Assembly: GCA_017620815.1 (NCBI GenBank)
Contig: JAGAUI010000014.1
Coordinates: forward strand, 1-63,314
DNA: 63,314 bases
Reading direction: 5' to 3'
Source of the DNA: Flavobacteriales bacterium
GTDB lineage: Bacteria > Bacteroidota > Bacteroidia > Flavobacteriales > UBA1820
The position numbers and the translations under genes are program-made. Shown here in pieces: positions 1-63,314 of this stretch; positions within the stretch are counted from its first letter, which is position 1, and each line of letters opens with the position of its first letter. The notes under the pieces were generated by a model. That model ran no database searches and was not told the DNA's origin. It saw only the letters and a list, made by a program, of their open reading frames with translations.

Positions 1-91
1 AGCGAGGCTAATAAAGCGAAGTTTGAGGTGAGGGTATTTTGGGCGTATACTGCGTACTTCTGGTCACTGGGACATAAGCTTGTTTCTTTTG

Positions 92-123
92 CCTCTTTTC
101 TTTGAAGCAGCAAAGAAAAGAGG
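92..123. repeat. Inverted repeat, 13-bp arms, loop of 7 or fewer bases
   Basis: The arms are at 92-104 and 111-123 and are perfect reverse complements (CCTCTTTTCTTTG against CAAAGAAAAGAGG) around AAGCAG. I see no other copy in the window. Similar CTTTTCTTTG palindromes are, from memory, scattered in intergenic DNA of other Bacteroidota, so a dispersed palindromic element or terminator is likely. Bases 1-91 hold nothing I can recognise. Confidence 0.55.
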
Positions 124-130
124 TGTAACA

Positions 131-157
131 AAAAAAGCGTGCCTGGCACGCTTTTTT
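131..157. terminator. Bidirectional intrinsic terminator
   Basis: The sequence is a perfect palindrome with arms 131-143 and 145-157, made of an A-run, GCGTGCC, a single T centre, GGCACGC and a T-run. It lies 11 bases beyond the stop codon of the minus-strand plug-repeat gene and would also stop plus-strand transcription entering from the left edge. Confidence 0.8.
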
Positions 158-167
158 GATTTAATTA

Positions 168-1826
168 TCACTTTTTCTTATTCTTCTCCTGTTTTTTATA
201 TTCTTTCTCACTCACAGTATTACCCTCTTCATCTACCACTTTCTTTTCTTTCTGGGAGGCACTTATAAGAACTACTCCATGTTTGGCTTTCTCGCCGTAT
301 GAGGCGGTGTAGTCATCGTTAAGTATGATGATATCATCTATCATATCTACCTCTATACCACGCATGTGAGAGAACTCTTTATCGTTGATGATATACAGCT
401 GGCAACGTTCTCCATTTACCTTTATGTAGCCATCTTCATACTCCAAGTTTTTACCCTGTGCGGCTATAAACCCTTTCATATCTCCATGTCTTTTAGCAGC
501 CACAGCCTCAAAGTCTGTCCTTGCAACCAAACCTTTCTGCATGCCTCGTGTGGTGATAACAACAGCTCCATTTTGTGCTGTCATACCATAGATAGGAACG
601 GCATTCTCTTTTACCATCTGTATGCTGTAAACACTATGTGGTTCTATGGATTCTATCGTAGCCTCCTCCATAGCCACGCCATCCACAATTATAAGAGCTG
701 GCATTTCAAATTCACGTCCTTTAAGTAGTTCTGTTTCTTCTTCTTCATCACTTTTATCAGGAGTATCACCTTGATTAAAACTAACAAGCTGATAACGAAC
801 AAAATACACCTTTTCATTCACAAGAACTGTAGCAGGAAAGCGGGAAATGATAGACGCCCAATCCCCATCGGCAGCACCTGGATAGTATGTACTTAAATCA
901 TCACTGAACCAACCGCGTAGGTCGTTCTGGCGGAGCATTACAATGAGGTTTACAGGCTTACTTGTGTTGGCTTTACTTATGCGGACGGTAGTACCTTCGG
1001 TGTAGTCCATCACACAACGTAAGTATTTATCTTTTTTTGTGATATGTATGGCATAGTTACCATTCTCATCACTTACCGTTTCCTCTCCAGACGATGTGCG
1101 TATCCTCATCCCAGGGACTACACGTCCCCAGCCGTCTTTTACCACGCCGCGTATGCTATCCTTCCCCACAGAAATATCTGCTTTTTCCACGCTTTTATTT
1201 GCCTCGTGATAGGCTTTAGTTACTATTACAACAGCTCCACCAAGACCTTGAGTCCCATAAGATGAACCATCTTTAAGCACTTTTATGCTATATATTTGGC
1301 TTGGTTCAATACCTGTTAATCTATCTCCTACACTGCCATCTATATCTACACAGAGTTTCCCTCCTGCAATCATTGCCGCATAATCTGAATTTTTTAATCT
1401 AATATATTCTCCTTCATATTTTACTTCTGGAAAACGGTTTTTAAAAATATCACTAATGCTTGCATCCGCTTCTCCTGGGTAGTAGGTGTCTCCCACAGTA
1501 TATCCCGTTACAGTAGGGTCGTTGGTCTCGTCCAGTTCAAATGCTATGGGGTGACTGGCTATCGCGGCACTTAATTCTTTTTCCATCACCGTGTATTTGT
1601 TCATTATAAGGCGTAGCTCGGTATCCTTGGGTGTGGCGGTGAGGGTATAAACACCTCCATCACGTGTGATAGCGGAGGCTTTGCTTTTGTTGGTGCGTAC
1701 GGTAGCCCCTACCACAGGCTCCCCCTTTGCGTCTATGACCACTCCTTTTACCTCATAGTTCTGTGCTGCTGCTCCTAGGGATAGGCTACCTATCGCCAGT
1801 AGGAAAAATAATTTAAGGGATTTCAT
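168..1826 (-). CDS. Secreted plug-repeat protein with carboxypeptidase-regulatory-like domains, no beta-barrel
   Basis: The 552-residue protein has a signal peptide (about residues 1-21, cleavage after AAA or AQ). A CarboxypepD_reg-like beta-sandwich follows at about 25-100 (VKGVVIDAKGEPVVGATV). A TonB-plug-like unit at about 105-205 ends in GGAVVIVTK. A second regulatory-like domain spans about 217-300. A second plug-like unit at about 305-430 ends in NGAVVITTRG. A third, shorter unit covers about 445-525 (HGVVLISAS), and the tail is Lys/Glu-rich. SusC-type receptors carry one such domain, one plug and a 22-strand barrel, but here the barrel is absent and the plug is repeated. The protein is probably periplasmic or surface-associated; its function is unknown. 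It is divergent from gcvP and has its own promoter. The ATG with the signal peptide is the clear start. Confidence 0.8.
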   Translation of the reverse strand: MKSLKLFFLLAIGSLSLGAAAQNYEVKGVVIDAKGEPVVGATVRTNKSKASAITRDGGVYTLTATPKDTELRLIMNKYTVMEKELSAAIASHPIAFELDETNDPTVTGYTVGDTYYPGEADASISDIFKNRFPEVKYEGEYIRLKNSDYAAMIAGGKLCVDIDGSVGDRLTGIEPSQIYSIKVLKDGSSYGTQGLGGAVVIVTKAYHEANKSVEKADISVGKDSIRGVVKDGWGRVVPGMRIRTSSGEETVSDENGNYAIHITKKDKYLRCVMDYTEGTTVRISKANTSKPVNLIVMLRQNDLRGWFSDDLSTYYPGAADGDWASIISRFPATVLVNEKVYFVRYQLVSFNQGDTPDKSDEEEETELLKGREFEMPALIIVDGVAMEEATIESIEPHSVYSIQMVKENAVPIYGMTAQNGAVVITTRGMQKGLVARTDFEAVAAKRHGDMKGFIAAQGKNLEYEDGYIKVNGERCQLYIINDKEFSHMRGIEVDMIDDIIILNDDYTASYGEKAKHGVVLISASQKEKKVVDEEGNTVSEKEYKKQEKNKKK

Positions 1827-1871
1827 TGTCGTGCGTTTTTTTTGATTATATGTATGCGTTTATCTACGATG

Positions 1872-1903
1872 TAAATGTACGAATTTTGTGCAAAAAAAAA
1901 CAA
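1872..1903 (-). promoter_or_regulatory. Putative Bacteroidota promoter for the plug-repeat gene
   Basis: On the minus strand, TACATTTA (plus 1872-1879) resembles the -7 element TAnnTTTG. A TTG at plus 1901-1903 lies 21 bases upstream as a -33 element. The -7 sits 46 bases from the start codon. Confidence 0.4.
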
Positions 1904-1987
1904 TCTTCATCATTTTTTTTACATCTTCTACACTTTTTACATAAAAGCTTTTCATATCATTTTTTTACCATAAAAAAGCCCCCACTA

Positions 1988-2021
1988 TTTGCATATATCC
2001 CATACAAAATATGTATCTTTA
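1988..2021 (+). promoter_or_regulatory. Putative promoter for gcvP
   Basis: TTTG at 1988-1991 and TATCTTTA at 2014-2021 (one mismatch to TAnnTTTG) are spaced by 22 bases. The -7 lies 54 bases before the gcvP ATG. The leader is AT-rich, and I see no glycine riboswitch in it. Confidence 0.45.
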
Positions 2022-2074
2022 CACTTTAAAACATACACCATCATCATAGAAATTTAAACATAAAATATAAAGAT

Positions 2075-4909
2075 ATGAAACCACATGATTTTTCAGCACG
2101 CCACATAGGCGTAAGAGAAGAACAAACAGATGAAATGCTCAAAACCATAGGCGTAGAGTCCCTAGACGAACTGGTAAAAAAAACCGTCCCTGCCGACATC
2201 CTAGCCGATACAGCTCTCAACATCCCTGAGGCTCTCACCGAAAACCAATACCTAGAACATTTTGCTGCTCTATGCAGTCTTAACCGCCCTATGAAAAACT
2301 ACATAGGTCTAGGCTATAACCCTTCGCCTATGATAGGAGTGGTACAACGTTGCGTGTTTGAAAATCCTACTTGGTACACATCTTATACCCCTTACCAAGC
2401 CGAGATTTCACAAGGTCGTCTGGAAGCTCTGCTCAACTATCAGACTATGATATCTTCGCTTACCGGTATGCCGCTGGCAAATGCTTCACTACTGGACGAA
2501 GGAACATCGGCCGCCGAAGCAATGCTTATGCTTTACCACACACGTACTCGTGCCCAGAAACAGGCAGGCGTATGTCGTTTCTTTGTATCTGAAAACGTAC
2601 TACCACAGACTCTTGACGTGCTTATCACTCGTGCTACTCCGCTAGGAATAGAGATAGTAGAAGGCGACGAATGGGAATGGGAAGCAGATGATAGTTTCTT
2701 TGGAGCTATAATCCAATACCCTACCGCACTAGGTGAAGTCAATGACTATGCCGAATGGGTAGAAAAAACTCACGCAGCAGGCGTTAAAGTAGCCGTAGCT
2801 GCCGATATCTTGGCATTGGCTCTTCTTACACCTCCTGCTAGGTGGGGTGCCGATGTAGTGGTAGGTAGCGTACAACGTCTAGGTCTTCCTATGGGATTTG
2901 GCGGGCCAGCAGCAGGTTATTTTGCCACTCGCGAGGAGTATAAACGCGACCTCCCAGGACGTATCATTGGCGTATCCAAAGACAAGACCGGAAAACGCGC
3001 ATTGCGTATGGCTTTGCAGATGCGTGAACAGCACATAAAACGTGAACGTGCTACGTCAAACATATGTACTTCGGCCGTGCTTATGGCCATAATGGCAGGT
3101 ATGTATGGTGTTTATCACGGCGGCCGTGGTATGCGTGCCATAGCTCGCAAGATACACCTGCTTACTTCTACACTTGCTCGCGAAGTGGAAAAAGCAGGAT
3201 ATGAAGTAGTGTATGGCAGCTATTTTGATACGCTGTACATCCAGACCGGAGAAAATACAGAACGCCTTAAAGAAATAGCCGAAGCCGAAGGTATAAACTT
3301 CCTCTATGTAGATGATGACGCTATAGGTATCTCCATAAACGAAACTACCGAACTTATAGACATAGCCCGTATAATGTATGTCCTATGTGCTGCCAAAGAC
3401 ATGGTATATGATACTATACCCACAATGGCAGAAGAGGTAACACTGGATGCTTCTATGTTGAGAACAGATGATATCCTCACACAGGAAGTATTCCAGAAAT
3501 ACCACAGCGAAACCGAGATGATGCGTTACATAAAGAAACTAGAACGCCGCGACATATCTCTCACTCATAGTATGATTCCGCTAGGTTCATGCACCATGAA
3601 GCTCAATGCCGCCATACAGATGATACAGCTCTCATATCCTCTATGGGGTAATATCCACCCATTTGCTCCAGAAGAACAGACAGAAGGCTATCGTGTGCTT
3701 CTATCACGTCTGGAACAATTCTTGGCCGATATCACTGGCATGGCAGCCACTTCACTGCAAGCTCTTTCGGGTGCATCTGGCGAATATGCTGGATTGCGTA
3801 TGATTATAGAATACCAACGCGATATGGGCGAAGGTCATCGTAAAGTATGTCTTATCCCAGAAAGTGCCCACGGTACCAACCCTGCATCGGCTGCAATGGC
3901 GGGAATGGAAATCATCACCATTAAATCCCTACCAGACGGTACCATAGACGTGGAAGACTTGAAAGAAAAAGCACAAGCAAATGCCGAACGCCTATCATGT
4001 GTGATGATAACATATCCTAGCACATATGGTATATTTGAAAGCCGTGTAAGAGAGATAGTAGATATCATACACGAGTGTGGTGGTCAAGTTTATATGGACG
4101 GTGCCAATATGAATGCTCAGGTAGGTCTTACTTCGCCAGGTCTTATAGGTGCCGATGTATGCCACCTCAACCTTCACAAGACATTTGCTATGCCTCACGG
4201 TGGTGGTGGCCCCGGTGTAGGTCCTATATGTGTTAAACAGCATTTGGCTCCATATCTACCCGGCAACCCTATCGTTAAGACTGGCGGCGAGAAGGCTTGC
4301 ACAGGTCTTTCTTCTGCTCCTTGGGGTTCGGCTATGATAGACGCCATATCATATGCATACATACTCACTCTAGGTGCCGAAGGTCTTAAGAAAGCCACTC
4401 AATATGCCATCCTTAATGCCAACTACCTTAAAAAACGTCTGGAAGGACACTATTCTATACTCTACAGCGGTGAAAATGGATACTGTGCCCACGAACTAAT
4501 AGTGGATATACGTCCTATCAAGGAAAAATATGGTATCACAGCTGGTGACATATCAAAACGTCTTATGGACTACGGTTTCCACGCTCCTACCGTTTCATTC
4601 CCCGTTCACGAGACTTTGATGGTAGAACCTACCGAAAGCGAAAGCAAAGAAGAGCTAGACCGTTTTGCAGATACTATGATAAACATCATGGAAGAGATTA
4701 AACAGTGGAGCGACAACCCAGACAACCCACTGGTAAATGCTCCTCACCCTCTTTCTGAAGTAGCTGCACCGGAATGGAACCACGCCTACTCCCGTAGCGT
4801 AGCAGCATTCCCACTACCTTGGGTGGAGGAAAACAAACTATTCCCTGCCGTATCACGTATAGATGATGGTTTTGGAGACCGCAACCTATGTGTGGTACTG
4901 GAAAAATAA
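2075..4909 (+). CDS. gcvP: Glycine dehydrogenase (decarboxylating), P-protein of the glycine cleavage system
   Basis: The P-protein decarboxylates glycine with PLP and passes the aminomethyl group to the lipoyl arm of H-protein. At 944 residues it is the usual fused length, with an N-terminal half (ARHIG near the start, then a GDVC_P-like region) and a C-terminal catalytic half. The PLP lysine is Lys702 in NLHKTF, followed by the glycine-rich loop PHGGGGPG. MIPLGSCTMKLN and ESAHGTNPASA are also family signatures. The genes for H-, T- and L-proteins are not in the window. lipB, which supplies octanoate for lipoylation, lies about 28 kb away. The next gene, miaB, begins 41 bases after the stop and is probably cotranscribed. 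Confidence 0.97.
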   Translation: MKPHDFSARHIGVREEQTDEMLKTIGVESLDELVKKTVPADILADTALNIPEALTENQYLEHFAALCSLNRPMKNYIGLGYNPSPMIGVVQRCVFENPTWYTSYTPYQAEISQGRLEALLNYQTMISSLTGMPLANASLLDEGTSAAEAMLMLYHTRTRAQKQAGVCRFFVSENVLPQTLDVLITRATPLGIEIVEGDEWEWEADDSFFGAIIQYPTALGEVNDYAEWVEKTHAAGVKVAVAADILALALLTPPARWGADVVVGSVQRLGLPMGFGGPAAGYFATREEYKRDLPGRIIGVSKDKTGKRALRMALQMREQHIKRERATSNICTSAVLMAIMAGMYGVYHGGRGMRAIARKIHLLTSTLAREVEKAGYEVVYGSYFDTLYIQTGENTERLKEIAEAEGINFLYVDDDAIGISINETTELIDIARIMYVLCAAKDMVYDTIPTMAEEVTLDASMLRTDDILTQEVFQKYHSETEMMRYIKKLERRDISLTHSMIPLGSCTMKLNAAIQMIQLSYPLWGNIHPFAPEEQTEGYRVLLSRLEQFLADITGMAATSLQALSGASGEYAGLRMIIEYQRDMGEGHRKVCLIPESAHGTNPASAAMAGMEIITIKSLPDGTIDVEDLKEKAQANAERLSCVMITYPSTYGIFESRVREIVDIIHECGGQVYMDGANMNAQVGLTSPGLIGADVCHLNLHKTFAMPHGGGGPGVGPICVKQHLAPYLPGNPIVKTGGEKACTGLSSAPWGSAMIDAISYAYILTLGAEGLKKATQYAILNANYLKKRLEGHYSILYSGENGYCAHELIVDIRPIKEKYGITAGDISKRLMDYGFHAPTVSFPVHETLMVEPTESESKEELDRFADTMINIMEEIKQWSDNPDNPLVNAPHPLSEVAAPEWNHAYSRSVAAFPLPWVEENKLFPAVSRIDDGFGDRNLCVVLEK

Positions 4910-4950
4910 AAAAAGTAAAGATTTAGGAAGGCATTGTATTAAACATCAGT

Positions 4951-6366
4951 ATGTCAGAAATAAAAGCAGGAAAGGCAGCCTGCGTACCGCAGGCTGCCCA
5001 CCCACAGAAGATATTTATAGAAACATACGGCTGCCAGATGAACGTAGCCGATAGCGAGGTAGTATATGCCATAATGGAAAAAGCGGGTTATACTCGCACC
5101 ACAGACGCAAGCACAGCCGACCTCATACTGCTCAACACTTGTTCTGTGCGTGAAAAAGCCGAACAAACCGTCCGCAATAAACTCTCCAATTTCTCTCACC
5201 TTAAACGCACACGTCCACACCTGCTTATAGGAGTACTAGGGTGTATGGCATCTCGTGCCAAAGAACGTCTGCTAGAGGAAGAGAAGATGGTGGACATAGT
5301 AGCAGGTCCAGACTCATACCGCGACTTACCTCATCTGGTAGAAAATGCACGCAATAATCTCAATGCGGTAAACGTACAGCTATCTCTGGAAGAGACTTAT
5401 GACGACATTATCCCTGTGAGAGTAAGCGGGAACGGCATAAGTGCATTTGTATCGGTGATGAGAGGTTGTGATAACATGTGTACATACTGTGTAGTGCCAT
5501 ATACCCGTGGTCGCGAACGCAGCCGAGACCCTCAGACCATCATTAGTGAGATACGTCTTCTACAACAAGAAGGTTACAAGGAGATAACTCTCCTCGGGCA
5601 GAACATAGACTCATACCTATGGTATGGAGGTGGGCCAAAAAAACATTTTGATAAGGCCAGCGAAAAGCAGAAAAAAAATGCCGTACGTTTTTCACAGCTA
5701 CTCACTATGGTAGCCGAGGCTTTCCCTTCTTTACGCATACGCTTCTGCACATCAAATCCTCACGACATGACCGATGACGTGCTAGATGCCATAGCCTCTC
5801 ACGATAATATATGCCGTTATCTACATCTGCCTTTCCAGAGTGGCAGCAACCGCATACTCAAACACATGCATCGTGGTTACACTCGCGAGGAATACATGGC
5901 TCTCATAGACCGCATACGAGCCAAACTACCCGACTGTGGCATCACGATGGACGTCATAGCAGGATACCCCACCGAAACCGACGAAGACCACGAGGACACA
6001 CTATCACTCATGCGTTATGTCAAGTATGATTTCGGTTATATGTTTAAATACAGTGAACGTCCGGGCACTTATGCAGCATCACACTATCCAGATGACGTGC
6101 CAGATGCTGTCAAACAACGCCGTCTAGACGAGATTATCACTCTGCAAAGTGAACATTCGGCATATCGCAATCACAGCTACATAGGACGCACCTGTCGTAT
6201 CCTTGTCGAAGGCACCTCCAAAAAAAACAAAGACCAACTCTTTGGCCGTAACCCACAGGGTATAGTTGCCGTTTTCCCAGCCGAAGGGCACAGCATAGGT
6301 GAATTCCTAGATGTAGAGATAACAGGAGCCACACAGGGCACACTGATAGGTAAAATAAAAAAATAG
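4951..6366 (+). CDS. miaB: tRNA-2-methylthio-N6-dimethylallyladenosine synthase (MiaB)
   Basis: MiaB is a radical-SAM methylthiotransferase that adds the 2-methylthio group to i6A37 in tRNAs reading UNN codons. The N-terminal UPF0004 domain carries the auxiliary-cluster cysteines C28 (YGCQMN), C64 (NTCSV) and C98 (LGCMA). The radical-SAM cluster cysteines are C173, C177 and C180 in CDNMCTYC. A TRAM domain ends the protein (about 405-471). The length of 471 is normal. The first 20 residues before FIETYGCQMN are not conserved, but the ATG at 4951 is the only good start. The next gene follows after 4 bases, so the two are in one operon. The prenyl synthase downstream makes allylic diphosphates, but MiaA itself is not here. 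Confidence 0.96.
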   Translation: MSEIKAGKAACVPQAAHPQKIFIETYGCQMNVADSEVVYAIMEKAGYTRTTDASTADLILLNTCSVREKAEQTVRNKLSNFSHLKRTRPHLLIGVLGCMASRAKERLLEEEKMVDIVAGPDSYRDLPHLVENARNNLNAVNVQLSLEETYDDIIPVRVSGNGISAFVSVMRGCDNMCTYCVVPYTRGRERSRDPQTIISEIRLLQQEGYKEITLLGQNIDSYLWYGGGPKKHFDKASEKQKKNAVRFSQLLTMVAEAFPSLRIRFCTSNPHDMTDDVLDAIASHDNICRYLHLPFQSGSNRILKHMHRGYTREEYMALIDRIRAKLPDCGITMDVIAGYPTETDEDHEDTLSLMRYVKYDFGYMFKYSERPGTYAASHYPDDVPDAVKQRRLDEIITLQSEHSAYRNHSYIGRTCRILVEGTSKKNKDQLFGRNPQGIVAVFPAEGHSIGEFLDVEITGATQGTLIGKIKK

Positions 6367-6370
6367 AGCC

Positions 6371-7339
6371 ATGAAGAAATTAGGAGAAATATATTCAGAA
6401 AGCATAGAGAGTGCATTGGAAGGATTTTATGAGAGATATTCTCATCTCCCATCTCTATACACTCCCACACAGTACATACTCTCTCTAGGCGGCAAGAGGA
6501 TACGTCCAGCACTGGTGCTACTCGCTGCCGAAAGTTTTGGCGAGAAGATAGAAAAAGCCATAGACGCCGCCCTAGCCATAGAAGTATTTCACAATTTCAC
6601 TCTCGTTCACGATGACATTATGGACCACGCCTCTATGCGTAGAGGAAAGGAAACCGTCCACAAACGATGGGACGAAAACACAGCCATACTATCGGGAGAT
6701 GTGATGATGATTCAAGCATACGAGTTATTTGAGCACTATGATAAAAAGACTTTCAAGGCAGTAGTGAGAGTATTCAATTCTGTAGCTCGTTATGTATGTG
6801 AAGGTCAGCAGATGGATATGGACTTTGAAAAGGAGAAAGACGTTACTATGGCTCAATACCTTAGAATGATAGAACTTAAAACGGCTGTACTTCTAGGTGG
6901 AGCATTGGCAATAGGGGCTATCGTGGGGGCTGCATCACAGAAAGACGTGGATAACCTGTATGATTTCGGACGCTATATAGGCATAGCTTTCCAGTTGAGA
7001 GATGACTATCTAGACACTTATGGAGATGAAAGCACATTTGGCAAACGCATAGGAGGGGACATACTGGAAGGCAAAAAGACATTCCTTTACATACATACCC
7101 GCAATCGTTGTTCATCTATGGAAGAATTTGAAAAAGCATTTGCCATAAAAGATGAAGAAAGCCGTATAGAACACGTAAGGGAGCTCTTCACTGCCAAAGG
7201 AGCAGACGTAGCCATATGTGCCGAAATAGAACGCTTCACTGCCAAAGCACTAGAATGTGTAGAGCGTATGCCATTCAGTGGAGAAGTGAAAGAGCGTTAC
7301 CGTCAGTTGGCACGAGCATTGGGTGGCAGAACCAAATAA
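6371..7339 (+). CDS. All-trans polyprenyl diphosphate synthase (trans-isoprenyl transferase)
   Basis: This 322-residue enzyme condenses isopentenyl diphosphate with an allylic diphosphate. Both aspartate-rich motifs are intact: DDIMD at 81-85 and DDYLD at 211-215. GGKRIRPAL near residue 40 is the usual substrate-binding stretch. Phe lies five residues before the first motif and there is no two-residue insertion in it, which resembles medium-chain (C15-C20) synthases, but chain length cannot be read with certainty. It is tightly coupled to miaB (4-base gap). The acyltransferase gene follows 16 bases after its stop. Confidence 0.9.
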   Translation: MKKLGEIYSESIESALEGFYERYSHLPSLYTPTQYILSLGGKRIRPALVLLAAESFGEKIEKAIDAALAIEVFHNFTLVHDDIMDHASMRRGKETVHKRWDENTAILSGDVMMIQAYELFEHYDKKTFKAVVRVFNSVARYVCEGQQMDMDFEKEKDVTMAQYLRMIELKTAVLLGGALAIGAIVGAASQKDVDNLYDFGRYIGIAFQLRDDYLDTYGDESTFGKRIGGDILEGKKTFLYIHTRNRCSSMEEFEKAFAIKDEESRIEHVRELFTAKGADVAICAEIERFTAKALECVERMPFSGEVKERYRQLARALGGRTK

Positions 7340-7355
7340 CACACATCATATCTTA

Positions 7356-8543
7356 ATGAAAAAAAATATCACGTTAACATTTGCAGATAGTAAACCACAT
7401 TATGAGATACTGGACGCCTTAAGAGGAGTTGCCGCTCTACTGGTCATATGGTATCACATATATGAAGGTTTTTCATTTGCCCAGATAACCAATGGCGATG
7501 GAGATGGTCTTATCACCAGCATCAACCACGGTTACCTAGCGGTGGATTTCTTCTTTATGCTATCGGGATTTGTGATAAGCTATGCTTATGATGACCGTTG
7601 GGGGAAAATGACATTGGGTAATTTCTTCCGCCGCCGTCTTATAAGGCTACACCCTATGCTCATAATGGGTGCTGTTATAGGTGCCTTGTCATTTGTGATA
7701 GGAGGCAGAGAGATGTGGGATGGAAATATAGTGTCATATGCTTGGGTGGGTGTAGCCCTACTGCTCACTTGCTTGTTTATCCCCGCTATCCCCGGAGCCC
7801 CCTATGATGTAAGAGGCAACGGAGAGATGTTCCCACTCAATGGTCCTAGTTGGTCACTATTCTATGAATACATAGGCAATATAGTCTATGGCATCTTCAT
7901 ACGCCGTCTGTCTACCAGATGGCTCACTGCACTATGTATAGCTCTAGGTATAGGTATGAGTTCATATGCTCTGGGCAATGTTTCGGGCTATGGCAGTATA
8001 GGAGTTGGCTGGACACTGGATACCGTAAATGTGATAGGAGGTCTCTTGAGAATGCTATTCCCATTTACTATGGGTATGGTGCTAGCTCGCAATTTCAAAC
8101 CTGTAAAGATAAAAGGAGCTTTCTGGATATGTAGTGCAGTTCTAGTATTACTCTTTACAGTTCCATACATAGAAGGACTAGAACCTGTATGTATGAACAG
8201 CGTTTACGAAATGGCCTGTGTGATAATAGCATTTCCTACTCTGGTATGGATAGGAGCATCGGGAAGTATGGACAGAGGAGCAAACGGTAAAATATGCAAA
8301 TTCCTTGGAGATATATCATTCCCTGTATATATAGTACACTACCCCGTAATGTATCTTTTCTACTCATATCTTATAGAGAACAGGCTATATACACTAGAGG
8401 AAACTTGGGTGTGGGTAGCGGTAGTATGCATAGGCAGTATCTCTCTGGCGTATCTATGTCTTAAACTATATGATATACCTGTAAGACGTTATCTCTCCTT
8501 GCGATTTATAAAGACTAGCAATAAAGAAAACATAATTAAATAA
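7356..8543 (+). CDS. Acyltransferase 3 family membrane protein (OafA/YrhL-like)
   Basis: The protein is about 395 residues with roughly ten hydrophobic segments. The family signature LDALRGVAALLVIWYH near residue 22 contains the conserved Arg and His. DFFFMLSGFVISYAY and RRRLIRLHP follow, also typical. Members O-acylate sugars of LPS, capsule or peptidoglycan at the inner membrane; the substrate is not evident here. An in-frame ATG at 7323 would overlap the prenyl-synthase gene by 17 bases. I prefer the ATG at 7356 because it follows that stop and begins just ahead of the conserved region. It leads a three-gene group with the unknown membrane protein and the GNAT gene. Confidence 0.88.
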   Translation: MKKNITLTFADSKPHYEILDALRGVAALLVIWYHIYEGFSFAQITNGDGDGLITSINHGYLAVDFFFMLSGFVISYAYDDRWGKMTLGNFFRRRLIRLHPMLIMGAVIGALSFVIGGREMWDGNIVSYAWVGVALLLTCLFIPAIPGAPYDVRGNGEMFPLNGPSWSLFYEYIGNIVYGIFIRRLSTRWLTALCIALGIGMSSYALGNVSGYGSIGVGWTLDTVNVIGGLLRMLFPFTMGMVLARNFKPVKIKGAFWICSAVLVLLFTVPYIEGLEPVCMNSVYEMACVIIAFPTLVWIGASGSMDRGANGKICKFLGDISFPVYIVHYPVMYLFYSYLIENRLYTLEETWVWVAVVCIGSISLAYLCLKLYDIPVRRYLSLRFIKTSNKENIIK

Positions 8544-8556
8544 ACTCATAATATAT

Positions 8557-9330
8557 ATGAAACGCAGCCTTTTATCTTTCATCACCCAGATACCCATCCA
8601 ATTTTCATATCTGCTACTCCTCATAGCACTTACATTGACGTTGATGACGTATTCTGATTATAGTGGTATAATCATAGATTTGCTAGGAGAAAAAGCCAAT
8701 ATATCGGCTGTGACACTTACCATCATAGCCATCACACTTATAACCACACATGAAAATGTAAAGAATGCCGACTTTGTGATATCGGTAGTGCTATCGGCTA
8801 TTACGTTTCATCTAGCGGGGTATAACGAACTCATAGCTATAGTCTCATCTCTTATAGCCATCATCTCCATCGCCAAACAGATTAACTCCCAGCAAGAGAT
8901 ATCTGAAGCCCAGTTTATATTTGACATCAATGACAAATATGTAAACAACGACGATTACAAAAACACCTATGTACTACTAGATACATACCAGAATATGCTA
9001 GATAGAGGTGCTAGCACAGAAGAACTAGAAGGACAAGAAAAAAAGATAGACTCCCTTACCAATAGCCAGATATCCAACTATCTCACGTTCTTTGAAGTAC
9101 TCAACATACTACTTAAAAAAGACCGCGTATCTATAGAACTACTAGATGACCTTTTTGCATATCGTTTCTTTATAGCGGTACGCAACCCCGTAATCTATCG
9201 CCGCAAACTCAAACATGGTAATTTTGCCAATATCCGTGAACTACATGACCTATGGATAAAATATAGAGAAAATAAAACACTAGAAACCGGAATAGAACAG
9301 AAAATCTACGGAATACAATGCTATGAATAA
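8557..9330 (+). CDS. Uncharacterised membrane protein with a soluble alpha-helical C-terminal region
   Basis: The 257-residue protein has three or four hydrophobic helices in residues 1-110. A mainly helical hydrophilic part follows (about 111-257), containing AQFIFDINDKY, ISNYLTFFEVLNILL and LFAYRFFIAVRNP. The layout, an N-terminal membrane anchor then a helical domain with FFE/YRF motifs, loosely resembles DUF4760-type membrane proteins of unknown function; I cannot confirm the family. It begins 13 bases after the acyltransferase and overlaps the GNAT gene by 8 bases, so the three are cotranscribed. No enzymatic motif is visible. Confidence 0.7.
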   Translation: MKRSLLSFITQIPIQFSYLLLLIALTLTLMTYSDYSGIIIDLLGEKANISAVTLTIIAITLITTHENVKNADFVISVVLSAITFHLAGYNELIAIVSSLIAIISIAKQINSQQEISEAQFIFDINDKYVNNDDYKNTYVLLDTYQNMLDRGASTEELEGQEKKIDSLTNSQISNYLTFFEVLNILLKKDRVSIELLDDLFAYRFFIAVRNPVIYRRKLKHGNFANIRELHDLWIKYRENKTLETGIEQKIYGIQCYE

Positions 9331-9847
9331 ATTTACATTTCGTCCCATAGACGGTAGCAGTATAGATACCGTTATGGAGATACAAAAAGCTGCATTTGCA
9401 GTGATGACAAACCCACAGATACTACGAGCCAATACTCGTGAAATGTTATTGGATTGTCTAGAAAATCACTATGGAATAGGGGTATATACATTAGAAGAAG
9501 GTGAAGAAAAAATGGTGGCCTTTGGTGTACTGTATTTCCCTGGCAACAGTGATGAAAATCTAGCACATTACCTTTATGATGACATAGAAAACTATGACAT
9601 CTATGCCAATATGAAACTCATCATAGTCCTCCCACAATACCGAGGTCAAGGTCTTCAACGCTCCATCACCGAAGTCCTAGAATATGAAGCCCGTCGCCGA
9701 GGAATACAGGAGCTATTCTGCACCATATCACCATATAATCCTCACAGCCAAAACAATATGACAGCCATAGGCTATGAATTCATAACGCTGGTGGAAGGGA
9801 AATATGATGGTGCTTCGCGTAATGTATATCACAAACGCCTTATATAA
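9323..9847 (+). CDS. GNAT-family N-acetyltransferase
   Basis: The 174-residue protein has the single-domain size of GNAT enzymes. The acetyl-CoA pyrophosphate loop is visible as QYRGQGLQ at about residue 109, following a beta strand (MKLIIVLP) and preceding an amphipathic helix (EVLEYEARRRGI). YNPHSQNNMTAIGYEF matches the usual motif in which Asn contacts the cofactor and a late Tyr serves as acid. The substrate is unknown. The start ATG overlaps the end of the preceding gene by 8 bases, which implies translational coupling. The gene ends the small group that sits between the prenyl synthase and rlmD. Confidence 0.87.
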   Translation: MNKFTFRPIDGSSIDTVMEIQKAAFAVMTNPQILRANTREMLLDCLENHYGIGVYTLEEGEEKMVAFGVLYFPGNSDENLAHYLYDDIENYDIYANMKLIIVLPQYRGQGLQRSITEVLEYEARRRGIQELFCTISPYNPHSQNNMTAIGYEFITLVEGKYDGASRNVYHKRLI

Positions 9848-9880
9848 AATCTTCCTCTCACTCATTTCATATTTTATAAT

Positions 9881-9888
9881 TACCTTTG
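9881..9888 (+). promoter_or_regulatory. Putative -7 element for the rlmD operon
   Basis: TACCTTTG is an exact match to TAnnTTTG and lies 28 bases before the ATG at 9917, the same spacing as at several other genes in the window. No clear -33 TTG is visible. Confidence 0.55.
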
Positions 9889-9916
9889 CCACGATATAAA
9901 AGATAGATTTAATGAT

Positions 9917-11350
9917 ATGGGAAAACGTCCTAAAAACCTCATACTACCCTCTCTTATAGTAAGCGACGCTGCTGCACAAGGCAAATCGGTAGCTCATGCC
10001 GAAGACGGGCGTACAGTACTTATAAGCGGTGCCGTACCAGGTGATGTGGTAGATGCTCGTGTGATAAAAAAGAAAAGCAGATACTATGAGGCTACTGTGG
10101 AACGCCTTATAGAACCATCAGATAAACGAGTGGAACCACCATGTAAACATTTCGGTGTGTGTGGAGGTTGCAAATGGCAAAATATGGATTATAAGTGGCA
10201 GATACACTATAAAGAAAACGAAGTGGTAAATAACATTCGCCGTATAGGTGGTGTAAGCCCAGAAGTAATCCTCCCTATCAAGGGCTGTGGTGAGCAGTAT
10301 TTCTACCGCAACAAGATGGAATTTTCATTTGCAGCTAGGAGATGGTACACACGGGAAGAGATAGAGACACGCGGAGAACTAGAAGACGAGGTAGGTCTAG
10401 GTTTTCACATACAGGGACGTTGGGACAAGGTGCTGGACATAGAAAAATGTCATCTCCAGAAAGACCCTTCCAATGCCATACGTAACCACATACGCACATA
10501 CGCCATAGAAAACGGGATATCGTTTTTTGACCCACGCGAGAAAAAAGGACTATTGCGTACTATGATGATACGCACCAGCTACTCTACTGGCGAAGTAATG
10601 CTTCTTATACAGTTCTTCTATGAAGACCGCAAGGTAAGAGAAGATATGCTGGAGAACATAAAAGAAACCTTCCCCGAGATAACTTCGCTGCTATATTCCA
10701 TAAATGGTGGAGCAAATGATTCGCTCTATGAACTAGATATAAAGACATATCACGGAAAAGACCACATCTATGAAGAGATGGAAGGTTTGCGATTTAAGAT
10801 AGGTCCCAAATCATTCTACCAGACCAACTCTCACCAAGCATACGAACTATACAGCACAGTGAGAGATTTTGCAGGGCTTACAGGCAGTGAAAACGTATAT
10901 GACCTCTATACAGGTACGGGTACTATATCCCAATTTGTAAGTCGCAATGCCCGTAGTGTGGTAGGTGTAGAGGCAGTGGAAGAAGCTATCATAGCCGCCC
11001 GACTCAATGCACAGATAAACGGCATTAAAAACTGCACTTATCTAGTGGGAGACATGAAAGACGTATTTGATGAGGCATTTGTAGAGAAATATGGGAATCC
11101 AGATGTCGTTATCACAGACCCACCGCGTGATGGCATGCACAAAGACGTGGTAGAAATGCTCCTCAAACTAAAAGCACCACGCATAGTGTATGTAAGCTGT
11201 AATAGTGCCACACAAGCACGAGATTTGGCACTTATGAAAGACATGTATCGTGTAGAAAAAATGCAAGCAGTAGATATGTTTCCACAGACATTCCATGTGG
11301 AAAATGTAGCTCTACTCACCCTTATAGACAATGATAAAAAAGATGAATAG
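9917..11350 (+). CDS. rlmD: 23S rRNA (uracil-5-)-methyltransferase, RlmD/RumA type
   Basis: The enzyme methylates C5 of a uracil in 23S rRNA (U1939 for E. coli RlmD) using SAM. A TRAM domain covers about residues 15-65. The iron-sulfur cluster cysteines are C76, C82 and C85 (CKHFGVCGGC), with a fourth candidate in EKCHLQ near 164. The methyltransferase domain has the SAM loop DLYTGTGTIS, the DPPRDGMH motif and the nucleophile C428 in VSCNSAT. The length of 477 is normal for Bacteroidota members. The exact target position is inferred from the family and could be another uridine. Two short envelope-protein genes overlap or abut its end. Confidence 0.93.
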   Translation: MGKRPKNLILPSLIVSDAAAQGKSVAHAEDGRTVLISGAVPGDVVDARVIKKKSRYYEATVERLIEPSDKRVEPPCKHFGVCGGCKWQNMDYKWQIHYKENEVVNNIRRIGGVSPEVILPIKGCGEQYFYRNKMEFSFAARRWYTREEIETRGELEDEVGLGFHIQGRWDKVLDIEKCHLQKDPSNAIRNHIRTYAIENGISFFDPREKKGLLRTMMIRTSYSTGEVMLLIQFFYEDRKVREDMLENIKETFPEITSLLYSINGGANDSLYELDIKTYHGKDHIYEEMEGLRFKIGPKSFYQTNSHQAYELYSTVRDFAGLTGSENVYDLYTGTGTISQFVSRNARSVVGVEAVEEAIIAARLNAQINGIKNCTYLVGDMKDVFDEAFVEKYGNPDVVITDPPRDGMHKDVVEMLLKLKAPRIVYVSCNSATQARDLALMKDMYRVEKMQAVDMFPQTFHVENVALLTLIDNDKKDE

Positions 11351-11894
11351 AAAGATTGTTTTTTTAATGTTATTGGCAGTTGGGTTTATAGCCCTCACTT
11401 CGTGTGAGAGGGATGACATATGCCCCGAAGGCTCTATGACTACACCTAGTGCCCGTCTAGAATTTTACAGTATAGAAAATGGTCGTGAGGAAACGATAGA
11501 CGCATCAAGTCTTAAATTCTATGGCATGGCAGCAGGAGATACATTGTTTAGCAGTTCTCCCTCTAGTAATCACATAAGCCTGCCTCTAGATTTTGAACAT
11601 AAAGAGAGTGTCTTTCTAGTAGAAAAGATAAAAGAAGTAAAAGACCCCAGCACAGGTACCGTAATAGACGTGATAAACCTCACCGATACCCTCACATTAA
11701 AATACGAGCCTGTTCTCACTTTTATCTCCAAAGCATGTGGATACTGCTTCACATATAAAAACATCACTATGAGCTGTACCACAGGACATTCCATTACAGG
11801 ATATGAAGTCCTCATAGAAGGCGAACCCTCATATGGAGAATTACTATCCTCCCGTCAAGTAGTTGCCAAAATTTATATAGACGCCACAGAATAA
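11343..11894 (+). CDS. DUF6452-family lipoprotein
   Basis: The 183-residue protein has a type II signal sequence, with LTSC placing the lipidated Cys about 22 residues in. It then continues CERDDICPEGSMTTPSARL, the start I associate with the Bacteroidota DUF6452 family. The rest is predicted beta-rich, with two further Cys near CGYC and a late Cys. An upstream ATG at 11331 in the same frame would add four residues; the ATG at 11343 gives the better signal peptide and overlaps rlmD by 8 bases. Its stop overlaps the next start (TAATG). I recall the triplet rlmD-DUF6452-DUF6048 as recurrent in Bacteroidota. Function unknown. Confidence 0.82.
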   Translation: MNRKIVFLMLLAVGFIALTSCERDDICPEGSMTTPSARLEFYSIENGREETIDASSLKFYGMAAGDTLFSSSPSSNHISLPLDFEHKESVFLVEKIKEVKDPSTGTVIDVINLTDTLTLKYEPVLTFISKACGYCFTYKNITMSCTTGHSITGYEVLIEGEPSYGELLSSRQVVAKIYIDATE

Positions 11895-12829
11895 TGAAAA
11901 AGAAAGGTATAAAAAGTATAACCATAGCATTGCGTTTCATAGCATTGGCAGTGATGATTATGAGTTCATCTGTTATAGTGGCTCAAGATAAAAAGAACGA
12001 CAGCTCATTTGACCTCAAATCCCGCAAAAAAGAAGTTGCCGATAGTATTCGCATCGTGGAACGAGGTATGAAGATGGAACGCGATAGCACCAACAAAGTC
12101 CATGTAGTAAAACGCGACTCACTCATAGAGATAAAACACGGCATGAGGATAGGAGTTGATTTATTCACTCCCCTACTACCTATACTTGGGGATAATGATG
12201 ACAAGGCTTGGCAAGTAAAGACAGACTTCCGCCTCACTCCAAAACTCTATGCAGCGTTTGACATAGGATATCAAGAACGCACCAAAGACTTTACCATGCA
12301 ATGGAGCACATCCAAAGGCATGTTCTTTAAGGCTGGTGTGAATTATGCCCTGCTACGCGGGATATTTGATTCAGACGACATGATGTATGTAGGTCTCAAA
12401 TTGGGTTACAGCAGTTATGACCGCCATGTATGGGGAGATACATTGCGTTCCACTCAATGGGGCAATGAGCACATAGTTGACATCAATGACAGTCCTTCGG
12501 CTCTATGGGGCGACCTTTCCATAGGTGTCATGGTACAGGTAGCACGCAATGTGTATCTGTCTATGGATGCTGCTTATGACATGATACTATCATCCAGCAA
12601 ACCCAACGGCATAGGGCCAATGATAGTACCAGGTGTAGGTCAAGTTTATAGCAACACCACTGGTTTTTCTTTTTCTTATGCTGTATCTTATCGCATACCT
12701 CTCTACACCAAGACTCACCGCATGAAGATAAAAGAACACATAAAAGAGAACCAAGAAACCATAGATTCCAAAAAGAAGAAAGAAGTATTTCGTCCTGCGT
12801 TCCAGTCCACCGAGCTCATAGAGGAATAA
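11894..12829 (+). CDS. DUF6048-family outer-membrane protein
   Basis: The 311-residue protein has a signal peptide (about 1-32, ending VIVAQ). A charged linker with repeated DSIRIVERG/RDSTNKVHVVKRDS pieces follows, then an Arg/Gly-Val-Asp start (GMRIGVDLFTPLLP) and alternating beta strands such as MMYVGLKLGYSSYD and VYLSMDAAYDMIL. This fits a small beta-barrel of the DUF6048 family. It is translationally coupled to the DUF6452 lipoprotein through a one-base overlap, so the two may act together in the outer membrane; that is inference. Bases 12830-12943, downstream, hold no recognisable element, and no clear terminator is visible there. Confidence 0.8.
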   Translation: MKKKGIKSITIALRFIALAVMIMSSSVIVAQDKKNDSSFDLKSRKKEVADSIRIVERGMKMERDSTNKVHVVKRDSLIEIKHGMRIGVDLFTPLLPILGDNDDKAWQVKTDFRLTPKLYAAFDIGYQERTKDFTMQWSTSKGMFFKAGVNYALLRGIFDSDDMMYVGLKLGYSSYDRHVWGDTLRSTQWGNEHIVDINDSPSALWGDLSIGVMVQVARNVYLSMDAAYDMILSSSKPNGIGPMIVPGVGQVYSNTTGFSFSYAVSYRIPLYTKTHRMKIKEHIKENQETIDSKKKKEVFRPAFQSTELIEE

Positions 12830-12943
12830 CTCTCTTTATGTTCTCCGTTTATGCCATCAGCCATATGTCCTTCGCCATATGTGCCTCATTATACCCTCTC
12901 AGTCCCCCCCTCTCACCCCCCCTGCATTTTGCCCTAGTTTCTT

Positions 12944-13573
12944 TTATTCTTCTTTTATGATAGATAAAAATTGTTTTTTATCTACACTTGCCGAATTGTA
13001 TTGGGCTACAAGCTCTACTACTGTTTTCACATTGAGTTTATTGAATAGACGTTGTTTATATGTGCTTACAGTTTTATCTGCTATCCCCAACACGCAAGAG
13101 ATTTCCTTGGAAGACATACCCTCTACCAGCAGGTTAAGGACCTCTGTCTCACGAGCAGACAATTTTTTGCCACGTCCCTCTATACGAGGTTTGGGTGTTT
13201 TATATTCTCCCAATGCAACCTCATTTAATAGAGCCATAAAATTCCCCACATCGGCATCGGCAGGAAGGAATGCAGCAACTCCCTCGCTGTAAGACATGTA
13301 TGAGAAAAGAGATGTTATCTCTCCCTGCGAATACACGATTATACTCACATCTGGGGAAATAGCTTTGGCAGCTCGTACCATCTTAACAGTCCCCGTATTG
13401 GTACTTGAAGCAGATATAAGGAGCATATCTACATCTTCAGCCTCCATGGCGGTATATAAATCCTCTGGAGAACAAACTACTCTCGCAACTGTAAAACCGC
13501 CACTTACATCTATTAAATCTTTCAATCTCACAGCCATCAATAACTGTGGATGATAAACTATCAGAGTTTTCAT
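12944..13573 (-). CDS. LuxR-type transcription regulator with degenerate receiver domain
   Basis: The 209-residue protein has a receiver-like fold at 1-120 and a LuxR/GerE helix-turn-helix at about 137-195 (LSARETEVLNLLVEGMSSKEI, then ADKTVSTYKQRLFNKL). The receiver lacks its key residues. The phospho-acceptor Asp is Ser54 (DMLLIS), the N-terminal acidic pair is replaced by Tyr-His, and the conserved Lys is Pro104 (AFLPADA). It therefore should not take a phosphate and is probably constitutive or ligand-controlled. No histidine kinase gene is near. It is divergent from guaB, with a 206-base shared intergenic region that holds promoters for both. Confidence 0.88.
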   Translation of the reverse strand: MKTLIVYHPQLLMAVRLKDLIDVSGGFTVARVVCSPEDLYTAMEAEDVDMLLISASSTNTGTVKMVRAAKAISPDVSIIVYSQGEITSLFSYMSYSEGVAAFLPADADVGNFMALLNEVALGEYKTPKPRIEGRGKKLSARETEVLNLLVEGMSSKEISCVLGIADKTVSTYKQRLFNKLNVKTVVELVAQYNSASVDKKQFLSIIKEE

Positions 13574-13605
13574 ATTATTGTTTTTACTTACATGTTTTTA
13601 CCTTA

Positions 13606-13613
13606 CAAATATA
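13606..13613 (-). promoter_or_regulatory. Putative -7 element for the LuxR-type regulator
   Basis: On the minus strand, TATATTTG (plus 13606-13613) matches TAnnTTTG exactly and lies 33 bases before the start codon. No convincing -33 box. Confidence 0.5.
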
Positions 13614-13714
13614 TGAATTTATTTACACATCGTTAGAAAATTTTCTATTATTTTAAAATATTTTTCTATCTCTCTTATTTTCTGATGTTTTAAAGGAGTG
13701 TTTATTAAAAAATC

Positions 13715-13745
13715 TTGACCTGTGATAAAAAATTTTTTACATTTG
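13715..13745 (+). promoter_or_regulatory. Putative guaB promoter
   Basis: TTG at 13715-13717 and TACATTTG at 13738-13745 are spaced by 20 bases, a very good match to the Bacteroidota -33/-7 pattern. The ATG is 35 bases downstream. Confidence 0.7.
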
Positions 13746-13779
13746 CACGCAATTATAAACCACTTAAATAGTTGCACAG

Positions 13780-15249
13780 ATGGCTGACTTCTCACAGAAA
13801 ATAGTAGGTTTGGGATTGACATACGATGATGTTCTGCTCGTACCCGCCTACTCATGCGTCCTACCAAAAGACGTATGTATTAAATCTCGTTTTTCTAGAA
13901 ACATCACCCTTAACACTCCTGTAGTTTCGGCAGCTATGGATACTGTAACAGAATCTGCTATGGCTATTGCAATGGCACAGGAAGGAGGTATAGGTGTTAT
14001 CCATAAAAACATGAGCATAGAGGAACAATGCAAACACGTACGTGCTGTAAAACGAGAGGAAAGCGGAATGATACTCTCCCCTATAATGCTCACAGCAAGT
14101 GCTACGGTAGCCGATGCCAAAGCCTGCATGCACGAATACTCCATAGGAGGTATTCCTATCGTTGAGGAAGGAAACAAACTCATAGGTATAGTTACCAACC
14201 GCGACCTACGTTTTGAAAAAGACGGAAACAAGACTCTGGATAAAGTGATGAGTACCTCTCTTATCACTTGCCCTGTGGGTACTACCCTCGCTCAAGCCGA
14301 AGAAATACTTCAACAGCACAAGATAGAAAAACTACCCGTAGTAGATAACGAAGGAATCCTCAAGGGGCTTATCACTTTCCGCGATATCACCAAAGTAAAA
14401 AAACACCCAAATGCCAATAAAGACCGCTATGGACGTTTGCGTGTAGCTGCCGCAATAGGCATAGGTCCAGAAAACATTAAACGTGCCGCTGCTCTAGTGG
14501 AGGCAGGTGTAGATGCTCTGGTTATAGACACAGCTCACGGTCACTCTTATAACGTGATACATATCCTTAAAGAAGTTAAAAGCCAATTTCCACATATAGA
14601 CGCCATAGTAGGAAATATAGCCACAGGTGAGGCCGCCAAATTCCTAGTTGAAAACGGAGCCGATGCTGTTAAAGTAGGTATAGGTCCTGGTAGTATATGT
14701 ACTACTCGTGTGGTAGCGGGTGTAGGATATCCACAATTTTCGGCAGTGATGGAAGTTGCCGAAGCACTCAAAGACGTTGACGTGCCTATCATAGCAGACG
14801 GAGGTCTTAAATACACTGGCGATATACCCAAGGCAATAGCTGCTGGAGCATCTTGTGTGATGTTGGGAAGTATGTTGGCAGGAACTATGGAAAGTCCCGG
14901 CGAGACTGTCATTTATGAGGGTCGTAAGTATAAAACATACCGTGGTATGGGTTCTCTTGAAGCAATGGAAAAAGGTAGTAAAGACCGCTACTTCCAAGAC
15001 ACAGAAAACGATAACAAGAAACTGGTTCCAGAGGGTATCGTAGGACGTGTTCCTTATAAAGGTTCGCTGTCTGAATCCATGCACCAGTTCATAGGTGGAT
15101 TGCGTGCTGGTATGGGTTATTGCGGAGCCAAAGACATAGAAACCATGCAGAAAACAGCTCGTTTTGTACAGATAACCACATCTGGTATCAAGGAATCTCA
15201 CCCTCACGATATCACCATCACCAAAGAAGCTCCTAACTATTCACGTTAA
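13780..15249 (+). CDS. guaB: IMP dehydrogenase
   Basis: IMP dehydrogenase oxidises IMP to XMP with NAD, the first committed step to GTP. The protein has 489 residues: a TIM barrel split by a CBS pair at about residues 94-210. The catalytic Cys is C307 in GPGSICTTR, and the flap carries [10 protein letters not shown]. The N-terminal [12 protein letters not shown] is conserved. It is a single-gene unit with its own promoter and terminator. The strand opposite is open over long stretches because of codon bias; those frames are not genes. Confidence 0.97.
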
Positions 15250-15277
15250 AGAATAATTAAAAAGCATAAAATTTTCC

Positions 15278-15317
15278 AAAACAGCCACTCTAATCCACAA
15301 TTTAGAGTGGCTGTTTT
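15278..15317 (+). terminator. Intrinsic terminator of guaB
   Basis: The 16-bp perfect arms at 15278-15293 and 15302-15317 enclose an 8-base loop. The right arm ends in GGCTGTTTT. It lies 28 bases past the guaB stop. Confidence 0.85.
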
Positions 15318-15329
15318 CTATTTATTTAG

Positions 15330-15337
15330 TATTTTTG
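15330..15337 (+). promoter_or_regulatory. Putative -7 element for the SurA-like chaperone operon
   Basis: TATTTTTG matches TAnnTTTG and lies directly after the guaB terminator, 68 bases before the ATG at 15406. Confidence 0.45.
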
Positions 15338-15405
15338 TATCTTGATATAGAAACATCCTCTTCCCACCATAATGGGCAGAGCATATAATACCATATATTA
15401 AAAAC

Positions 15406-17367
15406 ATGAAAAGATTTATCATAGGATTGTTTATAGTCGGTGCATTTATGCTTAATGACGCATATGCCCAGAAAAAAGGGAATCCATTTATGATGGTAGG
15501 AGATACTCCCTACTATGCAAACGATTTCTACAATGCATATTTTGAATCTATCGCTCGTGGAGAAAACATAGAGATAGAGGCATTTGCTCGTGACTATGCT
15601 GGATTTTGTTCCCAGATAGCAGAAGCCAAAGCATTGGGACTGGACACGACTGCTTCCTTTAAGAGTGGCATAGACAACTACATACACAACTATACTGCCA
15701 CATATTACAGTGATGCTGCAGCCATAGAACGTCTGGCTCGTGAGGCTGCTACCCGTGCTAGTGAAGACGTAAAGATAGCACATATCCTTATCCCTGTATC
15801 CCCTTACGCATTTGAAAAAGACTCGCTGGAGGCACGAGAAAGAATAGACAGCATACACGCAGCCCTTAAAGCAGGAGCCAACTGGACTACCCTAGCCAAT
15901 GAAATAAACCGCAACGACACAGGAGGAGAGATAGGCTATATAAATATCTTCCAACTCCCATATGAGATAGAAACCGCTGCATATAGTACTGCTGTAGGGG
16001 AGTATTCAGCTCCTATACGTTCGCCATACGGATACCATATCATAAAGGTTCTAGATAAACGTCCAGAAAGAGGAATGGTAGAACTATCACACATAATGAT
16101 ATTCCGCAAGGACACCCCAGAGGGCAACAAAAAAGCCCTAAGCGATATGCGTGAAGCTATGCAACTACTTAAAAAGGGTGAATCATTCAGTAGTGTTGCA
16201 CAACGTTATACAGAAGACTCATCTTCTCTACCCAACGGAGGCTATCTAGGCTATTATGGTATTAACTCCCTACGTCCAGAAATAGAAGAGATGGTATTTG
16301 CCTTGCCAGAAGGAGGTACTACATCTATCATTGAAACGCCCGAAGGTTGGAATATCATACGTGTGATAAGCAAATCCAGCAACGCCTCGTATGAAGAACG
16401 TACCACATACCTCACACAGAAAGTACAACAAGACTCTAGATACCTCCCCGCCCAACGCTCTTATGGTAAAAGCATTCGCGATAAATACTTTTATGAAGTA
16501 AATGAAGAAAATCTAGAGAAATGCTGCCAGACACTATCCAATATGGGTTATCTCTATGGCGAATGGAAAACCAGTTTTATGAAAGACGGTGGCAACCAAC
16601 TCTTCACCATAGACACCAGAACAGTCTATGCCGATGAATTTTACTCTTCGCTTATGCTATCGTTGGACAACTATGGAGAAAAAGCCGAACTCCGCCAGAT
16701 AGTACGCGAAAAACTAGACGATTTTTCATATAGCTTAGCTCTAGAGATATATGTAAATAATCTTACTTCTACCGATGCCAAAGTACAAGCAGCAATAGAA
16801 TCATATACCGACAAGGCTCGTGTCTTCACACTTATAAACAAGGTTACCAGCGACAGTCTATCAACTGTAAGTCTGGATACTCTCCATGCTATATATGACC
16901 GTGAGACAAATGATTTCATGTGGGAAGAGAGAGTAAGATATGACGCTGTATATACTCAGTATGCCGATGTAGCTACACGCATACAACAATTATTTAAGGA
17001 CGGTCTTTCCCTAGCCGAAGTGCTCTCATCTATCAACAAAGGCATTATAACCACTGCCGATGGTAGAGAAATAACTGGCGAACGCTCCAAATCATTTAAG
17101 GGAGATTTTGATGTGAAGATAGGTGTTTCAGACATCATACAGGAAGATAAGAACTATTTTATTTTCAACATCAAGGAAATAATACCTCCTACCCGCAAGA
17201 CATTTGATGAGGCATATAGCGACATACAACGCTTCTATGCAGAACGTTGTGCCAAAGAACTAAGCGATATCCTATGTGCCAAATACAATGTTCAGATATT
17301 TACCAAAGAACTCAAAGCGATAGAAAAAGGGCTGCCTGCCCAGAAAAAAGCTCGTGGATTTAAATAA
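15406..17367 (+). CDS. Periplasmic peptidyl-prolyl isomerase with two parvulin domains, SurA-like
   Basis: The 653-residue protein has a signal peptide (about 1-21, AYAQ). An N-terminal helical chaperone part follows. Parvulin domain 1 spans about 125-215 (VKIAHILIP to GYHIIKV) and parvulin domain 2 about 225-320 (ELSHIMIFR to WNIIRV). A long C-terminal region of about 330 residues resembles the chaperone segment of PpiD/SurA proteins and ends in a basic tail. The likely role is escorting outer-membrane proteins through the periplasm. It is the first of three related genes; the next starts 8 bases after its stop. It differs from classical SurA in that its C-terminal part is nearly as long as the rest. 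Confidence 0.88.
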   Translation: MKRFIIGLFIVGAFMLNDAYAQKKGNPFMMVGDTPYYANDFYNAYFESIARGENIEIEAFARDYAGFCSQIAEAKALGLDTTASFKSGIDNYIHNYTATYYSDAAAIERLAREAATRASEDVKIAHILIPVSPYAFEKDSLEARERIDSIHAALKAGANWTTLANEINRNDTGGEIGYINIFQLPYEIETAAYSTAVGEYSAPIRSPYGYHIIKVLDKRPERGMVELSHIMIFRKDTPEGNKKALSDMREAMQLLKKGESFSSVAQRYTEDSSSLPNGGYLGYYGINSLRPEIEEMVFALPEGGTTSIIETPEGWNIIRVISKSSNASYEERTTYLTQKVQQDSRYLPAQRSYGKSIRDKYFYEVNEENLEKCCQTLSNMGYLYGEWKTSFMKDGGNQLFTIDTRTVYADEFYSSLMLSLDNYGEKAELRQIVREKLDDFSYSLALEIYVNNLTSTDAKVQAAIESYTDKARVFTLINKVTSDSLSTVSLDTLHAIYDRETNDFMWEERVRYDAVYTQYADVATRIQQLFKDGLSLAEVLSSINKGIITTADGREITGERSKSFKGDFDVKIGVSDIIQEDKNYFIFNIKEIIPPTRKTFDEAYSDIQRFYAERCAKELSDILCAKYNVQIFTKELKAIEKGLPAQKKARGFK

Positions 17368-17375
17368 CAGACATC

Positions 17376-18314
17376 ATGCGTAGAGCGATATACATAACAC
17401 TTATATGTGCCACCCTATCTCTAGGGTCTTGTTCCTACATAGAGGAATACATAGACCATCTAGAAGAACGCACAGCCAATAAACCATTGGCTCGTGTGGG
17501 TGATGTGTATCTCTACCCAAAAGAAGTCTTACACCTTATACCATCGGGTAGTAGCAGTGAGGACAGCATAGCCATAGTTTCCAAATATATAGATTCTTGG
17601 GCTACACGACAACTCGTGCTTATGGAGGCTCACAAGACCATTTCATATGAAGACCTAGAACAGGAAGTCTCCCAATTCAGAGAACTCCTCCTACAAGGCA
17701 AATATGAACAAATGGTTCTCTCCTCACTTCTGGATACGGTCATTACGATGGAAGACTTGAAAGAATACTATGACTCACATCAAGACCTCTTTATACTAGA
17801 TGATGACATAGTGTTGTTTTCTTCTCTACCTATCACTTATTGTGATGATGCACTAGTCAAAACTCTCAAACGAGCATTTGCTCGTCAAGTGGCACCACGT
17901 CTTAAAACCCAACGCGAGACAGATAGTCTTAAAGCCGTGTGGACATGGAAAGGGAGCATAGAAGAAATAATGGCAGAAGAATCATATAACGCCACTCTGC
18001 TAGTAGATAAATGGGTAGAGATAGACCGTCTGGCAAATACCTATATCACCCCCGAAGGTTTTTCCTATGACATAAAGCACGCTTTTCCATATGTATTTAC
18101 ACTTTCTAGAGATGGGGACAAATATCTATGTCGTTCCACTCGTATGATAAAAGCAGGAGAGATTGCTCCTTTGGAATATGTAGAGGCACAGGTAAGAGCT
18201 ATAATTCTCAATCGCCGCAAGGTAGAGACCATACGTATCTCACAGGAAAATCTCAAAACCGAAGCATTGAATAATAACAAATTTGAAATATTTACAAGTA
18301 ATGAAGATAACTAA
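17376..18314 (+). CDS. SurA-like chaperone lipoprotein without a parvulin domain
   Basis: The 312-residue protein has a type II signal sequence (LSLGSC, lipidated Cys about residue 19). A SurA-N-like segment follows (PLARVGDVYLYPKEVLHL), then helical stretches (EDLKEYYDSHQDLFIL) as in the chaperone core of SurA. I see no parvulin domain: the HILI/GYHIIKV-type hallmarks are absent where they would be expected. It probably binds unfolded clients while tethered to a membrane. It sits between two full parvulin chaperones, 8 bases after the first and overlapping the start of the third by 14 bases, so a shared complex or relay is plausible but not shown. Confidence 0.75.
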   Translation: MRRAIYITLICATLSLGSCSYIEEYIDHLEERTANKPLARVGDVYLYPKEVLHLIPSGSSSEDSIAIVSKYIDSWATRQLVLMEAHKTISYEDLEQEVSQFRELLLQGKYEQMVLSSLLDTVITMEDLKEYYDSHQDLFILDDDIVLFSSLPITYCDDALVKTLKRAFARQVAPRLKTQRETDSLKAVWTWKGSIEEIMAEESYNATLLVDKWVEIDRLANTYITPEGFSYDIKHAFPYVFTLSRDGDKYLCRSTRMIKAGEIAPLEYVEAQVRAIILNRRKVETIRISQENLKTEALNNNKFEIFTSNEDN

Positions 18315-19659
18315 ACTTTTATTTGCAGGTCTTATGACCATTTATGCAACTGTTCTAATGGCACAAGAAGCTATCAAGGTAGATGGTATAGCAGCCATAG
18401 TAGGTAAAGAGGTTATACTAGAGTCTGACGTAGAAGGTGCTTATGCACAGTACAAGGCATCTGGTATGGATATGGATGACACCGACAAATGTGCAATCCT
18501 AGAACAGTTTCTCATAGAAAAACTATTGGCTTATCAAGGAGAAGTGGACTCTTTGGAACTTACCGATAACGAAGTTATGGGACAAGTTCAGCAGAAGATA
18601 GATAATATGATACAGCAGCTGGGCTCTCTTACAGAAGTGCTATCATTCTATCAAAAACCAGACGTTGAGACTCTGCAAGAGGACATGAAAAAACTAGTAC
18701 GTTCACAGATGATGGCAGAACGTATGAAAAACAAAGTGATAGGAGATATAGACCCTTCACCAGAAGACGTTCGTAAATTCTTCAATCGCATACCCAAAGA
18801 CTCTCTACCAGAATTTGAGACAGAATTTGAACTGGCTACACTTATGATGAAACCAGAAGCTACCAAAGAAGCAGAACAAGCAGTCATAGACCAGCTTAAC
18901 GAAATGCGTCGTGAAATACTGGAAGGTGCTTCTTTCCGTACCAAGGCTATTATGTATTCAGAAGACCCAGGGTCGGCTCCTCTAGGTGGTGTTTATGAAG
19001 GCGTACGCAAGGGTATGTTTGTAAAACCATTTGAGGCGGTGGCATTTAATCTAGAAGAAGGCGAAATATCAGAACCTGTAGAGACAGAATACGGTTATCA
19101 TATCATTCAAGTCATAAAACGCCGTGGTGAACAGCTAGACCTACAGCACATTCTCATCCGTCCTAAACAATCTCCAGATGATATCAATAAAGTGCAGGTA
19201 ACTATGGACAGCATAGTATCAAAGGTGCGTGCTGGACAGCTAAAATTTGAAGATGCTGTGAAAGAGTTCTCACAGGACGACGCTACCAAATATAACAACG
19301 GCAACATGATGAACTCTATGACTGGTGAAACAGCATATCCGTTATCTGATATGGATGCACAGCTATACTATGCAGTAGGAAACCTTAAAGCAGGAGAAGT
19401 GTCTGACCCTGTCTATATTGAAGACCCTCGTGAAGGTTCAAAATACGCTATTTTCTATGTAAGAAAACGCACTGAACCTCACCGTGCCAACTACTCTACA
19501 GATTTTAACAAGCTCAAAGAGATGGCCAAAAAAGAAATGACAGAAAAGAAACTACGAGCTTGGGTGTCCAAAAAAGTAAAAGACGTGTATGTCCACGTAG
19601 CCGAAGGATGGGATGATTGTGGATTTATAGCAGATTGGAAACGTGTTGACCGCGAATAA
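18301..19659 (+). CDS. surA: SurA, periplasmic chaperone and peptidyl-prolyl isomerase
   Basis: The 452-residue protein has a signal peptide (about 1-22, VLMAQE). The SurA N-terminal domain spans about 25-165 (VDGIAAIVGKEVILESDVEG). Two parvulin domains follow at about 170-275 (GYHIIQVIKRRG) and 280-385 (LDLQHILIRPK). A C-terminal helix lies at about 400-452. The size and domain order match SurA from Bacteroidota. An in-frame upstream ATG at 18283 would lie inside the preceding gene; I chose 18301 because the signal peptide starts there. It overlaps the lipoprotein gene by 14 bases and ends the three-gene unit. Confidence 0.92.
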   Translation: MKITKLLFAGLMTIYATVLMAQEAIKVDGIAAIVGKEVILESDVEGAYAQYKASGMDMDDTDKCAILEQFLIEKLLAYQGEVDSLELTDNEVMGQVQQKIDNMIQQLGSLTEVLSFYQKPDVETLQEDMKKLVRSQMMAERMKNKVIGDIDPSPEDVRKFFNRIPKDSLPEFETEFELATLMMKPEATKEAEQAVIDQLNEMRREILEGASFRTKAIMYSEDPGSAPLGGVYEGVRKGMFVKPFEAVAFNLEEGEISEPVETEYGYHIIQVIKRRGEQLDLQHILIRPKQSPDDINKVQVTMDSIVSKVRAGQLKFEDAVKEFSQDDATKYNNGNMMNSMTGETAYPLSDMDAQLYYAVGNLKAGEVSDPVYIEDPREGSKYAIFYVRKRTEPHRANYSTDFNKLKEMAKKEMTEKKLRAWVSKKVKDVYVHVAEGWDDCGFIADWKRVDRE

Positions 19660-19674
19660 AATTTGGTATATTTA
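19646..19674 (+). promoter_or_regulatory. Putative promoter upstream of the mutL pair
   Basis: TTG at 19646-19648 and TATATTTA at 19667-19674 (one mismatch to TAnnTTTG) are 18 bases apart. The -7 lies 25 bases before the ATG at 19700. Confidence 0.4.
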
Positions 19675-19699
19675 CATCTAGAACCATTAAAACTTTATT

Positions 19700-20050
19700 A
19701 TGAAAGCACCTAAACTACCATCGTTCATTCGCCAGAACCAACACAACACCTACACACCTCGCTATCGTTATTACGACCCAGCCAAAGAACGTCGTGAGAA
19801 TCGTGAACGTCTATACGGGAAAAAAGATAATAACGGTGAAAGTGATGAAACTTCACCAGAGGAGCATAGCATAGATATGCGTGCTAGATTTCACAACCGC
19901 GTGGAACGCGTACGCCACGTAAAAAAATCTGGCGAAGGCTCTTCTGCTCGCACACTGGTTATAATCATCATAGCACTTCTAGCTGGTGTGATGTGGATGT
20001 TGCAGACAGACTGGTTTGAACGTCTTATAACCAGTTTTATAGGTATGTAA
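19700..20050 (+). CDS. Small conserved membrane-anchored protein upstream of mutL
   Basis: The 116-residue protein is very basic and tyrosine-rich at the N terminus (TPRYRYYDPAKERRENRERL). It has a charged middle and one hydrophobic helix at about 85-105 (TLVIIIIALLAGVMWML) near the C terminus. It lacks a signal peptide, so the N terminus is probably cytoplasmic. I recall short proteins with this YTPRYYDPxKE start beside mutL in many Bacteroidota; their function is unknown and older names such as riboflavin synthase subunit are not supported by the sequence. mutL begins 12 bases after the stop. Confidence 0.75.
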   Translation: MKAPKLPSFIRQNQHNTYTPRYRYYDPAKERRENRERLYGKKDNNGESDETSPEEHSIDMRARFHNRVERVRHVKKSGEGSSARTLVIIIIALLAGVMWMLQTDWFERLITSFIGM

Positions 20051-20062
20051 TAAATATATACT

Positions 20063-21967
20063 ATGACCGATAAAATCAAAGTCCTACCCGACCATATAGC
20101 CAACTGTATAGCTGCAGGAGAAGTCATTAACCGCCCTGCCAATGCCGTAAAAGAACTTATGGAAAATGCTGTTGATGCTGGTGCTACCAGCATCAAGGTT
20201 GTTATACGTCAAGCAGGGAAGGAACTTATCAAGGTCATAGATAATGGATGTGGAATGAGTGCGACAGACGCTGCCAATAGCTTTCTACGCCACGCCACCT
20301 CCAAAATCACTAGTGCCGAAGACCTATTCCACCTCCACACCAAAGGCTTCCGTGGGGAGGCTCTCGCTTCCATAGCGGCAGTCGCTCAAGTAGAGATGAT
20401 AACCAGAAGAGCAGAAGACGAACTTGGCACCCGCATACAGATAGAGAGTTCAAAAGTCGTAGAATCATCGCCCACCACAGCCCCAGTAGGAACTAGTGTG
20501 GCAGTCAAAAACCTTTTTTATAACATTCCAGCACGTCGTAACTTCCTTAAAAGCGATGCTGTGGAATTTGCTCGTATATCAGACGAATTCACTCGTGTGG
20601 CTCTAGCTCACAGTGAGATAGCATTTGAACTGTATCGTGGTGATGAACTAGTATATAAACTCTCTCCATCATCTCTACGTCGTCGCATAGTAGGGCTCTT
20701 CCGTTCCAATACCGATAACAAACTCGTCCCCATAGAGGAAAAAACTCCAGACGTTACCATAGGCGGTTTTGTGTATAAACCAGAATATGCCCGCGTAAAA
20801 AATGCAGACCAATTTATATTTGTCAATAACCGCTATGTAAAGAGTTCGTATTTAAGCAATGCTGTAACGTCGGCTTTTACAGGACTTATCCCAGAGAAAC
20901 ACTATCCCGGGTATTTTCTGTATCTGGAGGTGAACCCATCTACCATAGACATAAATATCTCTCCTACCAAGACAGAAATAAGTTTTGATGATGAGAGAAC
21001 TATATATTCATTTCTAAGGGCTTCCATTCGTCACGCACTAGGCAAATACAACGTACTACCCTCCCTTGACTTTAGCCAAGACCCTGAAATAATAGATGCT
21101 CTCGACCATCCAAAGGAAAATGTAGAGATGCCTACCATTACGTTTGACCCTACATATAACCCATTTGAGGAGGAGGAAGAGAAGACAGAAAAAAAAGAGG
21201 CAGTCTGTCACTCTATAAGTACAAGCACTATCAACAACTCTTCCACTAGAGGAAACGCAATGTCATTTTCTGGATTTAAGAATTCAGATGCTTGGGAGGT
21301 GATAATAAATGACTACAAGGAAGAAACCGAAAGGCAAGATGCTGCCCAAGCCAAACTTTTTGATAATTCTTCCATCACACATACAGAAAAAAACATACCC
21401 ACCGAACAGAACAAATACACACTGGTAAACGGACGTTATATCCTTTCTCATATCAAGACAGGGCTTATGCTCATAGACCCTATAAGAGCTCATTGGAGGA
21501 TACTTTATGAAAAACTAATGCACGACCTTACATCTCGTGGCAGTCTTTCACAGCAGATACTATTTACCGTTACACTGGATTTGACAGCCACACAGCGTAT
21601 CATATTTGACCAGATGGAAGGCGAATTATCACTGCTAGGATTTCAGTTTGAACACCACGAAAGCGGTGAGATAACCGTCATAGGTGTGCCAGTAGGTGTC
21701 AAGGAAGGAGAAATAGCCATCTTTATAGACCAAGTGATAGATGACTATAAAAACGATGCTCCTTCCTCCATATATGAACGTCAGGAGAAAATAGCCCGTA
21801 GTCTTTCCTACTCCATGTGTATAAAACGAGCCTCTACTCTATCATATGGAGAGATGGAGAGCATAGTTACAGACCTTTTTGAATGTGCTTCTCCTTCTAT
21901 CGCACCAAACGGCAAATCCACATTTATACGCATAGATATAGACGAACTAGAAAAGAAATTCAACTAA
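20063..21967 (+). CDS. mutL: DNA mismatch repair protein MutL
   Basis: The 634-residue protein has an N-terminal GHKL ATPase with motifs ENAVDAGATS, DNGCGM and TKGFRGEALASIAAV. A transducer domain runs to about 330, followed by an acidic linker (about 355-420) and a C-terminal dimerisation domain. The endonuclease motif of non-enterobacterial MutL, DQHAx2Ex4E, is replaced by DPIRAHWRILYE at 472-483. The CPHGRP-like zinc motif near the end reads APNGKS. The nicking activity is therefore probably lost, as I believe is true of relatives in this phylum. The gene sits between the small membrane protein and a rhomboid protease in one run. Confidence 0.95.
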   Translation: MTDKIKVLPDHIANCIAAGEVINRPANAVKELMENAVDAGATSIKVVIRQAGKELIKVIDNGCGMSATDAANSFLRHATSKITSAEDLFHLHTKGFRGEALASIAAVAQVEMITRRAEDELGTRIQIESSKVVESSPTTAPVGTSVAVKNLFYNIPARRNFLKSDAVEFARISDEFTRVALAHSEIAFELYRGDELVYKLSPSSLRRRIVGLFRSNTDNKLVPIEEKTPDVTIGGFVYKPEYARVKNADQFIFVNNRYVKSSYLSNAVTSAFTGLIPEKHYPGYFLYLEVNPSTIDINISPTKTEISFDDERTIYSFLRASIRHALGKYNVLPSLDFSQDPEIIDALDHPKENVEMPTITFDPTYNPFEEEEEKTEKKEAVCHSISTSTINNSSTRGNAMSFSGFKNSDAWEVIINDYKEETERQDAAQAKLFDNSSITHTEKNIPTEQNKYTLVNGRYILSHIKTGLMLIDPIRAHWRILYEKLMHDLTSRGSLSQQILFTVTLDLTATQRIIFDQMEGELSLLGFQFEHHESGEITVIGVPVGVKEGEIAIFIDQVIDDYKNDAPSSIYERQEKIARSLSYSMCIKRASTLSYGEMESIVTDLFECASPSIAPNGKSTFIRIDIDELEKKFN

Positions 21968-21991
21968 CATAACCTTAAGAAAAATATAAAT

Positions 21992-22780
21992 ATGAATTAT
22001 CAGAATTTTTCTCCACGTGGTTACTCTATGCTCCCAGAAGGCATAAAATACCTGCTCGTTATAAACGGCATATGCTATCTGGCACAGAGCATGCTGGGGA
22101 ATACACCTCTAGGGCCTTTTATAGACAGTCTAGCCCTATACCAACCGGGTAGTTCACAATTCCATTTCTATCAAATAATTACCAGCGTCTTTATGCATGG
22201 CAGTTTCACCCACCTATTATCCAATATGTTTGCACTATGGATGTTCGGTACGGTGATAGAGAATATATGGGGTACTAGACGATTTATATATTATTATCTG
22301 CTCACTGCTGTGGGTGCGGGAGTACTTTATCTAGGAGTGGCACAGATAGAGATATTTTTTGCTGCACAGGAACTGCTTAATAGCGGTGCCAGCGAGTCTC
22401 TTCTACACGGACTACGTATGGCAGAAAGCACCGATACTGCCAACGAATTATTGGCATTATCATACGCTCATTCTTATTTTCCATCAGATGTAGCAAGTGA
22501 TTACTACTGGATGTACCATATCCCAGTAGTAGGAGCATCGGGAGCTATATTTGGCATACTGATGGCATTTGGTATGATGTTTCCAAATAGTATGATATAT
22601 ATCTATTTCCTATTCCCTATACGTGCCAAATGGTTTGTACTAGGATATGGCATACTAGAATTCATATCTGGCATATCTGGAATACAGAGCGGTGTAGCAC
22701 ACTTTGCACATTTGGGAGGTATGATATTTGGCTACCTTATCATACGCCACTGGAAGAAAAAAGGTCTATGGTATAGATAA
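21992..22780 (+). CDS. Rhomboid-family intramembrane serine protease
   Basis: The 262-residue protein has six or seven hydrophobic segments. The catalytic dyad is Ser183 in GASGAIFG and His240 in AHLGGMIFG. The first loop carries the conserved FMHGSFTHLLSNMFALWMFG. A long hydrophilic insertion at about 120-170 (SESLLHGLRMAESTDTANE) separates helices 3 and 4. Rhomboids cleave membrane-anchored proteins within the bilayer; the substrate is unknown. It begins 24 bases after mutL and is followed after 13 bases by the tRNA-editing gene. Confidence 0.92.
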   Translation: MNYQNFSPRGYSMLPEGIKYLLVINGICYLAQSMLGNTPLGPFIDSLALYQPGSSQFHFYQIITSVFMHGSFTHLLSNMFALWMFGTVIENIWGTRRFIYYYLLTAVGAGVLYLGVAQIEIFFAAQELLNSGASESLLHGLRMAESTDTANELLALSYAHSYFPSDVASDYYWMYHIPVVGASGAIFGILMAFGMMFPNSMIYIYFLFPIRAKWFVLGYGILEFISGISGIQSGVAHFAHLGGMIFGYLIIRHWKKKGLWYR

Positions 22781-22793
22781 AACATAAAAACAA

Positions 22794-23288
22794 ATGAGCG
22801 ATAGAAAAAAAGCTGTCTATTCATATCTAGACAGTAAAGGTATAGAATATGAGTGTTATGAACACCCTGCTGCTCCTACCATAGAAATAGCCAAAGAATA
22901 CTGGAAGGACGATGGGTCTATGCATTGTAAGAACCTGTTTTTCAGGAATAAAAAAGGTAACAGACACTATCTGGTACTGCTAGATGGCGACCAGAGCATG
23001 GCTATACACGACATGGAGGCACGCCTTCACCAAGGCAAACTCACATTTGCATCACCCGAACGTATGGAACGTTATCTGGGCTTATCTCCCGGCTCGGTTT
23101 CACCATTTGGACTTATAAATGACACCGAACACCATGTCCACGTCTTTATAGACCGTAACATAGAAAACGCCTCTTCGCTCAGTTTTCATCCCAATGACAA
23201 CACTGCTACGGTGGTCATCTCACTTTCCCAATTCTTAAAGTATATGGAATGTGTGGGGAATAGTTATGAATTTATAGAACTTTATTAA
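22794..23288 (+). CDS. Prolyl-tRNA editing protein, ProX/PrdX type (YbaK-fold deacylase)
   Basis: The 164-residue protein has the YbaK/aa-tRNA deacylase fold in its free-standing form. The lysine used by the family is Lys46 in CKNLFFRNKKG. LGLSPGSVSPFGLIND and the late FHPNDNTATVVIS are characteristic of the PrdX/ProXp-ala group, which hydrolyses Ala-tRNAPro. Specificity is inferred from these motifs; the related YbaK group prefers Cys-tRNAPro. It ends the mutL-rhomboid run and is followed by a terminator shared with the convergent tRNA-Cys gene. Confidence 0.87.
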   Translation: MSDRKKAVYSYLDSKGIEYECYEHPAAPTIEIAKEYWKDDGSMHCKNLFFRNKKGNRHYLVLLDGDQSMAIHDMEARLHQGKLTFASPERMERYLGLSPGSVSPFGLINDTEHHVHVFIDRNIENASSLSFHPNDNTATVVISLSQFLKYMECVGNSYEFIELY

Positions 23289-23302
23289 AATCTCTTATAA
23301 TG

Positions 23303-23332
23303 AAAAAGGTCGCACTTTCGTGCGACCTTTTT
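23303..23332. terminator. Bidirectional terminator between the editing gene and tRNA-Cys
   Basis: The 13-bp arms at 23303-23315 and 23320-23332 (AAAAAGGTCGCAC and its complement) surround TTTC. A-run and T-run flanks allow termination on both strands. Confidence 0.85.
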
Positions 23333-23338
23333 TTCTTG

Positions 23339-23409
23339 AGGTACCTGGCGGATTCGAACCGCCGTATACGGTTTTGCAGACCGGTGCCTAGCCACTCGGC
23401 CAAGGTACC
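23339..23409 (-). tRNA. tRNA-Cys (anticodon GCA)
   Basis: On the minus strand the 71-base gene folds as a cloverleaf. The acceptor stem is GGTACCT with AGGTACC, the D-arm begins GCCGAGTGGC, the anticodon loop is CTGCAAA with anticodon GCA, and the T-arm contains GGTTCGAATCC. The discriminator base is U, as expected for Cys. The 3' CCA is not encoded. Confidence 0.95.
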
Positions 23410-23425
23410 CTCTCATAAAGCAATG

Positions 23426-23456
23426 CAAAAGTATGATTTTTCTACGTATTTACAAA
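23426..23456 (-). promoter_or_regulatory. Putative promoter of tRNA-Cys
   Basis: On the minus strand, TTTG (plus 23453-23456) and TACTTTTG (plus 23426-23433) are spaced by 19 bases, an excellent match to the -33/-7 consensus just upstream of the tRNA. Confidence 0.65.
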
Positions 23457-23481
23457 ATAAAAAAGGACATAGATGAAAATT

Positions 23482-24795
23482 TTATCTACGAGCTCCTATA
23501 TTTATCTCTGGCAAGAAATCTTTGCGGTGGGCATCCAGTGTTATAAGTATAAACAAAAGCACCGTAAAACTCCACAGGGAACTGCCTCCATAACTGAAAA
23601 ATGGCATAGGGATACCTATCACAGGCATTAGTCCTATGGTCATCGCTATGTTTATCATGAAATGGAATAAAAAAACAGAAAACACACATAGGGCATAATA
23701 CCGTGCAAAATACGTCCTTTGACGGAAGGCCAACCACACTATCATACACAGAAACACAGAAAAAAGTATCACCGTTAGTGATGTACCTACATATCCCCAC
23801 TCCTCTCCCAGAGTAGAAAAAATAAAGTCTGTGTGTTGTTCTGGCACAAAATTACCTTTGGTCTGTGAGCCGTCTAGGAATCCTTTTCCCCACAGTCCAC
23901 CAGAGCCTATCGCTATCTCACTCTGGTAAGTATTAAATCCCACCCCCTTGTTATCCTCTACGAGTTTAAGGGAGGTGAGGATACGCTGACGTTGGTATTC
24001 TTTGAATACACCATTCCACACATAGAAATGTATGATAGAATACATAATAAGCACTATGGCTACATAACATAGTATTCCCCATATCTTTTTCTTCTTAAAC
24101 AGACGATACACACATACCACTAGTCCCAATGCTCCCACCAGAGCAAACACCCACCAGTGGGACAATTGGTAGTGCTGGATAAAGACATCGGTTATAAATG
24201 TGAGAGCGACACTTATTCCTACCGCATAATACACCCCCGATGCTCCAGCCATATACAGCACTATAAAAAACGAAAGAAACACCATTCCCGACCCTGTATC
24301 CTGTATTCCCGTAAGAATCATAGGCAGAGCTATTATACATACTGCTATAATAAGATGTGAGAGTTTTTTCATAGACACTTTATATCGTGCCAAATATGCC
24401 GAAAGAGCTAGAGCTGTAGCTACTTTGGCTATTTCTGAAGGTTGGAGGGAGAAAAATCCCAGCTTATACCAAGCCTTGTTACCCTTTACCTCATGTCCAA
24501 ATATGGGAAGTCCCATAAGTAGTATCATAGCCAACACATACAATATCCAAGCCCATTTCTCATAAGAATTGACATCCAGCAGCATCACCACCGTTATAAT
24601 AATGACACCTACACCGGCATATAGTATCTGTTTTCCTGCATAGTTTCCTAGGTCAAACCATTGGGGAGAGTCCACGCTGTATGTAGCCGAATATATATTT
24701 ACTATCCCAAACAGCACAAATACTGCATAAAGCAATACCAGCGTCCAGCACACCTCTATATGTCCTCGTCCTCCTATGTTACCTGTTATTCTCAT
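23482..24795 (-). CDS. rodA: RodA, SEDS-family peptidoglycan glycosyltransferase of the elongasome
   Basis: RodA polymerises lipid II during lateral wall growth. The protein has 437 residues with about ten membrane helices. Family landmarks include GSGGLWGKGFLDGSQTKG, the loop PEQHTDFIFSTLGEEWGYVG with the conserved Asp, and the late GIPMPFFSYGGSS. A helical stretch with a Lys-rich turn at about 195-240 (LFKKKKIWG) lengthens the middle loop compared with E. coli RodA; longer RodAs are usual in this phylum. It is the last gene of the mre operon, 7 bases after mrdA, and so is coupled to its partner PBP2. Confidence 0.95.
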   Translation of the reverse strand: MRITGNIGGRGHIEVCWTLVLLYAVFVLFGIVNIYSATYSVDSPQWFDLGNYAGKQILYAGVGVIIITVVMLLDVNSYEKWAWILYVLAMILLMGLPIFGHEVKGNKAWYKLGFFSLQPSEIAKVATALALSAYLARYKVSMKKLSHLIIAVCIIALPMILTGIQDTGSGMVFLSFFIVLYMAGASGVYYAVGISVALTFITDVFIQHYQLSHWWVFALVGALGLVVCVYRLFKKKKIWGILCYVAIVLIMYSIIHFYVWNGVFKEYQRQRILTSLKLVEDNKGVGFNTYQSEIAIGSGGLWGKGFLDGSQTKGNFVPEQHTDFIFSTLGEEWGYVGTSLTVILFSVFLCMIVWLAFRQRTYFARYYALCVFSVFLFHFMINIAMTIGLMPVIGIPMPFFSYGGSSLWSFTVLLFILITLDAHRKDFLPEINIGARR

Positions 24796-24802
24796 CTATG
24801 CA

Positions 24803-26707
24803 TTATTTTTTGGGGGATTCTTGATACATACGATATGTACTCTCAAGCGAGCCTTCCAACATTCGTTTTTCTAGTTCTGGACGCGTTACATATCCTCCTC
24901 TTATATAACTTTCCATCATAAGCGAAGCAATAGGTGCTGCCCATCGCGAACCCCATACTCCGTTTTCTACCACTACCGCTATGGCTATGACAGGATTTTC
25001 TCGTGGAGCAAATGCCACAAACATACTATGGTCTGGGAGTTTGACACGTTGTCCGTTTATCTTACGGAAGTTTTCTACCGTTCCCGTTTTACCACACATC
25101 TGGATATCTGGCAGGGCATAGGCACTGGCTGTACCAGCCTTGAATACGTTGGCCATACCATCTGCCACCACATCAAAATGACGAGCCTCTATACCACTTT
25201 CCACACGCCTAGTAAACGAAGTATCTATATCCTCTCCCTCTATGGAACGTATGATATGTGGACGATAATAGTATCCTTTATTGGCTACTGTGGCTGCTAG
25301 ATTGGCCAGATGCATAGGTGTTACCGTTATCTCACCCTGTCCTATGGCATTTGATATGGTGGTAGATGCTTTCCAACGCCCCTTGCCATATGCTCGGTCA
25401 TAAAACTCTACCGTAGGTATAAATCCTTTTCTGCCAGTGGAGAGGTCTGTCCCCAGATACTTACCAAATCCCAACGAATTGGCAACAGAAGTCCACTTGC
25501 GTAAACCATCGGCAGGTTTACGATTTTGCTCTATGGTACGAGAGTACACTGTTGCAAAATACACATTACACGAATACTGATACCCGTGTCTCATATCTAG
25601 AGTCTGTCCTACTCCTCCCTTACATGCCATGACGTGATTACCCACACGATAACCACCACCACAATAAACGCTAAATGATGGACTTACTGCTCCAGTCTGT
25701 AATCCCGCCAATCCTGTAACTATCTTCCACGGCGACCCCGGGGAGTATTCGGCTATAAGACCACGGTCAAACATAGGCTGTGCTGGGTCATTTACCAGTC
25801 GTGCATAGTTTTTACTACGTTCACGTCCCGAAAGCAGAGATGGGTCATATGTAGGAGCTGTAACCAATGCCAATATCTGTCCAGTAGAAGGTTCTATGGC
25901 TATGATAGAACCTCTTTTACCTGTCATAAGACGTTCGCCATACATTTGCAGGTTTATGTCTAGTCCTATGCTTATGTCCTTTCCCGCTACCGATGGAGTA
26001 TCATACTTTCCTCCCATATAATCTCCCGTAACACTACCTCTCACGTCCACCTGCTTATATGAGTGCCCTAGTTTCCCTCTCAATTGTTTTTCATACATCT
26101 TCTCTACACCAGTAGCTCCCAGTATGTCGCCTATCTTATATTCAGAATCCTCATCCAGACGGGCATTTGGACTCACTTCACTTAAAAAACCTAGTACATT
26201 GGCAGCCGAAGCATAATGATAACGTCTCATAGTCGTTTTCTCCAGTGAAAAACCGGGAAATCTATATAAACGTTCTTTTATACGAGGGTAGTCATCGGCC
26301 GAAATCTGGGATATGATAGCATAAGGCTGATGTCGTGAATGACGACGAGCCAGTATCACTTGACGGAATTTTTTAAGCGACGTAGCCAATGCTTCTCTAT
26401 CTACCTCTAGAAGAGCACTTAATGCCGTAGTATCCACCACCACTCGTCTTACTCCTGCACTATCTTTTTCTATGGGCAACATACTATATGTAGCACATAG
26501 GTTATATGCTGGTTGGTTGGAGACTATAAGGCTATCATTACGGTCATATATATAACCTCGTGGAGGGTATATGACATAATCACGACGGGTATTTGAAGCA
26601 GCGAGGAATTTGTATTCATCCTCCGTAACCTGCAAGTAAAAAAGGCGAGAGAGGAATACCCCCGCTATAATCACCACCAATGTTATGAGGAAATACTTGT
26701 TTCTCAC
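24803..26707 (-). CDS. mrdA: Penicillin-binding protein 2 (elongasome transpeptidase)
   Basis: The 634-residue protein has one N-terminal membrane helix (about 5-25), a PBP dimerisation domain and a C-terminal transpeptidase. The active-site motifs are Ser325 and Lys328 in SPWK, the SxN triad SCN in YSCNVYF, and KTG beginning at Lys540 in CGKTGTVEN. PBP2 cross-links the strands made by RodA. The motif usually read as PPGSTFK is here SPGSPWK, still with the required Ser and Lys. It begins 12 bases after mreD. Confidence 0.95.
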   Translation of the reverse strand: MRNKYFLITLVVIIAGVFLSRLFYLQVTEDEYKFLAASNTRRDYVIYPPRGYIYDRNDSLIVSNQPAYNLCATYSMLPIEKDSAGVRRVVVDTTALSALLEVDREALATSLKKFRQVILARRHSRHQPYAIISQISADDYPRIKERLYRFPGFSLEKTTMRRYHYASAANVLGFLSEVSPNARLDEDSEYKIGDILGATGVEKMYEKQLRGKLGHSYKQVDVRGSVTGDYMGGKYDTPSVAGKDISIGLDINLQMYGERLMTGKRGSIIAIEPSTGQILALVTAPTYDPSLLSGRERSKNYARLVNDPAQPMFDRGLIAEYSPGSPWKIVTGLAGLQTGAVSPSFSVYCGGGYRVGNHVMACKGGVGQTLDMRHGYQYSCNVYFATVYSRTIEQNRKPADGLRKWTSVANSLGFGKYLGTDLSTGRKGFIPTVEFYDRAYGKGRWKASTTISNAIGQGEITVTPMHLANLAATVANKGYYYRPHIIRSIEGEDIDTSFTRRVESGIEARHFDVVADGMANVFKAGTASAYALPDIQMCGKTGTVENFRKINGQRVKLPDHSMFVAFAPRENPVIAIAVVVENGVWGSRWAAPIASLMMESYIRGGYVTRPELEKRMLEGSLESTYRMYQESPKK

Positions 26708-26719
26708 CGTATATTTTAT

Positions 26720-27247
26720 TTAGAATCTACGTCTTTTGGAAGGAGCCATAAGCACTACTGTTATTATACAGCATATAGATGTTATAATGGCATTGACAGT
26801 AGCATGTAAAAAGGCACTTGGAAAAAGGTGTATAGACATAGCCTCCATGAAATACAACACTATATGGTGCATCCATACCAAAGCTATAAACATCACCACC
26901 ATAGCCACAGGTTTGACATCGGTAGATAGCAGAGGAGAGAATGTGTCTAGTTCTTTTTCTGGAACGCCCAGAAAATTGGTCACTGCACGATTTCTCACAT
27001 ACACCACCAGCGTACATGCCATAGCGTTAAGTCCTCCAGTAGATGAGAATATATCTATCAGCAGTCCTATCACAAAACCTTCCAGCAGCAACCAACCCAT
27101 AGGAGTGCTATATGGCAGTAAGAACAACAGCAGCACATATAGATATGGCGTAACATAACCCCATATAGCTATATTGTCCAGTACAGCTATTTGCAGTAAC
27201 ATTATGCCTATCCCTATTACTATGGCCTTACTTATCTTCCTGTCCAT
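26720..27247 (-). CDS. mreD: Rod shape-determining protein MreD
   Basis: This is a 175-residue integral membrane protein with five or six hydrophobic segments. It carries YVTPYLYVLLLFLLPYSTPMGWLL and the glycine/aspartate-containing loop GLLIDIFSSTGGLNAMACTL, which typify Bacteroidota MreD. It links MreC to the cytoplasmic MreB filament and PBP2/RodA. It starts inside the end of mreC (20-base overlap), so translation is coupled. Identity rests on topology and operon position as much as on motifs, since MreD is poorly conserved. Confidence 0.88.
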   Translation of the reverse strand: MDRKISKAIVIGIGIMLLQIAVLDNIAIWGYVTPYLYVLLLFLLPYSTPMGWLLLEGFVIGLLIDIFSSTGGLNAMACTLVVYVRNRAVTNFLGVPEKELDTFSPLLSTDVKPVAMVVMFIALVWMHHIVLYFMEAMSIHLFPSAFLHATVNAIITSICCIITVVLMAPSKRRRF

Positions 27248-28061
27248 AATTCAACATTTGATTCAGTTCATCTCTATGAGCATAGCGTATGATATACACA
27301 TTGTGCAGAGCCTCATAATCCTCATTAAGACGCAATGTAATATCATAGAAATCACTCTCTGGGATAGTAAATGATTCTACTACTCCCACCACCAGACCTT
27401 CTGGCAGCAGCGAAGAGCGACTATCTGTTATCACCGTATCTCCTACCGTGATGTTTGCCACGCGGGATACGTCCTGCATAGACACACGGGTTCTATCCTT
27501 GCCATTCCATACCACACTGCCATGATAATCGTTTGAAGTGAAGCGGGCACTCACATAACTATCTGTATGTAGTATGCTACGACACAATGAAAAATGTGCA
27601 CTCACATCCACTATCATACCTACCACACTGCTGTCTGTTATCACCGCATCATCAATCATTACCCCGTCTTTTGCCCCACGGTTAAGCACTATATAGTTTT
27701 TGAGCATTCGGGTAGAGTTCTTGACTATCCTAGCAGGTATGTAACTATATGGCACTGCTCTACTAGTAATTGTATCCACATATGGTAATAGGGCATTGGC
27801 GTGTTTATCATCTATGGAAAGCATTTCCTTTAACCTTGCATTTTCCTCCATAAGACGTTTATTCTCCCCCGAAAGAGAAAAAAATCTAGTCCATGAATTA
27901 AGAGTAGATGATATGGAATAAAACATATCTCCCGCCACACTATGCAACACGCTGTGATGGTAACGATACTGCCCTACAACAAGAGCAAATCCCACCGTCT
28001 CTAGCAATAGAAACAGCAGGAAAAACCTCATACGATATAACAAATCTATGATTCTCTGCAT
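27228..28061 (-). CDS. mreC: Rod shape-determining protein MreC
   Basis: The 277-residue protein has one N-terminal membrane helix (about 12-32). A coiled coil follows (about 55-85, GENKRLMEENARLKEML), then the periplasmic beta-rich MreC core (IPARIVKNSTRMLKNYIVLNRG, GVMIDDAVI, DTVITDSRSSLLPEGLVVG). It organises PBP2 and RodA from the periplasmic side. It lies 117 bases downstream of mreB and overlaps mreD by 20 bases. Confidence 0.93.
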   Translation of the reverse strand: MQRIIDLLYRMRFFLLFLLLETVGFALVVGQYRYHHSVLHSVAGDMFYSISSTLNSWTRFFSLSGENKRLMEENARLKEMLSIDDKHANALLPYVDTITSRAVPYSYIPARIVKNSTRMLKNYIVLNRGAKDGVMIDDAVITDSSVVGMIVDVSAHFSLCRSILHTDSYVSARFTSNDYHGSVVWNGKDRTRVSMQDVSRVANITVGDTVITDSRSSLLPEGLVVGVVESFTIPESDFYDITLRLNEDYEALHNVYIIRYAHRDELNQMLNYGQEDK

Positions 28062-28093
28062 AGTAGTGGAGTGTATTACATTTTAAGCAAACA

Positions 28094-28122
28094 AGACCGA
28101 GGGGATATACTCCCTACGGTCT
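28094..28122 (-). promoter_or_regulatory. Hairpin in the mreB-mreC intergenic region
   Basis: AGACCGAGGG at the left and its complement with one bulged base at the right form a stem of ten pairs around a short loop. There is no long T-run after it on the minus strand, so an RNA-processing or partial-attenuation role is as likely as termination. It would let mreB be expressed above mreC. Confidence 0.35.
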
Positions 28123-28178
28123 ATGTCTGTATAATGATATGCTTGACATAGTCTTGCATCTCACATAAGTTATCGTGG

Positions 28179-29207
28179 CTACTTGATAAGTATATTGCTG
28201 TATTTTTCTAGATTTTTAAGCACCATACCTGTACCACGTACCACTGCACGTAGAGGGTCATCGGCTACCTGTACTTCCAGTTCGGTTTTCTGTGAAATGC
28301 GTTTATCTAGACCTCTCAACATACTACCACCACCTGCCATATAGATACCTGTTTTATAGATATCGGCAGCTAGTTCTGGAGGAGTTTCTGCCAAAGCATT
28401 CATTACAGCGTCTTCTATACGTTGGATAGATTTATCCAGAGCGTATGATATCTCGCGGTAGTTAATCTTGACTTCTTTTGGTTTACCTGTTATAAGGTCT
28501 CGACCCTGTACTGGTATGTCATCGGGTGGGTTATCTAGGTGTTCTACCGCCGAACCTACCTGTATTTTAATCATTTCGGCTGTACGCTCTCCCACAAATA
28601 AGTTATGCTGGGTACGCATATAGTATGAAATGTCATTGGTAAGAACATCTCCTGCTATCTTTATGGATTTATCACACACTATACCACCTAGTGCTATAAC
28701 AGCTATTTCGGCTGTACCACCACCTATATCTATGATGATATTACCCTTTGGTTGCTGTACATCTATACCCACACCTATAGCTGCAGCCATAGGCTCATGT
28801 ACCAAATATACATCACGAGCATTGACACGCTGTGTAGAGTCATACACCGCACGTTTTTCAACTTCGGTAATACCAGATGGGATACATACCACCACTTTAA
28901 GAGCTGGTGAGAACAGACGGTTTTTAATAGCAGGAACGTTTTTTATGAGTTCGTTTATCATAAATTCAGACGCACGGAAATTGGCTATCACACCGTCTTT
29001 AAGAGGACGTATGGTCTTGATATTCTCATGGGTTTTTCCCTGCATAAGTGCAGCATTACGACCCACGGCTATCACTTTACCAGTTAGCTGGTCTATGGCC
29101 ACTATAGATGGGCTATCCACCACCACTTTATCATTGTGGATGATAAGCGTATTGGCTGTACCCAAATCTATGGCTATCTCTTCTGTAAAAAAGTTAAACA
29201 ATCCCAT
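28179..29207 (-). CDS. mreB: Rod shape-determining protein MreB
   Basis: This 342-residue actin homologue forms filaments under the inner membrane and steers wall synthesis. The nucleotide-binding motifs are visible: phosphate 1 (AIDLGTANTLI), phosphate 2 (IIDIGGGTAEIAVI) and the adenosine motif (MAGGGSMLRGLD). The short amphipathic N terminus MGLFNFF fits membrane attachment. It heads the order mreB-mreC-mreD-mrdA-rodA, with a promoter in the 45 bases after purH. Confidence 0.97.
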   Translation of the reverse strand: MGLFNFFTEEIAIDLGTANTLIIHNDKVVVDSPSIVAIDQLTGKVIAVGRNAALMQGKTHENIKTIRPLKDGVIANFRASEFMINELIKNVPAIKNRLFSPALKVVVCIPSGITEVEKRAVYDSTQRVNARDVYLVHEPMAAAIGVGIDVQQPKGNIIIDIGGGTAEIAVIALGGIVCDKSIKIAGDVLTNDISYYMRTQHNLFVGERTAEMIKIQVGSAVEHLDNPPDDIPVQGRDLITGKPKEVKINYREISYALDKSIQRIEDAVMNALAETPPELAADIYKTGIYMAGGGSMLRGLDKRISQKTELEVQVADDPLRAVVRGTGMVLKNLEKYSNILIK

Positions 29208-29240
29208 ATTTATGGCGTAAATTATCGTTGATTACCTCTA

Positions 29241-29248
29241 CAAATATA
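29241..29248 (-). promoter_or_regulatory. Putative -7 element for the mre operon
   Basis: On the minus strand, TATATTTG (plus 29241-29248) lies 34 bases before the mreB ATG. Any -33 element would fall inside the last codons of purH. Confidence 0.5.
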
Positions 29249-29252
29249 CAAA

Positions 29253-30770
29253 TTAGTGTTTAAAATGGCGAGTGCCAGTAAATACCATCGCAATATTATT
29301 TTCATTGCAATAGTCTATAGATAACTGGTCGCGTACAGAACCTCCCGGCTGTAACACGGCAGTAATACCAGCAGCATGAGCCATCTCTACTCCATCGGCA
29401 AATGGGAAGAATGCATCTGAAGCCAGTACAGCGTCTTTAAGCTCAAAACCAAACGACTGTGCTTTTTCCACCGCTTGACGCAATGCATCTATACGAGATG
29501 TCTGTCCTATACCCGAAGCATATAGCTGTTTACCTTTGGCAAGTACTATGGCGTTACTTTTTGAGTGTTTGCATATCTTGCTGGCAAATATCATATCTTC
29601 TACTTGAGCCGCAGTAGGAGTAGTCGTTGTAACAGGACGCATAACTTCGGCCTTATCGGTCATGGTGTTGCGATCTTGCACTAGGAATCCACCTAGACAT
29701 GAACGCACCATCTTTTCTGGCAATTCAAATGGTTTCTGGACAAGAACTATACGGTTTTTCTTGTGTTGTAGGATTTCCAAAACACCATCTGCATAAGAAG
29801 GAGCTATAACCACCTCACAGAATAGAGCGTCTATCTCCTGTGCTGTAGGCACGTCTATCTCACCATTTGCTATAAGCACACCTCCGAAAGCCGATACAGG
29901 GTCACACGCTAGTGCATCTTTATATGCCTCTACCATAGTAGGACGTGATGCTACACCACAGGCATTGTTATGCTTAAGTATAGCAAATGTAGGTTCGTCC
30001 TTAAATTCGGCTATAAGTTCTACAGCTGCCATCACATCCAGAAGGTTGTTATATGAAAGTTCCTTGCCGTGTAGCTGAGTGAACATAGAGTCCATATCGC
30101 CATAGAAAGCGGCTTTCTGATGTGGGTTCTCTCCATAACGCAATGGATATTTACCATCTACAGAAAGACGCATAGCTCCTTTGTCTTCTCCTGCAAAATA
30201 GTTAAAGATAGCTCCGTCATAATGTGATGACACCGCAAAGGCTCTCATAGCAAAATAACGACGGTCTTCCAGAGTAGAAGCACTGCCATTTTTCTCTATC
30301 ATTTCTAGAAAACGTGGATAATCCTCCATAGATGGGACTATGACAACATCGGCATAGTTTTTGGCGGCACCGCGTATGAGAGATATACCTCCTATGTCTA
30401 TTTTTTCTATGATATCGGCATCTGATGCTCCGCTTGCTACAGTCTTTTCAAATGGATAAAGGTCAACTATAACTATATCTATCTCTGGTATTTCATATTG
30501 TTCCATTTGAGCTATATCACCAGCGTTGTCTCGACGAGCCAGTATCCCTCCAAATATCTTGGGATGAAGAGTCTTTACTCGTCCTCCCAGTATAGAAGGG
30601 TAAGTAGTGAGTTCTTCTACTGGGACTACAGGAATAGAAAGAGACTCTATAAATGTCTGGGTACCACCTGTTGAATATAGTTTGACTCCGTCTGCATGCA
30701 AACGTCGTACGATAGGCTCAAGACCGTCCTTATGAAAGACAGAAATAAGAGCAGATTTGGCTTTTTTCAT
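29253..30770 (-). CDS. purH: Bifunctional AICAR formyltransferase / IMP cyclohydrolase
   Basis: PurH catalyses the last two steps of purine synthesis to IMP. The protein has 505 residues. The N-terminal MGS-like cyclohydrolase domain (STGGTQTFIESL, TLHPKIFGGILARR) ends at about 190. The C-terminal transformylase domain carries the catalytic Lys-His in ILKHNNACGVAS. It ends 45 bases before mreB on the same strand and could feed some transcription into the mre operon. guaB, which uses IMP, lies elsewhere in the window. Confidence 0.96.
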   Translation of the reverse strand: MKKAKSALISVFHKDGLEPIVRRLHADGVKLYSTGGTQTFIESLSIPVVPVEELTTYPSILGGRVKTLHPKIFGGILARRDNAGDIAQMEQYEIPEIDIVIVDLYPFEKTVASGASDADIIEKIDIGGISLIRGAAKNYADVVIVPSMEDYPRFLEMIEKNGSASTLEDRRYFAMRAFAVSSHYDGAIFNYFAGEDKGAMRLSVDGKYPLRYGENPHQKAAFYGDMDSMFTQLHGKELSYNNLLDVMAAVELIAEFKDEPTFAILKHNNACGVASRPTMVEAYKDALACDPVSAFGGVLIANGEIDVPTAQEIDALFCEVVIAPSYADGVLEILQHKKNRIVLVQKPFELPEKMVRSCLGGFLVQDRNTMTDKAEVMRPVTTTTPTAAQVEDMIFASKICKHSKSNAIVLAKGKQLYASGIGQTSRIDALRQAVEKAQSFGFELKDAVLASDAFFPFADGVEMAHAAGITAVLQPGGSVRDQLSIDYCNENNIAMVFTGTRHFKH

Positions 30771-30809
30771 ATGTATATATCGTTTTATTATTACAATCCT
30801 TGTAAGCTA

Positions 30810-30817
30810 CAAAGGTA
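30810..30817 (-). promoter_or_regulatory. Putative -7 element for purH
   Basis: On the minus strand, TACCTTTG (plus 30810-30817) matches TAnnTTTG exactly and lies 40 bases before the purH start codon. No PurR-like operator or purine riboswitch is evident in 30771-30966. Confidence 0.5.
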
Positions 30818-30931
30818 ATTATTTTCTATCGTATGATGAAAAAATTATACACTTCTCATAGTTATATTTTATATTTTTTTTCATGCTTTCACAAAGAGTA
30901 AAAAAAGGGATAAAATCTAGTTTTTTAGACG

Positions 30932-30939
30932 TACATTTG
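30932..30939 (+). promoter_or_regulatory. Putative -7 element for the hexapeptide protein-truB-lipB unit
   Basis: TACATTTG matches TAnnTTTG and lies 28 bases before the ATG at 30967. It is divergent from the purH promoter. Confidence 0.5.
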
Positions 30940-30966
30940 TGGAGTAAAACATAAATAAAACACGTT

Positions 30967-31509
30967 ATGGCCATCATAAAAAAAGTAAGAGGAAAGTCCC
31001 CTGTATGGGGCAAAGGATGTTGGTTTGCAGAAAATGCAGCCATACTAGGAGATGTAACTATGGGAGAGGACTGCAACGTATGGTACGGTGCTGTCATACG
31101 CGGTGATGTCCACTATATCAAGATGGGCGACAAAGTCAATATCCAAGACGGAGCCGTTCTACATACCACATACCAGAAACACCCTCTCAATATAGGCAGT
31201 CATGTATCCATCGCCCACAATGCAGTAGTACACGGTTGTACACTAGGAGATTACACTCTGGTAGGCATGGGAGCAGTAGTTATGGACGCTGCGGTAGTAG
31301 AACCCAATTCGCTTATAGCAGCTGGAGCGGTAGTAACACAAGGCACTGTCGTGCCTTCGGGAACTATATATGCCGGCAACCCTGCCCGCAAACTCAAAGA
31401 CATATCTCCAGAACAGCTACGCGACATAGTACAACGCATATCCAACGATTATGCAATGTATGCTTCGTGGTACACAGAAGAGGAAGAAAACGCTGTAGAA
31501 GAAAAATAA
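30967..31509 (+). CDS. Gamma-carbonic-anhydrase-like hexapeptide-repeat protein
   Basis: The 180-residue protein forms a left-handed beta-helix of hexapeptide turns (VWYGAVIRGD, NIGSHVSIAHNAVVHGC, TLVGMGAVVMDAAVV). Three histidines in the places used for metal by Cam/YrdA proteins are H66, H84 and H89. Whether it hydrates CO2 is not known: many YrdA-group members lack measurable activity. It starts a three-gene run with truB (4-base gap) and lipB. Confidence 0.88.
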   Translation: MAIIKKVRGKSPVWGKGCWFAENAAILGDVTMGEDCNVWYGAVIRGDVHYIKMGDKVNIQDGAVLHTTYQKHPLNIGSHVSIAHNAVVHGCTLGDYTLVGMGAVVMDAAVVEPNSLIAAGAVVTQGTVVPSGTIYAGNPARKLKDISPEQLRDIVQRISNDYAMYASWYTEEEENAVEEK

Positions 31510-31513
31510 CCCC

Positions 31514-32233
31514 ATGACACTAGAGGAACTCAAAGAAAAAGGAAAGGTATATCTTATAGACAAACCTCTTACTTGGACTTCGTTTGATGTGGTGAATAAA
31601 ATGAGATATTCGCTATGTCGTACATATTCTACCCGCAAACTCAAAGTGGGACACGCTGGGACTCTTGACCCTCTGGCTTCGGGGCTTCTCATAGTGTGTG
31701 CTGGCAAAGAGACCAAAAACATAGACTCATACCAAGCCCGCGAAAAAGAATACACTGGCAGCATAACACTAGGTGCTTGTACTCCTTCATATGATGCCGA
31801 GACCGAAATAACAGACGGATTCCCCACCTCCCATATCACAGAAGAGATGATACACTCTACTGCAAGAGATTTCACAGGTGAGATTATGCAACGTCCTCCG
31901 CTTTTTTCGGCACTTGTAGTAGATGGTAAAAGAGCATATATACACGCCCGCAAAGGAGCCGATATAGAAGTTCCTGCTCGTCCTATAACGATACATGATT
32001 TTGAAATAACAGCAATAGATATGCCTCGCGTGGAGTTCCGTGTGGTATGCAGCAAAGGCACATACATCCGCTCCCTAGCAAATGACTTTGGGATAGCACT
32101 AGGTACGAGAGCTTATCTTTCTTCACTACGTAGAACACGCATAGGAAGTTTCAAAATAGAAGACGCTATGAGCATAGAAACAGTGATAGAGTCCATCGCA
32201 AATGACTATAATGAATCCAGAGATGATGAATAA
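31514..32233 (+). CDS. truB: tRNA pseudouridine(55) synthase TruB
   Basis: TruB makes pseudouridine 55 in the T-loop of tRNAs. The protein has 239 residues, the short form without a long C-terminal PUA domain. The catalytic Asp is D52 in GHAGTLDPLASGLL. RPPLFSALVVDGKRAY and the later SKGTYIRSLANDFG are conserved. It starts 4 bases after the hexapeptide gene and its last codons overlap the lipB start by 8 bases. Confidence 0.95.
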   Translation: MTLEELKEKGKVYLIDKPLTWTSFDVVNKMRYSLCRTYSTRKLKVGHAGTLDPLASGLLIVCAGKETKNIDSYQAREKEYTGSITLGACTPSYDAETEITDGFPTSHITEEMIHSTARDFTGEIMQRPPLFSALVVDGKRAYIHARKGADIEVPARPITIHDFEITAIDMPRVEFRVVCSKGTYIRSLANDFGIALGTRAYLSSLRRTRIGSFKIEDAMSIETVIESIANDYNESRDDE

Positions 32234-32924
32234 AAAAGTCTTTTTTAAGGATTTGGGGAGTACAGAATACGCCTCCACTTGGCAGATGCAGAAAGATATA
32301 TTCACATCTATCATAGACGTAAAAATGGATAATCGCCACAATGGCACATCTACCCCCACTCAAAATCATCTGCTACTGACAGAACACCTTCCTGTCTATA
32401 CTCTAGGCCGTCAAGGCAAGGAAGAACATCTGCTGCTATCAATGCCCCACCTTAAAGACAAAGGCGTATCCTTTTTCAAGATAGACCGCGGAGGCGATAT
32501 CACTTACCATGGCCCCGGACAGATAACAGCTTACCCAATACTAGACCTCGACAACTTTTCTCCAGACATACATCTATATGTACATCATCTGGAAGAGATA
32601 GTTATACGCACCATCGCCAAATGGGGAATAAAAGGAACTCGTAGTGAAAAAGAAACAGGTGTATGGATAGATGTAGGCACTCCCACAGCACGTAAGATAT
32701 GTGCGATAGGAGTAAGAACTTCACATTGGGTGACAATGCATGGTTTTGCTCTCAACGTAAATACAGACATGAGCTATTTCACCCACATCATCCCTTGTGG
32801 CATACGAGGCAAAGGCGTTACAAGCATGGAGTTAGAAACAGGAGGGGAAATAGACATAGAGGAAGTAAAACGAGAATTGACAAAACAATTTAGCGAGGTA
32901 TTCGGTGCCGAGATAATAAAATAA
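32226..32924 (+). CDS. lipB: Lipoyl(octanoyl) transferase LipB
   Basis: LipB moves octanoate from ACP to lipoyl domains such as the glycine-cleavage H-protein. The protein has about 232 residues. Signature DRGGDITYHGPGQITAYPI is present, the lysine is Lys157 in RKICAIGV, and the acyl-accepting cysteine is Cys191 in PCGIRGKGVTS. Several in-frame ATGs lie upstream (32202, 32211, 32223); I chose 32226, two codons before the truB stop region, because MNKKVFFKDLG is the conserved beginning. Termination follows at two tandem palindromes. Confidence 0.93.
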   Translation: MNKKVFFKDLGSTEYASTWQMQKDIFTSIIDVKMDNRHNGTSTPTQNHLLLTEHLPVYTLGRQGKEEHLLLSMPHLKDKGVSFFKIDRGGDITYHGPGQITAYPILDLDNFSPDIHLYVHHLEEIVIRTIAKWGIKGTRSEKETGVWIDVGTPTARKICAIGVRTSHWVTMHGFALNVNTDMSYFTHIIPCGIRGKGVTSMELETGGEIDIEEVKRELTKQFSEVFGAEIIK

Positions 32925-32931
32925 TATCTCA

Positions 32932-32970
32932 CTAGAAGAACGGCTTCCCTGCGGGAAGCCGTTCTTCTAG
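32932..32970. terminator. Bidirectional terminator palindrome A (18-bp arms, TGC centre)
   Basis: Perfect arms run 32932-32949 and 32953-32970 with a three-base centre TGC flanked by CCC/GGG. It stands between convergent lipB and the ppiD-like gene and is followed after 5 bases by a second palindrome. Confidence 0.8.
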
Positions 32971-32975
32971 ACACA

Positions 32976-33006
32976 AAAATAGGCGACCCTGCGGGTCGCC
33001 TATTTT
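32976..33006. terminator. Bidirectional terminator palindrome B (14-bp arms, TGC centre)
   Basis: Perfect arms run 32976-32989 and 32993-33006 around TGC, including GGCGACCC and GGGTCGCC with A/T-run flanks. It is the second of a tandem pair between convergent genes. Confidence 0.85.
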
Positions 33007-33023
33007 CACATATATATGACTCT

Positions 33024-35183
33024 CTAGAATATTTTTTCTATTTTCTCGCGGTTGTCTTCTATATCGGCTTTGTTTTCAAGAGCTGTCATTACAGTCTGAA
33101 GATAAGCCTGATATATTTCATTTATAGCATTCTGTGCAGCTACTGTGCTACCTTCTTCGGCTGCACGGCGAGCAACCACTGTAGCTACAAGCACACCTGT
33201 CTCATCAACCACTGGAGCAGATACCTGCCCTTCCTTCATACCAAACATCACACCTACAGTTTTAGGAGCACGACCCACACCAGCTATGATAGGGGTAGCC
33301 ATTGTCATAGAAGTAGCTTCAAATAGTTCTCCTCCCACTGCTTTAGCGATTTCTTCCATAGACCCTTTGGCTTTTGAAAGGCTTTCTGTAAGCATAGCAG
33401 CTTTTTTCTCTTTTACAAGTATAGGTTCTACCTCTGCACGAGCCTGTTCTGCATCTTGAAGACCTTCAGAACGCATACCAGATACCATAGCAACTACTTG
33501 GTAACCAGCCTCATCAAATATCTTGGTATCGTTTACCTTGCGACCATCTTCAAATGCCCAACGTGTAATAGAAGTATTATCTCCTATAGTGTTATATGAA
33601 GTCTGCAATGCTGTGAAATCCATAGCAGGAACTATAGCATAACCTTCTTTGGCAGCGGCAGCCATAAATTCCTCTACCGATGTATTGACCTTTGATAACT
33701 TTTGAGCATTAGTCATCAGTGTAGCAGATGTCTCTTTGGATGGATTGATAAAGTGAGTAACGGTAGCCATCTTATATGATTTACCGAAATCTTTCTGATC
33801 CTCAACCTTAACAACGTGATATCCAGCAGGAGTTTCTATCACACTTATCGCTCCTTTTGGAGAGAAGAATATAAAATCCTCGATAGAACCGTTTTCACCA
33901 GAATACTTAACCCACTGCTGCAAACCATTATTCTGACCTACAGATGGGTCCATAGAGTATTTATTGGCCATAGCCTCTAGTGTAGCCTTACGAGATTTAA
34001 TAACAGTAGCTATAGAGTCTGCAAGTGCTTTGGCTGCTTCTTTTGAAAGAGTAGCATCTGGAACTATCTGGTTTCCTTCATATGCTATAAGTACATGGCT
34101 GAAACGAGCACTATCTGGCATATTGCGTACTTCCTGTAGTTTTGTGAGTTTGTAAGCATCTCCATCGCGGTATGGGCCATAGATTTCGCCTACTTTGGCA
34201 TTTTCTACCCATTCCTTAACATCTACATTTTCTATGTTTCTCACATATGCACCGCTATAACGGCTACCAGCATCGGTATATGTGTTTACAAACACAGAGT
34301 CATTTTCTGTATTCTGAAAACCATAGACAGTTTCTGCAGATTTTGTTTTTTCGTTGTATTCCTGTTTATCTTTAAGCAGTTCAGATATTTTTTCTTTCAC
34401 CGCCTGTGCATCTTTTTCTGATGGCACTACAGGTATAAGAGCCAACTGTATATCACGAGTTGCACTGCGTTTATAGTCATCTGCATGTTTATTAACATAA
34501 GCAGTTATATCGGCATCTGTGATTTCAATTGTCTTGTCGTCAATGCTGCTATATGGCATATACACCACCTGACCATCTACTTGGTCATTCTGGTAAGCGT
34601 ACTCTATTTTACCATCTAGCGTAGTGGCTGTAAGACCTGCTTTTACCATATCTGCATATTGAGCAGATTTCTGAACGGCACGTCCACGCTCTTTCATATC
34701 CTGCCATAGAGCCCAAGCCTCCTGTGCATCGGCATTTCCTGTCTCGCGTGCCTGACGTACAGAACTTACCCACTGTTGCAGTGCGTTTTCATCTACTTGA
34801 CCTAGAGCATTGGTAAAATACTGTTTTACATCTGGAAGTTGTAGGATTCCATTCATTGTACCTTTTGCTCCTACCGAAATACCTGCTGCATCATACTGTT
34901 GTTCTAGAAGAGTTTCTGCCAACCACATCTCATAAACCTGCTGAGCGGCAACGCCATAACCTACGTTATATTCTTTGTTGGCGTCCATGAATTGGTTGAT
35001 ACGTGTACGATATTCCTCCACGTGCAGTTCATCATCTCCTACCGCTGCCACAAGAGTACGGTCTGAAGAGAAAATTCTATCACGAGAAGAGATAACTTCG
35101 CCTAGCACAAATGCAAACAAGGCAAATAAAATAAGACCTACCAGTAGTCCCTGGTGATGTCTGAGTGTTTGTAAAGCTGTCAT
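33024..35183 (-). CDS. PpiD-like membrane-anchored periplasmic chaperone/prolyl isomerase
   Basis: The 719-residue protein has an N-terminal membrane anchor (about 12-30, GLLVGLILFALFAFVLG) and then a SurA_N-type segment (LVAAVGDDELHVEEYRTRINQ). One parvulin-like domain spans about 350-460 (ARFSHVLIAYEG to PAGYHVVKVED), and a further chaperone region follows to the end (MKEGQVSAPVVDETGVLVATV). It would help fold proteins leaving the Sec translocon. It closes the minus-strand run that begins with coaX. It is the fourth SurA/PpiD-type protein in the window and the only one with a permanent inner-membrane anchor. Confidence 0.92.
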   Translation of the reverse strand: MTALQTLRHHQGLLVGLILFALFAFVLGEVISSRDRIFSSDRTLVAAVGDDELHVEEYRTRINQFMDANKEYNVGYGVAAQQVYEMWLAETLLEQQYDAAGISVGAKGTMNGILQLPDVKQYFTNALGQVDENALQQWVSSVRQARETGNADAQEAWALWQDMKERGRAVQKSAQYADMVKAGLTATTLDGKIEYAYQNDQVDGQVVYMPYSSIDDKTIEITDADITAYVNKHADDYKRSATRDIQLALIPVVPSEKDAQAVKEKISELLKDKQEYNEKTKSAETVYGFQNTENDSVFVNTYTDAGSRYSGAYVRNIENVDVKEWVENAKVGEIYGPYRDGDAYKLTKLQEVRNMPDSARFSHVLIAYEGNQIVPDATLSKEAAKALADSIATVIKSRKATLEAMANKYSMDPSVGQNNGLQQWVKYSGENGSIEDFIFFSPKGAISVIETPAGYHVVKVEDQKDFGKSYKMATVTHFINPSKETSATLMTNAQKLSKVNTSVEEFMAAAAKEGYAIVPAMDFTALQTSYNTIGDNTSITRWAFEDGRKVNDTKIFDEAGYQVVAMVSGMRSEGLQDAEQARAEVEPILVKEKKAAMLTESLSKAKGSMEEIAKAVGGELFEATSMTMATPIIAGVGRAPKTVGVMFGMKEGQVSAPVVDETGVLVATVVARRAAEEGSTVAAQNAINEIYQAYLQTVMTALENKADIEDNREKIEKIF

Positions 35184-35268
35184 TATATATTAAGTTTTAT
35201 TACTTATTTTTGGATTTGCGAAAATACAACAAATGCCCTTAAAATAAAAACCTTAAAAGCATATTTTT

Positions 35269-36555
35269 TCAAAGTTTTTTACGGACGTGTACCGTATCAA
35301 CCCTTGAGGATGTAGCCTCTTTAATAGTGAAGACATATTTACCCACCGTTATTTCATCATCTACAGCAGGAATACATTCTGCATGGCGTGTTATAAGCCC
35401 TCCCAATGTCTCATATTCTTCACTTTCGGGAAGCTCCATATCATATTCTGCATTGAGATAATCCACCTCTTGACGGGCAGAAAACAGATATGTACCATCA
35501 CCCATATCACGTTCTAGGAGCGATTCCTTGTCATGTTCATCTTCTATATCTCCCAGTAATTCTTCTATTATATCCTCTACGGTTACCATACCACTTGTGC
35601 CACCATATTCGTCCAGTATGATAGCCACACTCATACGTTTTTTGGTGAGAGTTTTAAGTAGGTCATTTACCGCCATACTCTCTGGCACATAGAGAACTGG
35701 CATGAGCATTTCTTTGAGAGATTCCTGTCTAGGCTTAAAGAGGTCAAATGAATGCACATAACCCAATATATTATCTATAGTATCCCTATATATTATGATT
35801 TTGGATAGTCCAGATGCTATAAACTCATCCCTTAATTCCTCTATACTAGAATTTATTTCCAGTGCAGTAATATCTGTACGAGGCACCATACATTCGCGGG
35901 CTTTCACATCACGGAATTCTAGTGCATTGCGGAATATGTTTATCTCATTATCTATTTTTTCACGTTGGACGGGAGTCATCTGCTCTATCTGCTCCTCTAT
36001 GTAATATCCCAAATCCATACGTCCTATGGAAAAATCCATCTTTTCTCCCCCTGTACCATGGAACACCTTGCGTATAAGGGTGCTAGATATCCATAGCATA
36101 AATCCCGATATGCCTGTGATATTAAATATAGAGTAGATGATATACACCGGCACAGCAAATATCTCCATCATTTCAGATGCATACACACGGAAGATGGTCT
36201 TTGGCATAAATTCTCCCGTTACCAATATCACACCTGTAGATATAAGAGTCTGCACCAGCAGTATAGAAAAAGGCAATTGCTCCACCGCTGCATACTGGGG
36301 ATACATTGAGTTTATTATCAAGTCTCCCATATAGTAACCATATACCACCAGTGCTATATTGTTACCTACCAGCATAGTTGCGATGTATTTATCTGGGCTT
36401 TCCAGAAGAGAAGCTATAATATGTCCCACCCAAGACTTTTGAGTCTTGAACATAGAAAGACGCACCCTATTGGCCGATAGGTATGCTATCTCCATCCCAG
36501 AAAAAAATGCTGAAAAGAGCAATGTTATTATTATTATCACTATCTCTGTACTCAT
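35269..36555 (-). CDS. CNNM/CorC-type membrane protein with CBS domains (GldE/HlyC-like)
   Basis: The 428-residue protein has a DUF21/CNNM membrane domain with about four helices (residues 1-185, FSGMEIAYLSANRVRL). A CBS pair spans about 205-325 (MVPRTDITALE, ILDEYGGTSGMVTVEDIIEELLGDIEDE). A CorC/transporter-associated domain follows at about 335-428. Such proteins are linked to Mg2+ export; in gliding Bacteroidota a relative is called GldE. Gliding genes are not seen here, so the name GldE is not justified. Its start overlaps the end of lptC by 4 bases. Confidence 0.9.
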   Translation of the reverse strand: MSTEIVIIIITLLFSAFFSGMEIAYLSANRVRLSMFKTQKSWVGHIIASLLESPDKYIATMLVGNNIALVVYGYYMGDLIINSMYPQYAAVEQLPFSILLVQTLISTGVILVTGEFMPKTIFRVYASEMMEIFAVPVYIIYSIFNITGISGFMLWISSTLIRKVFHGTGGEKMDFSIGRMDLGYYIEEQIEQMTPVQREKIDNEINIFRNALEFRDVKARECMVPRTDITALEINSSIEELRDEFIASGLSKIIIYRDTIDNILGYVHSFDLFKPRQESLKEMLMPVLYVPESMAVNDLLKTLTKKRMSVAIILDEYGGTSGMVTVEDIIEELLGDIEDEHDKESLLERDMGDGTYLFSARQEVDYLNAEYDMELPESEEYETLGGLITRHAECIPAVDDEITVGKYVFTIKEATSSRVDTVHVRKKL

Positions 36556-37391
36556 TTTTTCTCTTTTGTTGCCTTTTCTCTACGTTCTTTTTCTTTCAAT
36601 ACTTCCTCTTGCCATGTCATAGTTTCCTCCTCTACCACTTCCTCTTTTCCAACAAATACAGGAGGACGACTATGGTCTCTTTCGGGAGGAAAAGGAGATG
36701 TATATCCAGCCCCTAACGGAGTAGAAGAAGATGATGATGATGGCACCGTAGATGGCGTTCTACGCACCATAGGACGAGAAGATGTTTCATCATATGAGGA
36801 GGATGATGTAGATAAAGAATCATCTATACTTATCTCTCCCGAAGAGTTAAACATCTCATACCACGCAAAGTTTTCGTCGGCACGGAAACCACGACGTGGC
36901 AACATTACATCCCCGTCCTTTACTATACGGGCAAATACATCTGTATAAAATATATGTTCTTCTCTATCCCACACTAGACGTTCGGTGATAATAGAGTCGC
37001 CAGTAGATGTAGATACTATCACATTACCTATAGCCTCAGATAGTCCAGAAGCCCCATGTTCTACGGCTTTCATTGCCGTTAGTTTTACATCTATAACGTC
37101 TGTACCATCTTTATATGAAATGATAGAGATACCATCACTACCCTTTTTATCGGTTACCGAAGGGTCTTCTGATGACTCCTCTATCACGACCTTACCTGCC
37201 GAAAGACGCATTATCACCCGTCCCGAATCCACTCTTATCATAGAGTAGTTTTCTATCGTGGTAGGCATTGCTTTTCTATTTTCCAGCAAACGGTCTATTT
37301 CTGCTTCGTCATTTTCACACGAAACAAACGTTGCAGCCCCCAGAAGGGCTGCAACGCTATAAGCTATATGTAATGCTATTTTTTTACTCAT
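36552..37391 (-). CDS. lptC: LptC-type LPS export lipoprotein with extended C-terminal tail
   Basis: The 279-residue protein has a lipoprotein signal (ATFVSC, Cys about 26) and a beta-jellyroll LptC core at about 35-190 (IRVDSGRVIMRLSAGKVVI, ISYKDGTDVIDVKLTAMKAV, IFYTDVFARIV, GFRADENFAWYEM). LptC relays LPS from LptBFG to LptA. After the core there is a tail of about 85 residues that is Ser- and Pro-rich, then Glu/Lys-rich (EEVLKEKERREKATKEKK), unlike typical LptC. Identity as LptC rests on the core and on its place between the TPR and CNNM genes. It overlaps the CNNM gene by 4 bases. Confidence 0.82.
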   Translation of the reverse strand: MSKKIALHIAYSVAALLGAATFVSCENDEAEIDRLLENRKAMPTTIENYSMIRVDSGRVIMRLSAGKVVIEESSEDPSVTDKKGSDGISIISYKDGTDVIDVKLTAMKAVEHGASGLSEAIGNVIVSTSTGDSIITERLVWDREEHIFYTDVFARIVKDGDVMLPRRGFRADENFAWYEMFNSSGEISIDDSLSTSSSSYDETSSRPMVRRTPSTVPSSSSSSTPLGAGYTSPFPPERDHSRPPVFVGKEEVVEEETMTWQEEVLKEKERREKATKEKK

Positions 37392-37439
37392 CTATATCTA
37401 GAATATCACAACTGCAGTATCATGCAGATATGATGAATG

Positions 37440-38852
37440 TTATAGAGCAGGGATAGTTACTGTAGTGTTAATCCAGCAACCTATGTGTAGAGTTTTACCT
37501 GCCATACCCTGTTGGAATATCATAGTACGGTCTGGAGCCATAGCTGAAGACGATGCCAATGATTTGCGAGCAGCCTCTACCACTTTAGGGTTAGGTGAAG
37601 AAAGAGCCTTGCGGAACATTTCTATAGCTGCATAGTGAACAGCACGTTTTTCAAATTCGCTGTTACCACAAGCATCTGAACTAGCAGCATACATAGAACC
37701 TATCAACAACCATGCTTCACCCATTTTTGGGTCGATAGCGATTGCAGACTGAGCAGCACTACGAGCAGCCGATTTCTGTCCCATTTTATAATGACAGTTT
37801 GCCAGATTCATAAAGTTACGAGCTTTATCGGCTGGTGTTGTAGATAGTTCGGCAGCAGCCTTAAAGTATTCTGCAGCTTTTGAGAAATCGTTTTTAGAGT
37901 ATGCCATCTGTGCAAGACCACGAGCAGCACGTGCGTTAGGGTCAAGTGCATAGTATGCTTCAGAAATCTTCATATATATAGGAGCAGTGAAGCATTCCTT
38001 GTTCTGAAGAAGACCAGAAGATTTACGCAACCATTCTTTGCTTGTTTTATTGGCTTCAAAGTCATCTGTAAGCACTTTGGTCAACATTTCACAAGTAGCT
38101 ATAGGACGTATGCGAGCTTCCATATTGGCAGTAACGACCTCGTTGTTTCTAATAAGAGCCTCTAGGTTACGTACACGACGAGCTTCTGCTGGAGTATATT
38201 GACGAGTAGAGTCAGATGTAAGGTTGTTATACTCGATAGAAAGAGCGTCATGGCTTATAGCTAGAACGTCTGATATTTCTTCATACATATCAAACATCTC
38301 ACTTATAGAGTAAACCTTGGCGTCATATAGATTCATAGCTGTCTTGAAGTAGTAATCAAGGATAACAGCATCTAGGTTTTCTCCATTCTCTATACGAGCA
38401 TTTGAAAGAGCTATAACTTCTTTTATAAGAGCGATAGCTTCCTGTGGAGTACCTATTCTGAATCTCAACATAGCCTGAGCTTTAAGTCCCTTGGTATAAC
38501 CTGGGCGGTAATCTGGGTATCTTTCTAGACTAGTGTTATAAACTTCCATAAGAAGTTTTTTGTATTCATCTGCCTTGACTGCATCTGTTTTGATAGCCTC
38601 TGGGATAAAAGATTCTATCATCTTGGCTCCATACTGGAAGTGTATAGGTTGTAGGTCTGCACAGTTTTTGTACAGATAAAGCCATTCTGGATAGGCGTCT
38701 TTAAAGTTTTTGGCCTTGTAGTACTCAAAGTACATAGAAAGTTTTGTTTCGCATTCTGAAGGACCTTCTTCCACTACTTCTTCCTGTGCATATACAGGAG
38801 TGTACATCATAGTGAAAATGCCGCCTAGAAGCAATAGAGCTAATTTTTTCAT
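37440..38852 (-). CDS. Secreted tetratricopeptide-repeat protein
   Basis: The 470-residue protein has a signal peptide (about 1-22, PVYAQE). It is helical throughout, with recognisable TPR units in the C-terminal half (ARAARGLAQMAYSKNDFSKAAEYFKAA, NLANCHYKMGQKSAARSAAQSAIAI, GEAWLLIGSMYAAS). A conserved N-terminal part contains CETKLSMYFEYYKAKNFKDAYPEW. It probably scaffolds envelope complexes; a direct function is unknown. Gene order coaX, FadL-like barrel, TPR, LptC recurs in this phylum and suggests a role in outer-membrane or LPS assembly. A promoter lies within the intergenic region upstream. Confidence 0.87.
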   Translation of the reverse strand: MKKLALLLLGGIFTMMYTPVYAQEEVVEEGPSECETKLSMYFEYYKAKNFKDAYPEWLYLYKNCADLQPIHFQYGAKMIESFIPEAIKTDAVKADEYKKLLMEVYNTSLERYPDYRPGYTKGLKAQAMLRFRIGTPQEAIALIKEVIALSNARIENGENLDAVILDYYFKTAMNLYDAKVYSISEMFDMYEEISDVLAISHDALSIEYNNLTSDSTRQYTPAEARRVRNLEALIRNNEVVTANMEARIRPIATCEMLTKVLTDDFEANKTSKEWLRKSSGLLQNKECFTAPIYMKISEAYYALDPNARAARGLAQMAYSKNDFSKAAEYFKAAAELSTTPADKARNFMNLANCHYKMGQKSAARSAAQSAIAIDPKMGEAWLLIGSMYAASSDACGNSEFEKRAVHYAAIEMFRKALSSPNPKVVEAARKSLASSSAMAPDRTMIFQQGMAGKTLHIGCWINTTVTIPAL

Positions 38853-38891
38853 CTTATATAATGTTGGGATTAATGTGAGCTAAATTTTTTG

Positions 38892-38920
38892 CAAATATAC
38901 TAATTATATTTATGTTTCAA
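38892..38920 (-). promoter_or_regulatory. Putative internal promoter for the TPR gene
   Basis: On the minus strand, TTG (plus 38918-38920) and TATATTTG (plus 38892-38899) are 18 bases apart, and the -7 is 40 bases before the start. The -33 part overlaps the 3' end of the barrel gene. Confidence 0.5.
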
Positions 38921-40201
38921 GAACCATCTATCATTAAGTGTGAATGAAATTCCCACCTTAATATAGCCTTCGCTTATAAGGCCATCGGTATTTTTACCTA
39001 GAGAGCCTGCATTGAGGAATATATTAAAGTTTGAGATAGCCATCGTCTGAGACTCGATTTTGGTAAAAGGAAGTGATGCACCCAGTGTTACACCCATGTC
39101 TTTTACTTCATTTCCTCTCACTTCAAATGTCTCGGAAGCATAGTACACACCTGCCATATAACGTATGCGAGCCCAGTATGAATTGGTAGAATTCATATTG
39201 GGTTGGTAGTGTCCACCCAATGCCACACGCATACCAGACTTATATGTAGCTTCGCTGCGTATGAAATCCACGTTTTTCCAGTCTGGAGCCTCGGTATATT
39301 TACCTTCCAGTCCCACATACCAACGTTTCATATTTCCTACACCCACACCAGCGGTTATAGTTGTAGGCAGAGAGAAAGAGTATTCGTTTTTCTCACGGTA
39401 GTTCTGTGGATTACCCTCATCATATTCATCTTCATATCCGTCCACCGTATATCTCATATAATCTCTCTCATTTTTCATTCCTGCCGTAAATTCATATGTA
39501 GCACCTAGATATAGTCGTATATCGTCTTTAAGGGCTGTGTTATAGTTCACACCTATCTTAAATTTGGCACCACGCATCCAGTCTATGTATTGAATTTTGG
39601 TATGTGTAAGGCGGTCTTCCAGATAGTTGTATGTAGAACGTTTGGTTTCTCCAAAAAGATATGCAGCCGATGCACCTATGCTGAAATTCTTAATCACCTC
39701 TACACCCAGCGATGCAAATCCCATATTAAGACCTCCGTTACCAGCATAGTAATCCAACGAACCTTTAAGAGCTCCATCTACCAGCAGCGAGTCATAAGAA
39801 TACACCGTATAACCTGTTACAGTATATGGGGCTATACCCACCTGCACTGCTGTCTTACCACTCAATGGGACAGAAAATATAAGGTAATTAAATCTTGCAT
39901 CATTTGTAGTGTTACGCACACGCCCTCCATCATAAATAACGTGTTCATAATTTGCTCCTAGTGTATATACTGTCTGTTTAAGATTTGACAGCGATGCAGG
40001 GTTTACTGTATTGACTAGTCCCGGCATAGTGTAAGCAGTACCAGCACCAGCCATAGAACGCGTCTCAAGCGTACCGTCAAAACTCAATCTTCCCACACCA
40101 AATATAGAGTATGGAGACATCGTGTTATAGGTGTCTGATACACTTTGTGCCACTGCTTCCAGTGAAAAGACAGCCAATAAAACTATTACTAACTTTCGCA
40201 T
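38900..40201 (-). CDS. FadL/OmpP1-like outer-membrane beta-barrel protein
   Basis: The 433-residue protein has a signal peptide (about 1-18, AVAQS). A FadL-like N-terminal hatch motif (SPYSIFGVGRLSFDGTLETRSMAGAGTAY, then VNTVNPASLSNLKQTVY) is followed by alternating strands to the C terminus, which ends in a Phe/Lys/Tyr stretch. It could transport hydrophobic compounds; no substrate is evident. It overlaps the end of coaX by 13 bases. Relatives at this position are usually named only as membrane proteins. Confidence 0.82.
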   Translation of the reverse strand: MRKLVIVLLAVFSLEAVAQSVSDTYNTMSPYSIFGVGRLSFDGTLETRSMAGAGTAYTMPGLVNTVNPASLSNLKQTVYTLGANYEHVIYDGGRVRNTTNDARFNYLIFSVPLSGKTAVQVGIAPYTVTGYTVYSYDSLLVDGALKGSLDYYAGNGGLNMGFASLGVEVIKNFSIGASAAYLFGETKRSTYNYLEDRLTHTKIQYIDWMRGAKFKIGVNYNTALKDDIRLYLGATYEFTAGMKNERDYMRYTVDGYEDEYDEGNPQNYREKNEYSFSLPTTITAGVGVGNMKRWYVGLEGKYTEAPDWKNVDFIRSEATYKSGMRVALGGHYQPNMNSTNSYWARIRYMAGVYYASETFEVRGNEVKDMGVTLGASLPFTKIESQTMAISNFNIFLNAGSLGKNTDGLISEGYIKVGISFTLNDRWFLKHKYN

Positions 40202-40929
40202 ATCTTGATATTGTGTTTCAATATTGTGTATAGAGATTCCAATAAATAATTGGGTCTTGCAAAGATGCGACTTTTTAGCCGTTTAGCCAAATGGTCTGTA
40301 TCTCCTCCCGTTAAGATTATCTTAAAATCTCCATGTGTTTCTCTATATAATGATACTATGTATTCTATCTCTCCCACCATTCCGTCTATAGCTCCGCCTC
40401 TCATACATGTAGGTGTCGTTACACGGTCTATAGTGCTATCTCCCACAGGTTCTGCATATGTCAATTGTGGCAATGCCGATGTATAATGATGCATAGCATT
40501 GAGTCGCATTTGCAGTCCGGGAGATATGTTTCCACAGGTAAATACTCCTTCCCTATCTATAAAATCATAGGTAACACACGTTCCTGCGTCTATGATAAGA
40601 ACTGCCTCACTGGGGAATGACAAGGCTGTCCCCGCCACAACAGCTATACGGTCTTCACCTACTTCGGCAGGCATAGTATCTGCATTGCTTATACCCAAAG
40701 GCATTTTTACAGATAACTTTAACAACTTTTCACATTGCATTAGTCTTTCCCAGTCTATAGTAGGCCCCACACTGCACACTATGGCATAACGCACATCATT
40801 TTCCCTACAAAAATCCCTAAGGGCAGTATGTACCTCATCATATGATATAGACATTATAGTAGAGAGTGTGTCATTTTCCCACACACCTACTTTTACTTTG
40901 GTATTGCCAGCATCTATGACTATATCCAC
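40189..40929 (-). CDS. coaX: Type III pantothenate kinase (CoaX)
   Basis: CoaX phosphorylates pantothenate in CoA synthesis and is feedback-insensitive in this type. The 246-residue protein starts VDIVIDAGNTKVKVG with the DxGNT ATP-site motif; IIDAGTCVTYDFID and GNISPGLQMRLNAMH are the other signatures. I set the start at the GTG at 40929. The longer frame to a TTG at 40959 would place the start codon on top of a -7 element (plus 40957-40964) and adds only unconserved residues. From the GTG the spacing to that element is 28 bases, as in other genes here. It leads a six-gene minus-strand run down to the ppiD-like gene. Confidence 0.92.
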   Translation of the reverse strand: MDIVIDAGNTKVKVGVWENDTLSTIMSISYDEVHTALRDFCRENDVRYAIVCSVGPTIDWERLMQCEKLLKLSVKMPLGISNADTMPAEVGEDRIAVVAGTALSFPSEAVLIIDAGTCVTYDFIDREGVFTCGNISPGLQMRLNAMHHYTSALPQLTYAEPVGDSTIDRVTTPTCMRGGAIDGMVGEIEYIVSLYRETHGDFKIILTGGDTDHLAKRLKSRIFARPNYLLESLYTILKHNIKICES

Positions 40930-40956
40930 GCTATATTTACCGTTGGTTTCAAGGGG

Positions 40957-40964
40957 CAAATATA
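40957..40964 (-). promoter_or_regulatory. Putative -7 element for the coaX-barrel-TPR-lptC run
   Basis: On the minus strand, TATATTTG lies at plus 40957-40964, 28 bases before the GTG start of coaX. It overlaps the TTG codon that an automatic call would use, so that call is unlikely. Confidence 0.5.
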
Positions 40965-41025
40965 CGCACTATATATGGGTTTTACACTTTTTTTGTGCTA
41001 AAAAACATTTTTTAGAGCAAATTTA

Positions 41026-41073
41026 CTTTTCAAAAATGCCTTGCCCCTAGCGGGGCAAGGCATTTTTGAAAAG
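41026..41073. terminator. Long bidirectional terminator palindrome (22-bp arms)
   Basis: Perfect 22-bp arms run 41026-41047 and 41052-41073 around TAGC. They have a GC-rich core (GCCTTGCCCC and complement) and A/T-rich outer parts. It lies directly after the maeB stop on the minus strand and is followed at 41073 by GGTCGCC. Confidence 0.85.
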
Positions 41074-41084
41074 GTCGCCGAGTC

Positions 41085-43367
41085 TTATTTTATAGGACAA
41101 GTCCCCTCACGCATCTGAGCATCGGTTACAGCTATATACACCATATTGAGTATATCTTCTGTCGTAGCACCAGAATAGAGCAGATGTGCCGCTTTGTCAA
41201 GTCCCACAACTATAGGTCCTACTGCTGCCGATGCGGAATCGGCTGCCTTGAGCAGTTTATATGATAGATTGGCGGTATCTTTTCCGGGATAGATAAGCAC
41301 GTTTGCCCCACCTTTTGACGCCAGTGTAGAGAATGGGAATCTTTCTGCTAGCAGTTCTCCATCCAGAGCATATTCTGGTTGCATCTCTCCATCTATTATC
41401 ATATCTGGGTAGTGTTCTTTCATGTATTCTGCCACACGAGCCATCTTGGCAGCATCGCTTGTAGGGCGGCTACCGAAATCAGAATTGGATACTAGAGCCA
41501 CACGAGGTTCTATACCCAGACTACGCACCAATTCTGTAACCTGAAGAATGATACTCTCCAGTTCCTCATCACTAGGCGAACTATTTACCGTAGTATCGGC
41601 TAGGAATATAGGCCCACGGTGTGTATTGACTATATTTACGGTAGCTGTAACACCCACCTCTTTGGCTGGGCCTATGACTGTAAATAGCGGTTCAGATGCA
41701 GTAGAAAGGTTTTTGGAATATCCGTTTACCATAGCATCGGCCATACCTTCATGCAGCATCATCGCACCAAAGAAATCACGACGTGTCATAGTACGTGTGG
41801 CATCATACCACGTTATACCCTTACGCTGATGCTCCTGCCAATATATCTTTGCAAAACGTTCCACCATAGGACGTGTTTCTGCAGAACGGGTGTCTATTAT
41901 CTCGACGTCCATATTCATATCATTTTCTCTCATCATCACTTCTAGACGTTCGCGGTTACCCATAAGGATAGGTATAGCAGAACCTTCCTCATATGCTATA
42001 TATGCAGCACGCAGTACGTTCATTCTATTGGCTTCTGGGAAGAGAACACGTTTTGGAGCGAGAGCAGCTCTATTCTGCAATAGACGCATAAGTTTTGGTT
42101 GGTGTGTCATACGTTCGGTAAGAGACTCCTCATATGCCTTCCAGTCTGTGATAGGAGAACGGGCCACACCACTCTGAATAGCTGCACGAGCCACCGCTGG
42201 AGCCACTGCCGCTATAAGACGTCCATCAAATGGTTTTGGAATGATATAATTGCGACCAAATGACAGACTACGGGTGTTATATGCCATAAGCACCTGTTCT
42301 GGGACAGAACGACGTGCGAGGTCGGCTATGGCATGTACGGCAGCTATCTTCATCGCTTCGTTAATCTTGGTAGCACGTACGTCCAGTGCCCCGCGGAATA
42401 TGTAAGGGAATCCTAGCACGTTGTTTATCTGGTTGGGTGTATCTGAACGTCCTGTAGCCATTATAACATCTGGGCGAGTAGATACAGCCAGATTATAATC
42501 TATCTCTGGTGTAGGATTGGCCAGAGCAAAAACTATAGGGTTTTCTGCCATAGAGAGAAGCATTTCTGGAGTAAGCACATCCCCCTTGGATAGTCCTACA
42601 AACACATCGGCGCCGCGTACAGCTTCTTCCAGAGTGTTATATGGTGTATCTCTTACAAAATCCAACTTTTCGGCAGTAAGACCTGTGCGGCGGGTATTGA
42701 TAACACCCTTACTATCACACATGATGATATTTTCTGCCTTCACTCCCAACGAACGATATATCTTACTGCAAGATATAGCCGCTGCACCAGCTCCGTTTAC
42801 CACCATACGCACTTCGTCTATTTTTTTACCCACTATATCCACAGCATTGACTAGTGCTGCACCCGATATAACAGCCGTACCGTGTTGGTCATCGTGCATT
42901 ACAGGTATATCCAGCTCGTCTATAAGACGACGTTCTATTTCAAATGCTTCGGGAGCCTTGATATCTTCCAGATTTATACCGCCAAATGTAGGAGATATAG
43001 CCTTGACTGTCTCTACAAATTTATCTACATCACTAGCATCTACCTCTATATCAAATACGTCAATATCGGCAAATATCTTAAAGAGCAATCCTTTTCCTTC
43101 CATCACTGGCTTCCCTGCCAATGCTCCTATATTTCCCAATCCCAGCACCGCAGTACCGTTTGATATTACAGCTACCAGATTACCTTTGGCTGTGTAGAGA
43201 TATGCATCATCGGGATTTTTTTCTATCTCAAGACATGGTTCGGCCACTCCCGGCGAATATGCTAGAGATAAGTCGCGTTGTGTGCTATGGGATTTGGTAG
43301 GAACTACTTGTATTTTCCCCGGACGACCTTCGCTGTGGTAGAGCAGGGCATCATCTTTTTTACTCAT
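41085..43367 (-). CDS. maeB: NADP-dependent malic enzyme with C-terminal phosphotransacetylase-like domain
   Basis: The enzyme decarboxylates malate to pyruvate, giving NADPH. The protein has 760 residues. The malic domain covers about 1-420 (YSPGVAEPCLEI, GLGNIGALAGKPVMEGKG, MHDDQHGTAVISGAALVNA, VNGAGAAAISC, FALANPTPEI). A domain homologous to phosphotransacetylase follows at about 430-760 (LFPEANRMNVLRAAY, VGPIVVGLDKAAHLL), which in MaeB proteins is regulatory rather than clearly catalytic. Length and order match the family. It is a single-gene unit. Confidence 0.96.
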   Translation of the reverse strand: MSKKDDALLYHSEGRPGKIQVVPTKSHSTQRDLSLAYSPGVAEPCLEIEKNPDDAYLYTAKGNLVAVISNGTAVLGLGNIGALAGKPVMEGKGLLFKIFADIDVFDIEVDASDVDKFVETVKAISPTFGGINLEDIKAPEAFEIERRLIDELDIPVMHDDQHGTAVISGAALVNAVDIVGKKIDEVRMVVNGAGAAAISCSKIYRSLGVKAENIIMCDSKGVINTRRTGLTAEKLDFVRDTPYNTLEEAVRGADVFVGLSKGDVLTPEMLLSMAENPIVFALANPTPEIDYNLAVSTRPDVIMATGRSDTPNQINNVLGFPYIFRGALDVRATKINEAMKIAAVHAIADLARRSVPEQVLMAYNTRSLSFGRNYIIPKPFDGRLIAAVAPAVARAAIQSGVARSPITDWKAYEESLTERMTHQPKLMRLLQNRAALAPKRVLFPEANRMNVLRAAYIAYEEGSAIPILMGNRERLEVMMRENDMNMDVEIIDTRSAETRPMVERFAKIYWQEHQRKGITWYDATRTMTRRDFFGAMMLHEGMADAMVNGYSKNLSTASEPLFTVIGPAKEVGVTATVNIVNTHRGPIFLADTTVNSSPSDEELESIILQVTELVRSLGIEPRVALVSNSDFGSRPTSDAAKMARVAEYMKEHYPDMIIDGEMQPEYALDGELLAERFPFSTLASKGGANVLIYPGKDTANLSYKLLKAADSASAAVGPIVVGLDKAAHLLYSGATTEDILNMVYIAVTDAQMREGTCPIK

Positions 43368-43445
43368 GGTTTTTCATATTTAGAATTCTTGAGACACATT
43401 AAAATATCCAAGAACAGGTTACAACACTTTATCTTTAGAGTAATG

Positions 43446-43453
43446 CAAAAATA
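43446..43453 (-). promoter_or_regulatory. Putative -7 element for maeB
   Basis: On the minus strand, TATTTTTG (plus 43446-43453) matches TAnnTTTG and lies about 79 bases before the start codon. No clear -33. Confidence 0.4.
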
Positions 43454-43510
43454 TGCATTCTAAATTTAAAATAAAAACCTCCCATCTTTTCACATTAACA
43501 TTTTATAAAA

Positions 43511-43518
43511 TACCTTTG
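43511..43518 (+). promoter_or_regulatory. Putative -7 element adjacent to the nitrilase-family start codon
   Basis: TACCTTTG matches the consensus and ends only five bases before the ATG at 43523. A transcript from it would have almost no 5' leader. Confidence 0.5.
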
Positions 43519-43522
43519 TGGT

Positions 43523-44305
43523 ATGGAAGAAAAACAGGAATTACTCAATGTGTGTGCTGTACAGATGGATATCGTAGCAGCAGACATAGCAGCCAATATA
43601 GAATACCTAGACCGCACCATCACCACTGGTGAGGCAGACCTATGGGTATTGCCCGAAACATTTGCTACTGGATTTGCATCTACATCTCCACATCTCTCAC
43701 AGAAAGACGGAGGTGAAGTACTAGATTTTCTCATTCGCAAGTCTAGAGAATGCCACACTGCCATATGTGGTAGCGTGATAGTAGAAGAAGGCTCCAGACG
43801 TTTCAATAGGTTTTATCTGGTAGATGAGACAGGACGCATACAGCACTATGACAAACGCCATCTATTTTCATACGGAGGCGAAGGTCGTCATATAACAGGA
43901 GGCACAGAACGCCAATTATGGGAACTCAAGGGTTGGAAGATAATGCCCATAGTGTGTTATGATTTGCGTTTTCCAGTGTGGAGCCGTAACGACACAGACT
44001 ATGACCTGCTACTATGTGTAGCCAACTGGCCCGATAGCCGCATAGCAGCTTGGGACGCTTTGCTTAAAGCTCGTGCCATAGAAAATATGGCTTATCTAGT
44101 AGGAGTAAACCGCATAGGAATAGATGCTTTGGGGTCTGTACACACAGGGCATAGTGTTATATACACCCCACTGGGAAAGGCTCTAGATTACAGCGAAAAC
44201 ACAGAAACCATATTGCGTGCCACACTCAACGCTTCTCGTATAGAAAACATACGTTCCAAATATGGTTTCCTAGCCGATAGAGACACCTTTGATATAGAAA
44301 AATAA
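43523..44305 (+). CDS. Nitrilase-superfamily amidohydrolase (omega-amidase, YafV-like)
   Basis: The 260-residue protein has the Glu-Lys-Cys triad of the superfamily: E45 in LPETFATGF, K111 in YDKRHLFSYGGE and C145 in IVCYDLRFPVW. The motif RNxxxYDLLLCVANWPDSR and the final GFLADRDTF are typical of the YafV/omega-amidase branch, which hydrolyses alpha-ketoglutaramate and ketosuccinamate in metabolite repair. The conserved sequence begins at residue 8 (LNVCAVQMD), so no later start fits. It is a single gene ended by a palindromic terminator. Confidence 0.9.
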   Translation: MEEKQELLNVCAVQMDIVAADIAANIEYLDRTITTGEADLWVLPETFATGFASTSPHLSQKDGGEVLDFLIRKSRECHTAICGSVIVEEGSRRFNRFYLVDETGRIQHYDKRHLFSYGGEGRHITGGTERQLWELKGWKIMPIVCYDLRFPVWSRNDTDYDLLLCVANWPDSRIAAWDALLKARAIENMAYLVGVNRIGIDALGSVHTGHSVIYTPLGKALDYSENTETILRATLNASRIENIRSKYGFLADRDTFDIEK

Positions 44306-44327
44306 AACAAAAAAAATCAAATCACTT

Positions 44328-44362
44328 CAATCTGTCGGCAGCCTGCGGCTGCCGACAGATTG
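44328..44362. terminator. Bidirectional terminator palindrome (16-bp arms, TGC centre)
   Basis: Perfect arms run 44328-44343 and 44347-44362 around TGC, with GGCAGCC/GGCTGCC next to the centre. It lies between the amidase (+) and the GIY-YIG-like gene (-). Confidence 0.75.
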
Positions 44363-44416
44363 GTTACCATCTTATTACATCTGTTTATATGGCATGTAAA
44401 ATTTACTACACGCCTA

Positions 44417-44740
44417 TTATTGTCTAGTATCTGGCGTTATCTTATAACAATAAACATATGTACTCACTGCCCGTGTACCACCCAGTCTTCCCGACATCCC
44501 ACGCCCTGCCATATATGCCTTGAGTTCTCTCGCCTCCACTTCGTTGGGTAGGCACCAAGTCCCCACTGGAGTATTTTCGCTCACTATATCATCTCCATCA
44601 CGGTGCAACTTTACCCCATGGAAACGCAGCATGGATATAGGGTTATCGGTTACACCTATGTAAAAGGCAGAGAAGTTCCCGCCGTTGGAATTGACAAAAT
44701 CATGAATTTGTTTAAGTATCAGATACTGATTTTTATTCAT
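44417..44740 (-). CDS. Small protein resembling the GIY-YIG nuclease family
   Basis: The protein is 107 residues if it starts at the ATG at 44740; an in-frame ATG six codons earlier is less likely. It has FYIGVTDNPISMLRFHG near residue 26, which looks like the YIG strand and Arg/His of GIY-YIG domains. NEVEARELKAYMAGRGMSGRLGGT follows, then VSTYVYCYKI, matching in outline small proteins of phages and bacteria with an ExxL helix and a GG turn. The Arg after the Asn-Pro of YIGxTxNPxxR is not at the usual place and no clear GIY precedes it, so nuclease activity is doubtful. It stands alone between two plus-strand units. Confidence 0.55.
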   Translation of the reverse strand: MNKNQYLILKQIHDFVNSNGGNFSAFYIGVTDNPISMLRFHGVKLHRDGDDIVSENTPVGTWCLPNEVEARELKAYMAGRGMSGRLGGTRAVSTYVYCYKITPDTRQ

Positions 44741-44817
44741 AAAGCAACACGTTAACACAGCATATTGAAATTAGACAAAAAAGAAGAATTATATAACACA
44801 CATCATAAGATTTAACA

Positions 44818-44849
44818 TTTGTTTGAGCCATATTAAATTTTTACCTTTG
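44818..44849 (+). promoter_or_regulatory. Putative promoter of the DUF4254-GT9 operon
   Basis: TTTG at 44818-44821 and TACCTTTG at 44842-44849 are spaced by 20 bases, an essentially perfect Bacteroidota promoter. The ATG is 27 bases downstream. Confidence 0.7.
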
Positions 44850-44875
44850 TCCCTATCATATAAACAAGACATACA

Positions 44876-45475
44876 ATGACAGAACTATTCAATCAAATCT
44901 TTGACAAATGTATAGTGGATTATCACGTTAATGACCATGTGGATACTCCCATAAACAACCCTTACCCTTCCACAGAATTATCCCATCTACTATATGCCAA
45001 ATGCTGGATAGATACCGTTCAATGGCATTTGGAAGATATCATCCGCCGCGAAGACATAGACCCACACCAAGCACTAGGCATCAAACGCCGCATAGACCGC
45101 TCCAACCAAGACCGCACCGATATGGTGGAATACATAGACAGTTATTACCTAGACCTTTACAAAGATGTAAAAGTTCTAGAAAGTGCTACTATAAACACAG
45201 AAAGTCCTGCTTGGGCGATAGACCGCCTCTCTATTCTAGCTCTTAAAATATACCATATGCGTGAACAGGTAGAACGTCTTGACGCATCGGCAGAACACAT
45301 AGCTTCCTGCCAATCAAAACTAGACGTACTCCTCACTCAACGACAAGACCTCTCTGGAGCCATTGACGCACTTATAGAGGAGATATCTCGCGGAGAAAAA
45401 TATATGAAAGTCTATAAACAGATGAAAATGTATAACGACCCTTCGCTTAACCCTGAGCTATACGGTAAAAAATAA
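44876..45475 (+). CDS. DUF4254-family protein
   Basis: The 199-residue cytoplasmic-looking helical protein has the family landmarks LLYAKCWIDTVQWHLEDIIR, IKRRIDRSNQDRTDMVEYID and LSILALKIYHM. Function unknown. DUF4254 genes regularly stand next to GT9 heptosyltransferase-like genes in Bacteroidota, as here with a 17-base gap, which suggests a part in LPS core or another surface glycan. It carries no signal peptide or membrane helix. Confidence 0.88.
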   Translation: MTELFNQIFDKCIVDYHVNDHVDTPINNPYPSTELSHLLYAKCWIDTVQWHLEDIIRREDIDPHQALGIKRRIDRSNQDRTDMVEYIDSYYLDLYKDVKVLESATINTESPAWAIDRLSILALKIYHMREQVERLDASAEHIASCQSKLDVLLTQRQDLSGAIDALIEEISRGEKYMKVYKQMKMYNDPSLNPELYGKK

Positions 45476-45492
45476 CCCCCACATTCATAACT

Positions 45493-46524
45493 ATGAAACA
45501 TTTACTCGTAGCGAGATTTTCGGCATTTGGAGATGTGGCGATGACTGTACCTGTGTTGCGATGTTTTCTCCAACAGAACCCAGATGTATGCATCACTTTT
45601 GTATCACAATCATATCTAGCTCCTCTTTTTGAGGGGATAGAACGCCTCACATTTGTTCCTGCTTATCTCAAAGATAAACACAAAGGTGTACTAGGTCTCA
45701 AACGCCTATGGAAGGAAATAATAGTGGCCTCCGATGGGAAAATAGACTATTTCATAGACCTGCATAGCTCTATACGTACATTCATATTCAGGGTGTTTGC
45801 TCGCCTAAGTTTTATACCTGTATGCTACATGCGTAAAGGTCGCAAGGCTCGCCGCAAACTTACAAAAGGAGGGATAAATAAACATCCCCTACGAGCTATC
45901 CCAGAACGTTATGCCGACGTTTTCCGCCGATGTGGATTTAATGTAAGTCTAGAAAAAAAGAGCGGCATAAAACAACTTCCACTATTACCGTCTATCACAG
46001 AAAAAACAGGATTTAATCCCTCTCTTCCCAGCGTAGGCATAGCTCCTTTCTCTCAATACACAGGCAAGACATATCCGCTGGAAGAGATGTATAAAGTGGT
46101 GGAAAGCCTAGCAGAAAATAAAGACATACAGGTGGTTCTTGTAGGAGGACGTGGAGAAGAAGCCTCCTTACTAGATAAATGGGCAGCTCCATTTCCCAAT
46201 GTCATAAATGCAGCAGGAAAAATATCCTTAAGCGAAGAACTTTCACTCATGTCTCATCTTAATGTTATGGTATCTATGGATAGTGCCAATATGCACCTAT
46301 GCAGTATGGTAGGCACACGAGTCATAAGTATATGGGGAGCGACACATCATTTTGCTGGATTTCTGGGATTTGGACAGAGCATAGAAGACATCATAGAAAT
46401 AGATGATATGCCTTGCCGCCCTTGCCATGCCTTTGGGAAGAAACCTTGCCGTTATGGGACTTATGAGTGTATGAAGGGTATAAAACCACATGATATAACG
46501 TCTAGGATTAAGGCAGCCTTATAG
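45493..46524 (+). CDS. GT9-family glycosyltransferase (heptosyltransferase-like)
   Basis: The 343-residue protein begins LVARFSAFGDVAMTVPVLRCF, the ADP-heptose:LPS heptosyltransferase (GT9) signature. It has the nucleotide-sugar region VGIAPFSQYTGKTYPLEEM and VVLVGGRGEEASL, followed by SMDSANMHLCSMVGTRVISIWGATH, in which the Asp and His sit near the donor. It likely adds a sugar to lipid A-core; the sugar is not known. Cysteines cluster near the end (MPCRPCHAFGKKPC), a pattern also seen in relatives. It is cotranscribed with DUF4254 and ends at a terminator. Confidence 0.9.
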   Translation: MKHLLVARFSAFGDVAMTVPVLRCFLQQNPDVCITFVSQSYLAPLFEGIERLTFVPAYLKDKHKGVLGLKRLWKEIIVASDGKIDYFIDLHSSIRTFIFRVFARLSFIPVCYMRKGRKARRKLTKGGINKHPLRAIPERYADVFRRCGFNVSLEKKSGIKQLPLLPSITEKTGFNPSLPSVGIAPFSQYTGKTYPLEEMYKVVESLAENKDIQVVLVGGRGEEASLLDKWAAPFPNVINAAGKISLSEELSLMSHLNVMVSMDSANMHLCSMVGTRVISIWGATHHFAGFLGFGQSIEDIIEIDDMPCRPCHAFGKKPCRYGTYECMKGIKPHDITSRIKAAL

Positions 46525-46560
46525 CACACTAGAGGACTCATACATATTGTTAAATATAAT

Positions 46561-46600
46561 ATAAACTACCCTTATGAAGAGGTAGTTTATTTTTTTATTT
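46561..46600 (+). terminator. Intrinsic terminator of the GT9 gene
   Basis: Arms ATAAACTACC (46561-46570) and GGTAGTTTAT (46581-46590) enclose a 10-base loop and are followed by a T-run to 46600. Confidence 0.8.
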
Positions 46601-46614
46601 ACGAGATAATTACC

Positions 46615-46622
46615 TATTTTTG
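46615..46622 (+). promoter_or_regulatory. Putative -7 element for the lytic-transglycosylase unit
   Basis: TATTTTTG matches TAnnTTTG and follows the GT9 terminator. It is 34 bases before a GTG (46657) and 58 bases before the preferred ATG (46681). Confidence 0.45.
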
Positions 46623-46680
46623 TAGCTTATAATCATAAACTATTTTATCACTCATAGTGAGGCTCTCTCACTCCATATTT

Positions 46681-48033
46681 ATGAAGCTGAAAATAAAACA
46701 CATATCACTGCTTATCTTATCTTTTGTCGTACAAGCATCTCTATATGCTCTACCCAAAGGCACCATAGAGGAAATACCAGACAGCATACTTACTATCTAT
46801 GACATGGAACTCATCATTCCACCCGGTATGCGTCCTGCTGCCAGCGACGCCACAGCAGAAGGCGAAGTAATCATCATAGAAGATGACAGCGAAATGTTAC
46901 GTGATGTGTTTTCATGGGAGACATATGAGAGTATATCCCTTATGGACTCCATAGAGGTAAATGACAGCCATATAACATCCATCCACGATTCTATCATTCG
47001 TCGTCGTATAGAACATCTGGACGCACACTCACCTATGATACTGGAATTTAACCCCGAAGTCCGCCGTTATATAAATATGTATCTAGGGCAACGTCGTTCA
47101 TCGGTAGCACGTATGGTGGGACTGTCGCTATACTATTATCGTTTTATAGACCAGATACTGGAGAGTTACGGCGTACCATTGGAACTAAAACATCTGGTGG
47201 TTATAGAGTCGGCATTTAATCCTCGTGCTCGTAGTCGTGTAGGTGCCAGCGGACTATGGCAGTTCATGCTCACATCGGGACGTATGTATGGATTGCGTAC
47301 AGACTCCTATGTAGATGAAAGATATGACCCTGTCAAATCCACCCATTCTGCCGCCAAACTATTAAAAGCCCTTTATGATATGTTTGGGGATTGGAATTTG
47401 GCACTGGCTGCATACAACTACGGCAGTGGCAACGTCCGCAAAGCAATAGCCCGTAGCGGTGGAGAACGCAATTTCTGGAAAATAAGAGCATATATGCCTC
47501 GCGAGACCCGTAACTATGTAACGGCATTTATAGCCGCCAACTATGTGATGAATTACTATCGCCATCACGGCATTGTCCCCGAAGTCCCTGCTGTAGCACA
47601 CATGAGTACAGATACCGTAGCTGTTAAAAATCTTGTATCGTTTGATATGCTGGCAGAAAAACTGGACATGCCAAAAGAAGAATTGCAGTTCCTAAATCCT
47701 CAATTCAAACTGGGAGCTATACCATTTTCATCAGAAAAACAATACTCCATCATCCTCCCTACCGAAAAAGCAGTTACATTTGCATCGTTGGAAGAGGGTT
47801 TATATGCCGAAGCTCGCGAGAAAGAAGCCGCTCTTAAAAAGAGTCTTACATACCGCATAGGCGCAGAAGAAGGCCCCAACGGCAGTATAGTCTATCGCGT
47901 CAAAAGCGGAGACACTCTATCACGTCTGGCCGTACGTTATGGAGTAAGCGTACGCAATATCCAGCGATGGAACAACATGAAATCCACCAAACTAAAAATA
48001 GGTCAACGCCTTACCATATACCCTCGCCGATAA
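46681..48033 (+). CDS. MltD-like membrane-bound lytic transglycosylase with LysM domain
   Basis: The protein has 450 residues from the ATG at 46681, where a signal peptide begins (about 1-23, ending SLYALP). A GTG at 46657 in frame would add eight residues and cannot be ruled out. The SLT domain lies at about 150-290: VIESAFNPRARSRVGASGLWQFM holds the catalytic Glu, and NLALAAYNYGSGNVRKAI is typical. One C-terminal LysM (about 404-450, YRVKSGDTLSRLAVRYGVSVR) binds peptidoglycan. It cleaves glycan strands to 1,6-anhydro ends. Two envelope lipoprotein genes follow. Confidence 0.9.
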   Translation: MKLKIKHISLLILSFVVQASLYALPKGTIEEIPDSILTIYDMELIIPPGMRPAASDATAEGEVIIIEDDSEMLRDVFSWETYESISLMDSIEVNDSHITSIHDSIIRRRIEHLDAHSPMILEFNPEVRRYINMYLGQRRSSVARMVGLSLYYYRFIDQILESYGVPLELKHLVVIESAFNPRARSRVGASGLWQFMLTSGRMYGLRTDSYVDERYDPVKSTHSAAKLLKALYDMFGDWNLALAAYNYGSGNVRKAIARSGGERNFWKIRAYMPRETRNYVTAFIAANYVMNYYRHHGIVPEVPAVAHMSTDTVAVKNLVSFDMLAEKLDMPKEELQFLNPQFKLGAIPFSSEKQYSIILPTEKAVTFASLEEGLYAEAREKEAALKKSLTYRIGAEEGPNGSIVYRVKSGDTLSRLAVRYGVSVRNIQRWNNMKSTKLKIGQRLTIYPRR

Positions 48034-48067
48034 AACTTTAATCCACAAAATTTAATCTCTCATCCAC

Positions 48068-49072
48068 ATGAAGACAAAAACTCTACTTATCCTTATCTCA
48101 ATTCTCCCCATGCTGTTCTCTTGCGGAGAATCTAGCACTACTCCTACTCTACCGGGGTCTGTACCCGGGAAAGTTCCTTCTACTGGAGGGCCTCGTGAAA
48201 TAGTGGCAGTCGTAGCCAATGAGATATTCAGCGACAGCATATCATCTGTCCTACAAGACGAATTATCCCCTGCCCTATACGGCATGCCTCAGGCAGAAAA
48301 CGAGACCAAACTATATATCGTCCCCGCTACAAGTTTTAACAATCTATATCAGAGCCATCACAGCCTTGTCTTTATAGACAAAACAGACAGCATACCCGAG
48401 ATTAAAAATACTCGCAACGTATATGCCGCCCCACAACAGATAGTTAGCATCAAGGTTCACGACTACATGGATTTACGTAAGATATTGCAAGGGCGTTCAG
48501 AAGAAATCATACGTTCGTTCCTAGATGCCGATATTGCTACCCTCCAGCACAAACTATCACGTATAGCCCACTCCCGTATAAAATATGTAGAAGATATGGG
48601 AGTAGAGATGACCATACCCAACTACTACCGCCCTGTAATGGCTCGTGAAGATTTTGTATGGCTACTCAAAGACATCAAAAAAGGCAAACACCTAGGAACG
48701 GTAAACATACTCATATATAAATACCCTATAGAGGAAGACACATACATAGACCAGATAGCACTACGCGACTCCATCACCAAAAAATATGTCCACGGTGAAA
48801 TGGCTGGTTCATACATGGAGATAGAAAAGAGATACTATCCTCTATCTATAGAGACAGAACTAGATAGTATGTTTGCCATTGAAAGCCGAGGCATGTGGCG
48901 TACCGAAGGCGATTTTATGGGTGGGCCTTTTATAAACTACACCCTATGGGATGACGCTACAAATACCATATATGGCATAGACGGATTTGTATATTTCCCA
49001 TCACAGGATAAATCTCAATACATATTTGAACTAGAAGCACTGCTTAAAACTTTCCACCTCTCTGGGAGATAA
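48068..49072 (+). CDS. DUF4837-family lipoprotein
   Basis: The 334-residue protein has a lipoprotein signal (LPMLFSC, Cys about 19). The DUF4837 landmarks are GGPREIVAVVANEIFSDS, ALYGMPQAENETKLYI and the late GMWRTEGDFMGGPFINYTLWD with GIDGFVYFPSQDKSQYI. Function is unknown; the family is confined, as far as I know, to Bacteroidota. It sits between the lytic transglycosylase (34-base gap) and the Ig-like lipoprotein (23-base gap), so an envelope role is likely. Confidence 0.85.
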   Translation: MKTKTLLILISILPMLFSCGESSTTPTLPGSVPGKVPSTGGPREIVAVVANEIFSDSISSVLQDELSPALYGMPQAENETKLYIVPATSFNNLYQSHHSLVFIDKTDSIPEIKNTRNVYAAPQQIVSIKVHDYMDLRKILQGRSEEIIRSFLDADIATLQHKLSRIAHSRIKYVEDMGVEMTIPNYYRPVMAREDFVWLLKDIKKGKHLGTVNILIYKYPIEEDTYIDQIALRDSITKKYVHGEMAGSYMEIEKRYYPLSIETELDSMFAIESRGMWRTEGDFMGGPFINYTLWDDATNTIYGIDGFVYFPSQDKSQYIFELEALLKTFHLSGR

Positions 49073-49095
49073 TACACACATTAAAAATAGGGAAG

Positions 49096-50724
49096 ATGAA
49101 TAAAAGAAAAACATTGGTTTATGGAGCATACCTATTTATGATGATAGCCATGTATGCTTGTGCATCGGTAGGGAGTCCTACGGGAGGATATACAGACCGT
49201 ATCCCCCCCGTACCTCTTATGTACTCTCCCGAAAATGGCACGACGTCTTTTTCTGAAAAAAAGATTACCATACTATTTAATGAACGTATAAAATTCAACG
49301 ATTTACATAAAAACCTCATCGTATCCCCACATCTGGACATAGTAGAGCATATCAAACCTACTGCTGCTATGCCGTCCAAAGAACTCACCATAGACCTCTC
49401 CAAAGTCAAACTAGAACCAAATACCACATACACTATAAACTTTGGTAATAGTATAGCAGACTTTAATGAAAACAACCCCCTTCCCAATTTCAAATACGTA
49501 TTTTCTACTGGTAAAGACATAGATTCCCTAGTATTAGGAGGAGTGGTAGAAGATGCTATGGGTGATAAATTCAGTCCCAAGACCTCTATCCTACTCTATC
49601 GTGTAGATTCCACATTTACAGACTCTACTGTATTTAAGGAACGTCCCCTTTACCTTACCAACCTTTCAGAAAAGGACAGCTCATTCCGCATAGACAACAT
49701 TACCCCCGGGAAATACATGCTGTATGCCATAGTGGATGAAGGTGGCGATATGAAATATGACCCCACCAAAGACCAAATAGCATTCTTCCCCCGCCCAATA
49801 GTCCTAGACTCTACATCTATGGGAGATAAAGGCTATTTATTGCGTACGGCAATGGGGGCTCGTCCATATAAAATCTACTCTCCTGCCAACGTTCAGAAAG
49901 GATGCATAAGAGTAGCTCTAGATGGCTTTACAGAAAATCATACGATAGAACGCATCCTTCCTGCCCTTCCCGAAGGCGAAAAAGACATATTCCTTTATTC
50001 AGAAAACAGGGACACTCTATCATATTGGTCTAGTGCCGAAGAAAAAGACTCCATAGTATTCTATGTAAAGAAAGACGGTGAAGTTACCGATACTATCAAT
50101 GCCAAAATCCGCAAGGCTTCAAATCCAGATTTTGTCATCAGAATGGCTGGTAACTCCATACACATATATGACAATATAAATGTCCGTGCCACCAAACCTA
50201 TATCCAGCGTCAATCCTTCTGCCATATCTCTCATAGATGGGAAAGACAGCACAGCCGTACCTTTTGAAGTGAAGGTAGATAGCACGATGCTTTCGGCCGA
50301 TATTGTATTTGAGCAGAAACCCGGTGCCAAATATGAGCTTAAGATTCTCCCCGAAGCCTTTACCAGCATACTAGGAGAAACGCCCAAAGACACACTATCA
50401 CGCAACATCGCCACCAGAACTCGTGATGATTATGGAGACTTGAGGATTAATCCTATATCATTTGACAAATATCCTATGATATTCCAGTTGATGAATTCCT
50501 CTAGGACAGAAGTGGTACGTGAAAAAGTTCTACTAGAGGCTGGCAGTGTAACATTTGACATACTGCCCCCGGGTTCATATTATGTACGTATCATATTTGA
50601 CACCAATTCCAACGGCAAATGGGATACCGTAGATGTACTTCGCCACATACAACCAGAACGCGTTAAATACATGAATGACCCCATAGAGATACGTGCTATG
50701 TGGTCTGAAGACATAGACTGGTAA
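49096..50724 (+). CDS. Ig-like-domain envelope lipoprotein
   Basis: The 542-residue protein has a lipoprotein signal (AMYAC, Cys about 22) and continues ASVGSPTGGYTDRIPPVP. A Big_5/SbsA-type Ig domain spans about 38-140 (SPENGTTSFSEKKITILFNERI, then NFGNSIADFNENN). The rest is beta-rich with further Ig-like or EF-like pieces (YYVRIIFDTNSNGKWDTVDV) near the C terminus. I recall this arrangement as a conserved Bacteroidota protein of unknown function. A convergent terminator separates it from korB. Confidence 0.82.
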   Translation: MNKRKTLVYGAYLFMMIAMYACASVGSPTGGYTDRIPPVPLMYSPENGTTSFSEKKITILFNERIKFNDLHKNLIVSPHLDIVEHIKPTAAMPSKELTIDLSKVKLEPNTTYTINFGNSIADFNENNPLPNFKYVFSTGKDIDSLVLGGVVEDAMGDKFSPKTSILLYRVDSTFTDSTVFKERPLYLTNLSEKDSSFRIDNITPGKYMLYAIVDEGGDMKYDPTKDQIAFFPRPIVLDSTSMGDKGYLLRTAMGARPYKIYSPANVQKGCIRVALDGFTENHTIERILPALPEGEKDIFLYSENRDTLSYWSSAEEKDSIVFYVKKDGEVTDTINAKIRKASNPDFVIRMAGNSIHIYDNINVRATKPISSVNPSAISLIDGKDSTAVPFEVKVDSTMLSADIVFEQKPGAKYELKILPEAFTSILGETPKDTLSRNIATRTRDDYGDLRINPISFDKYPMIFQLMNSSRTEVVREKVLLEAGSVTFDILPPGSYYVRIIFDTNSNGKWDTVDVLRHIQPERVKYMNDPIEIRAMWSEDIDW

Positions 50725-50753
50725 AATATTCATCCCTCTCTACACACAATAAA

Positions 50754-50779
50754 ATAGGCGTCCCTTTCGGGACGCCTAT
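50754..50779. terminator. Bidirectional terminator between the Ig-like lipoprotein gene and korB
   Basis: Perfect 11-bp arms at 50754-50764 and 50769-50779 surround TTTC, with GCGTCCC/GGGACGC nearest the loop. Confidence 0.8.
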
Positions 50780-50802
50780 CTGTTTAAGTATATAGGACAG
50801 TT

Positions 50803-51828
50803 TTATTTTACTTCCCAAGTTTCTCCCTGCAATAGGAATTCGCGTAGTGTGTGGGCAGATTTCTGAGCTTTTACCTCTTCTACCTGTGCTTCTACACATT
50901 CATCATATGTAGGAGCATCTACACAACGTATGATACCTAGAGCTACTGGAAGACCGTCATCTGCACCAGTGCAACCCATCATAGCTAGTTTGAAGTGCAT
51001 AGAGTTGTCTTCGCAATGAGCATCGTGTACTAGGATATCATCCATAGTGTATCCGTCTTCACCTATTGTTACGGCTTTGAGTTTATATCCGTCCAGTACC
51101 AGACCTTTGTTCTGTTCTTTACCAAATATCATCTTTTCACCGTGGCGTAGTATGATGGTACGTTCTGCACGTATCTCACGGTCTGTAACACATAGGTGTA
51201 CACCATCGTTAAAGATAACGCAGTTAACCAACATCTCTACTACCGATGCTCCCTTGTGCTGTGCAGCAGCAAGTATCACGTCCTTACTAGTAGCTAGGTC
51301 ATTATCTATGCTACGAGCAAAGAAATTACCACGAGCACCTAGAGTAAGTTCGGCTGGGATAAATGGGTCTTCTACTGTTCCATAAGGCGAAGATTTGGAT
51401 ACAAATCCACGAGCCGATGTAGGAGAGTATTGACCTTTGGTAAGACCATAAATCTTGTTGTTCATAAGCAAGATGTTAAGGTCCACATTTCTACGTACCG
51501 AATGTATAAAGTGGTTACCACCTATCGCCATACAGTCACCGTCACCTGTTACTTGCCATACGGTAAGAGCAGGATTGGCAGTTTTAACACCTGTTGCTAT
51601 CGCTGCACCACGACCATGGATAGTGTGGAATCCATATGTTCCCATATAGTAAGGCAGACGAGAAGAACAGCCTATACCAGAAATAACCACTGTATCGTGA
51701 GGAGCAACACCTAGTTCGGCCATAGCTTTTTGGAGGCTGTTTATAACCGCATGGTCACCACAACCTGGGCACCAACGTACATACTGGTCGCTCTTAAAGT
51801 CTTTTGCTGTGTATTGTTTTTCGCTCAT
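50803..51828 (-). CDS. korB: 2-oxoglutarate:ferredoxin oxidoreductase, beta subunit (KorB)
   Basis: The 341-residue subunit holds thiamine diphosphate and the iron-sulfur cluster. WCPGCGDHAVINSLQKAM supplies cluster Cys residues, GDGDCMAIGGNHFIH is the Mg-ThDP motif, and MNNKIYGLTKGQYSPTS is conserved. It follows korA on the minus strand with a 4-base gap. Substrate preference between 2-oxoglutarate and other 2-oxoacids is inferred from the family and not proven by the sequence. No separate ferredoxin (delta) gene accompanies the pair. Confidence 0.93.
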   Translation of the reverse strand: MSEKQYTAKDFKSDQYVRWCPGCGDHAVINSLQKAMAELGVAPHDTVVISGIGCSSRLPYYMGTYGFHTIHGRGAAIATGVKTANPALTVWQVTGDGDCMAIGGNHFIHSVRRNVDLNILLMNNKIYGLTKGQYSPTSARGFVSKSSPYGTVEDPFIPAELTLGARGNFFARSIDNDLATSKDVILAAAQHKGASVVEMLVNCVIFNDGVHLCVTDREIRAERTIILRHGEKMIFGKEQNKGLVLDGYKLKAVTIGEDGYTMDDILVHDAHCEDNSMHFKLAMMGCTGADDGLPVALGIIRCVDAPTYDECVEAQVEEVKAQKSAHTLREFLLQGETWEVK

Positions 51829-51832
51829 CTTA

Positions 51833-53689
51833 TTATTCCTCCAAAAGTTTAGTGAAACATTCTACCAAATCTGCAACCTTGAAAGGCTGACCTTCTACAC
51901 GGTTGAATTGCAGTGGTGTAAGACCATTTATCTTCATACGTAGATAACCAGCAAACTGACCATCGTTCTGTTCACATACGATTACCTTCTTATATGATTT
52001 AAGGATTTCTTCTGCATTGGCAGGTAGAGGGTTGATGTAGTTAAAGTGAGCCATAGCCACTTTTTTACCCTGTGCGTTCATTTCTTCTACGGCTTCATAC
52101 ACGTGACCAAATGAACCACCCCACGATACTACTAGAAGGTCTGAATCTTTTTCTCCCATCACTTCTAGAGCTGGGATAGAGTCAGCTACACGAGCTATTT
52201 TCTCACGACGAGTATCTACCATCTTCTGGTGGTTGGCAGCACCGGTAGAGATAGCACTAGTGTTATAGTCTTTTTCAAGACCACCTAGACGATGCATAAA
52301 TCCTTCCATACCTGGTATAGCCCAGTAACGTACTTTGGTTACTTCGTCGCGTTTATATGGTTTCCAACCTTCTTCCAGCATTTCTGGTTTAACATAGTTT
52401 GGCTTGATTTCTGGGAATTCGTCTATTTCTGGAATACGCCAAGCCGAAGAACCATTGGCTATGAAAGCATCTGTAAGCAATATGACAGGAGTCATATGTT
52501 CCAGAGCTATCTTGGATGCCATGTATGCCATATCAAAACAGTCTGATGGAGTAGCAGCAGAAAGAACCACTACTGGGCTCTCACCGTTACGTCCATATAG
52601 AGCCTGAAGCAGGTCTGTCTGTTCGCTCTTGGTAGGAAGACCTGTAGATGGTCCTCCACGCTGTACGTCAATGACAACCAATGGCAATTCTGCCATCACT
52701 GCTAGACCTATAGCCTCACTCTTAAGAGCAAGACCCGGGCCAGATGTGCTAGTTACTGCTAGACGTCCCGCAAACGAAGCACCTATAGCTGTACATACGC
52801 CTGCTATTTCGTCTTCTGCCTGTACGGTCTTCACGTTAAGGTTTTTAAGTTTTGCTAGTTCGTGAAGGATATCGGTAGCAGGAGTGATAGGATAACTACC
52901 CAAAAATAGAGGTAGTCCACTCTTTTCGGCTGCTGCTACTAGTCCTAGAGCAGTAGCTTTGTTACCATTTACGTCCATATATGTTCCAGGACGAGAAGCA
53001 TGACCTTCTATGCGGAAAGTAGATACGCTGGCGTGGATATTGTTACCATAGTTATAACCATCTGTAAGGACTTTGATATTGGCTTCTAGCACGGTAGGCT
53101 TTTTGCCAAATTTGTTTTCCAACATACGGATAGCACGTTCTAGCGGACGGTCAAACAACCAGCATACTAGTCCTAGAGCAAACATATTTTTACTCTTCAT
53201 AGCAGCTTTTGGGTCCATACCTGTTCCTTCTACGGCACTTTTAACCATAGTTGTCATAGGCACTGGAATCTGCTGTACACTACCTAGTCCCAATTCTGCA
53301 AATGGGTCGGCAGTAGTAAAGAGAGCTTTGTCTAGGTCGCTTTTTGCAAAAGAGTCTGTGTCATAGATAACTACAGCGTTCTTTTTAATGTTGTTTACGT
53401 TTACTTTAAGGGCAGCAGGGTTCATAGCTACTAGAACGTCTGCTTTGTCTCCTGGTGTGTAAACGCTTTTGGCTCCCAAATGGACTTGGAAACCAGACAC
53501 TCCTGAAAGAGTACCTTTAGGAGCTCGTACTTCGGCTGGATAGTCTGGGAATGTGGAGATTCCGTTACCTATAAAAGCCGAAAGATTGGAAAACATGTTA
53601 CCCACTAGCTGCATTCCGTCGCCAGAGTCGCCAGAAAAACGGATAACCACTTTTTCCAATTCTTTTACTTTGGTGGTAGTCTCTAACAT
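51833..53689 (-). CDS. korA: 2-oxoglutarate:ferredoxin oxidoreductase, fused gamma-alpha subunit (KorA)
   Basis: The 618-residue subunit has the gamma domain at about 10-190 (RFSGDSGDGMQLVGNMFSNL) and the alpha (pyrimidine-binding) domain after it (PLFLGSYPITPATDILHELAKL, QAEDEIAGVCTAIGASFAG, TSTSGPGLALKSEAIGLAVMAELPLVVID). The fused form is usual in Bacteroidota and many anaerobes. It starts the korAB operon. The 192 bases upstream (53690-53881) contain no clean -7 element; TTCCTTTG (minus strand, plus 53827-53834) is the nearest. Confidence 0.94.
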   Translation of the reverse strand: MLETTTKVKELEKVVIRFSGDSGDGMQLVGNMFSNLSAFIGNGISTFPDYPAEVRAPKGTLSGVSGFQVHLGAKSVYTPGDKADVLVAMNPAALKVNVNNIKKNAVVIYDTDSFAKSDLDKALFTTADPFAELGLGSVQQIPVPMTTMVKSAVEGTGMDPKAAMKSKNMFALGLVCWLFDRPLERAIRMLENKFGKKPTVLEANIKVLTDGYNYGNNIHASVSTFRIEGHASRPGTYMDVNGNKATALGLVAAAEKSGLPLFLGSYPITPATDILHELAKLKNLNVKTVQAEDEIAGVCTAIGASFAGRLAVTSTSGPGLALKSEAIGLAVMAELPLVVIDVQRGGPSTGLPTKSEQTDLLQALYGRNGESPVVVLSAATPSDCFDMAYMASKIALEHMTPVILLTDAFIANGSSAWRIPEIDEFPEIKPNYVKPEMLEEGWKPYKRDEVTKVRYWAIPGMEGFMHRLGGLEKDYNTSAISTGAANHQKMVDTRREKIARVADSIPALEVMGEKDSDLLVVSWGGSFGHVYEAVEEMNAQGKKVAMAHFNYINPLPANAEEILKSYKKVIVCEQNDGQFAGYLRMKINGLTPLQFNRVEGQPFKVADLVECFTKLLEE

Positions 53690-53881
53690 AATTTCTGTAT
53701 GTGATAAATCTGTTATTTATGTGTCATACAGTCCTTTACAAGACCACATGACACGTTTATGAATTTTATTATTTTCTTTTTCTATCTATATCATAGGGCA
53801 TTTTTACTACCCCATTATCTATCATACAAAGGAACAAAATTTTTATAAACCACGCTTAACATTTAACACGAAAAACGTAGT

Positions 53882-54331
53882 TTATTTTTCCTTTCCTTCT
53901 TCATCTTCCAGATGCACAACTTCTACTCCTGCCTCACGCAAGAAATCCAGTCCCGAAGTATCTGTATAACCAGTGCTATACACCACACGGCATATCCCCG
54001 ACTGATGTATCAGTTTACTACACTCACGACAAGGCGACATAGTAACATACAGCGTAGCTCCGGCACATGACTGTGTAGATGCCGCTATTTTAAGTATCGC
54101 ATTGGCTTCGGCGTGGAGGACATACCATTTGGTGTGGTATTCTTCATCTTCACATTCGTTTTCAAATCCAGTAGGTGTACCGTTATAACCATCAGATATT
54201 ATCTTGCGGTCTTTTACTATGATAGCACCTACTTTTCTACGGTTACAGTGTGATAGTTCTGCCCACACACGAGCCATTCTCATGTACGCTCGGTCAAATT
54301 TGAGTTGTTTTTCTACATCGTATTCAGCCAT
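53882..54331 (-). CDS. Deoxycytidylate deaminase family protein (ComEB-like)
   Basis: The 149-residue protein is a zinc-dependent deaminase. The metal ligands and catalytic Glu are H73 and E75 in HAEANAIL and C101 and C104 in SPCREC. Its CxxC loop and the substrate-gap region NGTPTGFENECED agree with dCMP deaminase, which supplies dUMP for thymidylate synthesis. The short N terminus and length match. It follows the unknown membrane protein on the same strand with 27 bases between and may share its transcript. Confidence 0.92.
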   Translation of the reverse strand: MAEYDVEKQLKFDRAYMRMARVWAELSHCNRRKVGAIIVKDRKIISDGYNGTPTGFENECEDEEYHTKWYVLHAEANAILKIAASTQSCAGATLYVTMSPCRECSKLIHQSGICRVVYSTGYTDTSGLDFLREAGVEVVHLEDEEGKEK

Positions 54332-54358
54332 AATACTATATAATTTTATGTTTTTACA

Positions 54359-54919
54359 TCAGAATATCCTGCATAGGAACTCCCATATATGCCTAGCATA
54401 TAATCCCACACATATAGAACTAGTGATGATGACTATATCACGTCTAGTCATAGAGAGTAGTTCCAGCACACGAGCTGCCAATATCACTATAAAGGCCACC
54501 ACTATACACCCACACAATTCGCCTAGTCCATATAGTGCTACACCCAATACTCCTACTCCTTTTACCACCGCATAGTTCACCATACCATATGAAAGTCCCG
54601 CCAGCCCAGATACCATAGCACCTATACGCTCCACTGCCCTAGAAGGCGTTCCCCCCGCAACAAACATTCCCATCACAGCAGGCAGCAATATAGATAGTAT
54701 CATCATCACCTCTATCACTCTAGAGGAAGGCAGCAGTTTATTTATCCCCAACACCTGTCCTATCACCATACATAGAGCAAATGTCATACACATAGACCCC
54801 ACCTTGATATATCTAGAAAGGGGATAAGCCACCATTAGCACCACTAGGAACAGCGTTACAACATCTAGTGCAGCCCTATCATAGAGTCCATTTATAAATG
54901 ACGACGGTATATTTTCCAT
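54359..54919 (-). CDS. Uncharacterised membrane protein
   Basis: The 186-residue protein has about six hydrophobic helices (for example VVTLFLVVLMVAYPL, ILLPAVMGMFVAGG, VVAFIVILAARVLELL) with short loops and few charged residues. I do not recognise the family and no motif stands out. It is probably cotranscribed with the downstream deaminase. The 246 bases before it (54920-55165) are shared with a divergent lipoprotein gene and contain a small GGCAAAA/TTTTGCC inverted repeat at 54955-54970. Confidence 0.65.
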   Translation of the reverse strand: MENIPSSFINGLYDRAALDVVTLFLVVLMVAYPLSRYIKVGSMCMTFALCMVIGQVLGINKLLPSSRVIEVMMILSILLPAVMGMFVAGGTPSRAVERIGAMVSGLAGLSYGMVNYAVVKGVGVLGVALYGLGELCGCIVVAFIVILAARVLELLSMTRRDIVIITSSICVGLYARHIWEFLCRIF

Positions 54920-55100
54920 ATCTTTTTCTATTTTCTATCAGCTATGCAATTTACGGCAAAACATTTTGCCAGACAAATTTTTTAGCGACTTTAGCCCACA
55001 CATAATGTAGCAGAGCATCATTTAACATTATTTAACCCTTATTTATGGCAACGAGTGTGAGTTTTAGCATTATACCATCGTATGATTATAGTTTTTTTTG

Positions 55101-55108
55101 TAAATTTG
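55101..55108 (+). promoter_or_regulatory. Putative -7 element for the DUF5018-type lipoprotein gene
   Basis: TAAATTTG matches TAnnTTTG and lies 57 bases before the ATG at 55166. Confidence 0.45.
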
Positions 55109-55165
55109 CCCGATGAACGTGTTGGTATCAACACCCAGACTATAAACAATTAGTATAGATTTGAG

Positions 55166-56161
55166 ATGAAGATAAAATTTGCTATTATTTCTATCATTTC
55201 TGCTGCTTTTATATGCTACTCTTGTAGTGCAGAACTAGCTAAAGGCTCTGAAACAGAAATAGAAACATTTAAATTTTTGGAATATCCAGACCAGCAGATA
55301 AGCCTCTCTTATGAAGGCATTACCACACAGATGCCTGTAGAGATAGAAGATTTGCGTATGACTCCCATATTCACTCTTTCACGTGGAGCTACATCTTCGC
55401 CAGAGAGTGGAGTAAAACAGGACTTCGGTAAGACGGTAAAAATAGGTGTAACATCTGAAAACAACCTATATTTCAGCCTGTATGAAGTAAACATAAACTA
55501 CCCACACTCTACTGTAGATTTTTCTACTCTTTCTATAGCTAGTGGAGCATATGAATATGGCACTGCATTTGACCTAGGATACATGAAGCTATCTAGCGTG
55601 AGCCAAGAAGGTCTTGTAAAATTCTATGGTTTTGGTAAGAGCAATACTGCCGCTGGAACTATCCCTGCCGATAAAACCCTTTCCCAGTTCTATCCCAACG
55701 AAGCACAAAAAGGTAAAGCTGTAATGGTTTCTACTTCATATGACATCAACACTGCCGCTACCATAGAGCTCACACGCCCAGCAAACATTGACACTATAAC
55801 CTTTACACCATCGGTACTTATGGCAACCGCCATGACAGAAGGTCTTACAGCTGCCGAATATGGAGTAGATGTAAAAGCTCTCAATGCAAACGATAAAGAC
55901 GTTCTTAAAGTACATTTTGTAGGATATGATAAAAACGGTGATTTCATAGCAGAAAAAGAATATCTACTAGCAGATTTCACCTATGCCCCAAACACATTTG
56001 CTCGCACAGGAAGGCAACAATTTAACCTGCTTACATCTCTTATAAGAGAAGCCAAATCGCTTAAAATATATCTCTCTGGAACGCGTAATGACATACCTGC
56101 GGTATTCTTTATAGACGCTATGGCATATAAAGTCCTACCACAGCCACAACCCACAGAATAA
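55166..56161 (+). CDS. Surface lipoprotein with DUF5018-like and DUF4465-like domains
   Basis: The 331-residue protein has a lipoprotein signal (FICYSC, Cys about 20). A DUF5018-like bacterial Ig segment lies at about 30-108 (FKFLEYPDQQISLS, MTPIFTLSRGATSSPESG, KTVKIGVTSENNLY). A C-terminal beta-rich domain at about 115-331 resembles DUF4465 (TYDINTAATIEL-type strands, then EYLLADFTYAPN and the final IPAVFFIDAMAY). These domains occur on outer-membrane or secreted proteins of gut and host-associated Bacteroidota, sometimes with glycan-use genes, but no Sus genes are near. The DUF4465 assignment is tentative. Confidence 0.72.
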   Translation: MKIKFAIISIISAAFICYSCSAELAKGSETEIETFKFLEYPDQQISLSYEGITTQMPVEIEDLRMTPIFTLSRGATSSPESGVKQDFGKTVKIGVTSENNLYFSLYEVNINYPHSTVDFSTLSIASGAYEYGTAFDLGYMKLSSVSQEGLVKFYGFGKSNTAAGTIPADKTLSQFYPNEAQKGKAVMVSTSYDINTAATIELTRPANIDTITFTPSVLMATAMTEGLTAAEYGVDVKALNANDKDVLKVHFVGYDKNGDFIAEKEYLLADFTYAPNTFARTGRQQFNLLTSLIREAKSLKIYLSGTRNDIPAVFFIDAMAYKVLPQPQPTE

Positions 56162-56205
56162 TAGCCTATGGTGTAAAATACTACCATATACTATACATAA
56201 AAACC

Positions 56206-56243
56206 ACGACACCAACTTTTTATCGAGTTGGTGTTGTTTTTTC
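56206..56243 (+). terminator. Intrinsic terminator of the DUF5018-type lipoprotein gene
   Basis: The stem CACCAACT/AGTTGGTG, extended outward, surrounds an 8-base loop and is followed by TTTTTTC. It lies 45 bases past the stop. Confidence 0.82.
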
Positions 56244-56264
56244 TCTCATAAAAACCGACATTTA
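56234..56264 (+). promoter_or_regulatory. Weak putative promoter of clpC
   Basis: TTG at 56234-56236 and GACATTTA at 56257-56264 (two mismatches to TAnnTTTG) are 20 bases apart; the ATG is 26 bases further. Its -33 part overlaps the terminator's T-run. I see no CtsR or HrcA operator. Confidence 0.3.
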
Positions 56265-56290
56265 CACACCCAAACACATACCACTTCACG

Positions 56291-58837
56291 ATGGAAGAAA
56301 ACTTTTCAAACGGGGCTCTTAACGCCATTCATCTATCTCACAGCGAAGCACAACGTCTAGGAAGTTCATACATAGGTACCGAACACATAACACTAGGCCT
56401 TCTACGCTCTACCAATGACACCCTGCTACTCCTACTGGAAGAAAACGGGATAGACATAGGACAGATGTGTCGTGCCTTAGAGGGTGGGATAAGCATACCT
56501 TCGCCATCTACCTTCAGACCATCACTTGAGAAAAAAGAAGAAGAATTGAGTTTTAACCTTCAGGCCGAACGAGCCATAAAACTCTCCCAACTGGAAGCAT
56601 TGCGTTTTAAAGAAAAGATAGCTCCCGTCCATATCCTATTAAGCATCTTAAAAAACGACAACGACCCAGTATCTCGTCTTTTTGAAAAAAACAACCTCAA
56701 CTATGAACAACTTTACACCACATATAAAGCACACTTGTCCCATGAGGAACATCTAGAGGAGAGTGAAACACCTCTTACCTCCTCTTATGGCGATGACCCA
56801 TATGACGAAGACAAATCCTCACTTTTTACCAGTTCTTCACAGAAATCATCTGGAAAGAAGAGTTCTACTCCCGTACTGGACAACTTCGGTAGAGACCTCA
56901 CACAATATGCTCGCGAAGGCAAACTAGACCCAGTAGTAGGTCGTGAGAAAGAGATAGAACGCGTATGCCAAATACTATCTCGTCGCAAGAAAAACAATCC
57001 TCTGCTTATAGGAGAGCCCGGCGTAGGTAAATCTGCCATTGCCGAAGGCCTTGCCTTACGCATAGTACGCCGTAAGGTATCACGCGTACTATTTGGCAAA
57101 CGTGTGATAACACTTGACCTCACTTCGCTGGTGGCTGGCACCAAATACCGCGGACAGTTTGAGGAGAGAGTAAAAGCTGTGATGAATGAACTTGAAAAGA
57201 ACAAGGACATCATACTCTTTATAGATGAGTTGCACACTATAGTAGGTGCAGGAGGTGCAACAGGCTCACTCGATGCATCCAATATGTTTAAGCCTGCACT
57301 ATCACGCGGTGAGATACAGATAATAGGAGCAACCACTCTAGACGAATACCGTCAGCATATAGAAAAAGACGGAGCCCTAGAACGTCGTTTCCAGAAGATA
57401 ATGATAGAACCAGCCACAGAAAGTGAGACACTGGAAATCCTATCCAATATCAAGGAAAAATACCAAGAACACCATAACGTAAACTACACAGATAAGGCTC
57501 TCGAGGCGTGCGTAAAACTCACCGAACGCTATATCACAGACCGCTTCCTCCCAGACAAAGCCATAGATGCTATGGACGAAGCTGGTTCACGCGTCCACAT
57601 AGCCAATATACGCGTACCAGAAAACATCATTGTCCTGGAAAAAGCACTGGAAGAGATACGATTACTGAAAACATCGGTAGTGAAAAACCAGAAGTATGAA
57701 GAAGCCGCTAGATTAAGAGACGAAGAGAAGAATCTGGAACGTCAGATGCTGGAAGCACAGAAGAACTGGGAAAAAGAAGTCAAGACCAAACGCGAAACAG
57801 TCACAGAAGCCAATGTAGCCGAAGTCGTTTCTATGATGTCTGGCATACCTACAGAACGTATAGAACGTAGCGAAGGTGAAAAACTAGCATCACTAGCCTC
57901 CCGTATAAAAACAGAACTCATAGGTCAAGACATTGCAGTAGATACTGTGGTAAAAGCTATATGTCGTAACCGTGCTGGCATAAAAGACCCAAATCGTCCT
58001 ATAGGCAGTTTTATATTCCTAGGACAGACCGGTGTAGGTAAAACCCAGATGGCAAAGGTCATATCCCGTCTGTTTTTTGATAGTGAAGACGCTCTTATAA
58101 GGATAGACATGAGTGAATACATGGAAAAATTTGCTGTGAGTCGTCTAGTGGGAGCTCCTCCGGGATATGTAGGTTATGAAGAAGGGGGGCAACTCACAGA
58201 AAAAGTACGCCGTAAACCTTACTGTGTCATATTGCTTGACGAGATAGAAAAGGCTCACCCAGACATCTACAACATATTACTCCAGATACTGGACGAAGGT
58301 ATGGTTACAGATTCATTGGGTCGTAAGATTGATTTTAAAAACACTATCATCATTCTCACCTCCAACGTAGGTGTCCGCCAACTCAAAGACTTTGGCAGCG
58401 GGATAGGATTTGACACAAAAGCTCGTGAAGAACAATCCAATCTGAACGAACACAAGGTAATAGAATCTGCTCTTAAACGCACATTTGCTCCAGAATTCCT
58501 CAATCGTATAGATGATGTGGTGGTGTTTAACACATTGGAAAAAGAGCATATACGCAAGATTGTAGAGCTAGAATTAAGCAGACTATCACAACGAATGGCA
58601 GAGATGGGTTACAAGATGAATGTAAGCCCACGGGCGGTAGAACTCATAGTAGAACAGGGATATGACCGTCAGGGTGGTGCTCGTCCGCTTAAACGTGCCA
58701 TCCAACGTCTAGTAGAAGACCTCATAGCCGAAGAAATCATAAAATTCAACATAAGCACAGGTGAAGATTTTATGATAGATGTAAATGACGACGGCACATC
58801 TACTTGCGTTGCCAAATTCTGTAAAACAGAAAATTAA
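56291..58837 (+). CDS. clpC: ATP-dependent Clp protease ATP-binding subunit ClpC
   Basis: ClpC is a hexameric AAA+ unfoldase that feeds ClpP. The protein has 848 residues. Two N-terminal Clp repeats cover about 1-145 ([22 protein letters not shown]). AAA module 1 has Walker A from Gly241 (GEPGVGKS). A UVR motif in the middle domain lies near 470-490 ([17 protein letters not shown]) and marks ClpC rather than ClpB. AAA module 2 has Walker A from Gly578 (GQTGVGKT). A ClpB_D2-type C-terminal domain completes the protein. It is a single gene, convergent with aroA across a long palindrome. Confidence 0.96.
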
Positions 58838-58846
58838 AAACACATC

Positions 58847-58893
58847 GGCGACCAAAAAAGCGGCACCCTACGGGTGCCGCTTTTTTGGTCGCC
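58847..58893. terminator. Long bidirectional terminator palindrome (22-bp arms, TAC centre)
   Basis: Perfect arms run 58847-58868 and 58872-58893 around TAC. From outside inwards they consist of GGCGACC, an A-run and GCGGCACCC. It stands between convergent clpC and aroA. The inner part recurs at 63294-63314. Confidence 0.88.
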
Positions 58894-58905
58894 ATCATCA
58901 CGATG

Positions 58906-60144
58906 CTATATCATCTCCAGTCCCAATTTCTTCATGTCTTCCCAAAACGCCGTATATGATTTGCTTACCACAGAAGGATTCTCCACATAGAATCCACCAT
59001 ATAAAGCCATAGGCACAAATGCCATCGCCATTCTATGGTCTTGGTATGTATTAAGGAGTATATCTTTTTTTCTCTCTACAAATCCTTCTATGGATAGAGT
59101 ATCTCTTGTAGAGCTACACGCCACTCCAAATTTTGATAGTTCTGCCTCCAGTGCTGCTATGCGGTCTGTCTCTTTAACCCTCAATGTAGATAGCCCTGTA
59201 AGCGTTCCTTTTATTTTCAGTGCAGCCATAGTAACAGCGACACTTTGAGCCACATCGGGAGTATTTTCCATATCTATATCTAGACGCTCTGGATAGTCAA
59301 ACCCATCTATATGGGACAATTTTATCACATCTTTTTCCCATATAGTCTTCACTCCTAGACAGCTATAAATATCCACTATACGGCTATCACCTTGAGAACT
59401 CTTACTGCGGAAAGAAGAAAGAGAAAGTTCCTTTTGAGTGGTAGCCACCATAGAATAATAGTACGAAGCCGAACTCCAGTCTGATTCTACCACCAGCTCT
59501 TTACTCACATCCACTACCGATGGATAGACCACGACCTTATCTGCTGTAAACTCTCCCTTTATGCCAAAATCCTCCAGCACTTGCAATGTCATAAGGATAT
59601 ACGGCACCGATACCACTCTTCCCGTTAGCTTTATCTTCACCCCATTTTCAAATGCCGGAGCAGATAGCATTATAGCCGACACATATTGGCTGGAGACACT
59701 CCCACTTATACTACACTCTCCACCAGAGAGTTTTTTACCTTTAATCCTTAGCGGAGGATAACCCTCCTCTGCTGCATACTCTATACTAGCTCCCAACTCC
59801 CGTAGTGCATCTACAAGCTCCCGTATAGGGCGTTCACACATACGGCTAGAACCAGTAAGCAACACATCTACCCCTTGGCGAGATGACAGATATGCCGTCC
59901 CAAAACGCATAGCAGTACCAGCATGACCTATATCTATCACCTCATCGCGTCCAGCACCTTCTATCACACGACGCATAGATGCAGCATCATCACTATCGGA
60001 AGAGTTTTTTATATCTACATCTCTATCTGTTACAGCACGTAGTGTTACATAACGATTTGTCTGGCTCTTGGACCCAGATATATTTATATGAGGGACACCT
60101 GTCCACAGCTGTGGGAAATGTATATATGCTTTATCTTGCGACAT
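58906..60144 (-). CDS. aroA: 3-phosphoshikimate 1-carboxyvinyltransferase (EPSP synthase)
   Basis: EPSP synthase joins phosphoenolpyruvate to shikimate-3-phosphate on the way to chorismate. At 412 residues it is slightly short, as in other Bacteroidota. SGSKSQTNRYVTLRA is the PEP and shikimate site, GHAGTAMRFGTAYL is the second conserved loop (the usual Asn is His here), SSRMCERPI and SGSVSSQYVSAIML follow, and the C-terminal YQDHRMAMAFVPMAL is intact. It is the last gene of the pyrC-like/unknown/aroA run, 5 bases after the unknown gene. Confidence 0.95.
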   Translation of the reverse strand: MSQDKAYIHFPQLWTGVPHINISGSKSQTNRYVTLRAVTDRDVDIKNSSDSDDAASMRRVIEGAGRDEVIDIGHAGTAMRFGTAYLSSRQGVDVLLTGSSRMCERPIRELVDALRELGASIEYAAEEGYPPLRIKGKKLSGGECSISGSVSSQYVSAIMLSAPAFENGVKIKLTGRVVSVPYILMTLQVLEDFGIKGEFTADKVVVYPSVVDVSKELVVESDWSSASYYYSMVATTQKELSLSSFRSKSSQGDSRIVDIYSCLGVKTIWEKDVIKLSHIDGFDYPERLDIDMENTPDVAQSVAVTMAALKIKGTLTGLSTLRVKETDRIAALEAELSKFGVACSSTRDTLSIEGFVERKKDILLNTYQDHRMAMAFVPMALYGGFYVENPSVVSKSYTAFWEDMKKLGLEMI

Positions 60145-60149
60145 CTTAT

Positions 60150-60713
60150 CTAATATCTATCTGCCATATTTACAGACAGAGAATAATTGGTAACATTCAC
60201 ATCTATAGGATGACGGTCATCTATAGCCACATCCAATTGACACGAAGTATTTGAAATGTTAACGTCCAATTCACTATTTACCACATACACATCTTGGGAG
60301 ACAGCATTGTCTGATAGATAAAGAAATACTGCTGCCCCACAATAAGATATGTTTTCTACATAGTATGTAACTCCCTGTGATGACATCACGCACTCTCCCA
60401 CACGAGGCACTACCCTATTACACATAGAAAAGAGAAAATCATTTCCCTTATAACAATACATGAGAATAAGAGCAGGAGAAAAAGATAACATTACAATAGG
60501 AGTAGAACCAGCATCATAGGTTATAGCCCTCACACAATTAAACGGTATATCAAATGTCAATCCCCACATCTTTTTCATCATCGTCTCTTCTTTTTTAAGT
60601 TCATCGGTAAGGATGATGGTATCTCCTATTTGCGGGAGTTGTGGTATATTTATTTTATATATGTGTGCTTTGTTCAAGTCACTATAAACACCTATTGTTA
60701 CCCTAACTTCCAT
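60150..60713 (-). CDS. Uncharacterised beta-rich protein with two similar halves
   Basis: The 187-residue protein has no signal peptide or membrane helix. It has an N-terminal unit (INIPQLPQIGDTIILTDE) and a second unit of similar plan (NRVVPRVGECVMSSQGVTYYVENISY), each followed by hydrophobic strands. A polar beta-strand tail follows (YVVNSELDVNISNTSCQLDVAIDDRHPIDVNV) in which 'D/N-V-N/A-hydrophobic' alternates. I do not recognise the family. It lies 5 bases before aroA and 9 bases after the pyrC-like gene, so it is in their operon. Confidence 0.65.
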   Translation of the reverse strand: MEVRVTIGVYSDLNKAHIYKINIPQLPQIGDTIILTDELKKEETMMKKMWGLTFDIPFNCVRAITYDAGSTPIVMLSFSPALILMYCYKGNDFLFSMCNRVVPRVGECVMSSQGVTYYVENISYCGAAVFLYLSDNAVSQDVYVVNSELDVNISNTSCQLDVAIDDRHPIDVNVTNYSLSVNMADRY

Positions 60714-60722
60714 AGAGCTATA

Positions 60723-61988
60723 CTATTTATAGAGTTGACCTTTTACATATGTAGCTACAGCCTTACCATATAGTTCACGTCCCAAAAATGCCGAGTTTTT
60801 GGATAGAGAGACTATGTCTTCTTTCTTAAAACTCCATGTTGTATCTGGGAGGAACATAGTGATTTCGGCTGCTCCGCCCTCTACTATAGTAGGCACCGCC
60901 ACACCAAAACGACGACGAGGATTTATACTTATAAGGTCCACCATTTTTTCCAGTGATATACTGTCTTTAAGAACAGTCCACGCTGCTCCGAATGCAGTCT
61001 GAAGACCTAGCGTACCATATGCAGCACGGTCATATTCACATTTTTTATCTTCTATATCCACAGGTGTATGGTCTGATGCTATACAGCACACAACGTCTTT
61101 TTCTACCGCACGTTTCATAGCCTCTATATGACGTTCTGTACGCAATGGAGGCATTACTTTATATCTAGTATCAAATTCCTTGAGATTTTCATCTGAAAGC
61201 AGTAGATGGTGTGGTGTAATGCTGCACGTTACATCTACTCCGCGTTCTTGTGCTTCGGCTATCATACGCAACGCATCTGGAGTAGTAACACAGGCTATAT
61301 GTAATGAAGCCTCTGAATAGTCTGCCAAGAATATATCACGAGCCACTGCCAAATCTTCGGCTACGTCTGGTATGCCGTGTAGTCCTAGAGTGGTACTTAC
61401 TACGCCTTCGTGCATTACACCTTGGTGCATCATCACACGGTCCATAGGAGTGGTGATAGTAAGGAAGCCTTGTGCCCCGTTATATTCCAATACAAGATTT
61501 TCTATGAGGTTATTTTCTATCTGACGGCCATCGCCATAAGCTACTGCTCCGCCTTGTGCCATATCATAGCTTTCGGCCATTGCCTTACCTGCCGCACCTA
61601 CAGTGGCCGTACCCACAGGATAGATATGGATAGGAAGTCTTGTAGAACGGGATATGAGATATTCTACCTTCTGACGGCTATCTATAGCACTCTGACGGTG
61701 TGATGAAAGAGCCACAGCGGTAAAACCTCCTGCCTGTGCAGCAGCTGCTCCACTCTCTAGGGTTTCGGCTTCTTCATATGCTGGTTCGCCAAACTTACAC
61801 GCCGTATCAAACCAACCGGGACTCACATGCAGTCCCTCCATTTCTATGATTTCGTCTGCAAGAGCAGGATTTATTTCATCTTCTATGGAACTTATACGTC
61901 CCGAAGTGATAAGAATGTCTTTTTTCTGTCCATTAAAAGAGCTGGTAGAATCTATTATAACTGCCTTTTTTATAAGAATATCCATCAT
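60723..61988 (-). CDS. Dihydroorotase homologue lacking the HxH metal-binding motif
   Basis: The 421-residue amidohydrolase-fold protein is homologous to class I dihydroorotase throughout (GEPAYEEAETLESGAAAAQAGGFTAVAL, EGVVSTTLGLHGIP, VTCSITPHHLLLSDENLKEFD, CCIASDHTPVDIEDKKCEYDRA). The DxHxH motif reads D61-T-A63-C-K65, so both first-metal histidines are gone. Some Bacteroidota carry such forms and they are usually annotated pyrC; they may be PyrX-like non-catalytic partners of aspartate carbamoyltransferase, or use another metal site. A tandem ATG gives 421 or 420 residues. It leads the run that ends with aroA. Confidence 0.85.
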   Translation of the reverse strand: MMDILIKKAVIIDSTSSFNGQKKDILITSGRISSIEDEINPALADEIIEMEGLHVSPGWFDTACKFGEPAYEEAETLESGAAAAQAGGFTAVALSSHRQSAIDSRQKVEYLISRSTRLPIHIYPVGTATVGAAGKAMAESYDMAQGGAVAYGDGRQIENNLIENLVLEYNGAQGFLTITTPMDRVMMHQGVMHEGVVSTTLGLHGIPDVAEDLAVARDIFLADYSEASLHIACVTTPDALRMIAEAQERGVDVTCSITPHHLLLSDENLKEFDTRYKVMPPLRTERHIEAMKRAVEKDVVCCIASDHTPVDIEDKKCEYDRAAYGTLGLQTAFGAAWTVLKDSISLEKMVDLISINPRRRFGVAVPTIVEGGAAEITMFLPDTTWSFKKEDIVSLSKNSAFLGRELYGKAVATYVKGQLYK

Positions 61989-62015
61989 AGCGACACAAAA
62001 ATTTATTTAACGCTC

Positions 62016-62023
62016 CAAATATA
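62016..62023 (-). promoter_or_regulatory. Putative -7 element for the pyrC-like/aroA operon
   Basis: On the minus strand, TATATTTG (plus 62016-62023) lies 28 bases before the start codon. Confidence 0.5.
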
Positions 62024-62046
62024 ACCAATACTTGGATAAGTATTTT

Positions 62047-62054
62047 TACCTTTG
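62047..62054 (+). promoter_or_regulatory. Putative -7 element for the mini-methyltransferase-like gene
   Basis: TACCTTTG matches TAnnTTTG and lies 47 bases before the ATG at 62102. It is divergent from the pyrC-like promoter 24 bases away. Confidence 0.5.
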
Positions 62055-62101
62055 AGGAGTTTTTTTGACTTTTGTAGCAAAATTTATTTAAACATCAGAA
62101 A

Positions 62102-62521
62102 ATGAGCCTCTATAGTATATACTCATATATCTTTTACCTATGTCAATCGCGTAGCGAATACTATGTACATTCGCCTTTTGTATATTCTGTGATGCAAAAT
62201 TGCATAAGAGAGCACAGCATTTTCCATATAGGAGAGGCTCATCGTCTATCTGAAAGGATAAAAAAACATCACCTCACATCTGCCATGCCCATTAGGATAA
62301 TAGATAATGACACCGATATAGTATCTTACATCAACTCCACTACTCCTCCCGATGTCATTCTCATCATAAAAAAACCTCACTTCTCTCGTCATAGAGAAAG
62401 ACTATTCTCCACTCTATGCCAGAGAGAGGACATAACGCTATCCATAGATACATTCTTTAATGGGATTATTTTCCCTGTGAGGGACATGAAAAAAGAACAT
62501 TTTGTCCTTAACTACTTTTAG
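62102..62521 (+). CDS. Short protein matching the two ends of a class I SAM-methyltransferase family
   Basis: The 139-residue protein begins with RSEYYVHSPFVYSVMQNCI (about residues 17-35). It ends with VILIIKKPHFSRHRERLF and ITLSIDTFFNGIIFPV, then KKEHFVLNYF. These are, from memory, the start and end of a Bacteroidota class I methyltransferase family of about 230-260 residues. The glycine-rich SAM loop (LEIGTGxG) and the strands between are missing. The frame is open and the ends are well preserved, so it looks like an internal deletion that left a conserved remnant rather than fresh decay. Catalysis is not expected. Function unknown. Confidence 0.7.
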   Translation: MSLYSIYSYIFYLCQSRSEYYVHSPFVYSVMQNCIREHSIFHIGEAHRLSERIKKHHLTSAMPIRIIDNDTDIVSYINSTTPPDVILIIKKPHFSRHRERLFSTLCQREDITLSIDTFFNGIIFPVRDMKKEHFVLNYF

Positions 62522-62588
62522 AATTTCTACAGCCTGTTTATTGTCTTTTTTTCATTAGATTTATAAGTATAACTCCAACCTTATGCTT

Positions 62589-63269
62589 ATGAAACGATTT
62601 CTTTTTATCTGTTTATCATTTCTTTTCACGTTGAATCTTTTTGGTCAAAGACTCAATAGTGTGTTTCTATCATCCCTACGACTAGCCGATATGCCACTCT
62701 ATTATGCTGTCCCCTCACAAGCCCAAGACGCATTTGGTCGAGCTATCAAGGTAGAGACACAAACTGTCCCACAGAACGGCCCTTATGATGGCATATATCC
62801 CTATGCCACTGCCGACCCATACGGTGCTTTGTACGGATTCTATCCTTACGGCGGGTTTTACGGGTATAACGATGCTTATCCCTACTGGGGGACATACAGT
62901 GGACCTTGGGGGGCAAGCGTGCTGTACACATACATCATGATGTATCCTCATATGGTTCTATATTTTGACCAAGGCTCCACCGGGGCTCCACAATACCTCT
63001 CCTGTGCCAATGTTTACAGTTCTTCCTACCCGCTGCACATAGGAGCTTCAGACAGCGTTGCTGTGGGAGATAGTCTATCGATACTGGAACGGTTGTTCCC
63101 TCTTTCATCTTCCACGGCACTATCCCGTCACGGAGGCACTTACCCTCCGTCTTTCAAGGTAATAGTAAAGGCTACATCTGGTGAAGGACGTACAGAAGAA
63201 AATGCCAGAATAGTATTTGTCATCAATGACAAAAAGAGAATTGCGGCCATACAGATAAATCTATACTAG
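62589..63269 (+). CDS. Tyr/Gly/Pro-rich secreted protein of unknown function
   Basis: The protein is 226 residues from the ATG at 62589; an in-frame ATG lies two codons earlier. The signal peptide is about 1-18 (FTLNLFGQ). A segment at about 65-110 is rich in Tyr, Gly, Pro and Trp (YGALYGFYPYGGFYGYND, YPYWGTYSGPWG). A strand-rich C-terminal part follows (PSFKVIVKATSGEGRTEENARIVFVIND). Such Y/G-rich tracts are common in surface or matrix proteins but are not a family signature. It follows the mini-methyltransferase gene by 67 bases and precedes a palindromic terminator. No homologue comes to mind. Confidence 0.72.
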   Translation: MKRFLFICLSFLFTLNLFGQRLNSVFLSSLRLADMPLYYAVPSQAQDAFGRAIKVETQTVPQNGPYDGIYPYATADPYGALYGFYPYGGFYGYNDAYPYWGTYSGPWGASVLYTYIMMYPHMVLYFDQGSTGAPQYLSCANVYSSSYPLHIGASDSVAVGDSLSILERLFPLSSSTALSRHGGTYPPSFKVIVKATSGEGRTEENARIVFVINDKKRIAAIQINLY

Positions 63270-63293
63270 ACGGTGAAAAAGCGACCTTGAAAA

Positions 63294-63314
63294 GCGGCAC
63301 CCTGCGGGTGCCGC
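63294..63314. terminator. Terminator palindrome, cut by the window edge
   Basis: Arms of 9 bp (GCGGCACCC and complement) flank TGC. The sequence equals positions 58860-58880 except for the centre base. GCGACC lies 7 bases before it. More of the right arm may lie beyond the window. Confidence 0.7.

Follow-up and report, generated by a model that had tools for sequence, protein, structure and literature searches.

The window analysed here, a stretch of 63,314 nucleotides, is contig 27 of a draft Flavobacteriales genome of 42 contigs (1.73 Mb, 99.5% complete). An open reading frame on its forward strand (62102–62521) begins with ATG and runs intact through 139 codons, the clean open frame that the earlier note had described. 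Its product is related to a Methyltransf_24 protein of Bacteroidota but lacks the core. On the 5' side it is adjoined, in all four genomes of the genus, by the divergent dihydroorotase gene pyrC (60723–61988, reverse strand), identified by NCBIfam. The 3' neighbor (62583–63269, forward strand) encodes a 228-residue Tyr/Gly-rich protein with a signal-peptide-like N-terminus and no match in Pfam or NCBIfam. This neighbor is shared by the genome of the window (G000), G001 and G002; the G003 contig stops upstream of the corresponding position. The intergenic stretch between pyrC and the 139-residue gene (61989–62101) is nearly identical to that of G002, with 97% identity across 137 bases, the first 20 bases of the coding sequence among them, in contrast to the synonymous divergence within the gene itself (dS ≈1.06). 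The stretch contains a perfect 7-bp inverted repeat, AATACTT/AAGTATT, at 62027–62044, followed at 62047–62054 by TACCTTTG, which resembles TAnnTTTG, the consensus of the Bacteroidota −7 element. It is possibly a shared regulatory site, and a candidate promoter of the gene's own, as the earlier note had it, is plausible.

The window protein had no significant match in Pfam or NCBIfam. The top Pfam entry, PF12744 (E = 0.047), fell far under the cut-off, no Methyltransf_24 match reached the gathering score, and neither the window protein nor the coreless or shortened relatives L045, L037 and L041 matched any Pfam family below E = 0.01. The full-length relatives form a Bacteroidota family of ≈258-residue class I methyltransferases, and in the genome search recognizable relatives, many of them 205–280 residues long, were found in more distant Flavobacteriales as well. 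Their landmarks are an N-terminal HSPFVY, DFGAGS, motif I (ELGTSLG), FDGNH, DDIHWS and an end of the form TIDLFxxGIVFFRKEQxKEHFxIR. Two full-length relatives tested matched Methyltransf_24 (PF13578) with E-values of 3.7e-12 and 1.2e-16, and scores of 47.5 and 62 bits against a cut-off of 26.3. When searched against the PDB, the full-length profile matched O-methyltransferases of the TrmR/YrrM/COMT group across the core (best E = 2.4e-14), and the AF2 model of full-length L190 (pLDDT 87.5), which has ten strand segments, retrieved the same group with Foldseek (best E = 2.7e-10). The matched proteins, the tRNA 5-hydroxyuridine methyltransferase TrmR/YrrM and COMT-type O-methyltransferases (PDB 5zw3, 3dul and 7cvu), thus resemble the core of the full-length relatives in both sequence and fold; in sequence, the matches fall chiefly on the region that is missing from the window protein, with the HSPFVY segment outside. 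The window protein shares its N- and C-terminal motifs with the full-length PF13578 proteins, but lacks their SAM-binding half. It scored 125 bits against profile A1, which itself includes the window protein. With the end motifs present and in the same order, descent from the HSPFVY/KEHF methyltransferase family is shown at the level of the sequence.

Alignment with the full-length Bacteroidota homologs confirmed that the ends were conserved and the core columns lost. We considered all columns at least 80% conserved in 40 full-length proteins and scored them in 105 coreless proteins, leaving out L109, L086, L103, L105, L178, L047, the intermediate L089 and rows without an HSPF-like motif. The conserved residue was retained by half or more of the coreless proteins in 6 of the 7 N-terminal columns, 2 of the 38 core columns and 9 of the 14 C-terminal columns; for the window protein itself, the counts were 5/7, 2/38 and 7/14. 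This retention at the ends, with 2/38 in the core, indicates that the ends were retained and the SAM-binding part is gone, in agreement with the earlier description of a methyltransferase reduced to its ends.

The kept N-terminal segment (residues 1–40; 62102–62221, forward strand) is predicted to form two helices and carries HSPFVY (codons at 62168–62185), in which H, S, P and F are 99–100% identical among the 105 coreless proteins. An HSPF-like pattern had served to choose these rows, but of the short rows only the fragments L086 and L105 lacked it. In the region that follows (62222–62350, forward strand), the ≈170 residues of the full-length proteins are replaced by ≈43, predicted to form a helix, a short strand and a helix, without motif I, DFGAGS or DGNH. 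The kept C-terminal segment (residues 84–139; 62351–62518, forward strand) contains the predicted β5, a helix, the β6 hairpin and β7, and carries IDxFxxG and KEHF. Residues D237, G242, K252 and F255 (L063 numbering) are retained in the window protein and in 92–96% of the 105 coreless proteins, and H23, S24, D116 and K131 (window numbering) are conserved nearly everywhere. The window protein has neither motif I, the glycine loop for SAM, nor the acidic residues downstream of it, their columns being gapped or replaced. The alignment thus shows that what was lost or replaced is the SAM-binding half: DFGAGS, motif I, the β2–β3 region, DGNH and DDIH.

An AF2 model of the window protein, based on an alignment of 57 sequences, had a mean pLDDT of 89.2 and a pTM of 0.84, with pLDDT values of 75–79 at residues 41–60. 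Helices were predicted at residues 3–15, 25–35, 46–56, 70–78 and 96–106, and the only strands at residues 64–67, 86–90, 113–116, 120–124 and 132–136. The model does not contain a seven-strand Rossmann-like sheet. It consists of three helices and a β-α-β5-α-β6-β7 unit, which means that approximately half of the Rossmann fold would survive. The earlier statement that only the ends remain is therefore correct for the ends themselves, but more than the ends appears to have been retained. The kept pieces are predicted to fold together as one compact 139-residue domain. The coreless profile matched no PDB sequence, Foldseek with the short model returned no PDB match below E = 0.001, and neither profile nor fold searches gave a clear match to a solved structure. 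Small α-β domains of the SepF and Smr type have a similar arrangement (VIA-align Z = 4–5), but this Z is at noise level and there is no common sequence, and we do not claim kinship. We also considered a membrane-binding, amphipathic first helix. In the genus, its hydrophobic moment was reached by just 3, 7 and 22 of 500 shuffles. In eight proteins from other lineages, however, 48–391 of 500 shuffles reached the moment, and membrane binding is therefore not supported.

The genome search found the coreless gene in all four genus genomes, the copies being, apart from the window's own, 81%, 42% and 35% identical to it. The protein is 139 residues long in G000, G001 and G002, and the G003 copy (35% identity) is coreless up to the end of its contig. 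The same short form was thus found in related genomes, a check that the earlier note had proposed. Between G000 and G002 (81% identical, dS = 1.06), dN/dS by the Nei–Gojobori method was 0.106 for the whole gene, indicative of purifying selection, and decay was rejected on this value. By part, dN/dS was 0.025 for residues 1–42, 0.217 for residues 43–81 and 0.106 for the last 58 codons. In a comparison of 16 pairs by the same method, whole-gene dN/dS was 0.1–0.3 in 11; the exceptions included Capnocytophaga L142/L176 (0.42) and three pairs with saturated dS, while the value of 0.98 for L127/L128 resulted from just five differences and is not meaningful. The middle part evolved fast, with ω = 0.2–0.5 in several of the 16 pairs. 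These values and the unbroken frames show the 139-residue gene to be intact and constrained.

Judged from the sequences recovered, core loss spans the Bacteroidia and extends beyond the genus of the window. Short forms are carried by Maribacter, Flagellimonas/Allomuricauda, Arenibacter, Croceitalea, Kriegella, Pricia, Aquimarina, Capnocytophaga, Polaribacter, Ochrovirga, Aequorivita, Sediminibacterium, some Flavobacterium and members of unnamed families. Outside the Flavobacteriales but within the class, families f17 (G407), f18 (G421), f20 (G442) and f25 (G608, G615) also had shortened forms, with full-length members of the HSPFVY/KEHF family beside them in f17 and f18. The length of the coreless proteins varied by lineage from ≈127 to ≈230 residues, the shortest being ≈127–137 residues (L139, L161, L163). 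Profile A1 had matches in 300 of 393 Flavobacteriales genomes at E = 1e-3, generic O-methyltransferases among them, and the coreless profile in 147 of the 393 at 1e-5; by hand count among the matches listed, the frame was shortened or lacked the motifs in ≈35 genomes and was full-length in most of the rest. Of the best 80 of 330 confirmed places in a scan of named genomes, which was biased by its coreless query, 65 were short (<212 residues) and 15 longer. A length control with generic O-methyltransferases (listed frames ≈212–250 residues) was likewise biased, since coreless versions of these could not have matched the profile. Intermediates between full and coreless forms exist (L178, L089), as does the reverse case: L069 and L081 (family f11) and L076 (f8) retain the core, while the HSPF end and much of the KEHF end are lost or changed, from which it follows that the ends are not indispensable to every member. 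In L086 (G338, genus g3), a full-length gene is split across two frames, perhaps by decay or by a sequencing error. Among the f6 genomes listed, which we infer to be Chryseobacterium-like, the coreless profile found no member apart from a weak match in G351. In contrast, L172, from a Chryseobacterium gleum record, is a motif-less member nearest to full-length forms from Flavobacteriaceae; this bin may be mislabelled. In the literature that we covered on pseudo-methyltransferases, on loss of SAM-binding or catalytic domains and on repeated loss, with subscription papers mostly outside its scope, we recognized nothing as the HSPFVY/KEHF family.

In many other lineages, the gene occupies a common slot, in the order ABC-F ATPase, the gene, a LolD-like ATPase and/or PduO, and SecA. 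This slot is typical but not diagnostic of the family. An ABC-F gene within two genes upstream or a PduO gene within four downstream was found at 86 of 109 short-labelled loci, of which three (L086, L105 and L178) are fragments or intermediates, and at 26 of 51 full-labelled loci. Coreless forms of these lineages thus sit in the slot of the full-length PF13578 proteins, which argues that the gene was shortened in place. The genus of the window lies outside this arrangement: its gene sits between pyrC and the gene for the 228-residue protein, and PduO and SecA are elsewhere in the window genome. The upstream neighbor in the slot belongs with the EttA/Uup-type ABC-F ATPases and is not an MsbA-like exporter. 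A dependence on PduO was also rejected: the f6 genomes G008, G021, G032 and G074 have PduO, at least the first three without the coreless gene, and G395 and G407 carry the coreless gene with no PduO match. In L044–L059 and many of L111–L137 (the Maribacter group and relatives), the gene for the lipoprotein N-acyltransferase Lnb lies directly 5' of ABC-F and is itself preceded by a pssA-like gene.

The number of core losses was estimated on a tree of SecA. Of the SecA sequences from 116 loci or genomes, 25 were dropped before counting, mostly near-copies from the Maribacter group but also the full-length L180 and L188, leaving 91 (31 full, 58 eroded and 2 unlabelled). On this tree, which was built by a quick method and has several long branches flagged, there were at least 16 changes between the full and eroded states, 12 of them forced by starred branches, compared to a mean of 25.9 changes when the labels were shuffled. 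Most of these changes would be losses if a deleted core cannot be regained. Eroded and full forms that share gene neighbors were also neighbors on the tree: the eroded L077/L078 lay near the full forms L063/L064, the eroded L137 with the full forms L149/L089, and the eroded L134 with the full form L072. The tree of the ends alone (91 columns) was poorly resolved and had 16 changes, three of them forced.

We considered the possibility that a single ancient coreless paralog, or transfer between lineages, had given rise to the short forms instead of repeated core loss. The trees of the ends are compatible with this: in AU tests, a single coreless clade was not rejected (p = 0.218 for all 40 coreless rows), and tests of 12 lineage pairs gave p = 0.161–0.877. 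Moreover, in most lineages the top BLAST match of the coreless protein was a coreless protein from another lineage, a result that fits a common origin but is also favored by gap costs. However, full and coreless forms share one gene slot, no genome had two family members among the matches listed, intermediates exist, and the coreless proteins differ in length from lineage to lineage. The Flavobacterium proteins L077 and L078, furthermore, group with full-length Flavobacterium forms on the ends alone (a starred fork) and have the full-length L064 as their top match, at 176 and 174 bits, compared to 134 and 127 bits for the best coreless protein of another lineage. L172 and L140 also had a full-length protein as their top match, and together with L077/L078, L134 and L137 they are the best cases of loss in place. 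On balance, a single origin seems unlikely to us, and one old coreless form that was sorted or transferred is a less likely history than repeated loss. The losses are apparently independent, which trees of the termini cannot confirm.

The window protein is probably a pseudoenzyme derived from the Methyltransf_24/O-methyltransferase-like family, with its kept ends serving as a putative docking domain. If the kept face was the surface on which the target of the ancestor docked, then the ancestor would have combined docking with methyl transfer as separable functions, and many lineages would have dropped the latter and retained the former. The docking face would be made up of HSPF at the start of helix 2 and, on the C-terminal hairpin, of IDxFxxG and KEHF. 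Its target, whether protein, RNA or ligand, would be one that the full-length ancestor had bound before. Recurrence of the same cut-down form across many related lineages suggests that the kept ends probably have a job of their own. That the ends account for the whole function of the family is contradicted by L069, L081 and L076, which retain the core without the HSPF end, and by the f6 genomes listed, which apart from one weak match lack the gene. More tentatively, with the odds somewhat against it, the family as a whole may consist of a widely kept non-catalytic end-domain (HSPF plus the C-terminal hairpin) and a dispensable core that was deleted in place in at least a dozen lineages, the genus of the window being among the shortest. 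No partner, ligand or phenotype was found for the coreless protein, and the conserved neighbors of other lineages do not adjoin the gene in this genus; the role suggested in the earlier note, binding of the former partner or substrate, is a putative one. The ABC-F neighbor hints at translation and the LolD-like neighbor at the envelope, both as candidate links.

Other explanations of the short protein were weighed against this docking domain. A non-catalytic subunit, attached to some other cellular methyltransferase and activating it, would have a precedent in the trypanosome prozyme TbPRMT1 PRO, which, as described in PMC10211241, stabilizes TbPRMT1 ENZ and promotes its activity. Like the window protein, for which this is deduced from its sequence, the prozyme described there is methyltransferase-derived and without catalysis; it has an altered Rossmann fold without one helix and a known active partner, whereas approximately half of the fold is gone in the window protein. 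The window genome does encode a generic O-methyltransferase-like protein (G000 C33, a 221-residue frame), but this is a member of another family, whose match to the profile is confined to the core part, and the matches listed include no genome with a second family member that could serve as the partner. We consider such a subunit rather unlikely. It is more doubtful still that the protein remains catalytic, through an activity that is new or needs no cofactor and is carried by the conserved polar residues of the kept face: H23, S24, D116 and K131 are indeed retained nearly everywhere, but no known active site was recognized and there was no significant fold match. The fast middle part and the apparent lack of the family in f6, one weak match aside, might point to relaxed selection and a remnant that is about to be lost altogether. 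Such a remnant is, however, very improbable given the low ω of the whole gene and especially of its N-terminal part, the unbroken frame in each of the four genomes of the genus (in one, the copy is truncated by the contig end), the retention of the same residues in 105 coreless proteins of many lineages and the compact predicted fold. A deletion introduced into a full-length gene by assembly or sequencing, for which nothing speaks beyond the draft status of the genome, is hardly conceivable, because G001 and G002 have the same length and the G003 copy is coreless up to its contig end; the check for a missing internal segment that the earlier note had proposed thus revealed no assembly deletion.

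The window protein is, by its motifs, one of many coreless descendants of a methyltransferase family. Pseudoenzymes are mostly known as proteins that retain their fold in full and have lost a few residues. In the coreless proteins, a Rossmann enzyme has lost the half that binds the cofactor, the remainder still seems to fold, and this has apparently recurred within one phylum. Pseudoenzymes as such are already known; the interest of the coreless family lies in how much was deleted and in the fact that this has apparently happened repeatedly. If the losses were independent, they would amount to natural repeat experiments that separate methyltransferase catalysis from binding, and the coreless forms make a hidden second function testable. 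If the two-function reading is true, the end-domain would be an undescribed protein domain, and its partner could be linked to the ribosome, as the ABC-F neighbor may indicate, or to the envelope.
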